NCBI GenBank assembly: GCA_036004685.1
Contig: DASYRE010000045.1
Location: 1 to 54,103 of the forward strand
Direction: 5' to 3'
DNA from: Candidatus Polarisedimenticolia bacterium
GTDB taxonomy: Bacteria; Acidobacteriota; Polarisedimenticolia; Gp22-AA2; AA152
DNA: 54,103 bases
Numbering within the stretch: the stretch's first letter is position 1; the number at the start of each line of letters is the position of its first letter. The notes under the pieces were generated by a model, which had not been told where the DNA came from, made no database searches, and was given only the letters and a program-made list of their open reading frames with translations. Positions 1-54,103 of the stretch are shown piece after piece. Both the position numbers and the translations under genes were made by a program.

Positions 1-143
1 GGGGGAAAGGTAGCTGAACACACCGTCTTGGTGCCGGTCATCTCCGCGCATCGTGGGCTCCTCCGAAAAGTTCCGGAGCATCGTACAACGATGAGTGATC
101 ACGTCAACGGGAAAATGAAGGGTTTTTCAGCATCCTGCTAGTC

Positions 144-1474
144 ACCGCCTCCGGGCTATGGGACGCCTCCGGGAACCCGGCTTCGAATGCGAACGACGGC
201 AATACCGGGACGAGTTCGGCGTGCGAAGGAGCCACAGGCTATTGCGCCATCGCCAGCGACTGGAGCGGAGGCCAGGCGGTCGGGAATTATCTTCAGATCG
301 ATCTGGGAGCCGTCATGAGCGTGAAGAGCGTCACGGTGTACGGACGGCGGGACACCGCGCTCAGCCAGGGACGGAACCTCAACTTGAAGACGTCGAGCGA
401 CGGCACGAGCTGGACTACGACGTTCATGGCCGACGCGACGAGTCCCTCCGGTTTCACGGTGTCCACCGCCACCGTCGCTCGATACGTCCGGGTCGAGACG
501 ACCTCCGCCGTCTACCTCTCTTTGTATGAAATCGTCGTGACCGGCTCTCCCTATGTCGACTGCGGCACGAGTTGCAGCGACCTGGCGCTCAACAAGACCG
601 CGACGGCCTCGGGGCTGTGGAGCCCCGACAATCCTGCTTCGAAGGTCAACGACGGGAACACCGGGACGACTTCGGCGTGCGAGGGGGCCGCCGGGTACTG
701 TGCCATCGCCAGCGATCCGAATCGAAACCAGGCGATCGGGAACTTCCTGCAGATCGACCTGGGCGCCGTCGTGAGCGTGAAGAGCGTCACGGTGTACGGC
801 AGGCGGGACGCGGCGCTCAGCCAGGGCCAGAACCTGAACCTGCGCCTCTCCACGGACGGTACCAGCTGGAGCACTTGGTTCATGGCGGACACGACGAGCC
901 CCTCCGGCTATACCGTGAACACAACGGCCCCCGCGCGCTACGTCCGCGTCGAGACCACCACGGTGGTCTACCTTTCGCTCTACGAGATCGTCGTCACCGG
1001 ATTCCCTTCGACGACGCTGCCCTACGTGGATTGCGGCTCGAATTGCGCCAACCTGGCGCTCGGCAAAACAGTCAGCGCCTCGGGGCTGTGGGATGCGGCG
1101 AACAATCCGGCGTGGAAGGCCAACGACGGCAACTCCGGCGCGAATCCGGCATGCGAGGGAGCCGGTGGATACTGCGCCATAGCGAGCGATCCGAATCGAA
1201 ACCAGGCGATCGGGAACTATCTTCAAGTCGATCTGGGCGCGCCCATGAGCGTGAAGAGCGTCACGGTGTACGGACGGCGGGACGCGGCGCTGACCCAGGG
1301 CCAGAACCTGAACTTGAAGCTCTCTCGGGACGGCACGAACTGGACCACGACCTACATGATGGACACGACGAGTCCGTCCGGGCTCACCGTTTCGACCACC
1401 GCGGCGGCACGTTACGTGCGGGTGGAGACGACGACTGTGGTCTATCTTTCGCTCTACGAGATCGTCGTGACGGG
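144..1474 (+). repeat. Three tandem in-gene repeats of about 460 bp
   Basis: Copies begin near 144 (partial), 551 and 1021. They share long nearly identical stretches, for example the segments coding SVKSVTVYGRRD at 318, 777 and 1251 and the segments coding the ASDPNRNQAIGN string in copies 2 and 3. The nucleotide identity is higher than protein function alone would require, which suggests recent duplication or gene conversion. Confidence 0.85.
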
Positions 1475-3104
1475 CACGACGAGCACCGGCGCGCAGCTGG
1501 AAGGCCCGCAGAGCAACCCCTGCGTCCCGGACGTGCCGGCGGCCTTCGCGCGGCTGCGGCATTACGGCGACACGATTCAGATCTCGCACAACGGGCTCGC
1601 TTCCGACTACACGCAGCCCGTGGGGACGACTTCGCATCACTTCCAGGGGATCCAGCGTCTGCGGGCGCCTGGGAACTACGTGGCGATCTCGGGGGCGGAC
1701 CCCGCTGATCTCTTCATTGGAGTGATGGGCAGCCGGAATCCGACCCCCGGGAGTCCCTGGTCGTCGAACTATCTGACCAACCTGGCGAACGATAAGCTGT
1801 TGAGCCGCACTCCGGTGACCGGCGCGCCGCACGCCGGGGGGCTCAGCGTCATTGGCGACGTCTTAGCGGTTCCCCTTCAGTGGAGCGGAACGACGCAGGT
1901 CGTGTTCTACGATGTGTCGAACCCCACTTCGATCGTGCGGCTGCCTCCGGTTCTCTCCAGCTCGAACGACAACCTCGGAGCGGTGGCGATCACGAAGCTG
2001 CAGAACGGTCAGTTCCTGCTCGGGGCGCACGACTCGCTGAGCCCTCAAACGCTGGACTGGTATCTCTCGACCGGGACCGATCTTTCCGCGACGGGCTGGA
2101 CCTACCAGAGCCGAAACGTCCTGATCGCCGGCTATCAGAACATCAACCTCATCAATCAATGCGACGGGCACGTCTACATGGCCGCGAGCTTCGATCAAGC
2201 CTTCGGAGGAGGGTGGCTGGGAGACGACCGCCGGCTGCGGCTCTATGATATCGCGATGAGCGGCACCTCGGTGACTAACGTGGGGCAGATCATGAACCTG
2301 CAGATGCAGTGCGGGACCGACGGGTGCGAGTTCGCCGCGGCCAGCGGGACGTACGTGGCTCCGAACGGGAACGTCTTCGCGTACAGCTCGCGCGGGTTCA
2401 TCAGCGGCGACCACATCAACTTCGTCGAGTTCGAGCCGATTCCGCCGCCGGCTCCCGTGTCGACCACCAACGACTCCTACGTGATCTTCTCGAAGGACGC
2501 CGGGATGAACCCCGACGTCCAGAGCATGGCGATCCACTTCTACGATCCCAATTGGTACTGGTACCACATGAACGATGGCTTCGGGTATGGGAGCCTGGAC
2601 AATCAGATCTCGTCGATGGTTTATTCGATCCCCGAGAGCCATTCGCTCGTCCTGTTCGACGGACCGACGCTGGGCGGCGCCATGCTGTTCCAGCTGAGCG
2701 GGCCCGGTTCCTACGACAACCTGGCCAACCTCGGCGTGAACGACCGGATCGAGTCGGCCTGGCTGCACAGCAAATCCTCGGGGTTCATCCACTTCTTCGA
2801 CGGCGCCAACTTCACGAACAAGTTCCCGACCAATTTCTGGATCTCCGCGGGGGCGCAGTATTCCAACCTTTCGGTCGTCGGGATGAACAACAACATCTCT
2901 TCGATCCGCTACCAGGGCGCGCCGGGGATTGCCTGCGAGCTTTATCACGACATCAACTTCGTGAACAAGTGTGGGACGATCGGGGACACGGGAGGAGTGA
3001 TTCTTGAAAGGGCCACTCTTTCCACGGGAGCCCCCGCTCCCATTCAGTGCGCGGACAATCAGATCTCCTCGATTCGCTGCGCCCGGATCATCATCCTGCC
3101 ATGA
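144..3104 (+). CDS. Secreted multidomain protein: three discoidin-type repeats plus beta/gamma-crystallin motifs (5'-truncated)
   Basis: The frame is open from about 99, but homology to the internal repeats begins only at about 144 and the first conventional start codon (ATG 315) lies in the middle of the first domain. No signal peptide is visible, so the 5' end looks lost. Three F5/8 type C (discoidin-like, carbohydrate-binding) repeats follow, each with the conserved strings SVKSVTVYGRRD and YVRVETT..YLSLYEIVVTG. The middle (about 1480-2470) is beta-rich and unrecognised, perhaps a propeller. The C-terminal 200 residues contain at least four motifs of the beta/gamma-crystallin calcium-binding type (N/D-N/D-x-x-S/T-S): DNQISSM, NDRIES, NNNISSI and DNQISSI. 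I infer an extracellular carbohydrate- or calcium-binding protein. It is isolated, with a strong terminator 100 bases downstream. Confidence 0.7.
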   Translation, partial: TASGLWDASGNPASNANDGNTGTSSACEGATGYCAIASDWSGGQAVGNYLQIDLGAVMSVKSVTVYGRRDTALSQGRNLNLKTSSDGTSWTTTFMADATSPSGFTVSTATVARYVRVETTSAVYLSLYEIVVTGSPYVDCGTSCSDLALNKTATASGLWSPDNPASKVNDGNTGTTSACEGAAGYCAIASDPNRNQAIGNFLQIDLGAVVSVKSVTVYGRRDAALSQGQNLNLRLSTDGTSWSTWFMADTTSPSGYTVNTTAPARYVRVETTTVVYLSLYEIVVTGFPSTTLPYVDCGSNCANLALGKTVSASGLWDAANNPAWKANDGNSGANPACEGAGGYCAIASDPNRNQAIGNYLQVDLGAPMSVKSVTVYGRRDAALTQGQNLNLKLSRDGTNWTTTYMMDTTSPSGLTVSTTAAARYVRVETTTVVYLSLYEIVVTGTTSTGAQLEGPQSNPCVPDVPAAFARLRHYGDTIQISHNGLASDYTQPVGTTSHHFQGIQRLRAPGNYVAISGADPADLFIGVMGSRNPTPGSPWSSNYLTNLANDKLLSRTPVTGAPHAGGLSVIGDVLAVPLQWSGTTQVVFYDVSNPTSIVRLPPVLSSSNDNLGAVAITKLQNGQFLLGAHDSLSPQTLDWYLSTGTDLSATGWTYQSRNVLIAGYQNINLINQCDGHVYMAASFDQAFGGGWLGDDRRLRLYDIAMSGTSVTNVGQIMNLQMQCGTDGCEFAAASGTYVAPNGNVFAYSSRGFISGDHINFVEFEPIPPPAPVSTTNDSYVIFSKDAGMNPDVQSMAIHFYDPNWYWYHMNDGFGYGSLDNQISSMVYSIPESHSLVLFDGPTLGGAMLFQLSGPGSYDNLANLGVNDRIESAWLHSKSSGFIHFFDGANFTNKFPTNFWISAGAQYSNLSVVGMNNNISSIRYQGAPGIACELYHDINFVNKCGTIGDTGGVILERATLSTGAPAPIQCADNQISSIRCARIIILP

Positions 3105-3206
3105 GAAGGAGCGAACCCGACCTCATCGGCGAACCGTACAAGGGCGCGGCGGTCTGACTCGATGGGCTGATAGAGAAGACCCCGGTAAACGATTCCGTCT
3201 GCATCA

Positions 3207-3236
3207 GGGGACCCCGTTCGCGGGGTCTCCTTTTTT
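3207..3236 (+). terminator. Rho-independent terminator
   Basis: A GC-rich stem (GACCCCG / CGGGGTC, extendable by three pairs) with a TTCG tetraloop is followed directly by a run of six T. It lies about 100 bases after the crystallin-motif protein and ahead of the sigma factor, so it separates the two transcription units. Confidence 0.9.
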
Positions 3237-3274
3237 GTAGGCTTGGATTCTGTTTCCTTTGCACATCTTCCGGG

Positions 3275-3934
3275 ATGCGGTGTATGAGAGAGGTGATGAC
3301 ACATACCGTGCTTCCCGACAGCGCCCTGTCCCCGACGGCCTCCGCGCCGCGATGCGAAAGCGTGGAAAGCCGTCCCTCGGGCGATTGGAGGCTGGAGGAG
3401 TTGGTCGAGGCGGTCCGGCGGGGAGCACCCGGCGCGGCGGAGGAGCTGTGGTCGAGCCAGGCGCGCCGGCTGATCCGGGCGGCGGTAGCGCTCGGCGTTT
3501 CCATCGAAGAGGCGGAGGACGTGGTGCAGGAGACTCTTCTGTCCGCTTTCCGGAGCTTCCACCGGTTCGACCGCTCGAAAGCATCATTCCAGGTCTGGAC
3601 CCATCGGATCCTGGTGAACGGGACTTCGAACTGGCATCGGGCGCGCAGGCGTCTGCGCATGGCGCTGGCGCAGCTTGGCGGCCAGCAGCGGGAAGCGAGC
3701 TTTCTCCTGCCCGACGAAGTGCTCGCGGCGCAGGAAGCGAAGCGCACCCTCGACCGGCTCACCGCCGACTTGAGCCCGGTGCGGCGCAGGGTCTGGGTGA
3801 TGACGCAGGTTTCAGGCCTGTCGATGCGCGAAACGGCCGAGGCGCTCGGCATGCGCGAGGCGACCGTCCGGTCCCACCTGCGCCATGCCCGCGCCGCCCT
3901 GGCGCACGCCGCGAGCGGAAAGGAGAAACCGTGA
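3275..3934 (+). CDS. ECF-type RNA polymerase sigma factor
   Basis: Up to 219 residues, typical for an extracytoplasmic-function sigma-70 factor that redirects RNA polymerase to stress or envelope promoters. Region 2 is seen around residues 55-115 (AEELW, then EEAEDVVQETLLSAFRSF and the basic segment after WTHRILVN). Region 4 with its helix-turn-helix is at about 165-210 (RRRVWVMTQVSGLSMRETAEALGM, EATVRSHLRHARAAL). ATGs at 3275, 3284 and 3296 are all possible; none has a clear ribosome binding site. The stop codon overlaps the next gene's GTG (GTGA), so the two are translationally coupled, as is usual for a sigma/anti-sigma pair. Confidence 0.9.
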   Translation: MRCMREVMTHTVLPDSALSPTASAPRCESVESRPSGDWRLEELVEAVRRGAPGAAEELWSSQARRLIRAAVALGVSIEEAEDVVQETLLSAFRSFHRFDRSKASFQVWTHRILVNGTSNWHRARRRLRMALAQLGGQQREASFLLPDEVLAAQEAKRTLDRLTADLSPVRRRVWVMTQVSGLSMRETAEALGMREATVRSHLRHARAALAHAASGKEKP

Positions 3935-4338
3935 ACGGGCAAGACAATCCCCTGTTGCGGGCCGTGGACGAGCTGACCGAATTCGTGAAGACGCCGCGGC
4001 CGCCCCACGACCTCGCGTGGGAGATGAAGAGAAGAAAGAGCGGGAAGAAAGCCTACTCTTGGACGATCGCCGCGACGCTCCTCGCGGGGCTGGCGCTGAT
4101 CGGAGTGCGGTCGCTCCGGGAGCGGCCCCGACCGGCCGGGACGCCCGTCTTCCCGCAATTCGTCGTCGAGCGGCTGCGCGTCCGGGGGGCCGCCGTGCGA
4201 CCGGAGGTGATGGAGGTGGCCGGCGCCGGCGCTCTCGTGCTGGTGATGCCGCCCCTGCGCGGGGACGTCGGCCCGAAACACGCCACGCCGCCCGCGACGG
4301 CCCTCCTCGGCGGACCCATCGTTCTTGCCCAACCCTGA
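3931..4338 (+). CDS. Small single-pass membrane protein, putative anti-sigma factor
   Basis: Starts at GTG 3931, four bases inside the end of the sigma factor, with AAGGAG eight bases upstream. About 135 residues: a short cytoplasmic N-terminus (about 40 residues), one hydrophobic helix (TIAATLLAGLALIGVRSL), then a periplasmic tail rich in Pro and Val. No zinc-binding HxxxCxxC motif is visible. The anti-sigma role is inferred from position, coupling and topology; the sequence itself does not match a family I can name. Confidence 0.6.
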   Translation: MNGQDNPLLRAVDELTEFVKTPRPPHDLAWEMKRRKSGKKAYSWTIAATLLAGLALIGVRSLRERPRPAGTPVFPQFVVERLRVRGAAVRPEVMEVAGAGALVLVMPPLRGDVGPKHATPPATALLGGPIVLAQP

Positions 4339-4351
4339 CGGAGGCATCGTG

Positions 4352-5236
4352 ATGCGAAGCAATTCCCTGTCGATCGGCCGGATGGGCGCCCTGTTCCTGG
4401 CTCTTCTGACGCTTTCCCCCGCCGCTCCCGGAGCGCCGGCGGGAAGCGGAGAAAGCGAGTCCCTCTATCATCTCCGATTCCTGCGCGCGCGTCTGAACGG
4501 CGGCGCGGACGGATCGGCCCTGTTCAGCACTCCGGAAACGGTCGTGCCGCTGTCGGCGCGCGAGCTGTGGGGCCACGCCGACCAGACCGAGGCGCTGCGC
4601 CAAGCGCTCGGCGTGAAGCAGATCGAATCGCTGCCCGGCGTCGTCGTCCACGACGGAGTTGCCGCCGGTGGAGGACCGCATCGTTTTCGCACGGCGCTCG
4701 GCGAAGCGCCGGTGGAGGTTTCGTTCCAGGCGCAGGCGCTGGACGCGGGCTGGAGCCGCGTCTCCCTGCGCGCCGAGACCGCCCGCGGCGTGGAGCTGCT
4801 CGACGCCGTGCTGCGCATGTCGTCCGGGGGCACGGTGGCCGTCGTCGTTCCGCTGTCGGTCCCGGCGGGGGATGCTCTCATCATCGGGGTGACTCCGCTG
4901 CCTCGGGGAAGCGGTCCCGATCTTGGCAAAATCCCCTACGCGGGCTGGGAGAACGTGACCAGCCCGCAGCTTGTATCGAAGACCGACATCCCGTACCCCG
5001 AACGGGCCAAACAGGAGCACATCGAGGGGAAGATCGTCCTGCAGGCGGTGATCCGCAAGGATGGAGTGCCCGACGGAATCGTCGTCCTGCGGATGCCGGA
5101 GAGGGGAGAGTGGCTGGCCGGCAGCGCCGTGGAGGCGATCAGCAACTGGCGCTACCAGCCGGCAACGCGTGAAGGCGTGCCCGTCGACGTCCGTTTCACG
5201 ATCGTCGTGGATTTCGAGATCACGAAGGACCGCTGA
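4352..5236 (+). CDS. Secreted protein with C-terminal TonB domain
   Basis: The start ATG 4352 is chosen because GGAGG sits 8 bases upstream and a signal peptide follows (MGALFLALLTLSPAAPGAPA). The middle about 170 residues are unrecognised and beta-rich. The last about 90 residues match the TonB C-terminal fold: a Pro-Tyr-Pro-Glu-x-Ala segment (DIPYPERAKQEHIEGKIVLQ), then VIRKDGVPD and AISNWRYQPAT. Such proteins belong to the energy-transducer TonB family, although here the domain follows a signal peptide and not the usual TonB Pro-rich linker. It lies 13 bases after the anti-sigma-like gene, so the three genes probably form one operon concerned with the envelope. Confidence 0.8.
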   Translation: MRSNSLSIGRMGALFLALLTLSPAAPGAPAGSGESESLYHLRFLRARLNGGADGSALFSTPETVVPLSARELWGHADQTEALRQALGVKQIESLPGVVVHDGVAAGGGPHRFRTALGEAPVEVSFQAQALDAGWSRVSLRAETARGVELLDAVLRMSSGGTVAVVVPLSVPAGDALIIGVTPLPRGSGPDLGKIPYAGWENVTSPQLVSKTDIPYPERAKQEHIEGKIVLQAVIRKDGVPDGIVVLRMPERGEWLAGSAVEAISNWRYQPATREGVPVDVRFTIVVDFEITKDR

Positions 5237-5283
5237 CCCCTACTCGTAGCGCCCTGCTCGGTTTGGGGTTGGCCTTCGTTCTG

Positions 5284-5936
5284 ATGCATCGCGAGGCGAG
5301 TGGTTCCTTCGAGCGCCTGCTTGGACCGGATCATCCAAGCACTTCAAGCGCTCGTCATAACCTGGCGGAGGCTCTCGAAGGGCAGGTCGCTTCGCTGAAT
5401 CAGAGGGCCTGTTGCGAAGAGTAGTCGAAGGAAGAACGCGTGTCTTCGGTCACGATCATGTGCTGACCCTGGGTTCGGAATCGCTGCTCGCCCGCGTGGT
5501 GGGGGAGAACAAACGGTACGACGAGGCCGAAGAGCTCTATCAAAAAGTGCTCGAGGACAAGCGCCGGGTGCTCGGTCCGCTGAATGCGTACACTCTCTCC
5601 ACCCAGTACAACCTGGCGGCGACGACCTATTGGGATCAGGGTCGGTTCGCGGAAGCGGACCGGTTGCGGCGCGAAACCTACGGGCTCGCTCGCAAAGCAA
5701 GCAACGCCTTGATAGCCGGATTGAGCTCCTACGCGATCGCGTGCATCGCGGCTCGCCGAGGACGCAAGCCGGAGGCGCTCGCATGGCTTCGCAAATCGCT
5801 CGACAGCGGCATCGTGGTCGATCCAGCGATGGACAAGGATGCGGACCTGGCCTCCCTGCGCGGCGATCCGGAATTCGAGCGACTCTCCGCGGCTGCGAGA
5901 CGCGACGCCGCCAAGCCGCCGCCTCAAAGCCGCTGA
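5284..5936 (+). pseudogene. Broken kinesin-light-chain-type TPR gene, C-terminal remnant
   Basis: Two reading frames together encode TPR repeats of the kinesin-light-chain type. In the first frame (5284-5424) the sequence LLGPDHPSTSSARHNLAEAL is a canonical TPR turn, but it runs into a TAG at 5422. In the second frame (5412-5936) the protein resumes with EGRTRVFGHDHVLTL, YDEAEELYQKVLEDKRRVLG and NLAATTYWDQGRFAEADRL. The C-terminus carries the ALAWLRKSLDSG and DADLASLRGDPEFERL strings often seen at the end of Ser/Thr kinase-TPR proteins in this type of genome. The frame change and the missing N-terminus indicate a remnant; 5412-5936 might still be translated from a TTG. Confidence 0.7.
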
Positions 5937-6217
5937 AACAAAGCGGGCATTTCCCTCGTTTTCATCCAGGTCGCATGGAATGATCTCCGGACGCGCCCGG
6001 AAGAGCAGCTTCACGACATAGGGTGGGGCCTGTCGGGCGGAATGACCGAAACGTCCAGTGAAGCCGCCGGAAAGGTAATCGGGTGAGCCTTCCAGGAAGC
6101 AGTCCGACTCGCAAGGGAACGATGACTGCAATCCGGATCGTGGAAATCGCCCGCGCACCGGTGACGCCGGCCCTGGCCAGGCGCAGCCCGGCGAGGTGCC
6201 ACCCACGGCTGAAACCG

Positions 6218-8293
6218 ATGCGTGACCTGCGCCGCCGGATCGTCCTCGCCATCCTGGACATGTCGTTTTCGCTGCCCGCCATGGCGCAGCGGACGGAGCT
6301 CAAGCACTTCGACAAGGAGCTGGCATCTCACGAAGTGCCCGTGGAGTACACGGACGCCGGAATGACGGCCCTGATCGATCTGATCCGGAGCGACCTGGCC
6401 GGCATGCCAACCGAAGAGGCTGAGGCCGGCGGCGACGATCGGGAAAAGCTCGAGCGCTTGGCCGGCGCCATCGCCGGCGCGCTGGACCGCTTCGCGACGA
6501 TCGCCGCCTCCGGCGATGCCGCCGCCAAAGCGGCCGCCTTTCCGGCGCTCAAGTCGATGCTCTACAGCATGCGCAGCGAGGTTCTCGGGAAGCGCAAGAC
6601 GAACAAGCTCGCGGTTGCTTTCGGCATCCTCGGCAACCTCTCGCTGAAGCTGCCCTACCTGTCCCCAGAGGAGCGAAGGCGGCCCCTCTCCCTGGCCCAG
6701 GCGAAGCTCGAGGCCGCCAATCTCGAAGACCCTCAGGCCGGCAAGGTCTATCGAGTGCCCGCCGACCTCACAGGCCTCACTGCGGAACAGGTGTCGCGAC
6801 TGGGCGTTCGCGGCGACAACTACCTGTGGCACACCGAGAACGAGCTGCGGCAATTGAAGGCGCGGCACGGAACGGCCTGGAAGGCGCTCGAAGCCCGCCT
6901 CGAGAGTCGCGCCGCCGAGTCGCTCCAGGCTCCTTATTCCCTGGATCGGGCGCGTCGGGTCCTCCTCTTCGGGCGCATCCGATCCGAGGCCTCGTCCCCG
7001 AAGATCGAGACGCGCGATCTCTACGGACAGGAATGGAAGGTCAAGTGGGGCGAAGAGGTTCAGACCGAACCGCTCGCCAACCGTCTGTACGTCGAGCTGG
7101 GAGGGAAGTTCGAAGATCTCGTGTATGCCAACAAGGGCGGCCGTCTCGACCTGGTGCTCGTGCTGAGCGAGCCGGGTCAGGACGGCGGCGGTTCTCATTG
7201 TGACAGCATCCCGACGCTCGACCAGTTGCGGCGCTGTCTGCTGCGTTCGACGTACAAGTTCGACATCTCGGCGCACGTCCTGGAGCATGGCGTCCTCACC
7301 GAGGAGATCCTGCGACAGGAGCCGTTCGCTTCCCTCCCGGTCGAGAAGAAGGGCCTCCTCGGCCGCGGCTATGTGACCTTCAACGAGTCGCTCGTCGAGT
7401 TCCAGGCGGGGGACGGGGGGCTCCAGCGCCTGGGGCCGGCGCCGATGAGCTCGGGCGGAGCTCTCGACGATCGGGTCAAGCGCGGCCTGGCGATTCTCAG
7501 CTACTGGATCCAGAACAAGGATGTCAAGGACGACAACAATCGAGGCCTCATCGATCGCCGCTCCGCGAGCTACGTCGAGTACATGCACGATATGGGGGCT
7601 TCACTCGGGGGTTTGAAGATCTCGGGCAATCCCAATCTGCTGAAGGTGGGGGACGCGTACGCGCGCCGGCGGGGCGGCAAGGTGAAGTTCACAGCCAACA
7701 TGCTCTACGTCCCCAAGGTGTTCGATCACGTGAGCTATGCGGATGCGGCGTGGATGGCGCGGAAGATCGGCAACCTGTCGCGCGACGAGATCCTGGCGGC
7801 CGTGGCCGCCACCCGATGGCCCGACTTCCAGCAGGAAGTCATGGCGAGCCGTTTGATCGCCCGGCGCAACGCGATTGTCCGCATGCTCGACGTCGGCGCG
7901 GCCCTTTCCTACGACGTGGCGCCGAAGGTCGTCGCGCTGAGCACGCCCGCCGAGCGCCGCGCGGCCGTCGCCCGCTACCACCTGTCGATTGCGACCCAAG
8001 GAGACGAGCGCCAGGCGGTGGCCTTGCTCGAGGAATTCATGCGGCATTGCGGGATCCCCATCGACGGCGGCGAGGCGAGGTTCGAGGACCCGGTAGACCG
8101 ATGGGAGATCCAGCGGAAGGTCAAGGGCTCGGAAGCCGTCCTGGCGACCAACGATTGCGAGAAGAGCGTGATCGTCGCCCTGCTCGAGCGCACGCTTCAC
8201 CCGGCGGGACTGGCGCGGCGGGTGTCTCGCCGTTCCGATGACAAGCCTCTCAAAACATGCCAGCCGACCCCGAAGACTCTCGGCATTCGCTAA
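6218..8293 (+). CDS. Large secreted protein of unknown function with a possible kinase-like core
   Basis: About 691 residues from ATG 6218, chosen because a signal peptide follows (MRDLRRRIVLAILDMSFSLPAMAQ). ATG 6122 has a better ribosome binding site (AGGGAA) but would put 32 extra residues before it. I do not recognise a named family. The region near residues 430-480 has YWIQNKDVKDDNNRG followed by YMHDMGASLG. Its spacing recalls proteins in which a D-x4-N loop is followed by a D-F/M-G motif, as in atypical kinase folds; this is only a resemblance. The C-terminal 200 residues are helical. It stands alone between the TPR remnant and the Spy-like gene. Confidence 0.6.
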   Translation: MRDLRRRIVLAILDMSFSLPAMAQRTELKHFDKELASHEVPVEYTDAGMTALIDLIRSDLAGMPTEEAEAGGDDREKLERLAGAIAGALDRFATIAASGDAAAKAAAFPALKSMLYSMRSEVLGKRKTNKLAVAFGILGNLSLKLPYLSPEERRRPLSLAQAKLEAANLEDPQAGKVYRVPADLTGLTAEQVSRLGVRGDNYLWHTENELRQLKARHGTAWKALEARLESRAAESLQAPYSLDRARRVLLFGRIRSEASSPKIETRDLYGQEWKVKWGEEVQTEPLANRLYVELGGKFEDLVYANKGGRLDLVLVLSEPGQDGGGSHCDSIPTLDQLRRCLLRSTYKFDISAHVLEHGVLTEEILRQEPFASLPVEKKGLLGRGYVTFNESLVEFQAGDGGLQRLGPAPMSSGGALDDRVKRGLAILSYWIQNKDVKDDNNRGLIDRRSASYVEYMHDMGASLGGLKISGNPNLLKVGDAYARRRGGKVKFTANMLYVPKVFDHVSYADAAWMARKIGNLSRDEILAAVAATRWPDFQQEVMASRLIARRNAIVRMLDVGAALSYDVAPKVVALSTPAERRAAVARYHLSIATQGDERQAVALLEEFMRHCGIPIDGGEARFEDPVDRWEIQRKVKGSEAVLATNDCEKSVIVALLERTLHPAGLARRVSRRSDDKPLKTCQPTPKTLGIR

Positions 8294-8471
8294 CCCGTTG
8301 CCTCTGCTTGACGAGAATATTGAACGGCCCCTCGAGAGCCTCTCGTGGCGAAAAGCGTGATTATGCGTTCGATCCATGCTTGACCTCGGGGCGAATGAAA
8401 CATAGCGGTGCAAGGTGCATGAATCACGAGCCTTCGGTCGAGCTCGATGAGAGGCGCTGAACGATCGAAAC

Positions 8472-8516
8472 GTCGCGATCCACGGTATGTTGACAAGGGT
8501 CGCGACAAAGGATAAC
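8472..8516 (+). promoter_or_regulatory. Candidate promoter flanked by a 10-bp inverted repeat
   Basis: TTGACA at 8490-8495 and GATAAC at 8511-8516 (15-base spacer) resemble -35 and -10 elements. Arms GTCGCGATCC (8472-8481) and GGGTCGCGAC (8497-8506) form an inverted repeat (9 of 10 pairs) that straddles the -35, where a repressor could bind. It is 80 bases upstream of the Spy-like gene. The short spacer lowers confidence. Confidence 0.4.
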
Positions 8517-8593
8517 GTTCAACACAACGCGTGAGGCATGGTGCCCACGCGATTTTGACCCGCTGGGAGCGAATGCCCCGGCGAGAAGGAGCC

Positions 8594-9094
8594 ATGATGC
8601 ACTCCTCCGTTCCGCTTCCCCTCGTCTATCGTTGGAAGAATGCACGTCTCATGGCGGCTTGCGGCGTCCCGCTTGGCTGCGGTCCCTCGGTGCGCGAAGA
8701 AATGTCCGACCCGGGTCTTCTCGCGTCGGGGTTCGCCGAGGGCCTCGAAGGAGGAGTGTTCGGCGTGAGACGACCGCTTCGCCTCTTGACCTACAAGCTC
8801 GGCCTAAGCGAACCGCAGGTCACCGAAATGGCCAAGATCCTGAACGATCTGAAGACCGAACGAGCTCAGGCGGCCGTCGACGACCGGCGCACGCTCACGG
8901 CCTTCGCGGACGCCCTCACCGGTGAAGCTTTCGGCGAGGCGCTCGCGGATCAGGGGTCCGAGCTTCGCAAGAAGGGGGCCGAACGCCTCGGGCAGGCGGT
9001 CGTCAAGGCGCTTGGTCGAATTCACAAGCTGCTCGATCCGGAGCAGCGCGAGCGCCTCGCCCACTTGATTCGCACCGGCACCTTGTTACTCTGA
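8594..9094 (+). CDS. Spy/CpxP-like periplasmic stress or metal-resistance protein
   Basis: About 166 residues from ATG 8594 (AAGGAG seven bases upstream). The region LLTYKLGLSEPQVTEMAKILNDLKTER and the later KLLDPEQRERLAHLI match the pattern of helical Spy/CpxP/metal-resist proteins: an LxLTxxQ-type motif, a charged helical hairpin, then a second LxPxQR motif. In that family the protein acts as an ATP-independent periplasmic chaperone or sensor. The N-terminus is not a clean signal peptide (a weak hydrophobic stretch LMAACGVPLG), so its location is uncertain. It precedes the globin gene by 170 bases and may share its regulation. Confidence 0.65.
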   Translation: MMHSSVPLPLVYRWKNARLMAACGVPLGCGPSVREEMSDPGLLASGFAEGLEGGVFGVRRPLRLLTYKLGLSEPQVTEMAKILNDLKTERAQAAVDDRRTLTAFADALTGEAFGEALADQGSELRKKGAERLGQAVVKALGRIHKLLDPEQRERLAHLIRTGTLLL

Positions 9095-9266
9095 GCCCAA
9101 GCTCGCAAGCGATTGCGTGGCGGCCGACCGATTCGAAGCCGGTAAGCTCGACAGGACCCGTTTCGCGATCGATCGGCCGCCTCCGGAGCTCGATTTTCGG
9201 GACGGGGGTCTCTTGACGGCGCGGTAACCGCAATCGTGCGCCAGGAATCTCAGCCAGGAGAGCCTA

Positions 9267-9749
9267 ATGACCGGCAAGTTTCCCCCTTCTCCCTACGACT
9301 GGGCGGGCGGCATGCCGGCGTTGGAGCGCCTGATGACCCGCTTCTACGAGCACGTTGCCGCGGATCCCCTCTTGCGGGACGTTTTCGCGCGAGTGGGTCC
9401 GGGGCACGCCCATCTTGTCGCGCAGTTCATCGCGGAAGTCCTGGGCGGCCCGCGGCACTACAGCGAGGCTCAGGGTGGCCATCCCCATATGATCCAGCAA
9501 CATTTGAACCGGCAGCTCACTCAAGTACAGCGCCGTCGCTGGATGGATCTGCTCCTGGCGACTGCCGATGAGGTAGGACTTCCGGACGATCCTGAATTCC
9601 GGTCGGCGCTGGTGGGGTACCTGGAATGGGGCTCGCGGCTCGCCGTCCTCAACTCGCAGCCGGGCGCGCAGGCGGATCCACATGCCCCCATGCCTCGCTG
9701 GGGTTGGGGTGTGCCCGGCGGCCCCTATGAGGCGAAGAAGGAAGAGTGA
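9267..9749 (+). CDS. Truncated hemoglobin (group II type)
   Basis: 160 residues. The start ATG 9267 has GGAGAG about 6 bases upstream. The sequence YDWAGG near the N-terminus, the helix ALERLMTRFYEHVAADPLL, and HPHMIQQHLNRQLT followed by RRRWMDLLL are characteristic of 2-on-2 globins; His79 in QQHLN is the likely proximal haem ligand. These proteins bind oxygen or nitric oxide and often serve in detoxification or redox protection. The C-terminal 35 residues (rich in Pro, Gly, Trp) extend beyond the core globin. Together with the upstream Spy-like gene and the downstream DoxX gene this suggests an oxidative or nitrosative stress setting. Confidence 0.9.
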   Translation: MTGKFPPSPYDWAGGMPALERLMTRFYEHVAADPLLRDVFARVGPGHAHLVAQFIAEVLGGPRHYSEAQGGHPHMIQQHLNRQLTQVQRRRWMDLLLATADEVGLPDDPEFRSALVGYLEWGSRLAVLNSQPGAQADPHAPMPRWGWGVPGGPYEAKKEE

Positions 9750-9789
9750 ATCGATTGGCAATCATCCGCTGTCCTCCCATCGCTCGCTG

Positions 9790-10005
9790 TTTGCGCGGAG
9801 CGGGCTGCAGCATGCTGACGCGGTTGCCTTCGGTATCGAGGAACGAGACGTACCGTCCTACTCCCGGTATCTCCATCGGCTCGCCGAGCACCTTGCGGCC
9901 CGCGGACGCCACGTCCTTGACCGCTTCCTTGATGTCGTCCACGGCGATGACGACCGAAGGATGCTGGTCGGGCCACTCCGAAGAGTCGTGCTGACGAATG
10001 AACCG
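9790..10005 (-). pseudogene. Glyoxalase/VOC-superfamily remnant (5'-truncated)
   Basis: The reverse strand encodes the C-terminal half of a vicinal-oxygen-chelate domain: HPSVVIAVDDIKEAVKDV, then GEPMEIPGVGRYVSFLDTEG and NRVSMLQP. The frame is closed by a TAG at 10006-10008 just before the first recognisable residue, and there is no N-terminal half. Downstream the frame runs on into the globin gene. The only usable start is a GTG inside the domain. I read this as gene debris. Confidence 0.7.
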
Positions 10006-10038
10006 CTATCTTCCAAGGATGGTTTCCCGCGATCGCCG

Positions 10039-10458
10039 TCATGCGGCCGGCCGTTGCTTCCGCTTCCTCCGGATCAATGCATCCGCGCTCCAGGGGCCGC
10101 CGCCGTGCGCCGCGAAGAGCAGGAAGATGAAGCAGAACAGCACCGCCGGCTCGCCGTGATTCTGGATAGGCCAGAAACCGTTCGGCTGGTGGAACTGGAA
10201 ATAGGCGACCGCCATTTCACCCGAAAGGATGAAGGCCACGGGCTTGGTGAAAAGTCCCAGCAGGATCGCCGCGCCGCCGTAAAACTCCAGCACGCCTCCA
10301 ATCCATGTCTGCGACAAGAAGGGGGGATGGCCCCCGAACTGGGCGGGCACGCCGCCGAACCAATCGAAGATCTTCGTGCTCCCGGCCTGCAGAAACAGCA
10401 GGCCGGCCACGACGCGCAGCAAGAAAAGCGTGATTTGTTTGGGCCGTTCCATGTTCAT
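10039..10458 (-). CDS. DoxX family membrane protein
   Basis: 139 residues with four hydrophobic helices. The start is ATG 10458, placed by GAGGAGGG six bases upstream; longer extensions upstream do not look like protein. Family features: LLRVVAGLLFLQAGSTKIFDWFGG at the N-terminus, an FYGGAAILLGLFTKPVAF helix, and a short basic C-terminus. DoxX relatives are inner-membrane proteins linked to thiosulfate/quinone oxidation or to redox stress. It is transcribed divergently from the DUF3592 gene and convergently toward the globin, with the glyoxalase debris between. Confidence 0.9.
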   Translation of the reverse strand: MNMERPKQITLFLLRVVAGLLFLQAGSTKIFDWFGGVPAQFGGHPPFLSQTWIGGVLEFYGGAAILLGLFTKPVAFILSGEMAVAYFQFHQPNGFWPIQNHGEPAVLFCFIFLLFAAHGGGPWSADALIRRKRKQRPAA

Positions 10459-10551
10459 GGATCCCTCCTCTCGGGGCGTTTTTCGATCCCGTGGTCGCGC
10501 TAATCCTACACAACCGGAAAATATTTCGTGTCGATACGCCTTTTCTGATTC

Positions 10552-11616
10552 GTGAGCCATGGCTCCCCACCACCCGGGACCTATATTTCCCCCGTGCACA
10601 TTCTTTTCCTGTGGGTTGGAATCCCGTTCATCGCGGTTGGAGCGCTGATCGTCCTCGGCGAAATGAAAGCGCGGCGTGGCGCCATCGCGGTGCGGGGCCG
10701 AGTCGTCGGTTTCTCCAGCCAGCCAGGCGACTCGGGCAACTCCTACCACGTCGTGGCCGAATACGAAGGCCTCGACGGCCGAGGGCGGCTCATCGAAAGC
10801 GCCATCGGCTGCTCTGTGCCGATCAGCCGGGTCGGAGACGCGCTTCAGGTGTTGGTGCGGCCGGAGGAGCCCGACAACGCGCTCGTCAAGTCGTCCGCGA
10901 CGTATGTCCTTGGAATCACGCTGGCGTCGATGGGAGCGGTGTGCTGCTGGATCTTCTTCGCGACGTTCCGTGCCGACCTCTTCAGCATTCTCACGTCCGT
11001 CGGGGTGACGGCCTTCGGCGCGTACAAGGTGCGCGGTCTCGCCACCAAGGCGCCGGTTTCGCTGCGCGCCTGGATGGCGCTCAAAGACAAGGCGATCCGC
11101 GGGCGGGTGGTGGCTGCGGAGTCGAGGGGTCAGATCGCTTGGGCGGATGCCGCCACCCTGCAGGCCGCCATCCGGCGGCAGCAGAGAACCAATCGATTCG
11201 CCTGGCCCGTGCTGGTCCTGGGTGGCGCAGGTCTGCTCGTCCTCGGCCTGCATCTCCACCGGAGCACGTCCGCGTTCCTCGCCCGGGCCGTTCCCGCGAC
11301 CGGTCGCGTCGTCGAGCTCGCGGAGAACGATTCAAGCGATGGCGTCACCTACGCTCCGGTCGTCGAGTTCGAGACTCGAGGCGAGCGTCACCGGTTCAAG
11401 GACACGGTCAGCTCGAACCCTCCAAGCTACCGCACGGGCGACGTGGTGCAAGTCTTCTACGATCCCGCCGAGGCGCGGAAGGCGCGCGTCGACCGGGGGT
11501 CTGGAATCGGGCCATCCCTCTCCTGGTGGGAGCGCTGGGGGCGCTTCTCGTCCTTGGCGCCCTCTGGGTTCGTCCCCGTAGAAACGCCTGAGCCTCGGCG
11601 ACTTGAATCTTGTTAG
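10552..11616 (+). CDS. DUF3592 membrane protein with probable C-terminal frameshift
   Basis: About 350 residues from GTG 10552 (GTG 10594 is an alternative). Two DUF3592-type modules are visible, each with a hydrophobic helix followed by a beta domain: GRVVGFSSQPGDSGNSYHVVAEYE and GRVVELAENDSSDGVTYAPVVEFE, ending in the family string GDVVQVFYDPAEARKARVD. After the GGGGG run at 11495-11499 the frame reads a polar tail (SGIGPSLSWWERWGRFSS). The adjacent frame, however, continues with the expected last helix VWNRAIPLLVGALGALLVLG and stops at 11591. Loss of one G from a six-G run would explain this. Confidence 0.8.
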   Translation: MSHGSPPPGTYISPVHILFLWVGIPFIAVGALIVLGEMKARRGAIAVRGRVVGFSSQPGDSGNSYHVVAEYEGLDGRGRLIESAIGCSVPISRVGDALQVLVRPEEPDNALVKSSATYVLGITLASMGAVCCWIFFATFRADLFSILTSVGVTAFGAYKVRGLATKAPVSLRAWMALKDKAIRGRVVAAESRGQIAWADAATLQAAIRRQQRTNRFAWPVLVLGGAGLLVLGLHLHRSTSAFLARAVPATGRVVELAENDSSDGVTYAPVVEFETRGERHRFKDTVSSNPPSYRTGDVVQVFYDPAEARKARVDRGSGIGPSLSWWERWGRFSSLAPSGFVPVETPEPRRLESC

Positions 11617-11727
11617 TGCGGGAATTTCCGGGCCCGTTTCCCGATTGCAGAGAGGGAGTTGGGGCGGACTTTCTTTTGCCTTTGCCAGGTGCTCTCTTCG
11701 TCCCCGCGTGCTAGGATCCGGTTCATC

Positions 11728-13791
11728 ATGAATCCCCAATCGGTCGCCAGCGTCCTGACGGAGATTGCCGAGACCGCCTCGGAGACCCTGGAGCTCCAGG
11801 AGGTCTTCAACCGGGTCGCGGCGTCCGTGCGCCGGCTCATTCCCTTTGACAACATCGTGGTGATCCGCGTGGACGGGGAAAATGCCGTGGCGCATGCGAC
11901 CACCGTCCAATGCCAGAAGGACGACAGCGGATGCCTGGGACCCACGCCTTTGATTGCCTGGTCGCCACGCCTGCGTCCGCGCGCGGGCTCGATTCCTCGG
12001 ATCGACGACACCGAGACGGAGCTGGACCCGTCGTTCGCGCTTGATGCGAAGCTCCTGAGTCGCGGCGTCCGTTCGTTGCTCTGGGAGCCGTTCCGCTCGG
12101 GAGAGACCTTCCTCGGCGGCGTCGTGCTCAGCGCCTTCAGCCCGCGCGCCTTCACCGACGAGCACCAGGAGAGTCTCCGGCCGATCGCGGCGCTCTTGGG
12201 CTCGGCCGTGGAGCATTGGAGGATCTGGGACGCGGAGCGGCGGCGCCGAGAGCGGCTGGACCGCCTCGAAGCGCTTCTGGGAGATTTCGCGGAATCGCTG
12301 GACGTGGGGGAGGTGTTCGGCCGGATGTCGGAAACGCTCAAGCCGGTGCTGCCGCACGACCTGATGGCCCTGACGGAGGTGGATCCTCGCGCCCGCGAGT
12401 TCCGGCTCGTCGCGATCGCCGGCGAGTCCGACCTGCCGCGGCCGCCGAGCCGTGTCAAACTCATGGAGGAGGAGACGGAGCGCCACGCGCTGGATTTCGA
12501 GATTCACCAGGACCTGCAGGCCGAGCTGCGGCCCGACACGGAGCGCAACCGCGTCCTTCTCGGCACCGGCATGCGCTCCTGGATTCGGGTCCCCGTCCGG
12601 ATGTCGGGGGAGGTCCGGGGGGTCGTCGCCATCTTGCATCGCGAGCCCGGGCGCTACGGAGTGGAAGACGCGGAAGTCGCCCGCCGCATCGCCGACCGGA
12701 TCGCCCTGGTGCGCTCTCATAGCGAGCTGGCTGAGAAGATTCGCCTCGCAACCGAAGCGCGGGAGCACGCGGCGAGACTCGAAGCGACGGTCCAGAGCCT
12801 CACCCGCGAGCTGGAGGCCCACGGCCGGGGCCGCGTGATCGGCGTCTCCCGTTCCTGGAAGGAGGTCCTTCTGCAGGTCGGGCGTGTGGCGGCGTCGGAG
12901 ACCACCGTCCTGATCACCGGCGAGTCCGGCACGGGCAAGGAAGTCGTTTCCCGCCTGATCCACCAAGGCTCGCCCCGCTCCGAGAAGCCGTTCGTTGCCA
13001 TCAACTGCGCCGCGCTCCCCGAGCAGCTTCTGGAATCGGAGCTGTTCGGCCACGAGAGGGGGGCGTTCACGGGAGCGGTCACTTCCAAGATCGGACGCCT
13101 GGAGCAGGCCGCGGGAGGCACGCTGTTCCTCGACGAGATCGCGGAAATGAGCCCCGTCGTGCAGGCGAAGTTTCTGCGGCTGCTTCAGGAGCGGGAGTTC
13201 CAGCGAGTGGGCGGCACGCGGGTGCTGAGGGCCGACGTCCGGGTGATCGCGGCAACCAACCGGGACCTGTCGGCGGCGATCGCCGGCGGGCAATTCCGCG
13301 AGGACCTGTACTACCGGCTGAACGTGTTCGAGATCCAGGTTCCGCCGCTGCGGGCGCGCGGGGAAGACATCCTGCCGCTGGCCGAGGCGTTCGTGGAGGA
13401 CCTGGGAAAGACGATGGGTCGCCCGGCGGCGGGGATCTCGCGCGACGCGCGGGAATGGCTTCTCGCCTATCCGTGGCCGGGGAACGTGCGCGAGCTGCGC
13501 AACGCCATCGAGCGGGCGATCCTGCTTTGCGACGGCGGCCTCATCAGCCACGAGCACCTTCCCGCGGCCATCGGCCGGCCCGAGGCCGTGCGCTTCAGCA
13601 ATGGCAACGGCTTGCAGGCGGCGAGCGCCGGCGACGCGTTTCCGGCCGGCGTCCGGCTCGCGGTCGTGGAGCGTGACTTGGTGGAGAAAGCGCTGCAGAA
13701 TGCCCGGGGGAACAAGTCCCAGGCGGCCCGCCTCCTCGGCCTGACCCGCTCGCAGCTCTATTCCCGCATGCAGAAATACGGCGTCAGCTGA
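11728..13791 (+). CDS. Sigma-54-dependent transcriptional activator with two GAF domains
   Basis: 687 residues from ATG 11728. Two GAF sensory domains occupy about 15-160 and 185-330, then a helical linker. The AAA+ ATPase that remodels sigma-54 RNA polymerase spans about 370-600: Walker A GESGTGKE at about 398, the sigma-54 contact loop GAFTGA at about 446, Walker B GTLFLDEI at about 465, and the sensor string [15 protein letters not shown] Fis-type helix-turn-helix closes the protein ([20 protein letters not shown]). No receiver domain is present, so the signal is probably a small molecule or protein sensed by the GAFs. The next operon starts 413 bases downstream and has a sigma-54-like promoter. 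Confidence 0.95.
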
Positions 13792-14154
13792 CGTTTCCTT
13801 CCTGAATCCCGTTCCTTCGATTTCTCCTCTCGCGCCACGTTCGCGCCCGTCTCATCCCCGAGCTGATTCGCCGGCGGCGTCCGGGAAACGCCTCACGCAT
13901 CCGGAGCTCCGGTGCCGGCCGGGGACTCGCCTGGCCCGCCGCGAACTCGCAGCGCCCGTCTCGAAGCTCCAGGTCGACGCTCAGCGTGAGTCCCAACATC
14001 CGGCCCGCCGCCGCAGACAATCGCGCAAGCTGCAGATTTTTCGACAGCAGCCCTCGTCCTGTTCCCGACTTGCGACGCGCTGACATCGTCCCGCCCGGCC
14101 CCGAAACGCAGCGAGCGCAATGACTTGCGTGCCGACGCGGACCACGCCGCCGCA
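13792..14154. other. Intergenic region between the activator and the peptide-pump operon
   Basis: I see no convincing gene here. An imperfect inverted repeat, TTGCGACGCGCTG (14070-14082) and CAGCGAGCGCAA (14109-14120), lies 35-85 bases upstream of the sigma-54-like promoter, a position where an enhancer-binding protein could act. It is short and in GC-rich sequence, so it is only a candidate. Confidence 0.4.
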
Positions 14155-14170
14155 TGGCATGGGTCTTGGT
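14155..14170 (+). promoter_or_regulatory. Sigma-54-like -24/-12 promoter
   Basis: TGGCATGGGTCTTGGT matches the sigma-54 consensus TGGCACG-N4-TTGC(A/T) with correct spacing. It differs at C to T in the -24 box and, more seriously, at GC to GG in the -12 box. Transcription would start near 14181, leaving about 24 bases that include GGAGGAAGAG before ATG 14205. The activator gene just upstream supports the call. Confidence 0.5.
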
Positions 14171-14204
14171 ATGGAGGGGATGGCAGGAAGCGGAGGAAGA
14201 GAAG

Positions 14205-14447
14205 ATGAGTCAGCGAGGCGTGGAACGGGTAATAGGAAGGTTAGTGACGGATGAAGAGTTCCGCCGGCAGTTCGCGGAGGATCCACGAAAGGTGCTCTTG
14301 GAGGTAATCGGGTGCGGGTGCGGCCTGGAGCTAACGAATCTGGAGATACAGGCGCTCGCGTCCCTCGATCTCCGCAGCCTTGCGCGGCTCGCCGAATCGA
14401 TCGATCCGCGCATCCAGAAGATCTGCGTGGAGGGACTCAAGCCGTGA
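14205..14447 (+). CDS. NHLP/Os1348-clan leader-like peptide
   Basis: 80 residues from ATG 14205 (ribosome binding site GGAGGAAGAG). The N-terminus SQRGVERVIGRLVTDEEFRR and the later LELTNLEIQALASLDL and LARLAESIDPRIQKICV follow the pattern of the Os1348/Franean1_4349 group of nitrile-hydratase-like leader peptides, known as RiPP precursors or orphan leader proteins. It has Cys37, Cys39 and Cys74, with GCGCG in the centre. No glycine-glycine cleavage site and no long core peptide are obvious. The last four bases (GTGA) overlap the start of the TolC-like gene, so it is translationally coupled to an efflux system. Function is inferred; it could also be a regulatory protein that uses the same fold. 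Confidence 0.7.
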   Translation: MSQRGVERVIGRLVTDEEFRRQFAEDPRKVLLEVIGCGCGLELTNLEIQALASLDLRSLARLAESIDPRIQKICVEGLKP

Positions 14448-16021
14448 GAATCGCCTGGTGGATAGCCCCGGCGCTCGCCCTGCCGCTTGCCATTGCGGCC
14501 CACGCGGCGGAACAGGAGCGTCCTCTAAAGCTCGACGAAGCGATCGTGCTGGCTTTGGAAAAGAACGAAGCCATCATCATCGAGAGGGAATCGCTCGCTT
14601 CCGCGCAGGCGTCCGTCGCGGGAGCGCGGGGAGCTTACGACCCGGTGCTGGACCTGCGCTCCGACTGGGAACGCGCCACGCTCCCGGTGAATTCGGCCTT
14701 TTCGGGGGCGCCGGCGGGGAAGGCAGCGCCTACCAGCGAGGCAGCGGGGGCCGAAGCTTCGGTCAGACAGCTTCTTCCCACCGGCGGAGCGGTGAGCCTC
14801 TCCGCGGCGGCGTCGCGCGCGACCACCGACGGCGCCTTCGCGCTCCTATCGCCGGCCTACGCCACGCAGGTGGGAATCGAAGCGCGGCAGCCTCTCCTGC
14901 GGGACCGGGCGACGGACCCGGCGCGCTCGGCGATCCGGATCGCCGCCTCCGACCGGAAGCGGGCGGCGGCTTCCTTGCGAAGCGAGATCAACGAGACCCT
15001 GGCCAGGGTGGAGTCGGCCTATTGGACTCTGGTCGCGGCCCGGCGCGACGTCGTCGTGCGTGAAGAGGCGGTCCGCCTGGCGGCCGAGCAGCTCGAAGAG
15101 ACGCGCATCCGGGCCGAGAAGGGGGCGGCCCCGGAGACCGAGATCGCGCAGCCCAGGGCCGAGCTGGAGCGCCGGCGCGGCGAGGTCTTCGCGTCGCGCG
15201 AGGCGGCCGCGCGGGCGGAGAGCGCCTTGAAGGTCTTGATCCTGGTGGACGCCGACGCGGCATGGTCGGAGCCCTTCGCGCCCACGGACGAGCCCGAGGT
15301 CGAAGTGATCCCCGTGAAGCTCGATGAGGTGATCGAGCGGGCGCTGGCGTCCAGGCCGGAGCTGGATGCCTCGCGGGCGCTGCTGGAGCGGCGGAAGACC
15401 GAGTCCGCTCTGGCGCGGGACGCCATCCGCCCCGCCCTCGATTTCGTGGCTTCCTACGATCGATTCGGCCTCAGCGGCTCCGCCAACCCCGCCGGGTCGG
15501 GCCTTCCGGGACTGCCGATCCTCGTCCCCGACGGCATGGAAGGGAAGTGGGGGAGATCGTTCGGCATGCTCGAGGAGGATCGCTTCGACGATGCCCGGTT
15601 GGGCCTGGAGTTCCGCGTTCCGGTCGGGAACCGCGCCGCGAAGGCGGGAGCGGCGGAGGCCGGGAGCGCCCAGCGGCAGGCCGAGGCGGACCTGTCCCGC
15701 GCGCGAAAGACGGTACGGGCCGAGGTCCTCGACGCCGCGGCGGCGCTGGAGACGGCGGGAGGGAGGATCGAGGCGTCCCGGAGCGCGCGCGAGGCGGCGG
15801 AGGTGCAGCTTCGCTCCGAGATCGACCGGTACGCCGCGGGCCTCTCGACCAACTTCCTCGTCCTCACGCGCCAGAACGATCTCTCGCGGGCGCGACTCGA
15901 CGAGATCGCGGCGCTCACCGACTATCGGAAGGCCCAGGCGGAGATGGGGAGGGCGACGGGATCGCTGGTGGCGGATCGACACATTGAAATCGATGGGACG
16001 ACGGCCGGAGAGAACCGATGA
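14444..16021 (+). CDS. TolC-type outer-membrane efflux protein
   Basis: 525 residues from GTG 14444, which overlaps the stop of the peptide gene. A signal peptide follows (RIAWWIAPALALPLAIAAHAA). Two outer-membrane-efflux repeats are visible: LDEAIVLALEKNEAIIIERE and the later LDEVIERALASRPELDASRALLE, each leading into long Ala/Arg/Glu-rich helices that would form the periplasmic barrel. Such proteins trimerise into the exit duct of tripartite pumps. The inner-membrane partners follow directly. The start could be drawn further upstream only by overlapping the whole peptide gene in another frame, which I reject. Confidence 0.9.
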   Translation: MRIAWWIAPALALPLAIAAHAAEQERPLKLDEAIVLALEKNEAIIIERESLASAQASVAGARGAYDPVLDLRSDWERATLPVNSAFSGAPAGKAAPTSEAAGAEASVRQLLPTGGAVSLSAAASRATTDGAFALLSPAYATQVGIEARQPLLRDRATDPARSAIRIAASDRKRAAASLRSEINETLARVESAYWTLVAARRDVVVREEAVRLAAEQLEETRIRAEKGAAPETEIAQPRAELERRRGEVFASREAAARAESALKVLILVDADAAWSEPFAPTDEPEVEVIPVKLDEVIERALASRPELDASRALLERRKTESALARDAIRPALDFVASYDRFGLSGSANPAGSGLPGLPILVPDGMEGKWGRSFGMLEEDRFDDARLGLEFRVPVGNRAAKAGAAEAGSAQRQAEADLSRARKTVRAEVLDAAAALETAGGRIEASRSAREAAEVQLRSEIDRYAAGLSTNFLVLTRQNDLSRARLDEIAALTDYRKAQAEMGRATGSLVADRHIEIDGTTAGENR

Positions 16022-16066
16022 CGGTGATGCGGCGTCTCATCTTCGTTCTCAGGGAGGATGCAAGGC

Positions 16067-17194
16067 ATGGCTAAGCGAATGATTATCGTCTCGATGGTAT
16101 TGCTGACGTTCATCGGGAGCATCGGATTCGTGAAGTTCCGGCAGGTCCAGGCCGCGATCGCGCAGGCGTCCTCCTTCCAGCCGCCGCCCGAGGCGGTCAC
16201 CACGACGGTCGCCCGGCAGGACTCGTGGAGGCGTCAGCTCAGCGCCATCGGTACGGTGGCCGCGGTCCAGGGGGTGACGGTGAGCGCGGATCTCCCCGGG
16301 ATCGTCGAGAAGATCCTCTTCGAGTCGGGCGGACGCGTCCGGGAGGGGGACGTGCTGGTGCTTCTGGACACGAAACAGGAGCAGGCGCAGCTGGCCTCGG
16401 CGGAAGCGCGGCGGGAGCTGGCGCGACTGAGCCTGGAGCGGATCCGCGGGCTGCGGGAAAAGGGCGTCAGCTCCCAGTCGGAGTTCGACACGGCCACCGC
16501 GGAGAGCGCGCAGGCGGAAGCGAGCGTCCGGGAGATCCGGGCGACGATCAACCGCAAGACGATCCGGGCCCCCTTCTCGGGCGTCCTGGGAATCCGCACG
16601 GTCAACGTCGGGGAGTACTTGAAGAGCGGACAACCGGTGGTGCCGCTCCAGGCGCTGGATCCCATCTACGTGAACTTCAACGTCCCGCAGCAGGACCTCC
16701 GCCGGCTGTCGGCCGGCTCGGAGGTGCGCGTCTCCGCGGACGGCGAGCGGGACACGGAGATCGCCGGGCGGATCACCGCCATCGATTCGGTCGTGGACGA
16801 GTCGACCCGGAACGTCAAAATCCAGGCCGTCTTCTCGAATCCGCAACTGAAGCTCCGGCCCGGGATGTTCGTCAACAGCGAGGTGACGCTGGGAGAAGGG
16901 GACACGGTAATCCCGATCCCGGCGTCGGCTATCCGGTACGCGCCGTTCGGCGATTCGGTCTTCATCGTCGAAGCCGTCAAGGATCCGCAAGGCCGCTCGT
17001 ACCGCGGCGTGCGCCAGCAGTTCGTGAAGCTCGGAAGCGCCCGGGGCGACCAGGTGGCGATCCTCAGCGGCATCCAGGCGGGCGAGGAGATCGTCACTTC
17101 GGGCGCCTTCAAGCTGCGCAACGGCTCCTCCGTCCAGGTGAACAACGCGGTCCAGCCCGGCAACGATCCCGCCCCGAAGCCGGAGGACAACTGA
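16067..17194 (+). CDS. RND efflux periplasmic adaptor (membrane fusion protein)
   Basis: 375 residues. ATG 16067 is preferred to 16058 because GGGAGG lies nine bases before it. An N-terminal membrane anchor (MIIVSMVLLTFIGSIGFVKF) is followed by the split lipoyl halves: VTVSADLPGIVEKI..SGGRVREGDVLVLLD, then the helical hairpin (QAQLASAEARRELARL), then KTIRAPFSGVLGIRTVNVGE. Beta-barrel and membrane-proximal parts follow (LDPIYVNFNVPQQDL; LRPGMFVNSEVTLGE). It links the RND pump to the TolC-like duct. Its stop overlaps the pump start by one base. Confidence 0.95.
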   Translation: MAKRMIIVSMVLLTFIGSIGFVKFRQVQAAIAQASSFQPPPEAVTTTVARQDSWRRQLSAIGTVAAVQGVTVSADLPGIVEKILFESGGRVREGDVLVLLDTKQEQAQLASAEARRELARLSLERIRGLREKGVSSQSEFDTATAESAQAEASVREIRATINRKTIRAPFSGVLGIRTVNVGEYLKSGQPVVPLQALDPIYVNFNVPQQDLRRLSAGSEVRVSADGERDTEIAGRITAIDSVVDESTRNVKIQAVFSNPQLKLRPGMFVNSEVTLGEGDTVIPIPASAIRYAPFGDSVFIVEAVKDPQGRSYRGVRQQFVKLGSARGDQVAILSGIQAGEEIVTSGAFKLRNGSSVQVNNAVQPGNDPAPKPEDN

Positions 17195-20100
17195 TGAAAT
17201 TCACCGATCTCTTCATCCGCAGGCCGGTTCTCGCCATCGTGATCAACCTGGCGATCCTGATCGCCGGGCTGCAGTCGATCCGGTCGCTGGCCGTGCGGCA
17301 GTACCCTCGCAGCGACATCGCCGTGATCAACGTCACGACTTCCTACGTGGGGGCCAATGCCGACCTGGTGCGCGGCTTCATCACCACGCCGCTGGAGCGG
17401 GTGATCGCCAGCGCCGACGGCATCGACTACATCGAGTCCTCCAGCGCCCAGGGGCTGAGCACCATCACGGTGCACCTCAAGCTCAACTACGACACCAACG
17501 CGGCGCTGACCCAGATCCAATCGAAGGTGGCGCAGGTCCGCAACGATCTTCCCCCGGAGGCCGAGGCTCCCGTGATCAACCTGGAGACGGCCGACAACCG
17601 GTTCGCCGCCATGTACCTCGGCTTCGCCTCGAGCGACCTGGATCAGAACCAGATCACCGACTACCTGACCCGTTCGGTCCAGCCGAAGCTGAGCGCCATC
17701 GGGGGGGTGCAGCGCGCCGACATCCTGGGAGATCGCACCTTCGCCATGCGGATCTGGCTGAAGCCCGACCGGATGGCGGCGCTGCGGATCTCGCCGTCGG
17801 ACGTGCGGCAGGCGCTGGCGAGCAACAACTACTTGTCGGCCCTGGGGAAGACCAAGGGCTCCATGGTGTCGGTGAACCTCGTCGCCAACACGAACCTCAA
17901 GACCCCCGAGGAGTTCCGCGACCTGGTCGTCAAGGAAGAAGGGGGAGTCGTGGTCCGGCTCGGGGAGATCGCGGACGTCGTGCTCGGCGCGGAGAACTAC
18001 GACTCCGACGTCCGTTTCAGCGGGCAGACCGCCACGTTCATGGGGATCTGGGCGCTGCCCACCGCGAACACTCTGGAGGTGGTCCGGAGCGTGCGCGCCG
18101 CGCTGCCGGAAATCGAGGCGCAGCTGCCCGCGGGGATGAAGCTGGGCGTGCCCTACGACTCCACGTTCTACATCCAGAGCGCGCTGAGCGAAGTGCTCAA
18201 GACACTGGGTGAGACGCTTCTGATCGTCCTGGTGGTCATCTTCCTGTTCATCGGGTCGGCGCGCGCCGTGCTCGTCCCGATTGTCGCGATCCCGATCTCG
18301 CTAGTCGGGGCGGTCTTCCTGATGCTCATGGCCGGCTTCACCATCAACCTCCTGACGTTGCTGGCCATCGTCCTGGCCGTGGGCCTCGTCGTGGACGACG
18401 CTATCGTCATGGTGGAGAACGTCGAGCGGCACATCCGGGCGGGAGAGCCGCCGATGCAGGCGGCGCTCGTCGCCGCGCGGGAGCTGGTCGGTCCGATCGT
18501 GGCGATGACGATCACCCTGGCGGCGGTCTACACGCCGGTGGCGATCCAGGGAGGACTCACAGGGGCCCTGTTCCGGGAATTCGCCTTCACGCTGGCAGGG
18601 GCGGTGATCGTCTCGGGCGTCGTCGCGCTCACCCTGTCGCCCATGATGAGCTCGAGGCTTCTGCGGGCCGGGGACTCCGAGCGGGGTTTCGCCCGATGGG
18701 TCAACCGCCGGCTCGACGGCCTCCGGCGGCTCTACACGAGGCTCCTGGCAGGGACTCTGGCGTACCGCCCCGTGGTGCTGCTCGTTTGGGCGGTCGTGGT
18801 CCTCTTGATCGTCCCGTTCTATCTCTTCTCGCAGAAGGAGCTGGCGCCCAGCGAGGACCAAGGCGTGGTGTTCGGAATTGTGCAAGCGGCTCCCAACTCC
18901 ACCCTCGATCAGACGAAGCTGTTCGCGTCGAGAATCAACGAGGTCTACAAGTCCTTTCCGGAGACGGAGAACACGTTCCAGATCACGACGCCTTCCGGCG
19001 GGTTCGGAGGGATGGTGACCCGGCCCTGGAGCGAGCGGAAGAAGACGACGGAGCAGCTCCGTCTCGAGGCGGGGGCGGCTCTCTCGAAGATTCCCGGGGT
19101 GCGCGTGATTCCTCTCACGCCTCCGCCGCTTCCCGGCGGCGGCGACTTTCCCGTCGACTTCGTGATCGCTTCGACGGCAGAGCCGGCGCAGCTTGTGGAT
19201 CTGGCGAACCGGCTCGTCCAGAAGGCCTACGCGAGCGGGATGTTCGTGTTCGCCGACGCCGATGTGAAGTTCGACCAGCCCCAGGCGGAGGTGGTGTTCG
19301 ATCGGGACCGGGTCCGCTCCCAGGGGGTCGAGTTGAGCCAGGCGGGAGGGGACCTCTCAACGCTGCTGGGCGGGAACTACGTCAACCGGTTCAGCATCCA
19401 GGGACGGAGCTACAAGGTGATCCCGCAGATCGAGCGCGCCGGCCGTCTGACCCCCGATCAGCTCAAGGATATCTATGTCACTGGCCCCGAAGGCAAGCTG
19501 GTTCCACTCTCCACATTCGCGGCGCTGAAAACCACCACGGAGCCGAGGGAGCTGAAGCGGTTCCAGCAGCTCAACGCCGTGCGGATTCAGGGGGTCATTC
19601 CTCCGCCGGTCTCCCTCGACCAGGCGCTCCGCGTGCTGGAGGAGGAGGCGCGCCAGATTCTCCCCCAAGGGTTCACCATCGACTACGCGGGGGAGTCGCG
19701 CCAGCTCCGCACGGAAGGGACCAAGTTCCTGGGGATCTTCCTGCTCTCGGCGATCCTGATCTACCTGGTCCTGGCGGCGCAGTTCGAGAGCTTCCGGGAT
19801 CCCTTCATCATCCTGATCGGATCGGTCCCTCTGGCGATCGCGGGATCGCTGCTCTTCTCGTTCCTGGGTTTCACGACGCTCAACATCTACAGCCAGGTCG
19901 GCCTGATCACCCTGGTGGGGCTCGTCTCCAAGAACGGAATCCTGATCGTCGAGTTCGCGAACCACCTCCAGGAGCGGGGCATGGACAAGGTCCGGGCGGT
20001 CGTCGAGGCGGCGGCCACGCGGCTGCGGCCCGTCTTGATGACGACGGCGGCGACCGTGGTGGGCCACTTCCCGCTAATCATCGCCACGGGGCCGGGGGCC

Positions 20101-20283
20101 GGCGCCCGCAACAGCATCGGCATCATGCTCGTCACCGGCATGATCATCGGCACGGCCTTCACCCTGTTCGTCGTCCCGTCGATTTATGTGCTCGTCGGCC
20201 GGGTGCACAAGGCGGCGAGCGCCACGGAGCCCATCAGGCCCGGAGCGGCCGCGCACGGCGAGGCGGCGCCGGCCATGATTTGA
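17194..20283 (+). CDS. RND multidrug-type efflux transporter (HAE-1 family)
   Basis: 1029 residues from ATG 17194 (GGAGG eight bases upstream), the normal length for an AcrB/MexF-class proton-driven exporter. The first helix follows the signature FTDLFIRRPVLAIVINLAI. The proton-relay aspartates are in GLVVDDAIVMVENVERH at about residue 400, and the matching lysine is in GLVSKNGILIVEF at about 912. Two large periplasmic loops and twelve helices fit the family. The region PPPLPGGGDFPVDFVI is typical of the MexF/MdtB side of the family. Substrate is unknown; the co-translated peptide upstream makes a peptide or peptide-derived product one possibility. Confidence 0.95.
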   Translation: MKFTDLFIRRPVLAIVINLAILIAGLQSIRSLAVRQYPRSDIAVINVTTSYVGANADLVRGFITTPLERVIASADGIDYIESSSAQGLSTITVHLKLNYDTNAALTQIQSKVAQVRNDLPPEAEAPVINLETADNRFAAMYLGFASSDLDQNQITDYLTRSVQPKLSAIGGVQRADILGDRTFAMRIWLKPDRMAALRISPSDVRQALASNNYLSALGKTKGSMVSVNLVANTNLKTPEEFRDLVVKEEGGVVVRLGEIADVVLGAENYDSDVRFSGQTATFMGIWALPTANTLEVVRSVRAALPEIEAQLPAGMKLGVPYDSTFYIQSALSEVLKTLGETLLIVLVVIFLFIGSARAVLVPIVAIPISLVGAVFLMLMAGFTINLLTLLAIVLAVGLVVDDAIVMVENVERHIRAGEPPMQAALVAARELVGPIVAMTITLAAVYTPVAIQGGLTGALFREFAFTLAGAVIVSGVVALTLSPMMSSRLLRAGDSERGFARWVNRRLDGLRRLYTRLLAGTLAYRPVVLLVWAVVVLLIVPFYLFSQKELAPSEDQGVVFGIVQAAPNSTLDQTKLFASRINEVYKSFPETENTFQITTPSGGFGGMVTRPWSERKKTTEQLRLEAGAALSKIPGVRVIPLTPPPLPGGGDFPVDFVIASTAEPAQLVDLANRLVQKAYASGMFVFADADVKFDQPQAEVVFDRDRVRSQGVELSQAGGDLSTLLGGNYVNRFSIQGRSYKVIPQIERAGRLTPDQLKDIYVTGPEGKLVPLSTFAALKTTTEPRELKRFQQLNAVRIQGVIPPPVSLDQALRVLEEEARQILPQGFTIDYAGESRQLRTEGTKFLGIFLLSAILIYLVLAAQFESFRDPFIILIGSVPLAIAGSLLFSFLGFTTLNIYSQVGLITLVGLVSKNGILIVEFANHLQERGMDKVRAVVEAAATRLRPVLMTTAATVVGHFPLIIATGPGAGARNSIGIMLVTGMIIGTAFTLFVVPSIYVLVGRVHKAASATEPIRPGAAAHGEAAPAMI

Positions 20284-20391
20284 GCGACAATGGGGCGGGG
20301 CAGGCGCGCCGGCGCCGGAGCCTCATTCTCAGCGGGCCTTGGAGGACGGCCGGCAGGCTCCGTCCCGATCCCGCGTAAAGGAGCCTTGACC

Positions 20392-21333
20392 ATGCGAATC
20401 TTCGTCGCGGGCAGCACCGGCGTCGCGGGCAGGGCACTGGTGCCGCTCTTGCTGGAGAACGGCCACGACGTCGTGGCGCTCGTCCGCTTCGCTCCCAAGG
20501 CCCGAGATCTCGAGGCGATGGGCGCGACGATCGCGCTCGGCGATGCCCTGGACAAGGCAGAGCTGACGCAGGCGATCCGAAAGGCCGAGCCGGAGGTGAT
20601 TCTCAACGAGCTTACGAGTCTCGCCGGAGCCGGCGATTTCAGGCGACTCGACGAAGAGTTTGCGCTGACGAACCGGCTCCGCACCGAGGCGACCGACACG
20701 ATGCTCGCGGCGGCGCGCCTCGTGGGAGCGCGGCGCTTCGTCGCCCAGAGCTTCTGCGGCTGGCCATTTGCCCGCGAAGGCGGTCCCGTCAAGACCGAGG
20801 AAGATCCCCTCGATACCGATCCGCCCGCCCATTTCGGCAAGACGCTGGCGGCCATCCGGTACCTCGAAGACGCCGTGCGAGCGGCCGAGGACGTCGAGGC
20901 GCTCGCCCTGCGCTACGGGTTCTTCTACGGCCCGGGAACCGCCATCGCGCGGGACGGCCTCATCGCAGATCTTGTCCGCAACCGCAAGATTCCTATCGTC
21001 GGCGACGGGGGCGGCATCTGGTCGTTCGTCCACATCGACGACGCCGCCCGGGCGACCCTGGAGGCGATCTCGCATGGCAAGCCGGGGATCTACAACGTCG
21101 TGGACGACGAACCGGCGGCCGTCTCGACCTGGCTGCCGGCGCTCGCCGAGGCGGTGGGAGCGCCGCCGCCCCGGAAGATGCCGATCTGGCTCGCCAGGAT
21201 GGCGATCGGTGACGGGGGAGTGTCCTTGATGACGGAGGCTCGGGGCGGCTCCAACGCCAAGGCGAAACGCGAGCTGGAGTGGCAGCTCGCCTACCCGAGC
21301 TGGCGCCGCGGCTTCGTCGAAGGGCTCGGCTGA
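20392..21333 (+). CDS. NAD(P)-binding epimerase/dehydratase-like protein
   Basis: 313 residues from ATG 20392, with AAAGGAG nine bases upstream. The Rossmann nucleotide-binding motif is GSTGVAGRALVPLL at residues 6-19; later YGFFYGPGT and SFVHIDDAARATLEAI are typical of extended short-chain dehydrogenases acting on sugar nucleotides or related substrates. The classical YxxxK catalytic pair is not obvious, so it may be an atypical reductase. It is followed 53 bases later by a DoxX-like gene; the pair may be transcribed together. It is separated from the pump operon by 108 bases with its own ribosome binding site. Confidence 0.85.
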   Translation: MRIFVAGSTGVAGRALVPLLLENGHDVVALVRFAPKARDLEAMGATIALGDALDKAELTQAIRKAEPEVILNELTSLAGAGDFRRLDEEFALTNRLRTEATDTMLAAARLVGARRFVAQSFCGWPFAREGGPVKTEEDPLDTDPPAHFGKTLAAIRYLEDAVRAAEDVEALALRYGFFYGPGTAIARDGLIADLVRNRKIPIVGDGGGIWSFVHIDDAARATLEAISHGKPGIYNVVDDEPAAVSTWLPALAEAVGAPPPRKMPIWLARMAIGDGGVSLMTEARGGSNAKAKRELEWQLAYPSWRRGFVEGLG

Positions 21334-21386
21334 ATGCCACCGGAGCAGCGCCTCATGCCACGAATAGAATTGCGCCGGAGACAGTG

Positions 21387-21824
21387 ATGGCCGTGCTTTT
21401 CGTCCTGATCGGCGGGATCCTCGCGTTTCGCGGTCTGGGAAGTTTGGGCGTCGTAGCTTTGGCCTCCTGGCCGGCGGCAGCGCGCTGGGGCCTCGCGCTG
21501 ATGCTCCTGTTCACCGCGAGCGCGCATTTCACGAAGATGAGAGAGGATCTCGTTCGTATGACGCCGCCCTGGGTTCCCCACCCCCGGCTCATGGTCGCGT
21601 TCACCGGCGTCTGCGAGATTCTCGGCGCCGTCGGCCTCCTGATCCCGACCTTGCAGCGCGCGGCAGGTCTTGCCCTGGTCCTGCTGTTCGTCGCGCTGCT
21701 CCCCGCCAACGTCCATGGCGCACGGGCGGGTGTTCTCCTGAGGGGGAGACCCGCGACTCCGTTGTGGCTGCGGGTCCCCATGCAGATCCTATTCATCGCG
21801 CTCGCCTGGTGGTCGACGCAATGA
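21387..21824 (+). CDS. DoxX-like membrane protein
   Basis: 145 residues from ATG 21387, no clear ribosome binding site. Four hydrophobic helices with the DoxX-like strings WGLALMLLFTASAHFTKMREDL, VAFTGVCEILGAVGLLIP and AGLALVLLFVALLPANVH. The family consists of small inner-membrane proteins whose exact reaction is mostly unknown. It is the second DoxX-type gene in the window and differs clearly from the one at 10039. Confidence 0.85.
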   Translation: MAVLFVLIGGILAFRGLGSLGVVALASWPAAARWGLALMLLFTASAHFTKMREDLVRMTPPWVPHPRLMVAFTGVCEILGAVGLLIPTLQRAAGLALVLLFVALLPANVHGARAGVLLRGRPATPLWLRVPMQILFIALAWWSTQ

Positions 21825-21929
21825 GTGGTCCAGGGCCCGCGGGCGGCGCGTCCTGAACCGGTCGGAATCGTGGTCGAGCGAGCCCCCTGGCCCCGACTTC
21901 TCCACAAGGCCGCGCTCGACAGGCCGGAA

Positions 21930-22682
21930 TCAGAGCTGCAGCAGGCCGCCGTCGAGAATCAGCTCGGTCCCCACCACGAACTGGGACTCGTTCGACGAAA
22001 GGTAGAGGACGGCGGCGGCGATCTCCTCCGGCCGGCCGAAGCGCTTGAGCGGCACCTGCGAGGTGATCCATTCCTTCAGCTGCCGCGCCTGCTCCTCCGG
22101 CAGGTCCATCCGATCGAAAATGGGAGTGGCGACCGGCCCCGGGCTGACGACGTTCACGCGCACACCCCGCGGAAGAAGGTCGGCCGACAGCGTCTTCGCG
22201 AGGTTCACGACCGCCGCTTTGCTGGCGCCATAAACGCTCGAGCCTGCCAACCCGCGGTGCGCGTTGATCGAGGCGTTCAGGACCACGGCGGCCCCGCGCG
22301 AGAAGAGCGGCGCCGCCTTCTGGACCGTGAAGAACGTCCCTTTGAGGTTGGTCGCCATCGTCTCGTCGAAGAACCCTTCGGTCACCTCCTCCAAGGGGAC
22401 GAAGCGCCCGATGCCGGCGTTGACGAACAATGCGTCGATCCGGCCGAACTTGCTCTTGATCTGATCCATAGCGGCCGCGATCTCCGTGACTTTCGACATG
22501 TCCGCCTGGAGCGCCAGCGCCTCGGGTCCCAGCTCCTTTTGCGCTGCCTTCAAGGTCGCGTCGCTGCGTCCGGTGATCGCCACCTTCGCCCCTTCGCGCC
22601 GGAATGCCTTGGCGGTCGCGAGCCCGATGCCGCTGTTCCCGCCCGTAACAACCGCCACCTTGTCGGTGAATCTCTCGCCCAT
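21930..22682 (-). CDS. Classical SDR family oxidoreductase
   Basis: 250 residues, the normal length. The NAD(P)-binding motif TGGNSGIG is at residues 14-21, NAG at about 89-91, the catalytic Ser within LNASINAHRG and the Tyr-Lys pair in YGASKAAVVNLA. The string VNVVSPGPVATPIF follows, as in glucose/ribitol-dehydrogenase-like members. Substrate cannot be told. GGAGG lies upstream of the ATG. It is the last gene of a leftward run that includes the DUF5519 gene 64 bases upstream. Confidence 0.95.
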   Translation of the reverse strand: MGERFTDKVAVVTGGNSGIGLATAKAFRREGAKVAITGRSDATLKAAQKELGPEALALQADMSKVTEIAAAMDQIKSKFGRIDALFVNAGIGRFVPLEEVTEGFFDETMATNLKGTFFTVQKAAPLFSRGAAVVLNASINAHRGLAGSSVYGASKAAVVNLAKTLSADLLPRGVRVNVVSPGPVATPIFDRMDLPEEQARQLKEWITSQVPLKRFGRPEEIAAAVLYLSSNESQFVVGTELILDGGLLQL

Positions 22683-22746
22683 CGCAGCCTCCTGTGGATG
22701 TCAACCTACTGTTGAGTTATGGAAAGCTTTCTCCGCAGATTGCGTA

Positions 22747-23100
22747 TCATTCCCCTGCTGGCCGTTCCACCAACCCCCGTACCCCCTGTCTCTGGGCCAA
22801 TTCGAAGGACTGGCGAAGCAACGAAATCGCCCGATCGACGTCGGCAGCCTCCCAGAGGTAAAAACTGATCCAGCCGCTGTCGGGCAAGACATGATGCGGC
22901 TCGGCGCGACCATCGGCCACGATTTCATCCCGCACCTTCTTGGGAAATGGGATGTCCACGAGACGGTCGCCGTGGACGTGGCCCAGCTCGCGCCGGTGGA
23001 GACGGTACTCGGTGCCGCCGAAGCGGTGCCGATAGGCGGTCACGCCCGGCCAGCTCAAAACGGCTTCGTGAATTCTCTGTCGCGCGCCACGAACGGACAT
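22747..23100 (-). CDS. DUF5519 (luciferase-family-like) protein
   Basis: 117 residues; ATG 23100 with GGAGGAG seven bases upstream. The sequence GVTAYRHRFGGTEYRLHRRE, LGHVHGDRLVDIPFPKKVRDEI and AEPHHVLPDSGWISFYL matches the small domain annotated as DUF5519 or luciferase-domain protein. The His/Asp-rich conserved core suggests a binding or catalytic pocket, but no reaction is established for most members. It lies 56 bases after the DUF3187 gene. Confidence 0.85.
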   Translation of the reverse strand: MSVRGARQRIHEAVLSWPGVTAYRHRFGGTEYRLHRRELGHVHGDRLVDIPFPKKVRDEIVADGRAEPHHVLPDSGWISFYLWEAADVDRAISLLRQSFELAQRQGVRGLVERPAGE

Positions 23101-23156
23101 ATGATTCTCCTCCAAAACTGAGTCCATGCACGGTCTCCGGACGCTCCTCGCCTCCC

Positions 23157-24281
23157 TTAGGGTCGGAGAGAAACCCAGGCGAGCGTGAGGGAGGCTCCGA
23201 CATCGGGCGTGTTCTCGAAATTGGCCACGTTCTCCGTCACCGCGAAGGCATAGACGAAATGGCCGCGCCGGCTGCGCAGCCCCAAGCTCGCCTGATACTT
23301 GTTCGCCCGAATCTCCGCGATGGTCGTGTCCCGCAGGGCACTCTCGCTGGCGTACAGCTGGAGGATGAAGCTCGCGTGCGCCTTGAGGGCGACTTCGTAC
23401 GCCGCCGTCAGCGTCGGAACCACGCGACTTCCCAGCTTGACCCCGAACACGCGGCCATCCGTGCGAACCAGGCTGGTGCTGAAATAAATTCCCTGGCGCC
23501 CGAATTTGCCCTGAAGAGAAGCCTGCAGGCCGTAATCGTTCGTGCCCGTGGAAAGCAGCGAGCGCTCCCCGCGCAGCGCAAACTTGGCGGCGCCGTCGAG
23601 AACGAGCCCCCAGCGCGAGGCCGGCAGAAGCCAGAAGCGCCGCATCCCGATCACCGGATCGCCCAAACCTCCTTCGATCGGTGCTTCGAGGAAAGAGGAT
23701 CGCAGCCCTTTCAGCGACAGGACGCTTTGGAAATGATCGCGAGCCACCAGGTCCCGCCCGTCGGCGCTGTTGCCAATCGCCTCGTGGAAGCCTTCGATCC
23801 TCCCATCGAGGAACCCTCCGGAGAAGGAGTAGGCGGGAAGGGTCAGGTAGGCGGACCATTCGGAGGCGATCGCGTAATGAACCGTGAGGTCGAGAAGACC
23901 GAACTCGCCGTCGACCAAATAGGCGTCCTGCCCGAGCCCCAGGATGGCGTCGATGTCGGCCTGCCCCAGCGGCCGCCGGGAGTCCCGCTCTTCGAGGTAG
24001 CTCCTCACGTTGTCGCTCATCACGAAGGTGTTGGTGTACGAAAGATCCGCCTCGACGGCCCAGCTTCCGCGCCCGGCGTCGATGGCGTGGGCGGGCAACA
24101 TGTCGAGCCGGAGGATGTTGAACGGAGTCATGTCGCGAATCCTCAGCGGACCGAGGAGCTCGGAATCTCCCGCCCGAGCCCAGGTCAGCGAGAGAAAGAG
24201 CAGGCCCAGACTCACCCTCCCCCATCGCGAGCGGCGCCGGGATCGCTGGGCGCGGAGAATCCGATGGAGGGGGTGGAGCAT
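23157..24281 (-). CDS. DUF3187 outer-membrane beta-barrel protein
   Basis: 374 residues with a long basic N-terminus and a signal peptide (VSLGLLFLSLTWARA). The start motif PLRIRDMTPFNILRLDMLPAHA after cleavage is typical of DUF3187 proteins. The rest alternates polar and hydrophobic residues as in a beta-barrel and ends in VGASLTLAWVSL plus two residues. The family is predicted to sit in the outer membrane; its role is unknown. It begins three bases after the stop of a 43-residue membrane peptide and is followed by the DUF5519 gene, so these probably form one operon. Confidence 0.85.
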   Translation of the reverse strand: MLHPLHRILRAQRSRRRSRWGRVSLGLLFLSLTWARAGDSELLGPLRIRDMTPFNILRLDMLPAHAIDAGRGSWAVEADLSYTNTFVMSDNVRSYLEERDSRRPLGQADIDAILGLGQDAYLVDGEFGLLDLTVHYAIASEWSAYLTLPAYSFSGGFLDGRIEGFHEAIGNSADGRDLVARDHFQSVLSLKGLRSSFLEAPIEGGLGDPVIGMRRFWLLPASRWGLVLDGAAKFALRGERSLLSTGTNDYGLQASLQGKFGRQGIYFSTSLVRTDGRVFGVKLGSRVVPTLTAAYEVALKAHASFILQLYASESALRDTTIAEIRANKYQASLGLRSRRGHFVYAFAVTENVANFENTPDVGASLTLAWVSLRP

Positions 24282-24284
24282 GGC

Positions 24285-24416
24285 TCACCTTCGATCGGAC
24301 CGATCCGGGCCGTAAAACGTCTTCAGGAGCCCAAAGCCCCCGTGGACCATTAGCGCGAGTCCAATCAGGGTCATCAAGACTGCCGAGAACAAAACGAGTG
24401 AAGTGAGCCACATCAT
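24285..24416 (-). CDS. 43-residue single-pass membrane peptide
   Basis: A short open frame from ATG 24416 (ATG 24413 also possible) with GAGGAGG seven bases upstream. It encodes one strongly hydrophobic helix (LTSLVLFSAVLMTLIGLALM) and a short charged C-terminus (GPDRSDRR). The stop is three bases before the ATG of the DUF3187 gene, so it appears to be the first gene of that operon. Short length and lack of a known family keep the call cautious, but the ribosome binding site and spacing are good. Confidence 0.6.
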   Translation of the reverse strand: MMWLTSLVLFSAVLMTLIGLALMVHGGFGLLKTFYGPDRSDRR

Positions 24417-24694
24417 GACCAGACCTCCTCAAGACCGGCACCTCGTCAATGAGTCGGGACGTCCTTGCCCGACGTCATCTCCCGTATGTCAAGCTGCGTG
24501 CCAGGGAAGAAACGTCCTCTGTCTTGCCGGTAACTGGCTCGATGCTCGTAGGTTGCGGCTAGTCGACGCGAGGAATCGCCCGGCGCGTCGACGGACCCGG
24601 TGTGGGGATTCAGACAGCTTGCGGGAAATCGTTCAGCAGATTTGAAGAGGAAGGAGGCTCGAGGTTTCGTGTGAACGGCGCACAGAACCCTGTT

Positions 24695-27127
24695 TCACTC
24701 GTCTCTCAGCGCGGTCAGCGGGTCGATGCGGATGGCCCGCAAGGCCGGCAGGCAGCTTGCGACCACCGAGACCGCGGAGAGCAACAACGGAATCGCCGCG
24801 AAGGTGAGAGGATCGCCGGTGGTGACTCCGAAGAGCAGGCTCGAGAGCAGGCGGGTCACGCCCAGCGCGGCGGCCAATCCGAGTCCCACGCCCGCGAGCG
24901 TCAGGGCCAGGACCCTCGTCATGACGAGCCGGAGCACGTCCACCGGCCGCGCTCCCAGCGCGATACGCAGCCCGATCTCCGGCGTCCGCTGGCTCACCGA
25001 ATAGGCGGTGACGCTGTAGATCCCGAGCGCGGCCAGCGCCAGGGCGAGGGATGCGAACAGCCCGGCGAGAATCAGGATGTACCGCCGGCCGGCCATGGAT
25101 CCCCCGATGACCTCCTCCATGGTCCGGAGGTTCGCCACCGGCTGATCCGGGTCGATGTCCCGCATCCGCCGCCGGACGGCGCCCATCAGGCTGCGCGGCT
25201 CGCCGGCGGTCCGGATGACGACGGCCAGTGAGGAAATCGTCCGCTGATTCGCGGACAGGTAGAAGGTCTCCGCGTTGACCGTTTCCAACCCGTCGAGTCT
25301 GACGTCCCCGACGATCCCGACAATCTCGCGCTCGACGGAGGATTTCCCCAGGACGACGTGCCGGCCGATCGGATCCGCGTCCGGGAAGAAACGGCGCGCG
25401 AAGCTCTCGCTGATGACCACGGTGATGGGGGCCGTGTCGTCCTCGTCCTCACGGAAGCCTCGCCCCTTTCGGAGAGGGATTCCCAATGTCCGAAAGTAGC
25501 CTGGCGTGACCGTGTTGAAGGGAACGACCGCTCGCTCGCCGGGAGGAGGGACGGCAAGGCCGGGGACCGCGGCCAGCGTCTGGGGAGTGGTTTCCCCGAG
25601 CGGCAGCGTTTCGGCGGCCCCTACCGATAGGGCGCCCGGCAGCGATCCGAGATCGTCCGAAAGACGCCGATAGAACTCGCGCCTCTGAGCCGGTTGGGCG
25701 TACTTCGAAGGCGCCAGATCGATCTTCGCGGAGAGGAGGTTGCCGGGCCGGAACCCTATGTCGACGGCGAGGAGCCGCACGAAGCTGCGCATGAGAAGGC
25801 CGGCGCCAATCAGCAGCACGACCGCGAGGGCCACCTCGGCGACGACCAGGAGGGCTCGGATCCTCAAGCCGCGCGGGCCGCCGATGGAACCCGGACCGGC
25901 GTCGCGCAGCACTTCGTTCAAGTCCGTCCGGGAGGCGTACAGCGCCGGAGCCATCCCGAAGATCAGTCCCGTGAAGAGCGCCAGCCCGCCGGTGACGGCG
26001 AGCACGCCTCCGTCGAGCCGGATCTCGGAATTCCGCGGGAGGTGCCCGGCTCCCCTGGAGACCAGGAGGGTCAGACCCCACGTCGCGATCAGCAGGCCCG
26101 CCAATGCCGCGGTGGTGGACAGCACGAGACTCTCGGAAAGCGTCTGGAGCATCAGGCGGCGAGGACTTGCCCCGAGCACGGCCCGCACGGCCATCTCTCG
26201 GCGCCTTCCTGTGGATCTCGCGAGCAGCAGATTCGCCACGTTGGCGCAGGCGATCAGAAGGACGAATCCCACGGCGACGAGCAGAACGAGCAAGGTGGGC
26301 CGGACGCCCGAGACCATCTGATCCTTCATCGGCACGATCCGATACTGAAGGTCGGCATCGAGTCCTTCGGAGTACGGTTCCCTTGCGGCGATGACGTCAA
26401 GCTCCGCCTGCGCCCGGCCGATCGACACCCCGGGCTTCAGCCGCGCGATGAGGCTGAGATAGCCGGAGCCTCTCTCCACGGCGCCTGAGCTCAGAAAGCT
26501 CGGCTCGAGGACGCGCGGGATCCAGACGTCCGCCTCTCCGTCGGGAAAGACGAATCCCGCCGGCAGGACCCCGACGATCGCGCGCGGAATCCCGTCGAGC
26601 GAAACCGGCTTTCCCAGGATTCTCGGATCCGATCCGAACCGATGCCGCCACAGCGCGTCACTCAAAAGGACCACCGGGGCGCCGCCCGGCTGCTCCTCCT
26701 CGCCCCGGAAGTTGCGACCTCGGGCGGGTCTCACACGGAGGACATCCAGGACGCCCGGCGAGACCCTCAAGGCGCTCAACTGCCGCGGCTCGCGAACCCC
26801 GGTGAGGTTGATCGTGTCGGCAGTGTAGGCGCCGATGGCTTCGAAAGCGCTACTCTGTCTCGCGATGCCGAGAAATCGCCGGTGGGAGAGAGGCGCTTCC
26901 TCCAGGCCCCTCGCGGGAGCCGAGCCCCACACCTGCATGATCCGGTTGGGCTCGAGGTAGGGGAGCGGTCGCACCAGGACGGCGTTGACGATGCTGAAAA
27001 CCGCGGTGTTCGCTCCCATGCTCAAGGCCAGCGTCGCCACGGCGATGCCCGTCCATACCGGATCCTTCCGCAGCTCCCGGAAAGCGTGCCGCAACTCGCG
27101 AACCGGCGACCTCAAGGGTACCTCCAT
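24695..27127 (-). CDS. ADOP-type ABC transporter permease (MacB/FtsX-like, no ATPase)
   Basis: About 810 residues; ATG 27127 is preferred, although a TTG at 27151 is also possible. The N-terminus ELRHAFRELRKDPVWTGIAV, then LSMGANTAVFSIVNAVLVRPL, is diagnostic of the large duplicated permeases of the ADOP family common in Acidobacteriota. A MacB-type periplasmic domain precedes the first FtsX block (LLIACANVANLLLARSTGRR); a second follows (LGIYSVTAYSVSQRTPEIGL) and the end RIDPLTALRDE is typical. No nucleotide-binding domain is encoded here or next to it. It lies 30 bases after the tail-tube-like gene, so the two are likely co-transcribed. Confidence 0.95.
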   Translation of the reverse strand: MEVPLRSPVRELRHAFRELRKDPVWTGIAVATLALSMGANTAVFSIVNAVLVRPLPYLEPNRIMQVWGSAPARGLEEAPLSHRRFLGIARQSSAFEAIGAYTADTINLTGVREPRQLSALRVSPGVLDVLRVRPARGRNFRGEEEQPGGAPVVLLSDALWRHRFGSDPRILGKPVSLDGIPRAIVGVLPAGFVFPDGEADVWIPRVLEPSFLSSGAVERGSGYLSLIARLKPGVSIGRAQAELDVIAAREPYSEGLDADLQYRIVPMKDQMVSGVRPTLLVLLVAVGFVLLIACANVANLLLARSTGRRREMAVRAVLGASPRRLMLQTLSESLVLSTTAALAGLLIATWGLTLLVSRGAGHLPRNSEIRLDGGVLAVTGGLALFTGLIFGMAPALYASRTDLNEVLRDAGPGSIGGPRGLRIRALLVVAEVALAVVLLIGAGLLMRSFVRLLAVDIGFRPGNLLSAKIDLAPSKYAQPAQRREFYRRLSDDLGSLPGALSVGAAETLPLGETTPQTLAAVPGLAVPPPGERAVVPFNTVTPGYFRTLGIPLRKGRGFREDEDDTAPITVVISESFARRFFPDADPIGRHVVLGKSSVEREIVGIVGDVRLDGLETVNAETFYLSANQRTISSLAVVIRTAGEPRSLMGAVRRRMRDIDPDQPVANLRTMEEVIGGSMAGRRYILILAGLFASLALALAALGIYSVTAYSVSQRTPEIGLRIALGARPVDVLRLVMTRVLALTLAGVGLGLAAALGVTRLLSSLLFGVTTGDPLTFAAIPLLLSAVSVVASCLPALRAIRIDPLTALRDE

Positions 27128-27157
27128 CGACCGTAACGGAACACGTCCCAAGGGCGC

Positions 27158-27646
27158 TCAGGGTAGGAGTGCGCGACGAATGCGCGCGGCGGAGATCGTC
27201 ACTCTTTCGATCAAGACTTTCGACGCGCCCGCCTTCGAAGTCTCCACCCCGACCTTCGAGGGCCAGGCGTCCTCCAGGTAGAAGCGGGCCACCGGGCTTC
27301 CATCGTAGTCGTACATCACCAAGGAACATGTCTTGCGGCCGGCGGCGCCTCCTTCGAGAACCTCGTCCTGCCATGTGGTGAACTCCAGGCCGGAGAGCGG
27401 GCGGCTCAGGACGAGGACATTCGGGATGAGCCTGGGCTCCGAGCCCTCCACCAGCTCTACCGATGAGGAGATTTCTTGCAGCTCCGTGAATGCCGCAATC
27501 TCGCGACCGTCGGCCAGAAGGGAGAAGCGGGCGGCGGTCAGAGCATCCTGCGGCGCAGCCGTGCGAAAGGCGGCGGGAAGCGTCAGCGTAGCCGCACCGA
27601 GCACCAGGACGAGCAAAGCAAATCTTCTGAACAGCGTCAGGCTCAT
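27158..27646 (-). CDS. Exported protein with phage tail-tube (T4 gp19-like) fold
   Basis: 162 residues from ATG 27646 with GGAGAG upstream. Residues 1-26 form a signal peptide (FALLVLVLGAATLTLPAA). The rest follows the gp19/tail-tube pattern: ARFSLLADGREIAAFTEL, LVLSRPLSGLEFTTWQDEVLEG, and CSLVMYDYDGSPVARFYLED followed by AWPSKVG and VLIERVTIS. In phages and contractile systems this fold builds the inner tube in the cytoplasm, so a signal peptide is unexpected. No other tail, baseplate or sheath genes are present. It is followed by the ADOP permease. I am fairly sure of the fold and not of the role. Confidence 0.75.
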   Translation of the reverse strand: MSLTLFRRFALLVLVLGAATLTLPAAFRTAAPQDALTAARFSLLADGREIAAFTELQEISSSVELVEGSEPRLIPNVLVLSRPLSGLEFTTWQDEVLEGGAAGRKTCSLVMYDYDGSPVARFYLEDAWPSKVGVETSKAGASKVLIERVTISAARIRRALLP

Positions 27647-28044
27647 GACCCTCTCTCCTTTTCAGGCTGATTGAAGGGACCCACCCGCCGGGCGAGACGG
27701 GAGCGCCTCCTTTATATCCACCGGACCCAGGCGAAAATCAAGCCTCCTCTGGTGACTATCTCCCCGCTTGCGCCCCGCCCCCTTGCGTGAATCGGCGCAT
27801 CCGTGAAATGATTGCAATCAAGGCCGTCCCGTCGCGACCGGCGCCGGCAGTTCCCCCCAAGGCGCGAACAGCGATGGCGAAACGGATGAGCCTTCCCCCC
27901 TAATGTCTCGAGAACTCTCAGAGTCGGGCTCCAGAATAGCCGAAAGAAACACCGGGCCATGCAGCGTCGCGCTCCCCCCCGGCGCGAATGGCTCGATTCG
28001 GTGGGACAGGATCCAAGGTCCACGCGCGGGTAGGGGGGCCCCGG
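27647..28044. other. Divergent intergenic region, about 400 bases
   Basis: It separates the leftward tail-tube-like gene from the rightward TMTC-like gene. A TATAAA-like string at about 27713-27718 could serve as a -10 on the reverse strand. I see no gene, repeat or clear RNA structure. Confidence 0.5.
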
Positions 28045-30255
28045 ATGCCTCGGGCCGACTTCCGAAAGACAATCGTTCGTCTTGCGCCGGCGATCGCGGC
28101 GGCTTGCCTCGTCTACTTCGGCGGGCTCTCCGGCGAGTTCGTTTACGACGACAACGAGCAGATCGTCAAGAACCCCTGGGTCCACGAAGTCCGCTACCTG
28201 CCTGAAATCCTCACGCACACGGTGTGGGCTTATCAGACTCCCGAGCCGACGAACTACTACCGTCCCGTCCAGATGGGTCTTTACAATCTGGCGTGGAGCG
28301 TCCTCGGCGGCTCCCCTAGATCGTTCCACGCCGTCAATCTGCTTTTCCATCTGCTTTGTGTCGCCGCTCTTTTCTTCCTGGCGCGGGAGCTGTCCCGGGA
28401 CGACGTGATGACGGCCGGCGCGGCCCTCCTCTTCGCCGTGCACCCTCTCAACACCGAGGCGGTGGCCTGGATTGCCTGCCTTCCGGATCTGACCTACGCC
28501 TTCTTCGTCATGACGACGCTGTTCCTCCACGCTCGATCCCGCCGGGCCGCGGGCCGGCGGCGAGGGTTGCTGGAAGGGCTCGCGGTGGCGGCCTATCTCT
28601 TGGGTCTGTTCTCCAAGGAGACCGCGGTCGCTCTCCTTCCTCTGGTCTTCCTCCTCGAGATCTGGATTCCACGCGGAGACGACGCGAACCGGATCGCCCG
28701 CCCCCCCTCGGATCGAGGAGGGAGGCGGAAAAAGCCATGGTCTTCGTTCTCCGTCCCTGCCGGACAATTGGCCCGCGCGCTCCTGCCCTACGCGCTCGCG
28801 ACCCTCGGGTATCTGCTCCTCCGCCTGGCGGTGGTCGGCGGGATCGCCCCGCGGGATCGGAAGGATCTGACGGCGCTGGACGCCTTGCTCAACGCGCCCG
28901 CGCTGCTCCTTTCCTACCTGCGGGCGATGGTCGCGCCGGTTCGCCTGCTCGCGATTCACGTCCTCGAGCGGGTCCCTTCGGCCGGCCATGTCCGTTTCAT
29001 CGGGTGCGCCCTCGGGGTGGCGGCCTTCGTCTTCCTGGTCGTCAGGCTGTCGCGGCGGCGTCCCGATCTCGCCTTCGCCGGCAGTCTCATCCTGCTGCCG
29101 CTCCTGCCGGTCCTCTACATTCCCGCCTTGGGAGAAAACGCTTTCGCCGAGCGCTACAGCTACCTCGCGACGGCCGGATTCGCCTGGCTCGCGGCGGGCG
29201 CTCTCACGGCGTTGATCCGCTCCCTCCGGGGAATCGGGAGACATGCGGCATGGGCCGGAGCGTTGATGTTCCTTGCTATGCCGTGCGCTTGGCGGACGGT
29301 TACGAGAACCGCCGATTGGCACGACGATCGCAGGCTCGCCACGGCCACCCTTAGGGACGAGCCGCGCGCGTGGCAAATGCACGTCGTGCTAGCAAGCTGG
29401 TACTATCGGCACGATCAGCTCGAACAAGCCCTCGCGACGCTCGAAAGAGGGCTCACGGTCGTCGCCGGGAATCCCCGATTGGAAGCCGAAGCGACCGGGC
29501 TTCGATTGCAGCTTCACCGCATCCGGCCTGAGGAAGCCATCCGTGACTTCCGGCGCATAGCCGCCACCTATCCCGCCTTCTATGAAGCCGAATATTGTCT
29601 TGGGGATGCTTATCTGAAGATCGATCGGCCGGCCGAAGCGGCAGCTGCCTTCCGCCGGGCGATCGCGATCAATCCCCTGGGAATCGAGGCCCACGAGGGC
29701 CTCTTCGTGGCGCTGGTGGCGCAAGGACGATCGGTCGACTGGCGCAGCTCTCGGGAGCGGCTTTCCACTCCAATGGCGCCGCGGGCCATGGACAAGCTGC
29801 TGGAAGGAGTGGCGCAGGAGAAGGCGGGCCGCCTCGACGACGCCGAGGCCTCCCTGCAAGAGGCGCTCCGCCTCGATCCCAAATCCGACCGCGCGCTGCT
29901 CTCCCTCGCCGTCGTGGAGAATCGGCGGGGAAGATACGCGGAGGCGGCCGATTACTGCCGCCGCGCCCTCGCTCTCAAGCCCGCCTCGGTGGAGATCTAC
30001 GAGCAGCTGGGAGTGAGCGTGCTCAACCTCGGGGAGGTGGAGGAGGCGGTCGAGGCGCTCGAGAAGGCCGTCGCGCTCGATCCCTCCGACAAGGAAGCTC
30101 AAAACCGTTTAGGCGTGGCCTACGCCAAGGGGGGGCGGCAAAACGAGGCGCGCGAAGCCTTCCGGAAAGCCCTGTCCCTCGATCCTGCCTTCGAGAAGGC
30201 GCGGTTCAACCTGGAGCGCCTCGAGCGCGAGGTCGTCGCGGAGGGAGCGAGGTGA
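28045..30255 (+). CDS. TMTC-like membrane protein with C-terminal TPR repeats
   Basis: About 736 residues from ATG 28045. The first luminal/periplasmic loop carries FVYDDNEQIVKNPWV followed by NYYRPVQMGLYNLAW, the pattern of TMTC-type and related GT-C mannosyltransferase-like membrane proteins. HAVNLLFHLLCVAALFF and FAVHPLNTEAVAWIA follow, with about ten hydrophobic segments to residue 420. From about residue 440 come TPR units (AEAAAAFRRAIAINPLGIEA, DAEASLQEALRLDPKSDRAL, EAVEALEKAVALDPSDKEA, EAREAFRKALSLDPAFEKA). Sugar transfer to protein or lipid is the family expectation, but the acceptor is unknown. It stands alone. Confidence 0.85.
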   Translation: MPRADFRKTIVRLAPAIAAACLVYFGGLSGEFVYDDNEQIVKNPWVHEVRYLPEILTHTVWAYQTPEPTNYYRPVQMGLYNLAWSVLGGSPRSFHAVNLLFHLLCVAALFFLARELSRDDVMTAGAALLFAVHPLNTEAVAWIACLPDLTYAFFVMTTLFLHARSRRAAGRRRGLLEGLAVAAYLLGLFSKETAVALLPLVFLLEIWIPRGDDANRIARPPSDRGGRRKKPWSSFSVPAGQLARALLPYALATLGYLLLRLAVVGGIAPRDRKDLTALDALLNAPALLLSYLRAMVAPVRLLAIHVLERVPSAGHVRFIGCALGVAAFVFLVVRLSRRRPDLAFAGSLILLPLLPVLYIPALGENAFAERYSYLATAGFAWLAAGALTALIRSLRGIGRHAAWAGALMFLAMPCAWRTVTRTADWHDDRRLATATLRDEPRAWQMHVVLASWYYRHDQLEQALATLERGLTVVAGNPRLEAEATGLRLQLHRIRPEEAIRDFRRIAATYPAFYEAEYCLGDAYLKIDRPAEAAAAFRRAIAINPLGIEAHEGLFVALVAQGRSVDWRSSRERLSTPMAPRAMDKLLEGVAQEKAGRLDDAEASLQEALRLDPKSDRALLSLAVVENRRGRYAEAADYCRRALALKPASVEIYEQLGVSVLNLGEVEEAVEALEKAVALDPSDKEAQNRLGVAYAKGGRQNEAREAFRKALSLDPAFEKARFNLERLEREVVAEGAR

Positions 30256-30723
30256 TGGGATACACGAATTCGGCCGCATCACCCTCATGCGGCTCGCGGG
30301 GCGTTATCTCACGCGCCAGCCCCGCGTGCCGGGCCTACGGCTTCCGGGTCGAATCGATCCTTCCCGCCCGATCCGAGGCTCATCGCCCGTAGCTCAGATG
30401 GCTGTAGCGAGATTCCAGAGGATTTCGCACTCCTGCTCGCTTGAACGCCAACCCAGGAGCGTGGCGCCGCCTGAATCCAACCGAAGAATTGACTTGACGG
30501 AACCGCCCGAGTGGATCGTCTACACGCGTCGACCCGACAACCTGTACGGCCGCGGCTGTAACCAGCCCAGCTGGAAACCCGCCCGGGCTGATCGACCGCC
30601 ACGGTCGGGCCGCTGACGATTTGTAACCGCTTGAATTCCATTCCACGGCGGACGAAAATGCCCTGAGTGGTCCAAGACATTTGAGGTTGACACGAGGTCG
30701 ACACCCACCGTAGGAGATCCCTT
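30256..30723. other. Degenerate intergenic region at the left edge of a stress-gene island
   Basis: No credible gene. A 17-base string GCCCGTAGCTCAGATGG (30385-30401) equals the 5' end of many tRNAs, but no anticodon stem or 3' half follows. The last 30 bases before 30724 match the upstream region of the stress gene at 38633. Confidence 0.5.
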
Positions 30724-30807
30724 ATGATAGCAGTCATTGACATTTTCAGATCCCGCGCCGGTGCGGAGGGCGCGGTTCAGCGCCTCAGGCAGATCGGTAT
30801 TCCATGA
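30724..30807 (+). CDS. 27-residue leader peptide, truncated copy of the stress protein at 38633
   Basis: ATG 30724 has TAGGAGA seven bases upstream. The peptide VIDIFRSRAGAEGAVQRLRQ plus flanks is a truncated copy of the N-terminus of the protein starting at 38633 (VTGIFKSRADAEGAVERLRR). The DNA match extends about 30 bases upstream of both starts. The stop (TGA) overlaps the ATG of the permease (ATGA), and the permease has no ribosome binding site of its own, so this fragment probably supplies its translation by coupling. Confidence 0.65.
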   Translation: MIAVIDIFRSRAGAEGAVQRLRQIGIP

Positions 30808-32024
30808 GCAGCGCCTCCATTCCAGCTACACCCGTGAATCCCGAGCCCCCGGGCGAAGCGGCAAATCGTGCTGAGGAAGCTTTGACCATCCAAGAAAAGC
30901 CTGCGCCGGAAGCCGCTCGGTCGACCGTCCGCATGTCCGTGGACGCCCGGGGCCTGGCGCTCGGTATCCTGGCTACGGTCGCCGTGGTGTTCGTTCTCCA
31001 ATGGGCGCAGAGTTTCGTCATATCGGTATTGGTTGGGATTTTCTTTGCTTACACCCTGAATCCGCTCGTCGTGTGGCTCGAAAGGATCAAAATCCCTCGC
31101 GTGCTGGGTGCCGGCATCGTGCTGGCGGCAGTTGTGAGCGCACTGGTGCTGGGGACCTATTCTTTGCGTGGGCAGATACAGACTATCCTCGAGCAGGTTC
31201 CCGAAGCGGCGAGCAAGGTCTCTGCGGGGCTCGCCAGTCTGCGGCGTGGTCAGCCCGGTAATATACAGAAAATGCAAACCGCCGCGCGCGAGATCGAAAA
31301 GGCGGCCAGCCAGGCGGCCGACAGTCCATCGACTTCCAGGCAGCCCGCCATGCACGTCGTCATCGACCAACCCCCATTCAAGCTCGGAAGCTTCCTATTG
31401 GTGGGCTCCATGGGGGCTTTGGGATTCATGGCCGAAGCGGCCATGGTGCTTTTCCTCGTGTTTTTTCTCTTGCTGGCGGGCGACACCTTCAAGCGGAAGC
31501 TGGTGCGACTCACGGGGCCTCTGCTGTCGAACAAGAAGATTACGGTGCGTATCCTGGATGACATCAACGACACCATCCAGAAATATATGTTCATGCTGTT
31601 GATGACCAACGTCCTGGTTGGGCTGCTCACTTGGATCGCGCTGCGCTGGATCGGCTTGGAAAACGCGGGAGCATGGGCAGTCGCAGCGGGGTTGCTTCAT
31701 GTCATCCCTTACTTGGGTCCGTCCGTCACCGCGGCCGCCACGGGATTGGTGGCCTTCATGCAGTTCGACTCGTTTTCGGTGGCTCTGCTGGTCGCCGGGA
31801 CGTCGTTGGCGATCGCCACGGTCGTCGGCACTTTTATCACCACATGGATGACCGGTAGAATCGCCAAGATGAACGCAGCGGCCGTGTTTATCTCGCTGCT
31901 GTTCTGGGCATGGCTCTGGGGAGTCTGGGGCATGCTGCTCAGCATTCCGATCATCGTCATGGTGAAAGTCGTAGCGCAGCACGTGGAGCAACTGCAGCCG
32001 GTGGCGGAATTGCTCGGCGAGTAA
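30804..32024 (+). CDS. AI-2E/PerM family membrane permease
   Basis: 406 residues. A polar N-terminal tail (about 45 residues) is followed by eight hydrophobic segments. Family strings: VGIFFAYTLNPLVVWLERIKIPR, a long periplasmic region with EIEKAASQAADSP, then VLFLVFFLLLAGDTFKRKLV, and the conserved LLHVIPYLGPSVTAAATGLVA and WLWGVWGMLLSIPIIVMVK near the end. Members export autoinducer-2 or act as Na+/H+ exchangers; which applies here is unknown. Translation probably depends on the overlapping 27-residue leader. It converges on the next gene with only 5 bases between, and no terminator is visible there. Confidence 0.95.
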   Translation: MSSASIPATPVNPEPPGEAANRAEEALTIQEKPAPEAARSTVRMSVDARGLALGILATVAVVFVLQWAQSFVISVLVGIFFAYTLNPLVVWLERIKIPRVLGAGIVLAAVVSALVLGTYSLRGQIQTILEQVPEAASKVSAGLASLRRGQPGNIQKMQTAAREIEKAASQAADSPSTSRQPAMHVVIDQPPFKLGSFLLVGSMGALGFMAEAAMVLFLVFFLLLAGDTFKRKLVRLTGPLLSNKKITVRILDDINDTIQKYMFMLLMTNVLVGLLTWIALRWIGLENAGAWAVAAGLLHVIPYLGPSVTAAATGLVAFMQFDSFSVALLVAGTSLAIATVVGTFITTWMTGRIAKMNAAAVFISLLFWAWLWGVWGMLLSIPIIVMVKVVAQHVEQLQPVAELLGE

Positions 32025-32029
32025 GGGTT

Positions 32030-32896
32030 TTATTCCTTGGATACGTCGGGCGCTCCGAAGGCGACCTGCGGGTAGTACGTCCGCAGCGCGTCCATGATCT
32101 TGATGACGGAAGCGTTCGATCCCGATTCACGGTTGACATCACGGAACCGGTACCGGGCGCCCTTCACGATCTGGAGGTTGATCTGGTAGCAGAAATTATC
32201 AGGCGTCCGCGCCTGGCACGTGAACCACACTTTCTCGAGGCCGTTGATTTGGAAGTCGAAGTTCTTCTTGGGGTCGTCTCCATCCACCCACGCGAGCGAG
32301 TCTGCCCGCATGACCAGCCGGCCCGAACGGCTTTTCTTCAGGGACATTGATCTTACCAGCACCAAATCCTCGAAGACCATCTCTCCCGGGGCGGCCAGAG
32401 CGGGCGCGGCGACTCCCGGCGCGGCCTGGGTCCCGGCGCGGGTTGCCATCAAGGCCCCGATGATGGATTCCAGGACGCCGTTTTGCTTGAGATAGAGAAG
32501 ATCCGGGACGGAGAGGTTGAACGCCGGGTCCGAGTGTCTCAACTGCTCGGCGATGATGGATTCGGAGATTCCCGATTTGATGAGACGCACGAGGTCGACG
32601 AGGCGAGGGTCATCAGGCTGGAGCGCGACGGACGGAGGTTTGGGTGCGGCGACCCGAGCGCCGATGGTGGCAATGACGGTCTCCGACACGCCGGCGGCGC
32701 GAAGCGTGACGAGGTCGCCGGCCGTCATGTCGACGGTATTGGCCGGGTTTCTGACCACGGCGATGATGCCGTCGGCTGTCGCGCCTGCTCTGTGGGCAAT
32801 CAGGATGGAGTTGACCGTCAACTCTTCCGCACTTGCCGCCGTTGCAAGCGCCAGCAGGGCTGTACCGAGCAGAGAACATAGGATTGTGCGTTTCAT
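32030..32896 (-). CDS. Secreted protein with duplicated helical repeat, unknown function
   Basis: 288 residues with a clear signal peptide (ILCSLLGTALLALATAASAEE). Two copies of a roughly 55-residue helical unit follow, each ending in a similar segment: LVTLRAAGVSETVIATI and LLYLKQNGVLESIIGALM. Such units occur in many bacterial secreted proteins of unknown role. The C-terminal 120 residues are beta-rich (FEDLVLVRSMSLKKSRSGRL, EKVWFTCQARTPDNFCYQI) and may form a PH-like domain. Upstream lies an intergenic region with two GGGGT/ACCC palindromes shared with the divergent protease gene. Confidence 0.7.
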   Translation of the reverse strand: MKRTILCSLLGTALLALATAASAEELTVNSILIAHRAGATADGIIAVVRNPANTVDMTAGDLVTLRAAGVSETVIATIGARVAAPKPPSVALQPDDPRLVDLVRLIKSGISESIIAEQLRHSDPAFNLSVPDLLYLKQNGVLESIIGALMATRAGTQAAPGVAAPALAAPGEMVFEDLVLVRSMSLKKSRSGRLVMRADSLAWVDGDDPKKNFDFQINGLEKVWFTCQARTPDNFCYQINLQIVKGARYRFRDVNRESGSNASVIKIMDALRTYYPQVAFGAPDVSKE

Positions 32897-33279
32897 GGGG
32901 GTGTACCTGTCCTTTCCTAAGGCATTCCTCGAGGACGAATCATTCTTTAATTCTGTGAGAGTCGCGCGCGTTTCACTGGCGCCAGGATAGGCTAGGGAAC
33001 CATGCAGGTGCTATGGGGTGTCTACCCCACTCTGGCAAAGAGCCAACATTGTTGCGTCAGGCGGAAGAATCTCATCAGGGGTGAATACCCTATAGCGCTC
33101 CCCGGGCTCCAGACTTAGGATCACCTCACGAAGCACAACGCATTGTGCGGCCGCCGGCGGGGACATGGTCCGCCGGCTGGCTGGCCATCATTCCTCAACA
33201 GTGGAGGTGTTTGTTTCTCCGATGCGGTGCCCTAGTGTGTCGCCAATGTGCTCCAATCCAACTGCAACGAGGTGAAAGC
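32897..33279. promoter_or_regulatory. Divergent control region with two GGGGT-N4-ACCC palindromes
   Basis: It lies between the secreted repeat protein (leftward) and the M48 protease (rightward). TGGGGTGTCTACCCCA at 33014-33029 is a perfect six-base inverted repeat with a four-base spacer; AGGGGTGAATACCCT at 33077-33091 is a near copy. Similar elements occur at 36401 and 38112. Their shape would suit a NarL/LuxR-type response regulator, by inference only. I see no gene here. Confidence 0.45.
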
Positions 33280-34806
33280 ATGACTACTAAGAGAGTTCGT
33301 AGCCGAATCGTACTGGGTAGTCTGGTGGCGTTGATGGTTCTGCCCGCGGGGGTGGCCTTCGCCCAGACCCGAATCAAGCCGGGATTCAATCTGTTTTCGG
33401 TGGAACAGGATCAGGAGATCGGGCGTCAATCAGCGAATGAGGCCGAGCGCCAGCTCCCGATCCTCAGCGACCGTTCGATCGATGGATACATCAATACGGT
33501 CGGGAAACGCCTGGCGGCCGTCGCGCCCGGGGCGAAGTACCCCTACCAGTTCAAGGTCGTGAACGCCTCGGACATCAACGCATTCGCGCTGCCGGGGGGA
33601 TATCTATACCTGAACCGAGGCCTCATCGAGGCGGCTCGAAACGAGGGCCAGCTCTCGGGAGTGATGGCGCACGAGATGGCGCATGTCGCCCTGCGGCACG
33701 GGACCAATCAGGCGTCGAAGGCATACCTGGGCCAGGCGGGCTTGGGCGTCATGGGGGGGCTCGCGGGGAACAGCAGCTCCACCCAGAAGACGATCGGCGC
33801 GGTCGGAGGTTTCGGCTTGAATGCTCTGTTCTTGAAGTTCAGCCGCACGGACGAGGAGCAGGCGGACGTCGTGGGCGCCCAGATGATGGCGAAGGCCGGC
33901 TACGACCCCAAGGACATGGTGGATTTCTTCGAGATGTTGCGCAGCACGAAGGATCGCGATCCGAGCAAGGTGGAACAGTTCTTTAGCAGTCATCCCGCCC
34001 CCAAGGATCGCGCGGCCCGAATCCAGAAAGAAATGAAGATGCTGAACATCAACCCGACTCGGGCCGTGGGCGGTTTTCAGCAGGCCAAGTCCGAGCTCCA
34101 GGGGATGCCCAAGGCCAGATCCCTGCAGCAGATCGCGCAAGCACAGGGGACGCCCAGTCTACAGCAGCCCGGGGTCAGCAACGCACGCATTGTTCAAATG
34201 AACATCGATCGTCCCTCTTCGAGTTTCCGCTCATTCGAGCAGCGGGGGCAGTTCTTCCAGATTGATTATCCGACGAACTGGCAGGTCTACGAGCCCACGA
34301 ACGGTTACGGGGTGACCCTCGCTCCGGACGGCGGGTACGTGGACACGGGCGGCGAAGAGAGAAACCTCGTGTACGGCGTGATCGTCAACCATTACGACAC
34401 GTTTGACGGCGCGACCAACGAAAGGTTTGTCAGCCCCGGAGGCTTCGAAAGTGCCGGCAACAGCCTCGTGGACAACAACGGCCGCATCCAGAGCCGAACC
34501 ACCCTCGCGCGGGCGACGAACGATCTCGTCAGCCAGATCCTGCGGACGAATCCCTATCTGAGGATGATCCCCAACTCGCAGCGAACCGACACGATCAGCG
34601 GAGCGTCAGCACTTTCCCTGGTCCTCTCGGGCCGCTCGCCGGTGACGCGAGAAGAAGAGCGGGTCACGGTCTTCACTCGCGAGCTTCCCGATGACGACGT
34701 CATCTACGCGCTCTTCATCGCCCCGGGGCAGAATTACGACGAAGCGAGAAAGACCTTCGATCGGATGATATCCAGCCTGCAGGTTAACGACGAGGCGGCG
34801 CACTAG
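33280..34806 (+). CDS. Periplasmic M48 family metalloprotease (BepA/YfgC-like)
   Basis: 508 residues from ATG 33280 (GAGGTGAAAG upstream) with a signal peptide (IVLGSLVALMVLPAGVAFAQ). The zinc site HEMAH is at residues 131-135 and the third ligand is in the DEEQADVVGAQMM helix at about 190. FALPGGYLYLNRGLI just before it is typical of this family, which degrades misfolded outer-membrane proteins. Instead of TPRs, the C-terminal half carries a beta domain of about 150 residues (FFQIDYPTNWQVYEPTNGYG; VFTRELPDDDVIYALFIAPG), so it is a variant architecture. It is transcribed away from a shared control region. Confidence 0.95.
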   Translation: MTTKRVRSRIVLGSLVALMVLPAGVAFAQTRIKPGFNLFSVEQDQEIGRQSANEAERQLPILSDRSIDGYINTVGKRLAAVAPGAKYPYQFKVVNASDINAFALPGGYLYLNRGLIEAARNEGQLSGVMAHEMAHVALRHGTNQASKAYLGQAGLGVMGGLAGNSSSTQKTIGAVGGFGLNALFLKFSRTDEEQADVVGAQMMAKAGYDPKDMVDFFEMLRSTKDRDPSKVEQFFSSHPAPKDRAARIQKEMKMLNINPTRAVGGFQQAKSELQGMPKARSLQQIAQAQGTPSLQQPGVSNARIVQMNIDRPSSSFRSFEQRGQFFQIDYPTNWQVYEPTNGYGVTLAPDGGYVDTGGEERNLVYGVIVNHYDTFDGATNERFVSPGGFESAGNSLVDNNGRIQSRTTLARATNDLVSQILRTNPYLRMIPNSQRTDTISGASALSLVLSGRSPVTREEERVTVFTRELPDDDVIYALFIAPGQNYDEARKTFDRMISSLQVNDEAAH

Positions 34807-35453
34807 TAGCGCCGTAGATACGACAGCTCTCGGTTTGAGTCTAAACATGGCCATCGACTGAGAGTATGGGTGATGTCTTGAGGTGTTGTTAAGCGCGCGA
34901 AGGGCACCGACTCATTGAAGGCGGTTGCGAAGCCAACCATTTCATCGAGTAGGTGCCCTTGAGTTTCCGGACATTATCTCAGTACAAACCACACCGGTGA
35001 GAGCGGTGCCGACTCTGCGCAAGGCCAGCCACGTGAAGAAGCAAATCCACGGGGAGGATGGCCGCTGGGTCCACGAGCCGAAGTCAGCCGCCGAGTCCCA
35101 GAATGAATCAGGATCCTCCGAGGGCGCAGTGCCGATTCTTTCTCTCCCCCGCGATTCTCAGGTCCGCGATCTCCACCTCCACCCCTTCGACCTGCCCGGC
35201 GAGGCGCACTTGCGGAAGAGGAAGATAGTTCGCGATATCAAATCTTCCCACGCACGCGCGCGGTCCTACAAAGCATATCCAATCGTAATCGCCGCTGTCC
35301 AATAGTTTCACAGTGCCGCTGCCTTCAACCAGTATCGCTTGGCAAGCGTGACGATTGGAAGGTGCCACCCTGCGTGGAAGCGCACCGCAATGCCTTTCTC
35401 CGCAGCGGAAGGGAGCGGGGCAGGTCCATTGGAGGCATGAGCCGTGGGGCTGG
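34807..35453. other. Gene-poor stretch with a long hairpin
   Basis: About 650 bases without a convincing gene. A 61-base hairpin lies at 34900-34960 (arms AAGGGCACCGACTC and GAGTAGGTGCCCTT). Short open frames exist on both strands at about 35000-35370, but none has a ribosome binding site together with recognisable protein features; they may be debris. Confidence 0.5.
34900..34960. repeat. 61-base imperfect inverted repeat (hairpin)
   Basis: Outer arms AAGGGCACCGACTC / GAGTAGGTGCCCTT pair with a single mismatch, a second stretch (TGAA/TTCA) pairs further in, and an inner GGTTG/CAACC stem closes on a 6-base loop. There is no T-run on either side, so it is not a standard terminator. It could be a small mobile or REP-like element. 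Confidence 0.6.
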
Positions 35454-36272
35454 TCATTCGGGCCAGCGGGGACTCGACAGCTGGATCCGCCAGATGGGTC
35501 CCGTCGGGTAGAGAGGCCCTTCGAACCTCACGAATGCCGGCACGTCGTCCATGAGGATCCAGACATGCTCGTCCGGCGGCATGCGCCCCAGCACGGTAGC
35601 GAATAACTTGAGCCAAATCCCAAGCTGTGGCTTTAACACGTAGTGGACGGCGGTCTTGGCGAGATCGCCGACCAAGACCTTCTGCTCGCCGGCCGGTGCC
35701 ACCGACAGCTGGATGAGCCGGGGCTCTGGCGTGAAGGCCACGAAATGGACGGTCTCGTGGGCACCCTTGGGGAGGTCCTTCATGACGCTGAGCATGAGGC
35801 CATTGTAGACGTCAGGCGGTAGTTCGAGCGTCCCCTGGAGCGCTGTTTCCTTGCCGTCCTTGTGGGCCTTTTTTTTCATGCTGTACTTGTGGGTGGCGCG
35901 CTCCATCGAGATCTCGACGTCTTCCGGGAATATGGGTCCGCGCTGCAACAAGTGATAGCTCTGCATGGTGTAGACGGTTTTCTGGGTGAAGGCCACCGAC
36001 TCCTCGAGCACTGAGCCATCTTTGAAGCGGAACACCATCCGTTTCTCGGCCACCTCACCTCGAACAATCTGGAGGAGATCACCTTCCGCCACCAGCGTGC
36101 CGTCGATCGAGCGCAACGCGAGAAAGCCGTGAAGGGAGCCCTCGACGAAGCGCACTCGGACCGGGGCGGCCGTGAGCGTGCCCATTGCCGCCGCGACAAC
36201 GAGCAGGCCGAGGCTTGCTACTTTCGCCAACCGCCTGCCGGCGACGCAGGAGTCGCCATGTCTCTTCCGCAT
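35454..36272 (-). CDS. Secreted protein of unknown function
   Basis: About 272 residues from ATG 36272, preferred to 36320 because the signal peptide (VASLGLLVVAAAMGTLTAAP) then lies at a normal distance. The mature part is beta-rich: VRFVEGSLHGFLALRSIDGTL, EKRMVFRFKDGSVLEESVAF, VYTMQSYHLLQRGPIFPEDV, LELPPDVYNGLMLSVMKDLP. It ends in a conserved-looking segment VWILMDDVPAFVRFEGPLY. I do not recognise a named family, though the pattern looks like a widespread single-domain periplasmic protein. A copy of the GGGGT-type element lies about 130 bases upstream. Confidence 0.7.
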   Translation of the reverse strand: MRKRHGDSCVAGRRLAKVASLGLLVVAAAMGTLTAAPVRVRFVEGSLHGFLALRSIDGTLVAEGDLLQIVRGEVAEKRMVFRFKDGSVLEESVAFTQKTVYTMQSYHLLQRGPIFPEDVEISMERATHKYSMKKKAHKDGKETALQGTLELPPDVYNGLMLSVMKDLPKGAHETVHFVAFTPEPRLIQLSVAPAGEQKVLVGDLAKTAVHYVLKPQLGIWLKLFATVLGRMPPDEHVWILMDDVPAFVRFEGPLYPTGPIWRIQLSSPRWPE

Positions 36273-36400
36273 GCCGCGCCGCGTGCGCGCCGTTACTGGC
36301 GAACAGCGTGAAATGACCATGCCTCTTTCCCCTCATTGCCCACCTTGCCAGACTCTCGGCCCCAGCAGGCGTCTGACAAGGTGGGAAGATTGACTGTTGA

Positions 36401-36415
36401 TAGAATACCCCTACC
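36401..36415 (-). promoter_or_regulatory. Half-palindrome of the GGGGT/ACCC type
   Basis: On the reverse strand GTAGGGGTATTCTA resembles the left part of the elements at 33014 and 33077. It lies about 130 bases upstream of the secreted-protein gene ending at 35454. Confidence 0.3.
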
Positions 36416-36620
36416 AGAAGTTGAATCGCTGCTTATTCCTCCTGCATTTGTCCTAGTATTTTGCGCTACGGTCGGCGGGAATGCATGAAACCTGGCAAGA
36501 TCATTGATGCGGGCATGGCCCCGTAAAGTGTGAGGAAATCTCCGCATCGGTTCCGGAAGGAATCGCGCCATTGCCTATAGAGGGAGGGGGTAAGGAAGGA
36601 ATCGTTCGTCACGTGAAGCA

Positions 36621-36648
36621 CCCCCTGGCCCGCGCCCGGGCCAGGGGG
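36621..36648 (-). terminator. Perfect 12-bp GC hairpin downstream of the lipoprotein gene
   Basis: CCCCCTGGCCCG and CGGGCCAGGGGG flank a CGCC loop, eight bases past the stop of the leftward lipoprotein gene. The stem is very stable, but no T-run follows on the reverse strand, so it may act as a weak terminator or as an mRNA 3'-end stabiliser. Confidence 0.5.
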
Positions 36649-36656
36649 GGAAGAAC

Positions 36657-37346
36657 CTACGACCTATCGGCGATGGTCAAGGACTCGTCTAGGGTGATGA
36701 CGAGGTGGGTGCCTGCGGGGATCACCAGTTCCTTTCCCTTGGTGCCGGCGGCGATTCCAGTCCCAATCCCGCCTCCGAGGACGGCTCCCACTGCAGCGTC
36801 CTTGGTGCTCCCGCCCAGAATCTTCCCCAGCAGGGCCCCTCCGGCTGCGCTGCCTCCGATGATTCCGGCGGTCTTGCCGGTGGAACTCGCGACGCTGACG
36901 AGGGACGCGGACAGGGGAGTGCTATAGCCTTGGGGTGTCCTTACCTTGTTGAAGGAAAGAGCCATGGCGCCTCCCTTCTCCGATATCTTCAGCCCCTTCT
37001 TGGCGGGCGCCACGTCCGTCACCCGACCGTAAATGGTGCTGCCTTCCGGAATGGCGATTCGCCCCCCCGCCAGGACGGGAGTCGTCGTCGTAGCGCTTAG
37101 GGCATCTCCCGTCTGACTGGTCGCAGAACCGATGTCCCTAGAGAGGGTAACGTGAATCTCAGTCCCCTGAGGCACGGTGACCCGGACCACGTCGCGGGCG
37201 CGGGACCCGGAGGAGGGCGCAGAGTATGCTTGCTGGACGCCGGCTTCCTGGGAGGAAGGGGCCTGAGCGCAGGCCAACAGGCCGGCGACCAGGAAGATCG
37301 CCATGAGAAGTCCGATACGATTCTTGCCATTGAATTGGAAGCTCAA
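36657..37346 (-). CDS. Glycine-zipper lipoprotein
   Basis: 229 residues from TTG 37346; the start is chosen because AAGGAG lies five bases upstream, although an in-frame ATG follows at codon 15. A lipoprotein signal ends in LVAGLLAC, where Cys26 would be lipidated. The central region (VTVPQGTEIHVTLSRDIGSA; GRIAIPEGSTIYGRVTDVAP) is beta-rich, and a glycine zipper follows (GIIGGSAAGGALLGKILGG, AVGAVLGGGIGTGIAAGTKG), then VIPAGTHLVITLDESL. Such proteins are envelope-associated and often stress-induced. A 12-bp hairpin lies just downstream. Confidence 0.85.
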   Translation of the reverse strand: MSFQFNGKNRIGLLMAIFLVAGLLACAQAPSSQEAGVQQAYSAPSSGSRARDVVRVTVPQGTEIHVTLSRDIGSATSQTGDALSATTTTPVLAGGRIAIPEGSTIYGRVTDVAPAKKGLKISEKGGAMALSFNKVRTPQGYSTPLSASLVSVASSTGKTAGIIGGSAAGGALLGKILGGSTKDAAVGAVLGGGIGTGIAAGTKGKELVIPAGTHLVITLDESLTIADRS

Positions 37347-37458
37347 TTTAACTCCTTCTACTTTGGTGACGTCGCGTGGTGGAAGCGACTCGTCTCGCGG
37401 GCAAAAAGCGCGGTTCCACCGGCGAGGCGATCGCCCCGATAAACGAGAGGAAAAGGGA

Positions 37459-37611
37459 TTACGAGGTTGCTCGTCGCCCCTGAAAGAAATTGAGGAGCAC
37501 GACGATGATGGCCAGCACCAGAAGGAGGTGAAGGAACCCTCCCATCGTATAGCTCGTCACCATCCCCAGCAGCCAGAGAACCCCCAGAATCACGGCAATT
37601 GTCCACAACAT
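37459..37611 (-). CDS. lmo0937-family small membrane protein
   Basis: 50 residues from ATG 37611 with AAAGGAG seven bases upstream. Two hydrophobic helices, LWTIAVILGVLWLLGMVTSY and GGFLHLLLVLAIIVVLLNFF, then a basic end (QGRRATS), match the widespread DUF5670/lmo0937 family of tiny membrane proteins. Their role is unknown, but they are often found next to envelope-stress genes, as here beside a glycine-zipper lipoprotein. Confidence 0.9.
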   Translation of the reverse strand: MLWTIAVILGVLWLLGMVTSYTMGGFLHLLLVLAIIVVLLNFFQGRRATS

Positions 37612-38632
37612 GTTGCTCTCCTTTCACTGATGCGTCTGATACCCGATTGGTTTTGAAGCCTGCCGCTCCGGTTGCACCGTGCCGATCGCAGCGGTTTATC
37701 GAACGACTCGGGGACTTACGCCTTGTCATTGACGCGCTTCACGCCATTGAAGTCCCGAGTGAATTTAGTGACAAGCTACTTCCATCCACCTGATTCGCGG
37801 CCTCGCGGAGTAGAGTGACCAGCTTTTTATGGGATTCCTTAGGCCACCGTCCCTGTCAGAGTCATCCGTGGGCCTCGATTCCGACGTCGCGGTCATTGAT
37901 ATAGCCAGATACCCATAGGGACTCTTGGTGGTGCTTCGATGCGACAGTCAATATCTGAGGCGCTCATGGGGTAAACGCTCCCAGAGTCACAGCGGTCGCA
38001 GCGAGAGTAAGACCCAGCGGGTGCATTGCCTTCATTCGACACGTTCCTTTCTTATGCGAATTGTCGAGATTCCCGCTCGCATAGACTATGCTGGCAACCG
38101 GTCGCTTGATATGGGGCATAACCCTACCCGCGATGTTGGCTGAAACTGTCCATGATGAGTGTGTGGCGTAAGGGCGCTTCGCTTCACGGCTGTGCGGTCC
38201 GTCGAGCAGCTGGACAGTGGGTAACGAATGATGCGTTGTCGCGCTACCGAGGAAGCACTCACCTAAGGCGCCAAAAATGCTCAAGCGCGCTGGCGAGAGT
38301 GAGAAGAAGCAACGGGGCGGTCCGATCCGTAAAAGGCGGCGGACCACTATCCCGAGTTACCACCAGGGGCGAGCCGCCGCTTCGGCACGTTGAGCATCAA
38401 CTTCGCGGCTCCCACCCCGAGTTCGACCCGACGCGAAAGTGATTTCGCCGCTTCTTGAATTCCGCCCCACAGGGGATGAGAATGCCTCATCGGCTCCTAA
38501 GACCGCGAAGTTGACCCGGGAGCCGAAAGGCGTTCCGGTTCTCGCAGGCGCCACGGTCCTGCCGTCCTTCGACCGCTCTGTCCGATCGCGTAACGGGTGC
38601 GTCGAGGTCGGCTCCCTCGTAGGAGATGCCTC
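37612..38632. other. Gene-poor, apparently lower-GC stretch of about 1 kb
   Basis: The only gene-like element is an orphan signal peptide (37964-38035, reverse). A TGGGGCATAACCCTA element of the GGGGT/ACCC type lies at 38112-38126. Base composition looks closer to average than the rest of the window. I see no intact gene; the region may be debris of lost genes. Confidence 0.5.
37964..38035 (-). pseudogene. Orphan signal peptide, remnant of a small secreted protein
   Basis: A 23-residue frame from ATG 38035 with AAAGGAA nine bases upstream encodes a basic start and a hydrophobic core (LGLTLAATAVTLGAF) and then stops. Good translation signals followed by only a signal sequence suggest that the body of a secreted protein was lost. 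It has a GGGGT-type palindrome about 80 bases upstream. Confidence 0.4.
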
Positions 38633-39385
38633 ATGGTAGCCGTCACCGGGATTTTCAAATCACGCGCCGATGCGGAGGGCGCAGTCGAGCGCCTCAGGCG
38701 CATCGGTATCGAAGGGAAGCGTCAGCTCAACCTCCTGATGCCCGGCGCGACCGATCAGGAGATCGCCCAGATCCCCACCTCCGACGCCGAACAGCCGGGA
38801 ATGGGGGCGGCGGTCGGCGGAGTCGTCGGCGGCGCGTCGGCCATGGCGATCGGTTCGGCGGCCACCAGCCTGCTGATCCCGGGTATCGGCCTCGTCGCCG
38901 CCGTGGGAATAGTGGCCTCGGGGCTGCTTGGCGCCTTCGCGGGTGCCGCGGCCGGGGGCGCGCTCGAAGACTCGATGACCGAGGGGCCTCCGAAAGATGA
39001 GGTTTTCCTCTACGAGGATGCCCTGCGGCAGGGAAGGACCGTCATCATCGCCCTCGCCAAGGACGACGAGCAGGCCGAGTCGGCGCGGCGTGCGCTCGCG
39101 GAATCGGGAGCCGAGAGCATCGACGCGGCGCGCCAAAGGTGGTGGATTGGGCTTCGCGACCTCGAGCACGAGCATTACACGGCTGACGGCAAGAACTTCG
39201 CGGACGCCGAGTCGGCCTACCGGCGGGGCTTCGAAGCTGCCCTGCATCCCGAGACTCGCGGCCGTTCCTACGAAGAGGCCAAAGAGCGCCTTCGCAGGAT
39301 CCACCCCGGCGTGTGCGATGAAGAGCCCTTCCGCCGCGGCTACGAGCGTGGAAACGCCTACTTTAACAAGGTGTGGAAGAAATAA
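38633..39385 (+). CDS. General-stress-type protein with central glycine-rich membrane segment
   Basis: 250 residues from ATG 38633 (TAGGAGA eight bases upstream). The N-terminus (VAVTGIFKSRADAEGAVERL) resembles the start of DUF1269 / heat-induced YflT-like stress proteins, which begin with a short ferredoxin-like domain that tracks residue pairs. A glycine/alanine-rich hydrophobic region follows (GMGAAVGGVVGGASAMAIGS; AVGIVASGLLGAFAGAAAGG), then a repeat of the ferredoxin-like half (EVFLYEDALRQGRTVIIALA) and a C-terminal charged domain (SAYRRGFEAALHPETRGRSY). Its first 25 codons and upstream region are duplicated at 30690-30800. Confidence 0.75.
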   Translation: MVAVTGIFKSRADAEGAVERLRRIGIEGKRQLNLLMPGATDQEIAQIPTSDAEQPGMGAAVGGVVGGASAMAIGSAATSLLIPGIGLVAAVGIVASGLLGAFAGAAAGGALEDSMTEGPPKDEVFLYEDALRQGRTVIIALAKDDEQAESARRALAESGAESIDAARQRWWIGLRDLEHEHYTADGKNFADAESAYRRGFEAALHPETRGRSYEEAKERLRRIHPGVCDEEPFRRGYERGNAYFNKVWKK

Positions 39386-39806
39386 GCGATTTGGAGAGGA
39401 GGGCAGAAGCAGAAAACAAGAAGCGACCGACCCATTTCCTCTGTTTACCATGCTTTGATTGAATTTTACTTCAATCTCCGCGCAGCACCATTACAATGGG
39501 CCGGTCACTAAATCCAGCCTACTCCCGCTCACGCCGATCGGCAAATAAAAGCTCCCGGAAGAAGCGGCGGTGAGCCGGTCCTCGTCACGCGGCTTTCACT
39601 GCCTCGAGCTCCCCGCGCTTCCGTCGATACCGCGCGATACCGGCAGCCCGCGCCGCCGTCACGGGGCACGGGATCCGCGCGGACGAGCAAGACTGAGCGG
39701 GTCGCGGACCGATCGCCGTGAAGCAGGCGGTATAATCACCGACCGGCGGACCCTCAGACAACTCTTCGGACCTGGAACGCCCGAGCGCTGAGCCCAAGGA
39801 CCCCTC
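39386..39806. other. Intergenic region, about 420 bases
   Basis: It separates the stress protein from the Fpg gene. It is AT-richer in the first 150 bases. I see no gene, terminator or repeat that I can support. Confidence 0.4.
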
Positions 39807-40631
39807 ATGCCGGAGCTGCCTGAAATCGAGACGATCCGCCGGGGGCTCATGCCGCTGCTGGCGGGGCGGAAGGTCCTGGAGGTCAGGGTGCGCGAGCGGC
39901 GCCTGCGCGAGCCGATTGCGGTGCGCGGCTTGGCGCGGCTGCGGGGCGCGACCGTCACCGGGATCCGCCGGCGCAGCAAGTACCTCCTGGTGGACACCGA
40001 CTCGGGGCTGACCCTCCTGATCCACCTCGGGATGACGGGTCAGCTCTGGGTCGCCGACGGCGGGAGGCCGCAGCGGCCCCACGAGCACGTGGTGATCGCG
40101 CTCGACGACGGCCGCGAGCTGCGGTTCGCGGACGCCCGGCGCTTCGGCCTGCTGCGTCTCCTGAAGAGCGACCTCGCCCATCGCGATCCGCGGCTGAGAG
40201 GGCTCGGGCCCGAGCCCCTCAACGACTATCTCACGGGGGAGGCCCTCCACCGGGTCGCCCGGGGCCGGAAGAAGCCGATCAAGAATTTCTTGATGGACAA
40301 CCGGGCGATAGCCGGGGTCGGCAACATCTACGCGTGCGAGGCCCTGTACCGTTGCGGCCTGAACCCGCGGCGGGCGGTGGGGAGGATCGGCCGCGCAGTC
40401 TGGGATCGCCTGCTGGCAGACCTGCGCGACGTTCTGAACGAATCGATCTCGGCGGGCGGCACGACGCTCCGGGATTTTCTGAACGCCGAGGGAGGCGTCG
40501 GCTATTTCGCGGTGTCGCTGCGCGTCTACGACCGGGCCGGCGAGCCCTGCCGGAGATGCGAGACCCCGATCCGCCGTATCGTCCAGGCCGGCCGCAGCAC
40601 CTTCTACTGCCCCCGCTGCCAGCGCCGCTGA
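39807..40631 (+). CDS. mutM: Formamidopyrimidine-DNA glycosylase (Fpg/MutM)
   Basis: 274 residues starting MPELPEIETI, where Pro2 is the catalytic nucleophile and Glu3 assists. It excises oxidised purines such as 8-oxoguanine and nicks the strand by beta/delta elimination. RRRSKYLLVD holds the conserved lysine near residue 58; IHLGMTGQL, FADARRFG and the helix-two-turn-helix KNFLMDNRAIAGVGNIYACE are all present. The C-terminal zinc finger is intact: CRRC then CPRC separated by GRSTFY. ATG has AAGGACC ten bases upstream. It is a single gene, with no neighbour of related function. Confidence 0.97.
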   Translation: MPELPEIETIRRGLMPLLAGRKVLEVRVRERRLREPIAVRGLARLRGATVTGIRRRSKYLLVDTDSGLTLLIHLGMTGQLWVADGGRPQRPHEHVVIALDDGRELRFADARRFGLLRLLKSDLAHRDPRLRGLGPEPLNDYLTGEALHRVARGRKKPIKNFLMDNRAIAGVGNIYACEALYRCGLNPRRAVGRIGRAVWDRLLADLRDVLNESISAGGTTLRDFLNAEGGVGYFAVSLRVYDRAGEPCRRCETPIRRIVQAGRSTFYCPRCQRR

Positions 40632-40908
40632 GCGTCCGGTGTATCCGGCGCGGCGTTCTCGCCAGGCAAGCCTTGTCTCCCTGAGTGCACTGGCGTCGCC
40701 AGCGCGTCGTATGGGATCTCGGATGCGCGCCTTCGGGAAGCTTCGTCCTGATACGATGGCCTCAGGGTTGTTCGGGGTTCCCAACCTGATCTCCCGATCG
40801 ATCGCGATGGAGCGGCGGATCCGGCTCGCGGCACTTCGAGGCTTTTTCCTTCCGTTGGCTCGTCCATCGGGTTCTTGATGCGGGAAGCGCATTCGGCGCC
40901 CAGAGGCC

Positions 40909-40914
40909 TATAAT
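40909..40914 (+). promoter_or_regulatory. -10 element (TATAAT) close to the kinase start
   Basis: A perfect TATAAT ends ten bases before ATG 40924, so transcripts would begin at or very near the start codon. There is no ribosome binding site, which fits a leaderless mRNA. The -35 region has no clear match. Confidence 0.4.
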
Positions 40915-40923
40915 GTGCGCAAG

Positions 40924-43452
40924 ATGCCCCTCGCTCCCGGCGCACGATTGGGTCCCTATGAAATCCTCGCCCTAATTGGCGCGGGGGGAATGGGCGAGGT
41001 GTATCGTGCCCGCGATCCCCGTCTGGGCAGGGAAGTGGCCATCAAGGTACTGCCCGATGAGGTCTCTGCGGATCGGGAGCGGTTGAGCCGCTTCGAGCAG
41101 GAGGCCCGCGCAGCCTCGGCCTTGAATCATCCCAACATCCTGGCGATCTTCGACATCGGGACGCAGAGTGATGTCCCGTACGTGGTCTCGGAGCTGCTCG
41201 AGGGGGAGACGCTGCGGGATCGGCTCGCCGGCGCGCCCCTGCCGGCGCGCAAGGCCACCGACTACGCGATCCAGATCGCGGAAGGCCTCGCGGCGGCGCA
41301 GGAGAGGGGAATCGTTCATCGCGACTTGAAGCCCGAGAACCTCTTCGTGACGGCGGACGGCAGGATCAAGATCCTCGACTTCGGCTTGGCCAAGGTGACC
41401 CGGCCTGACGCCCCGGGAGTTCCGCGGCCGGAGGCTCCGACGATTGCGACGGAGACGAGGCCGGGTGTGGTGATGGGAACCCTCGGGTACATGTCGCCGG
41501 AGCAGGTACGGGGCCAGCCGGCCGACCCCCGCTCGGACATTTTCGCTTTCGGGGCGGTCCTGTATGAAATGCTGACGGGACACCGGGCGTTCCGGCGCGC
41601 CACCGCCGCTGACACTATGAGCGCGATTCTCAAGGAGGAGCCGGAGTTCGCTCCGGCCCACCCGGGCGTCCCCCCACCACTCGAGCACATCGTCCTGCGT
41701 TGTCTGGAAAAGAGCCCCAAGGAGCGCTTCCAGTCTGCCCGCGACCTGGCCTTTGCTCTCCGGCAAAGCTCGAGTGCTTCCGCCGCTCCCCAATCGGTCT
41801 CCTCGCCGGCGCCGCGATCCCGCTTGATTCTCTGGCTGGCGCTTGGGGGCCTCGTGGTTTTGCTGGCCACGCTCTTCGCGGTGAATGCGGGCCGGATCCG
41901 TGGGCGGCTCCCGGTGGCGAGCGGGCCGGCTCGAATCCGATCGCTCGCCGTGTTGCCACTGGAAAACCTCTCACGGGACCCGGAGCAGGAATACTTCGCC
42001 GATGGAATGACCGACGAGCTCATCGCCGACATCTCCCAGATCGGCGCGCTCCGCGTCATCTCGCGCACCTCGGTGATGGAGTACAAGGGCGCGAAGAAAC
42101 CGTTGCCCGAGATCGCGCGGGCTCTGAACGTGGACGCGATGGTCGAGGGCTCGGTGCTGCGCTCCGGAGACCGGGTGCGAATCACGGCGCAGTTGATCGA
42201 CGCGAAGAGCGATCGGCATCTCTGGGCGAAAAGCTACGAGCGCGACATGAAGGAGGTTCTGGCCCTGCAAAGCGAGGTGGCGCGCGCGATCGCCGGAGAG
42301 ATTCGGGTCAAGATCACGCCGCAGGAGCAGGCGCGGCTCACGACCGCCCGTCCGATCGAGCCGGAAGCTCTCGAGGCGTATCTCCTGGGCCGCCATCACC
42401 TGGACGCCGGGAGCCCGGAGGGGTTGCCGAAGGCGCTTCGATACTTCCAGCTGGCGCTCGAGAAGGAGCCGCGCTACGCGCTCGCCTACACCGGGATCGC
42501 GGATTACTACAGCATCCTGTCCTTCTACAGCCGGCTGTCTCCCAAGGAGGCGTTCCCGCAAGCGAAGGCCGCGGTGATGAAGGCGTTGGAGATCGACGAG
42601 AATCTGGCGGAGGGGCACTCCTCCCTGGCCTACGTTCTGGCCTATTACGACTGGGACTGGAGCGGGGCGGAGAGGGAGTTCAAGCGCGCGCTCGAGTTGA
42701 ATCCCAGCTATGCCTCGGGCCACCACTCTTACAGCAGATACCTCGCGGCCAGGGGCCGCCTGGAGGAAGCGACGACCGAGATCGAGCGCGCCCAGGAGCT
42801 GGATCCTCTCGCGCCGTGGCTCAAGGCAAACAAGGCGATGCTTGCGTACTTCGGCGGCGACTACGGCCAGGCCATCAAGGAGCTGAACGTCACGCTGGAG
42901 CTGAGCCCGGACTTCGCCGTCGCGATCTGGGGCCTCGGCCTGGCCTATGAGCAAGAGGGGAAGTACGAGGAGGCCCTGGCCGCCCTGCAAAAGACGACAA
43001 CCCTCTCGCCCAGCCTGAACTTCAAGGCATCGCTGGGTCATGCGTACGGGGCTGCGGGGAAGAAGCGCGAAGCACGAGCGGTGCTCGATGCCTTGATGGA
43101 GCAAGCCAAGCAAAGGTACGTTCCGTCGTACTATTTCGCTTTGACGCATGCCGGACTGGGCGAGAAGGATCGAGCGTTTGAATGGCTCGAGAAGGCGTGT
43201 GCGGAGCGCTCGACCCTGCTGGCCTATCTCAAGATGGACCCGAGGCTCGCGGGTCTGCGCTCGGACCCGCGGTTTGGGGACCTGTTTGCGGCGCGTCGGC
43301 CTCTCGCCGTGAAATCCACGAGCCGGAGGACGATGGAAGCTAGGGGAGGAGGATCCGGAGTGCCACTCCTCGTTGATCGGGATCGAGATGTAAGCTTGCG
43401 GAGACCCTTTCCTCTCTTCCGAGAAAGGCGTCGTGCAGAAGCAGGGACGTGA
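40924..43452 (+). CDS. Transmembrane Ser/Thr protein kinase with TPR sensor domain
   Basis: 842 residues from ATG 40924 (GTG 40915 possible). The Hanks-type kinase domain has the glycine loop [19 protein letters not shown] (H132) and DFG (D152), and ends near 280. A membrane helix follows ([20 protein letters not shown], about 300-320). The outer part begins with the [20 protein letters not shown] module seen in TPR-coupled kinases and cyclases, then TPR units to about 800 ([40 protein letters not shown]). After [16 protein letters not shown] a 45-residue Arg-rich tail overlaps the opposite-strand PAP2 gene by 113 bases; this may be non-native, since relatives normally end near that point. 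Confidence 0.95.
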
Positions 43453-44149
43453 AGTTGCCGACCGAAGCGCCGGCCAGAACGTCGGATGGATAGTGCCGGT
43501 CGCCTTCGACTCGCGCCCAGGCAGTCCCGGCCGCCATGGTGGTGAACAGCGCTCTCAGAGAGATCCGAGCCGTATCCGGCATATCGATGGCATCCAGGTT
43601 CCGAGAGCTCATGCCTGCGTAAGCGAAGGCTCGCGTGCTATGGCCTGAAGGGAAGCTGTGGTTGTCGGTCATGTCAGGCCGCTCCCGGCTAATGGACCGC
43701 TTGAGGAGGTTGGTCGCGCCCGAGGCCAGAAAGACCCCCGCCTCCTCCACAAGGAGACGTTTGATCCGGGACCACCAAGGATGATTCCCCCCGGGGACCG
43801 CAAGGGCGGTCCCCAACATTGCCAGGTCGGAAGCGGACCTTAGATCGTCGCTCGCCTTTTTCGCGCCGTTAACGGAGCCGAAGGCAGGCGTATTCTCGAC
43901 CGCCCAGTCGGAAATCTTCTTGTCCCAGCCCCCCGCGGCCACGACCGCCGCTCCTGCCGCCGGCCCCCAGGTGGCCGGATCGCGAAGCGCATTCACCGTG
44001 GCCGCTCGCCACCGTGCTCCGGTCGGCCAGAAGCGAGGGGCTCCATCCGCTTCCTTGCGGATGGGGACCGTCGTGCATCCACAGAGAAGAAGCAGGAAGA
44101 AGGTGACGAGGAACGAACGGCAAACCGGCACGACGGGCCTACCAATCAT
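43340..44149 (-). CDS. PAP2-superfamily phosphatase, lipoprotein type
   Basis: About 269 residues from ATG 44149, which places a lipoprotein signal at the start ([13 protein letters not shown]). The three PAP2 motifs are present: [25 protein letters not shown] and [16 protein letters not shown], giving the histidines and arginines that dephosphorylate lipid or sugar phosphates in the envelope. It begins 11 bases inside the end of the upstream PAP2 gene, so both are co-translated. Its 3' end overlaps the kinase gene by 113 bases on the other strand. Confidence 0.9.
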
Positions 44150-45116
44150 GGGTCCAGACCAAGCCGGCTCCCTCTCCGGCCGGATCGAAGAAAGGTCGGA
44201 GCGTGGAGGTGACTGGGCCGGACTCGTGTTCATGTTCCAGGACCATTCTACCTACACTGTTCCCAAGTAGCGCGCCCACGATCACGTCGCTCGGAAAGTG
44301 CCGGCCCAGAGCCACGCGCGAGGCGCCGATCAGGCCGGCGGTGCCATAGGCGATCCAGGAGACCCATTTGTGGTCCCGGTAGACCTGGGCGAAGACGGTG
44401 GCGACGGTGAAAGCGCAGGTAGCGTGGCCGGAGGGAAAAGATCCCACGGTATCTCCCGACCGGGGGTGGTAGTTGAAGAACTTGCCCCGGGTGTCACCCG
44501 CCGGGCGTGTGCGCGCCGTCACGGTCTTCAGGGCGGAGCTCCAGAGGCCGGCGGTAAGCAGGGCTTCGGCGGAGAGACTCGAAGCTTCCGCGAGGCGGTC
44601 GTTGTGGCTCCACCGGCCGATGAGATAGCCCGTGCCGACAAGCGCTGCCCCGGGAACCGCATCTCCAAGAAAGGAGAATCCCCGCGCCAACCCCCCTCCC
44701 CGCTCTCGATTCTCGTTCTGGACGTAGGTCTGCACGTCCAAGTCCGTTCCCTCTCGATGACCCTGGCTAGAGGTCGACGCCAGGGAGACTCCCGCCAGAA
44801 TGGGGAGCGTGAACCCCTCCCGGCGGAGCTCCGAAGGCCACCAGGTGGTGAGCAAGAACCTCTGGTCTCGGAAGAAGCGGCCGAAGAGGTTCTGGCGCCA
44901 GTAGGGACGATCGGTCAAGGCGGAGACTTCCTTCTCCTCCGTCGGATCGGAGTCGGCAGGGGGCGCAAGGGACTCGGAGGACTCCGTTGGAGAGACGAGA
45001 GGCGCATCGACAGGGCGGGCCTCATCGGAGGGGGTTTCCTCCTGGGCGGCCGCGACGGAGAAGCCGAGGAGGGCAAGGAGAACGGCGACCCGGAGACAAG
45101 GGGCTTTGCCCGACAT
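44139..45116 (-). CDS. PAP2-superfamily phosphatase, secreted
   Basis: About 325 residues from ATG 45116, which gives a clean signal peptide (VAVLLALLGFSVAAAQ); the open frame continues further upstream without protein-like sequence. After an acidic linker come the PAP2 motifs KTVTARTRPAGD, GSFPSGHATCAFTVATV and ASRVALGRHFPSDVIVGALLG. It probably acts in the periplasm on undecaprenyl or phospholipid phosphates. It overlaps the next PAP2 gene by 11 bases; the two proteins share only the motifs, so they are not a recent duplicate. Confidence 0.9.
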   Translation of the reverse strand: MSGKAPCLRVAVLLALLGFSVAAAQEETPSDEARPVDAPLVSPTESSESLAPPADSDPTEEKEVSALTDRPYWRQNLFGRFFRDQRFLLTTWWPSELRREGFTLPILAGVSLASTSSQGHREGTDLDVQTYVQNENRERGGGLARGFSFLGDAVPGAALVGTGYLIGRWSHNDRLAEASSLSAEALLTAGLWSSALKTVTARTRPAGDTRGKFFNYHPRSGDTVGSFPSGHATCAFTVATVFAQVYRDHKWVSWIAYGTAGLIGASRVALGRHFPSDVIVGALLGNSVGRMVLEHEHESGPVTSTLRPFFDPAGEGAGLVWTHDW

Positions 45117-45241
45117 AGTGCCGAATTGAACGCCGGGCGCTGATGGACGCGGGCTCGGTTGGTTCGCGGCCCGATGGCCATCGAACGCCGGCCCGCATCC
45201 CCAGAGTGTCGAGGCGTTTGGTGAATGCAGGGGTGCGCCGA

Positions 45242-46270
45242 TCAGGGTATGGGAAGGTTGGCGCACCGGCTGTCGAAATTGCACTTGACGAGCTGGACGA
45301 CCTCTCCCGTGTTTTCCACTTCGAGGATGGTGCCGATCCCCCGAGCGTAATACTTTCGCGCGAACAGCCCGGGCTCCAGTAGGGAGTAGTTCTTCGTGAC
45401 GACGCAGTTCCCGGCACAGAACCGCTGCGCCAGTGCCCCAGGGACACCCTCGTCGAGCTCCGGGTCGTGACCGTAGGAGTACGTCGTGGACAAGATTTCG
45501 GTCACGTCCTCGGCGTTGCCCAGTGAAAATTCTTCGAGGTAGCCATCGCCCACCTTCGGCGAAGCCAGGGCGATGATGCCCGGCTTGTCGCCGTCGCGGC
45601 CTGCCTTGAAGGAGCCATCGATGTTGTCGAGCTCCGGTCTCATCGGCTTGTCGCCCTTGAAGGTCTCGTAATCCTTGGTCTCCTCGCCGAAGTACCAGAC
45701 GCTGCCATCCTTGCCGGGAACGTACCAGTCATCCGTGGCCTCAAGGAGGAAACCACCCTCGAAGACCAGATCCCGGAATACGATGCAGTCTACGCCGGCG
45801 ATCCGCTTCGTCTCGTTCACGACATCCACGGTGTTCACCTGCGTGGCGCTGCGGTACTCCCAGTGCTTCCCGACCCCCAGGGGGAAATACGGATTCGGCT
45901 TCGATGGACTCTTGGGGTTGTCGAAGCGGGCCGGTTTGAAATCGGGATCGTACTGACCTTCCCCGAGCACCCCGCAAGCGGCAAGACGGGTCTCATGTTG
46001 GCCCATGCAAAGCAGGGTTGCCTCATCCTGGGAGTCCGCCAGGTCGTCGAGGCAGGTCTTTTGCGCATTCAAGTTGATTATATTGAGGCAGATGGCTTTC
46101 CCGACGGCCCCATCGTCCGCGACGCTCGCCTTGCAGGCATCGAGCAGCAAGTCCGCCGTCTCCGTGCAGTAGCCTCCGCTCTGGGCGACACTCCTTCCGG
46201 TGAATGCGCCACCAAGGACGACCACGAGGACGAGCCCCAGGTGTACGAGAATGCGTCTCTTGCTCATCAT
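45242..46270 (-). CDS. Secreted protein of unknown function
   Basis: 342 residues; ATG 46267 is the better placed of two adjacent ATGs behind AGGAG. A signal peptide (ILVHLGLVLVVVLGGAFTG) is followed by a cysteine-bearing helical part (LLLDACKASVADDGAVGKAI; TLLCMGQHETRLAACGVLG). The main domain has PYFPLGVGKHWEYRS, GVDCIVFRDLVFEGGFLLEA, DDWYVPGKDGSVWYFGEE and FKAGRDGDKPGIIALASPK, a pattern shared by a set of secreted beta-rich proteins of unknown role. Several cysteines in the last third could form disulfides. It is transcribed away from the BNR-repeat gene. Confidence 0.75.
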   Translation of the reverse strand: MMSKRRILVHLGLVLVVVLGGAFTGRSVAQSGGYCTETADLLLDACKASVADDGAVGKAICLNIINLNAQKTCLDDLADSQDEATLLCMGQHETRLAACGVLGEGQYDPDFKPARFDNPKSPSKPNPYFPLGVGKHWEYRSATQVNTVDVVNETKRIAGVDCIVFRDLVFEGGFLLEATDDWYVPGKDGSVWYFGEETKDYETFKGDKPMRPELDNIDGSFKAGRDGDKPGIIALASPKVGDGYLEEFSLGNAEDVTEILSTTYSYGHDPELDEGVPGALAQRFCAGNCVVTKNYSLLEPGLFARKYYARGIGTILEVENTGEVVQLVKCNFDSRCANLPIP

Positions 46271-46619
46271 TTCTCCTGTCGAGTTTGACGCCCTCTGGAT
46301 TGCCTAACGTGACGTGCGAGACCTCACATTGGTTAGAGGCTCGTTCTCCTTCCAACCCTTCGCCACCACAGACATTTTTCTGCGCATCGACCCGCACGGG
46401 CAGTAGGCTCGACTCCTTCGATCCACAGTCTCGGCGAGCGATGTTCCCACCCGGCAAGCCCTCCACCGAAATTGAGTCCGCCGTTTTTGACCAGCTGAAG
46501 CCTCGCGAGGTGAGAGTTTTTTTCGCAACGTGCTCGACGTGGCGGCTCGGCGATCACTCCGTCGTGTGGCGACAGGAGCCCCGCTGGCAGCCTATAATCC
46601 TCGAACTCTGGGGGTCGTC
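46271..46619. other. Divergent intergenic region with a TATAAT element
   Basis: About 350 bases between the secreted unknown (leftward) and the BNR-repeat gene (rightward). A perfect TATAAT at 46593-46598 lies 22 bases before ATG 46620. No gene or repeat is seen. Confidence 0.5.
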
Positions 46620-49600
46620 ATGATGCCGAGGATTCGAGGTGTGCTCGTCAGCCTGGCGCTGGCGCTCGCTGCGCAGTCTGCCGCCGGCAGCCTCGCCGAG
46701 CAGATTCCCGAGGCGATGTATCAAGGATTGCGCTGGCGGATGATCGGACCGTTCCGCGGCGGACGCAACCGGGCGGTCGCCGGAGTTGCGAGCCAGCCCG
46801 GCGTCTTCTACACGGGCGCGGTGAACGGCGGCGTGTGGAAGACCGACGACTTCGGCCACACCTGGCGGCCGATCTTCGACGCCCAGCCGACCCAGTCCAT
46901 CGGCGACATCGCGGTCGCGCCTTCCAACCCGGACGTCGTCTACGTCGCCTCGGGAGAAGGGCTGCGCCGCCCCGATCTGTCGGTCGGCAACGGCATCTAT
47001 CGATCGAGCGACGCCGGATTGACCTGGACCCATCTCAAGGCCTTGCGCGACGGCCAGCAGATTCCGCAGCTGGCGATCGACCCGCACGATCCCGACCGGG
47101 TCTTCGCGGCCGTCCTCGGGCATCCCTTCGGACCCAGCGAGGAGCGCGGCATCTTTCGCTCGACCGATGGCGGCCGGAGCTGGACCAAGGTGCTGTACGT
47201 TGACGCGAACACCGGCGGGTACGACGTCGCCATCGATCCGTCCCGCCCCCGCATCGTGTACGCCACGCTTTTCGAATCGCGCCTCGCGCCCTGGGAGGAC
47301 GGCAACGTCTACGGCGCCCGAGGAGGGGTCTTCAAATCGTCCGACGGGGGCAACACGTGGCGCCGCCTGACCCGCGGACTCCCCGAGAATCTCCTGCAGG
47401 CCAACATCGCGATCGCCCGCAGCCGGCCGAAGCGCCTCTATCTCACCTTCTCGACGACGGTGCCGACCCAGTACGCCACCAACAAGGGGATGGGTTTCTA
47501 CCGCTCGGACGACCGCGGTGAGACCTGGTCCAAGGCGACCGACGATCCGCGCTCGGCGATGAAGATCGGCGGCGGCGATCTGCCCATCGCCGAGGCCGAT
47601 CCGACCGACCCCGACGTGGTGTACAGCTGCGGCATCATCCTGGGGAAATCCACCGACGGCGGCAAGACGTGGTCGAGCTTCAAGGGCGCGCCGGGCGGCG
47701 ACGACTATCAGAACCTCTGGATCAACCCGGGCAACCACGACATCATGCTGGCCGCCTCCGATCAGGGCACGGCGGTCACGGTCAACGGCGGCCGGACGTG
47801 GAGCTCGTGGTACAACCAGCCGACCGCGCAGCTGTACCACGTGATCACCACGCGCGAGTGGCCGTACAAAGTCTGTGGCGGCCAGCAGGAGAGCGGCTCT
47901 GTCTGCATCGCGAGCCGGGGCAACGACGGAGCCATCTCGAACCGCGATTGGCATCCGGTGAACGTGATCGAGTACGGCTACGTCGCGCCCGATCCGCGGA
48001 ACCCCGACATCATCTTCGGCGCCGGCCGCACGGTCGTCTCCCGGTACGACTGGAAGACCGGGCAGACCCGGAACATCACGCCGCTTCCGGTCCGGGGCGA
48101 GTACCGCGCCGAGCGCACCGAGCCCCTGGTCTTCTCGCCGATCGACCAGCGCACGCTCTACTACGCGACCAACGTCCTGTTCCGGACGACCGACTACGGC
48201 GAAACTTGGCAGGCTATTTCGCCCGATCTGGCGCATCCGAGCCCCGGCATTCCGCCCGGCGTCGGCCGCATGGCCGACAGCGACAAGGCCGCCCCCAAGA
48301 AGCGCGGCGCGATCTACGCGGTCGCGCCGTCGTTCAAGGCCATCACCACCCTTTGGGCGGGGACCGACGACGGCCGCATGTGGATCACGCGCGACGGCGG
48401 GCTGAGCTGGAAGGACATTACCCCGCCGGGGGTGAAGCCGTGGCACAAAGTCACCCAAATCGAGGCCTCCCACTACGACGACCGCACCGCGTACGTCTCG
48501 GTCAGCGGCCTGCGCGTCGACGATCCCGCCCCGTACGTCTACCGCACCGGTGACGGCGGGCGCAGCTGGCGGCTCATCGTTGCGGGTCTCGACTCCTCGC
48601 CGGTGAACGCGGTCCGCGAGGATCCCGTCCGGAAAGGGCTGCTGTTCGCCGCCACCGAGACCGGCGTATGGGTCTCGTTCGACGACGGCGGCGGATGGCA
48701 GCCGCTGCAGCTCAATTTGCCGCACAGCTCGATGCGCGATCTATGGATCCACGACCAGGACCTGATCGTCGCCACCCACGGGCGCTCGTTTTGGATCCTC
48801 GACGACATCTCGCCGCTGCGCCAGGCGCGGGCCGCCGCGGCGGGCGCCGACCTGCTGTTCACGCCGGCGGTGGCGATTCGCGCCCCGCAGTCGACCTACG
48901 CCGAGACCCCGATTCCGCCCGACGAGCCGCAGGCGCAGAACCCGCCGAGCGGCGCGGTGATCGACTACTACCTCGGCCGGCCGGCGCCCGGTCGCCTGAC
49001 CATCGAGATTCTCGACGCGGCCGGCAGCGTGCTTCGCGCCTTCGCGAGCGACGATCCGCCGGAGCTCACGCCCGAGGAGCTGCGAGAGCAGATGATCCCT
49101 CCCTCCTGGGTGCGCCTGCCCCGGAACCCCGAGACCTCGGCCGGCATGCACCGCTTCGTGTGGGACCTGCATCACGAAAGGCCGGTGTCGGTCACGCACG
49201 AGTATCCGATCACGGCGGTGCCGCACGATACGCCCCGCCATCCGCTCGGGCCGCCGGCCGTGCCGGGCCGGTATACCGTGCGGCTCACGACCGCCGGCCA
49301 ATCGCACACGGCGCCCCTGATCGTGAAACTCGATCCACGCGTGAAGACCTCGCAATCCGGGCTGCAGGAGATGTTCGCCCTGCAGAAGAGGCTGGCGGGC
49401 TTCGTGGAGCGCAGCTCGCGGGCGGTCTTGCAGGCGGTGTCGCTGCAGGAGCAGGCGGCCGCGCTCGAGCCGGCGGCCGCCCTGGCCGAGGCGCTCAAGA
49501 CGTTCACCGCGCGGGTGTCGGCCGCGCTCGAAGGGCCGGAAGACCCCGCGGCGGGCGCGGCGAAGCCGAGCGGGCTGAAAAACGTGAACGACGACGCCTA

Positions 49601-49826
49601 CTCGGTCTACGGCATCGTCGGTCAGGCCGACGCGGCGCCGACCTCCGCCCAGCGCGCCGCGGCGGCGAAGATCGAGCGCGACCTCGCGCCGGCCATCGCC
49701 GCGTGGGAGAGGATCGTGAAGATCGATCTCCCGGCGCTCAATTCCAGTTTGCGGCGGGCCGGGTTGCGGGCGCTCGATCCGGCGCGGCCTCCGCGGAGCG
49801 GTGAGAGCCAGGGGAACCAGGAGTAG
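46620..49826 (+). CDS. Secreted sortilin/BNR-repeat (VPS10-like) beta-propeller protein
   Basis: About 1068 residues from ATG 46620 with a signal peptide (VLVSLALALAAQSAAGS). Repeated Asp-box motifs of the S/T-x-D-x-G-x-T-W form (KTDDFGHTWRPIF, RSSDAGLTWTHL, RSTDGGRSWTKV, KSSDGGNTWRRL, RSDDRGETWSKA, KSTDGGKTWSSF) build two propellers. The active-site-like string RWRMIGPFRGGRNRAVAGVA and GVWKTDD near the N-terminus are typical of the large secreted glycosyl-hydrolase-like group found in Acidobacteriota and Bacteroidetes. A C-terminal helical region (about 930-1060) is also usual. Substrate is unknown. It is followed 35 bases later by a TonB receptor, so the two may work together. Confidence 0.95.
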   Translation: MMPRIRGVLVSLALALAAQSAAGSLAEQIPEAMYQGLRWRMIGPFRGGRNRAVAGVASQPGVFYTGAVNGGVWKTDDFGHTWRPIFDAQPTQSIGDIAVAPSNPDVVYVASGEGLRRPDLSVGNGIYRSSDAGLTWTHLKALRDGQQIPQLAIDPHDPDRVFAAVLGHPFGPSEERGIFRSTDGGRSWTKVLYVDANTGGYDVAIDPSRPRIVYATLFESRLAPWEDGNVYGARGGVFKSSDGGNTWRRLTRGLPENLLQANIAIARSRPKRLYLTFSTTVPTQYATNKGMGFYRSDDRGETWSKATDDPRSAMKIGGGDLPIAEADPTDPDVVYSCGIILGKSTDGGKTWSSFKGAPGGDDYQNLWINPGNHDIMLAASDQGTAVTVNGGRTWSSWYNQPTAQLYHVITTREWPYKVCGGQQESGSVCIASRGNDGAISNRDWHPVNVIEYGYVAPDPRNPDIIFGAGRTVVSRYDWKTGQTRNITPLPVRGEYRAERTEPLVFSPIDQRTLYYATNVLFRTTDYGETWQAISPDLAHPSPGIPPGVGRMADSDKAAPKKRGAIYAVAPSFKAITTLWAGTDDGRMWITRDGGLSWKDITPPGVKPWHKVTQIEASHYDDRTAYVSVSGLRVDDPAPYVYRTGDGGRSWRLIVAGLDSSPVNAVREDPVRKGLLFAATETGVWVSFDDGGGWQPLQLNLPHSSMRDLWIHDQDLIVATHGRSFWILDDISPLRQARAAAAGADLLFTPAVAIRAPQSTYAETPIPPDEPQAQNPPSGAVIDYYLGRPAPGRLTIEILDAAGSVLRAFASDDPPELTPEELREQMIPPSWVRLPRNPETSAGMHRFVWDLHHERPVSVTHEYPITAVPHDTPRHPLGPPAVPGRYTVRLTTAGQSHTAPLIVKLDPRVKTSQSGLQEMFALQKRLAGFVERSSRAVLQAVSLQEQAAALEPAAALAEALKTFTARVSAALEGPEDPAAGAAKPSGLKNVNDDAYSVYGIVGQADAAPTSAQRAAAAKIERDLAPAIAAWERIVKIDLPALNSSLRRAGLRALDPARPPRSGESQGNQE

Positions 49827-49861
49827 CTCGTCTCCTTCCCAGCGGATGTCGGAGAGCCCTC

Positions 49862-52165
49862 ATGATTCGTAGGATCGTCGTGCTCGGCGCCGTCGCCTTC
49901 GGCAGCATCGCGGCGGCTCTCGCCATGGAAGGGAGGGTTCTCCTTCCCGACGGGCGGCCGGCAGCCGGCGCGACGGTTTCCATCGCCGGCCTTCCCGGCT
50001 CGGTCGGGACCGACGGGGAGGGACGCTTTCAGTGGCACCCGGATCCCGCGGCCCCGTTCGATCTGCTCGTCGTCCTTTCAGGCGGGCAATACACCGCTCC
50101 GGTGCGGGTGGAGAGGCAGCCGGGCGGGGAACCGCTGCTCGTGCGGGTCATTCCCCTGATCTCGGAATTCACCACGGTGACCGCGACCCGGATTCCCGGG
50201 AAGGTCGAGGAGGCGCCCGCTTCCGTCACGGTGATCCCGGGGGACGAGCTGGGGCGCCGGGGAGCGCGCGACCTGAAAAGCGCCCTGGCGCTGGCGGCCG
50301 GCGTGGACGTCGCGCCGGGGGGTGACGGAGGACCCGCCGCCTCGGTGCCGGAGCTTTGGGGGCTGAAAGAGTTCGACGCGTTCCTCCTGGTGGTGGACGG
50401 AGTTCCCTGGGGCGGCGCCTTCAACCCTTCCCTCGAGACCCTGAGTCTCATCGACGTGGACCGGATCGAAGTGCTCCGCGGACCCGCGCCCGTCACCTAC
50501 GGCGCGACCTCGTTCGTGGGAGTCATCCAGGTGGTGCGCCGGGAGCCGCGGGAAGGGGAGAAGAGCGCGCAGGCCGCGGGAGGGAGCTATGACACCTGCT
50601 CCGCCCAGTGGCTCTCCTCGCTTCCCCGGTGGGCGCGGTTCCAGTCCTCCCTGAGCGTCGATGTCGGTCGGAGGAATTTCAGGGACGATCGGACCGGCTT
50701 CGAGCGGGCGCATCTTCTGTGGCGCAACCGCCGGGCGGCGGGGAGCGGCCTGATCCGCTTCGATCTGGACGCCACCTGGCAACGCCAGGATCCCGCCAGC
50801 CCCGTCCCCCGGGTCGGGACCACGCTCTCGCCGGACGTTCCCCTGGACTCGAACCAGAACCCCGCGGGGGCCTTTCTCGATCAGGGCCGGTTCGCGCTGA
50901 ACGCCGGCTACGAGCGCGGCGCCCTCGCCGGAAAGTGGCAGACCACGCTGTCGGTCACCCGCGCCGGGCAGAGGGTCCTGCGGGGATTCCTCATCGACGT
51001 CTCCACAACCGACCCGAACGCCCACGGTTTCAGGGAGACGATTCCCACGATCGACGTCTATTTCGACACCCATTGGGAGTTCTCGCCCTCGTCCCGGGTG
51101 GAGCTGGTCACCGGAGTCGACAATCTCTACGGCGAGGGGAACGCCCGCGGCGGAGACTTCGACTATTTCGTGAACCTCGACGGCAGCGGCGCCCCCTCCG
51201 GGAGCGATCTCCCGAGCCAAGCGGCGATCCGGATCGGCGATCGCCGGGATTTCGCGGGCCTCTATGGTCAGGTCCGATGGGAGCCGGCGGAGCGCTGGCG
51301 CCTGGAGACGGGCGTCCGCCTTAGCCGCACCACCGAGTATCGCCGGACGAAAACGGTGGATTTCGCGAGCGGCACCACCGTATCCGGACAGGACGGCCGG
51401 AATCTGTGGCGGGGGAGCGGCTTCGCGGCGGTCACCTGGACGGCGTGGGAAAGGGATCTGGATTCGCTCCATGCCTACGTCGACTACCGCAACACCTTCA
51501 AGCCTGCCGCCGTGGACTTCGGCCTCGACTCGGAGCCGGAAATCCTGGCGCCGGAGACCGCGGAGAGTTACGAGGCGGGCTTGAAGAGCCGGCTGCTCGC
51601 CGGGAGGCTGGCGGTCGACTTCAGCGCCTTCGAGATGGACTTTCGAAACCTCCTGGTTTCTCAGAGCGCCGGCGGAACCCCCGTCCTGGTCAACGCCGGA
51701 GCGACCCGCTTCCGCGGCCTCGAGCTGGAGACAGCGTGGAGACTCCACCCCAACCTGACGTGGCGCCTCGGGACCAGTCTCCACGACGCCCGGTTCCGCG
51801 ACTTCGTCACCGAGTTCGGCGGCGCGCCGGCGCAGCTGGCGGGGAACCGCCTGGAGATGTCGGCCCGGAACATGGCCTCCACCGGGCTGATCTACTCGCG
51901 GGACCGCGGGTGGCAGGGGCATCTCGAGGTGAACTGGGTGGGGAGCCGCTTCCTCAACAAACGCAACACCGCCCGCGCTCCGGCTTATGCGACCTGGGGA
52001 GGCGGCGTGGGCTATCGCCGCGGCGTGATGGAGATCCGGCTGGACGGGTGGAATCTCAACGATCAGCGCCCCCCGGTCGCCGAGAGCGAGCTGGGAGACG
52101 CCCAGTACTATCTGCTGCCGGCGCGCCGCCTCGAGATGACGCTGCTCTGGACGTTCGGATCCTGA
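49862..52165 (+). CDS. TonB-dependent outer-membrane receptor
   Basis: 767 residues from ATG 49862 (GGAGAG eight bases upstream) with a signal peptide (VVLGAVAFGSIAAALA). A carboxypeptidase-regulatory-like beta domain comes first (GRVLLPDGRPAAGATVSIAG), then the TonB box region (EFTTVTATRIPGKVEEAPAS) and the plug (LGRRGARDLKSALALAAGVD; VDRIEVLRGPAPVTYGATSF). The barrel ends in the aromatic strand RLEMTLLWTFGS. Such receptors import siderophores, carbohydrates or other large ligands using the TonB system. A TonB-type protein is encoded at 4352, though it is far away and not evidently linked. It directly follows the BNR-repeat gene. Confidence 0.95.
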   Translation: MIRRIVVLGAVAFGSIAAALAMEGRVLLPDGRPAAGATVSIAGLPGSVGTDGEGRFQWHPDPAAPFDLLVVLSGGQYTAPVRVERQPGGEPLLVRVIPLISEFTTVTATRIPGKVEEAPASVTVIPGDELGRRGARDLKSALALAAGVDVAPGGDGGPAASVPELWGLKEFDAFLLVVDGVPWGGAFNPSLETLSLIDVDRIEVLRGPAPVTYGATSFVGVIQVVRREPREGEKSAQAAGGSYDTCSAQWLSSLPRWARFQSSLSVDVGRRNFRDDRTGFERAHLLWRNRRAAGSGLIRFDLDATWQRQDPASPVPRVGTTLSPDVPLDSNQNPAGAFLDQGRFALNAGYERGALAGKWQTTLSVTRAGQRVLRGFLIDVSTTDPNAHGFRETIPTIDVYFDTHWEFSPSSRVELVTGVDNLYGEGNARGGDFDYFVNLDGSGAPSGSDLPSQAAIRIGDRRDFAGLYGQVRWEPAERWRLETGVRLSRTTEYRRTKTVDFASGTTVSGQDGRNLWRGSGFAAVTWTAWERDLDSLHAYVDYRNTFKPAAVDFGLDSEPEILAPETAESYEAGLKSRLLAGRLAVDFSAFEMDFRNLLVSQSAGGTPVLVNAGATRFRGLELETAWRLHPNLTWRLGTSLHDARFRDFVTEFGGAPAQLAGNRLEMSARNMASTGLIYSRDRGWQGHLEVNWVGSRFLNKRNTARAPAYATWGGGVGYRRGVMEIRLDGWNLNDQRPPVAESELGDAQYYLLPARRLEMTLLWTFGS

Positions 52166-52670
52166 TCCCTCCGCCGCGCCCGTGAATCGCCCGCGAAGCC
52201 TCGCGATCTCCATCCTTCGCTCTTTCCGGTCCCCTCGGATCGCCGCGGGATCCGCAGATACTCGACCGTCCGGCTGGCGGCGAACGGCCTGGAAGTACAA
52301 AGCCATCAGGTCGTCGCATTCAGTGCGCCTCTGTTGCGGAACCTCCGGATTCCTCCCGGCGAAATCAAAACGCCGAAGTGGAACGGAATGGTAATCAGGC
52401 GCCTCGGCTCGTCACGATGTCGTATGAGGCCGCCTTGGTCATCGGCATGCCGGAGACGCTCATGAATTGACGCGCCGGCTTGGCCCCTGGAGAATCCTGC
52501 ATCAGCGCTCCACATTCGATTCGCCCGCCACGAAATGAGTTCTTCTCGAATCCCATAAGCTCGCTCCCAGTACGTTTTCGTCTTCGGACGGCGGTGGAAC
52601 GTTCCGTGCAAGGCTTCGTCGGAGCCATTTTCTCGAGGGCTCCGGCCGTGGAAAACCCCGGGAGGAAGCC
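52166..52670. other. Intergenic region of about 500 bases
   Basis: It holds one small reverse-strand open frame (52395-52556) that could be a gene. Nothing else is recognisable. Confidence 0.4.
52395..52556 (-). CDS. Small hypothetical protein (53 residues)
   Basis: From ATG 52556, preceded by GGGAGCG. The sequence (FEKNSFRGGRIECGALMQDS, then PARQFMSVSGMPMTKAASYD) has no family I know and no membrane segment. Codon use looks ordinary. I give it low weight, because length and signals alone cannot show that it is translated. Confidence 0.25.
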   Translation of the reverse strand: MGFEKNSFRGGRIECGALMQDSPGAKPARQFMSVSGMPMTKAASYDIVTSRGA

Positions 52671-53882
52671 ATGTCCAGGAATCTCGTCATCTGCTGCGAT
52701 GGAACGAACCGCGAATTCGGCTCGCACAACACCAACGTCATCCGCCTCATCCAGTGCCTGGATCGCGGCAAGCCGGAAAGGCAGGCGCTGTTCTACGATC
52801 CCGGCCTTGGAACCCTCCCGGAGCCGGGCATGGCGACCTGGATCGGGAAAGGACTGTCGAGGGCCTTCGGGCTGGCGTTCGGAGCCGGCTTGGGCGGCAA
52901 CGTCGGCGAGGCCTATACCTTCTTGAAAGATTTCTGGCAGCCGGGTGACCGGGTGTTTCTCTTCGGCTTCAGCCGGGGAGCCTATACGGCCCGGGTGCTC
53001 GCCGGCATGCTTCACGTGCTGGGGCTCCTGCCGCGGGGCAGCGACAACCTGATTCCCTACGTCTGGAGACTCTTCAAGTCGATCCGCAAGGAGGGCGCGC
53101 AGAAATACTGGAATCTGTGCGACGAATTCCGGTGGACCTTCGCGCGGCCCATGGCCGAAGGAGACGCCAAGCGGCACTTCCAGGTTCATTTCATGGGTCT
53201 CTGGGACACCGTCTCGTCGATCGGCTGGATCTGGGAGCCGGTGTCGTTTCCCTTCACCGCCACAAATCCGAGCGTCGGAGTCATTCGTCACGCCGTTTCG
53301 ATCGACGAGCGGCGCTCCTTCTTTCGCCAGAACCTCTTCCATCCGGCGGAGGGTCAGGATCTGCGGGAGGTCTGGTTCGCCGGCGTCCACGGCGACGTCG
53401 GAGGGGGCTATCCGGAGAAGGATGGCGGGCTGTGGAGGTATCCTTTCGAATGGATTCTCGACGAAGCCGAAGCCGCCGGCCTTCTCGTCGATCCGCAGCG
53501 TCGCCAGGAAGTGGCGCATCGGACCGAGCCGTTCGCGCGGGCCTGGGTGGATCCCAAGCACGAGTCCCTGACGCCGGCCTGGTGGCCGGCGGAGTTCGTT
53601 CCCAAGCTCCGAAGCAAGCCCGGCTCCTCGCTCCTGCGGCCGACGCTCGGCCTGGGCCGCCGGCGGCTCCTCAAGGAGGGCTCGCTGATTCACGGATCCG
53701 CGTTGATGCGCCTTCGCAAGGGCATCGATGCCCCTCCCAACCTCTCCGGCTCATTCGTCGCGAGGGTCCGCGCGCTGTCCTCGGTGCCTGAAGTGCTGCC
53801 GTATGATTCGCAGGAGCTTCCGGCCAGCCCCTGGCCGACCCGGCGCGAAGAGCTGCCGGCCGCGGATCGAAACGCCCGGTGA
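52671..53882 (+). CDS. DUF2235 alpha/beta-hydrolase-like protein
   Basis: 403 residues from ATG 52671 (GGGAGGAAG upstream). The start NLVICCDGTNREFGSHNTNV and the spacing to LFYDPGLGT are diagnostic of DUF2235. The nucleophile elbow is GFSRGAY, with Ser101 as the expected catalytic residue; FMGLWDTVSSIG and VWFAGVHGDVGGGYP give the other family positions, including the His/Asp pair. Relatives include cytoplasmic hydrolases of unknown substrate and the Tle1-type phospholipase effectors of type VI secretion. No secretion genes are near, and no signal peptide is present, so an intracellular esterase is as likely. Confidence 0.9.
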   Translation: MSRNLVICCDGTNREFGSHNTNVIRLIQCLDRGKPERQALFYDPGLGTLPEPGMATWIGKGLSRAFGLAFGAGLGGNVGEAYTFLKDFWQPGDRVFLFGFSRGAYTARVLAGMLHVLGLLPRGSDNLIPYVWRLFKSIRKEGAQKYWNLCDEFRWTFARPMAEGDAKRHFQVHFMGLWDTVSSIGWIWEPVSFPFTATNPSVGVIRHAVSIDERRSFFRQNLFHPAEGQDLREVWFAGVHGDVGGGYPEKDGGLWRYPFEWILDEAEAAGLLVDPQRRQEVAHRTEPFARAWVDPKHESLTPAWWPAEFVPKLRSKPGSSLLRPTLGLGRRRLLKEGSLIHGSALMRLRKGIDAPPNLSGSFVARVRALSSVPEVLPYDSQELPASPWPTRREELPAADRNAR

Positions 53883-53966
53883 GCGATCCGCCCGCCGGCT
53901 CCCTCCGCGTGACACATCTTCCCGGCGCCATGGCGTTGTTCAGGGCGCCAAGAATCACTGTTCCTA

Positions 53967-54103
53967 GTGTCGCGTCTCAAAAATCATGTTACATTCGGCC
54001 CCCGATCCATCCCGGCTCGCCGCGTTGCGCCTCGCTTGCGTACCGCCTTGGGTACGCGACGCTCTGGCGCGCCTTGCGATCCGGGCGCCTCGGCGACCTC
54101 GGT
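53967..54103. repeat. Probable interspersed palindromic repeat, cut by the window edge
   Basis: The sequence begins near CTAGTGTCGCGTCTC and contains a perfect hairpin GCGTACC / GGTACGC (54038-54057) inside other partly self-complementary GC-rich runs. It follows a completed gene and has no reading frame of its own. I infer a small repeat element whose other end lies outside the window. Confidence 0.4.

Follow-up and report, generated by a model that had tools for sequence, protein, structure and literature searches.

The gene at positions 27158-27646 and its fold

An open reading frame of 162 amino acids, referred to here as P0001, lies at positions 27158-27646 on the minus strand of the window, which is the whole stretch of 54,103 nucleotides that was analysed. 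The GC contents at the three codon positions (0.64, 0.50 and 0.77) fit a gene, and a Shine-Dalgarno-like AGGAGA (27654-27659, minus strand) stands 7 nt on the 5′ side of the ATG. The product can be divided into a putative N-terminal export segment (residues 1-31, MSLTLFRRFALLVLVLGAATLTLPAAFRTAA; 27554-27646, minus strand), the cleavage site of which is uncertain, and a tail-tube domain (residues 36-162; 27161-27541, minus strand). On the same strand, a MacB/FtsX permease of the ADOP type is encoded at 24695-27127 (PF12704, E 1.1e-32; PF02687, E 1e-25). The ATG of the permease gene, at 27127, is 30 nt downstream of P0001, and an alternative TTG at 27151 is only 6 nt downstream. The protein encoded by the divergent neighbour (27988-30255) has TPR repeats at its C-terminus and a weak PMT-like match.

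The Phage_T4_gp19 profile PF06841 matched residues 39-155 of P0001 with 53.2 bits (E 3.6e-14), above its curated cut-off of 28.2 bits. The TIGR02241 profile gave E 1.3e-11, which is under the cut-off of that model. A phmmer search of the PDB with P0001 found 8bl4, a Streptomyces contractile injection system (CIS) tube, with E 1.5e-9. In the 3.84 Mb genome to which the window belongs, P0001 was the single PF06841 match. We made an AlphaFold2 model of P0001 with 15 actinobacterial homologues. The mean pLDDT was 70, with values below 50 for residues 1-35 and of about 63-90 for the domain. When the model was compared with known structures by Foldseek, 24 matches were obtained at E ≤0.001, and all of them were tail tubes, CIS tube, baseplate or cap chains, phage neck chains or Hcp. 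The top match was 9gts, and VIA-align superposed the model on a 9gts chain over 127 residues with Z 10.7. Thus, according to the model and these comparisons, P0001 has the tail-tube beta-sandwich with its flanking helix (strands 40-45, 48-53, 55-64, 72-81, 105-112, 118-139, 142-152 and 155-159; helix 87-97). P0001 belongs to the gp19 family by both sequence and fold. The initial annotation had recognised a gp19 or tail-tube pattern in this protein and proposed that a predicted structure be compared with tail-tube and Hcp folds; the profile match bears out the pattern, and the model matches both CIS tubes and Hcp.

The leader, the relatives of P0001 and the ring-stacking loop

gp19 proteins assemble in the cytoplasm, and Hcp leaves the cell via the type VI secretion system (T6SS) without a signal peptide. 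P0001 shares the fold and the profile match with these proteins. In contrast to them, it has an N-terminal leader, and the genes of a machine were not found. The best 12-residue stretch of MSLTLFRRFALLVLVLGAATLTLPAAFRTAA has a hydropathy of 2.64. In-frame start codons are present only at codons 1, 11, 15 and 66. Because the domain begins at about codon 36, translation from any start that yields the complete domain also takes in some or all of the hydrophobic ALLVLVLGAATL. A start about 25 residues downstream, which the initial annotation had considered as a way in which its signal peptide might fail, is ruled out, since there is no start codon there. Furthermore, the leader is absent from the actinobacterial CIS tube homologues. 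In the alignment, the closest of these start shortly before a DALTAARF motif, which in P0001 comes after the leader. It therefore seems that the leader was added to a complete tube protein. On the DNA evidence, the leader is real; the ribosome-binding site, the start codons and the hydropathy all support an export segment, and P0001 is predicted to be exported.

Only one match to P0001 was found among 60 relatives outside its own genome. This protein, P0002, is encoded in genome G004 of the same order, is 48% identical to P0001 over the aligned part (46% overall) and also has a hydrophobic leader (...MLVMLAVNASA). The surroundings of its gene differ from those of P0001: the upstream ORF reads as an amidohydrolase, and no permease is adjacent. 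In G378, which belongs to another family, we found two leader-bearing paralogues, L042 and L043. Thus, the homologues with signal peptides that the initial annotation suggested looking for do exist. The core motif PVAR-x-YLE-x-AWPSK is strongly conserved. By the Nei-Gojobori method, dN and dS were 0.41 and 0.90 for P0001 and P0002 (ratio about 0.46), and 0.22 and 0.74 for L042 and L043 (ratio about 0.30). These averages below 1 would fit constraint, and recent decay in one lineage would be compatible with them too.

A first scan of genome contigs with P0001 alone as the query did not find a relative. The scan with P0001 and P0002 together gave 20 loci, 19 of which were actinobacterial. P0001 is 37-51% identical to the actinobacterial homologues and shares the DALTAARF and PVAR-x-YLE-x-AWPSK motifs with tube 1 of the actinobacterial CIS, which is represented by the Streptomyces coelicolor CIS tube (PDB 8bl4 and 9gts) and includes the best fold match. 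In contrast to P0001, these tube proteins have no leader, are encoded in CIS-type clusters and possess a full stacking loop. Five of the actinobacterial loci were listed gene by gene, and in three of them (Spirilliplanes, Kutzneria and Kitasatospora) a gene recognised by eye as sheath-like stands immediately before the tube-1 gene; these three are the best-resolved loci and lie in CIS-type clusters. In a tree of 46 rows, from which the long-branch rows L047, L041b and L039 were left out, P0001, P0002, L042 and L043 fall within a 14-row clade with actinobacterial tube-1 proteins (support 100/99). Inside this clade, the four cluster together weakly (89/58). This close kinship to CIS tubes, like the loop deletion described below, was not in the initial annotation.

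In the alignment with the actinobacterial CIS tubes, P0001 lacks about 13-14 residues, including KKLPGK. We expressed the loop length as the number of residues between the alignment columns of I59 and W92. This distance is 33 residues in P0001, 39 in each of P0002, L042 and L043, and 44-52 in the other 42 of the 46 rows compared. Short-loop, leader-bearing proteins are rare and were found in three genomes. The shortened segment is the beta2-beta3 loop (residues 64-76; 27419-27457, minus strand), and the SRPLSGLEFTTW stretch stands just after the deletion. In a control model of the L052 tube, residues 41-49 and 54-63 form hairpin strands, which gives this tube one strand more at this place than the model of P0001 shows. 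The beta2-beta3 loop makes inter-ring contacts; when it is deleted, T5 and SPP1 no longer form tubes, and in YSD1 hexameric rings remain (PMC8718954). Because the loop that carries the inter-ring contacts is shortened in all four proteins, tube stacking has probably been lost in P0001, P0002, L042 and L043.

Search for a tail machine and other exported gp19 proteins

No sheath or baseplate gene was found among the P0001 neighbours scanned. Genome-wide, PF17482 (sheath C-terminal), PF04865 (Baseplate_J) and PF05943 (T6SS VipB) gave no match in the genomes of P0001 and P0002; with one family each for sheath and baseplate, this absence is not absolute. As a control, PF17482 matched each of the three genomes in the set that carry a CIS. 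PF04865 matched two of the three, missing G299, and is less sensitive. For the families searched, the earlier statement that no sheath or baseplate lies nearby thus holds for the whole genome. A VipB gene is present in G378, G136 and G370, which probably possess a T6SS. The window also encodes a protein with a Tle1-like phospholipase catalytic domain (52671-53879; PF09994, E 2.2e-76), in a genome with no VipB match. A tblastn search of 50,697 phage records gave no match to P0001, and no relative was confirmed in viral contigs. The matches obtained in plasmids (Streptomyces, Deinococcus, Paenibacillus and Rhodococcus) were all partial, at about 30%.

PF06841 matched in 50 of the 396 genomes sampled from the phylum. 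The weak matches were read individually; of the strong ones, a part had their ORFs read, and none of these showed a leader. Leader-bearing gp19 proteins were found in genus g62, in G136, G370 and G438 (L041, L050 and L107). The G370 protein adds a CarboxypepD_reg domain, and the G438 protein has a similar layout; the G446 gene is at a contig end. In G269, the L046 protein carries two gp19 stretches as well as a Tat-type leader (RREFLGK); this genome also has CIS genes elsewhere. The G336 protein (L047:5416-6819) combines a leader with PEGA, collagen repeats and a gp19 domain, and a second gp19-like stretch was suspected by eye. The g62, L046 and L047 proteins resemble P0001 in combining a leader or Tat motif with gp19 away from a tail machine. 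However, this group carries extra domains (CarboxypepD_reg, PEGA-collagen), and the g62 and L046 proteins fall in tree clades separate from that of P0001 (L047 was among the omitted rows). The g62 exported proteins form a clade of their own (99/99), which stands next to cytoplasmic tubes from this phylum (96/93). Their loop is of near-normal length; thus, loop loss is no general rule among exported gp19 proteins. Well-supported branches of the tree force at least three changes between the labels exported and cytoplasmic. The simplest reading of the tree is that export was gained more than once, and losses may also have occurred.

Several further genes were seen in this survey. An RHS-repeat protein with a C-terminal gp19 (L045:5863-8004, G039) was not counted as exported; a leader was not visible in the frame read. 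A 3482-amino-acid ORF in G018 (L048:194-10642) appears from its sequence to encode a YD-repeat protein; close to the C-terminus it has a short stretch resembling gp19, preceded by one that, on visual inspection, resembles gp5/VgrG. Similar leader-bearing genes (VGDEVRYQCFCLGQEWVRATVER; L041 7229-8374 and L107 980-2128) lie close to the genes for the exported gp19 proteins in G136 and G438, which hints that the neighbourhood is conserved in genus g62.

Interpretation of P0001

As a working tail tube, P0001 fails on two features tested, the full stacking loop and the accompanying machine. We consider it probable, though well short of certain, that a tube protein akin to tube 1 of the actinobacterial CIS parted from its machine and acquired a signal peptide, and that most of its beta2-beta3 loop, the link between successive hexameric rings, was lost. 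The protein would then be exported to the periplasm or beyond, perhaps with cleavage of the leader. Given the role of the loop in T5, SPP1 and YSD1, we infer that it would act on its own as a ring or a monomer (a small beta-sandwich module for structure or binding) and not as a hollow tube. The idea of the initial annotation that the fold was reused outside the cytoplasm gains support, at the level of predicted proteins, from the same architecture in P0002, the G378 paralogues and the other exported gp19 proteins of the phylum.

P0001 could instead be the leftover tube gene of a lost CIS that survived by chance with a fortuitously hydrophobic N-terminus. The single copy, the failure to find other machine genes and the patchy distribution would suit such a relic, and the loop deletion could be decay. 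However, P0002, L042 and L043 share both the leader and the shortened loop, the ORF of P0001 is intact with a good Shine-Dalgarno sequence, the core motif is strongly kept and dN/dS is below 1; we regard a relic as unlikely. It is less likely again that exported P0001 hexamers still stack into a sheathless tube or filament in the periplasm or at the surface. The fold does match ring- and tube-forming proteins, and one short, beta-rich cluster among the potential aggregate-forming proteins of a granule secretome had a gp19-domain protein as its most abundant member (PMC12019908). Against this stand the loop of P0001, about 13 residues shorter, and the loss of T5 and SPP1 tubes on loop deletion (PMC8718954).

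The initial annotation had also named the adjacent permease as the partner of P0001, and a periplasmic protein made from one operon and docking on the periplasmic domain of the permease can be imagined. The two genes are on the same strand with a gap of 30 nt, a scan of the region found no terminator-like site, and co-transcription is possible. However, no permease adjoins P0002 or the G378 paralogues, so the pair is not conserved in G004 or G378. Moreover, 34 MacB_PCD stretches were counted in the P0001 genome, frequently as pairs within one gene, which makes a neighbouring one unremarkable, and ADOP permeases are usually orphans. The ADOP-type permeases point tentatively to Acidobacteriota as the phylum. 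The partnership is thus unsupported, and we consider it very improbable.

In the reading that we favour, the tube fold has been co-opted repeatedly, to serve in these proteins as an exported ring or monomer. A wider proposal, which we put forward tentatively as possible rather than probable, is that this phylum has repeatedly made tube proteins into exported modules of the envelope or the extracellular space, and that in one lineage the protein, its stacking loop deleted, forms single secreted rings that take no part in injection. Whole phage-tail machines are known to have been domesticated, and in the open-licence papers searched we did not find a description of exported lone gp19 proteins. 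If the account given here is true, one tube subunit has been freed, given a secretion signal and trimmed exactly at the ring-stacking loop, which would be a clear case of single-component reuse. An annotation of a lone, leader-bearing "phage tail protein" need not, then, indicate a phage or an injection system.
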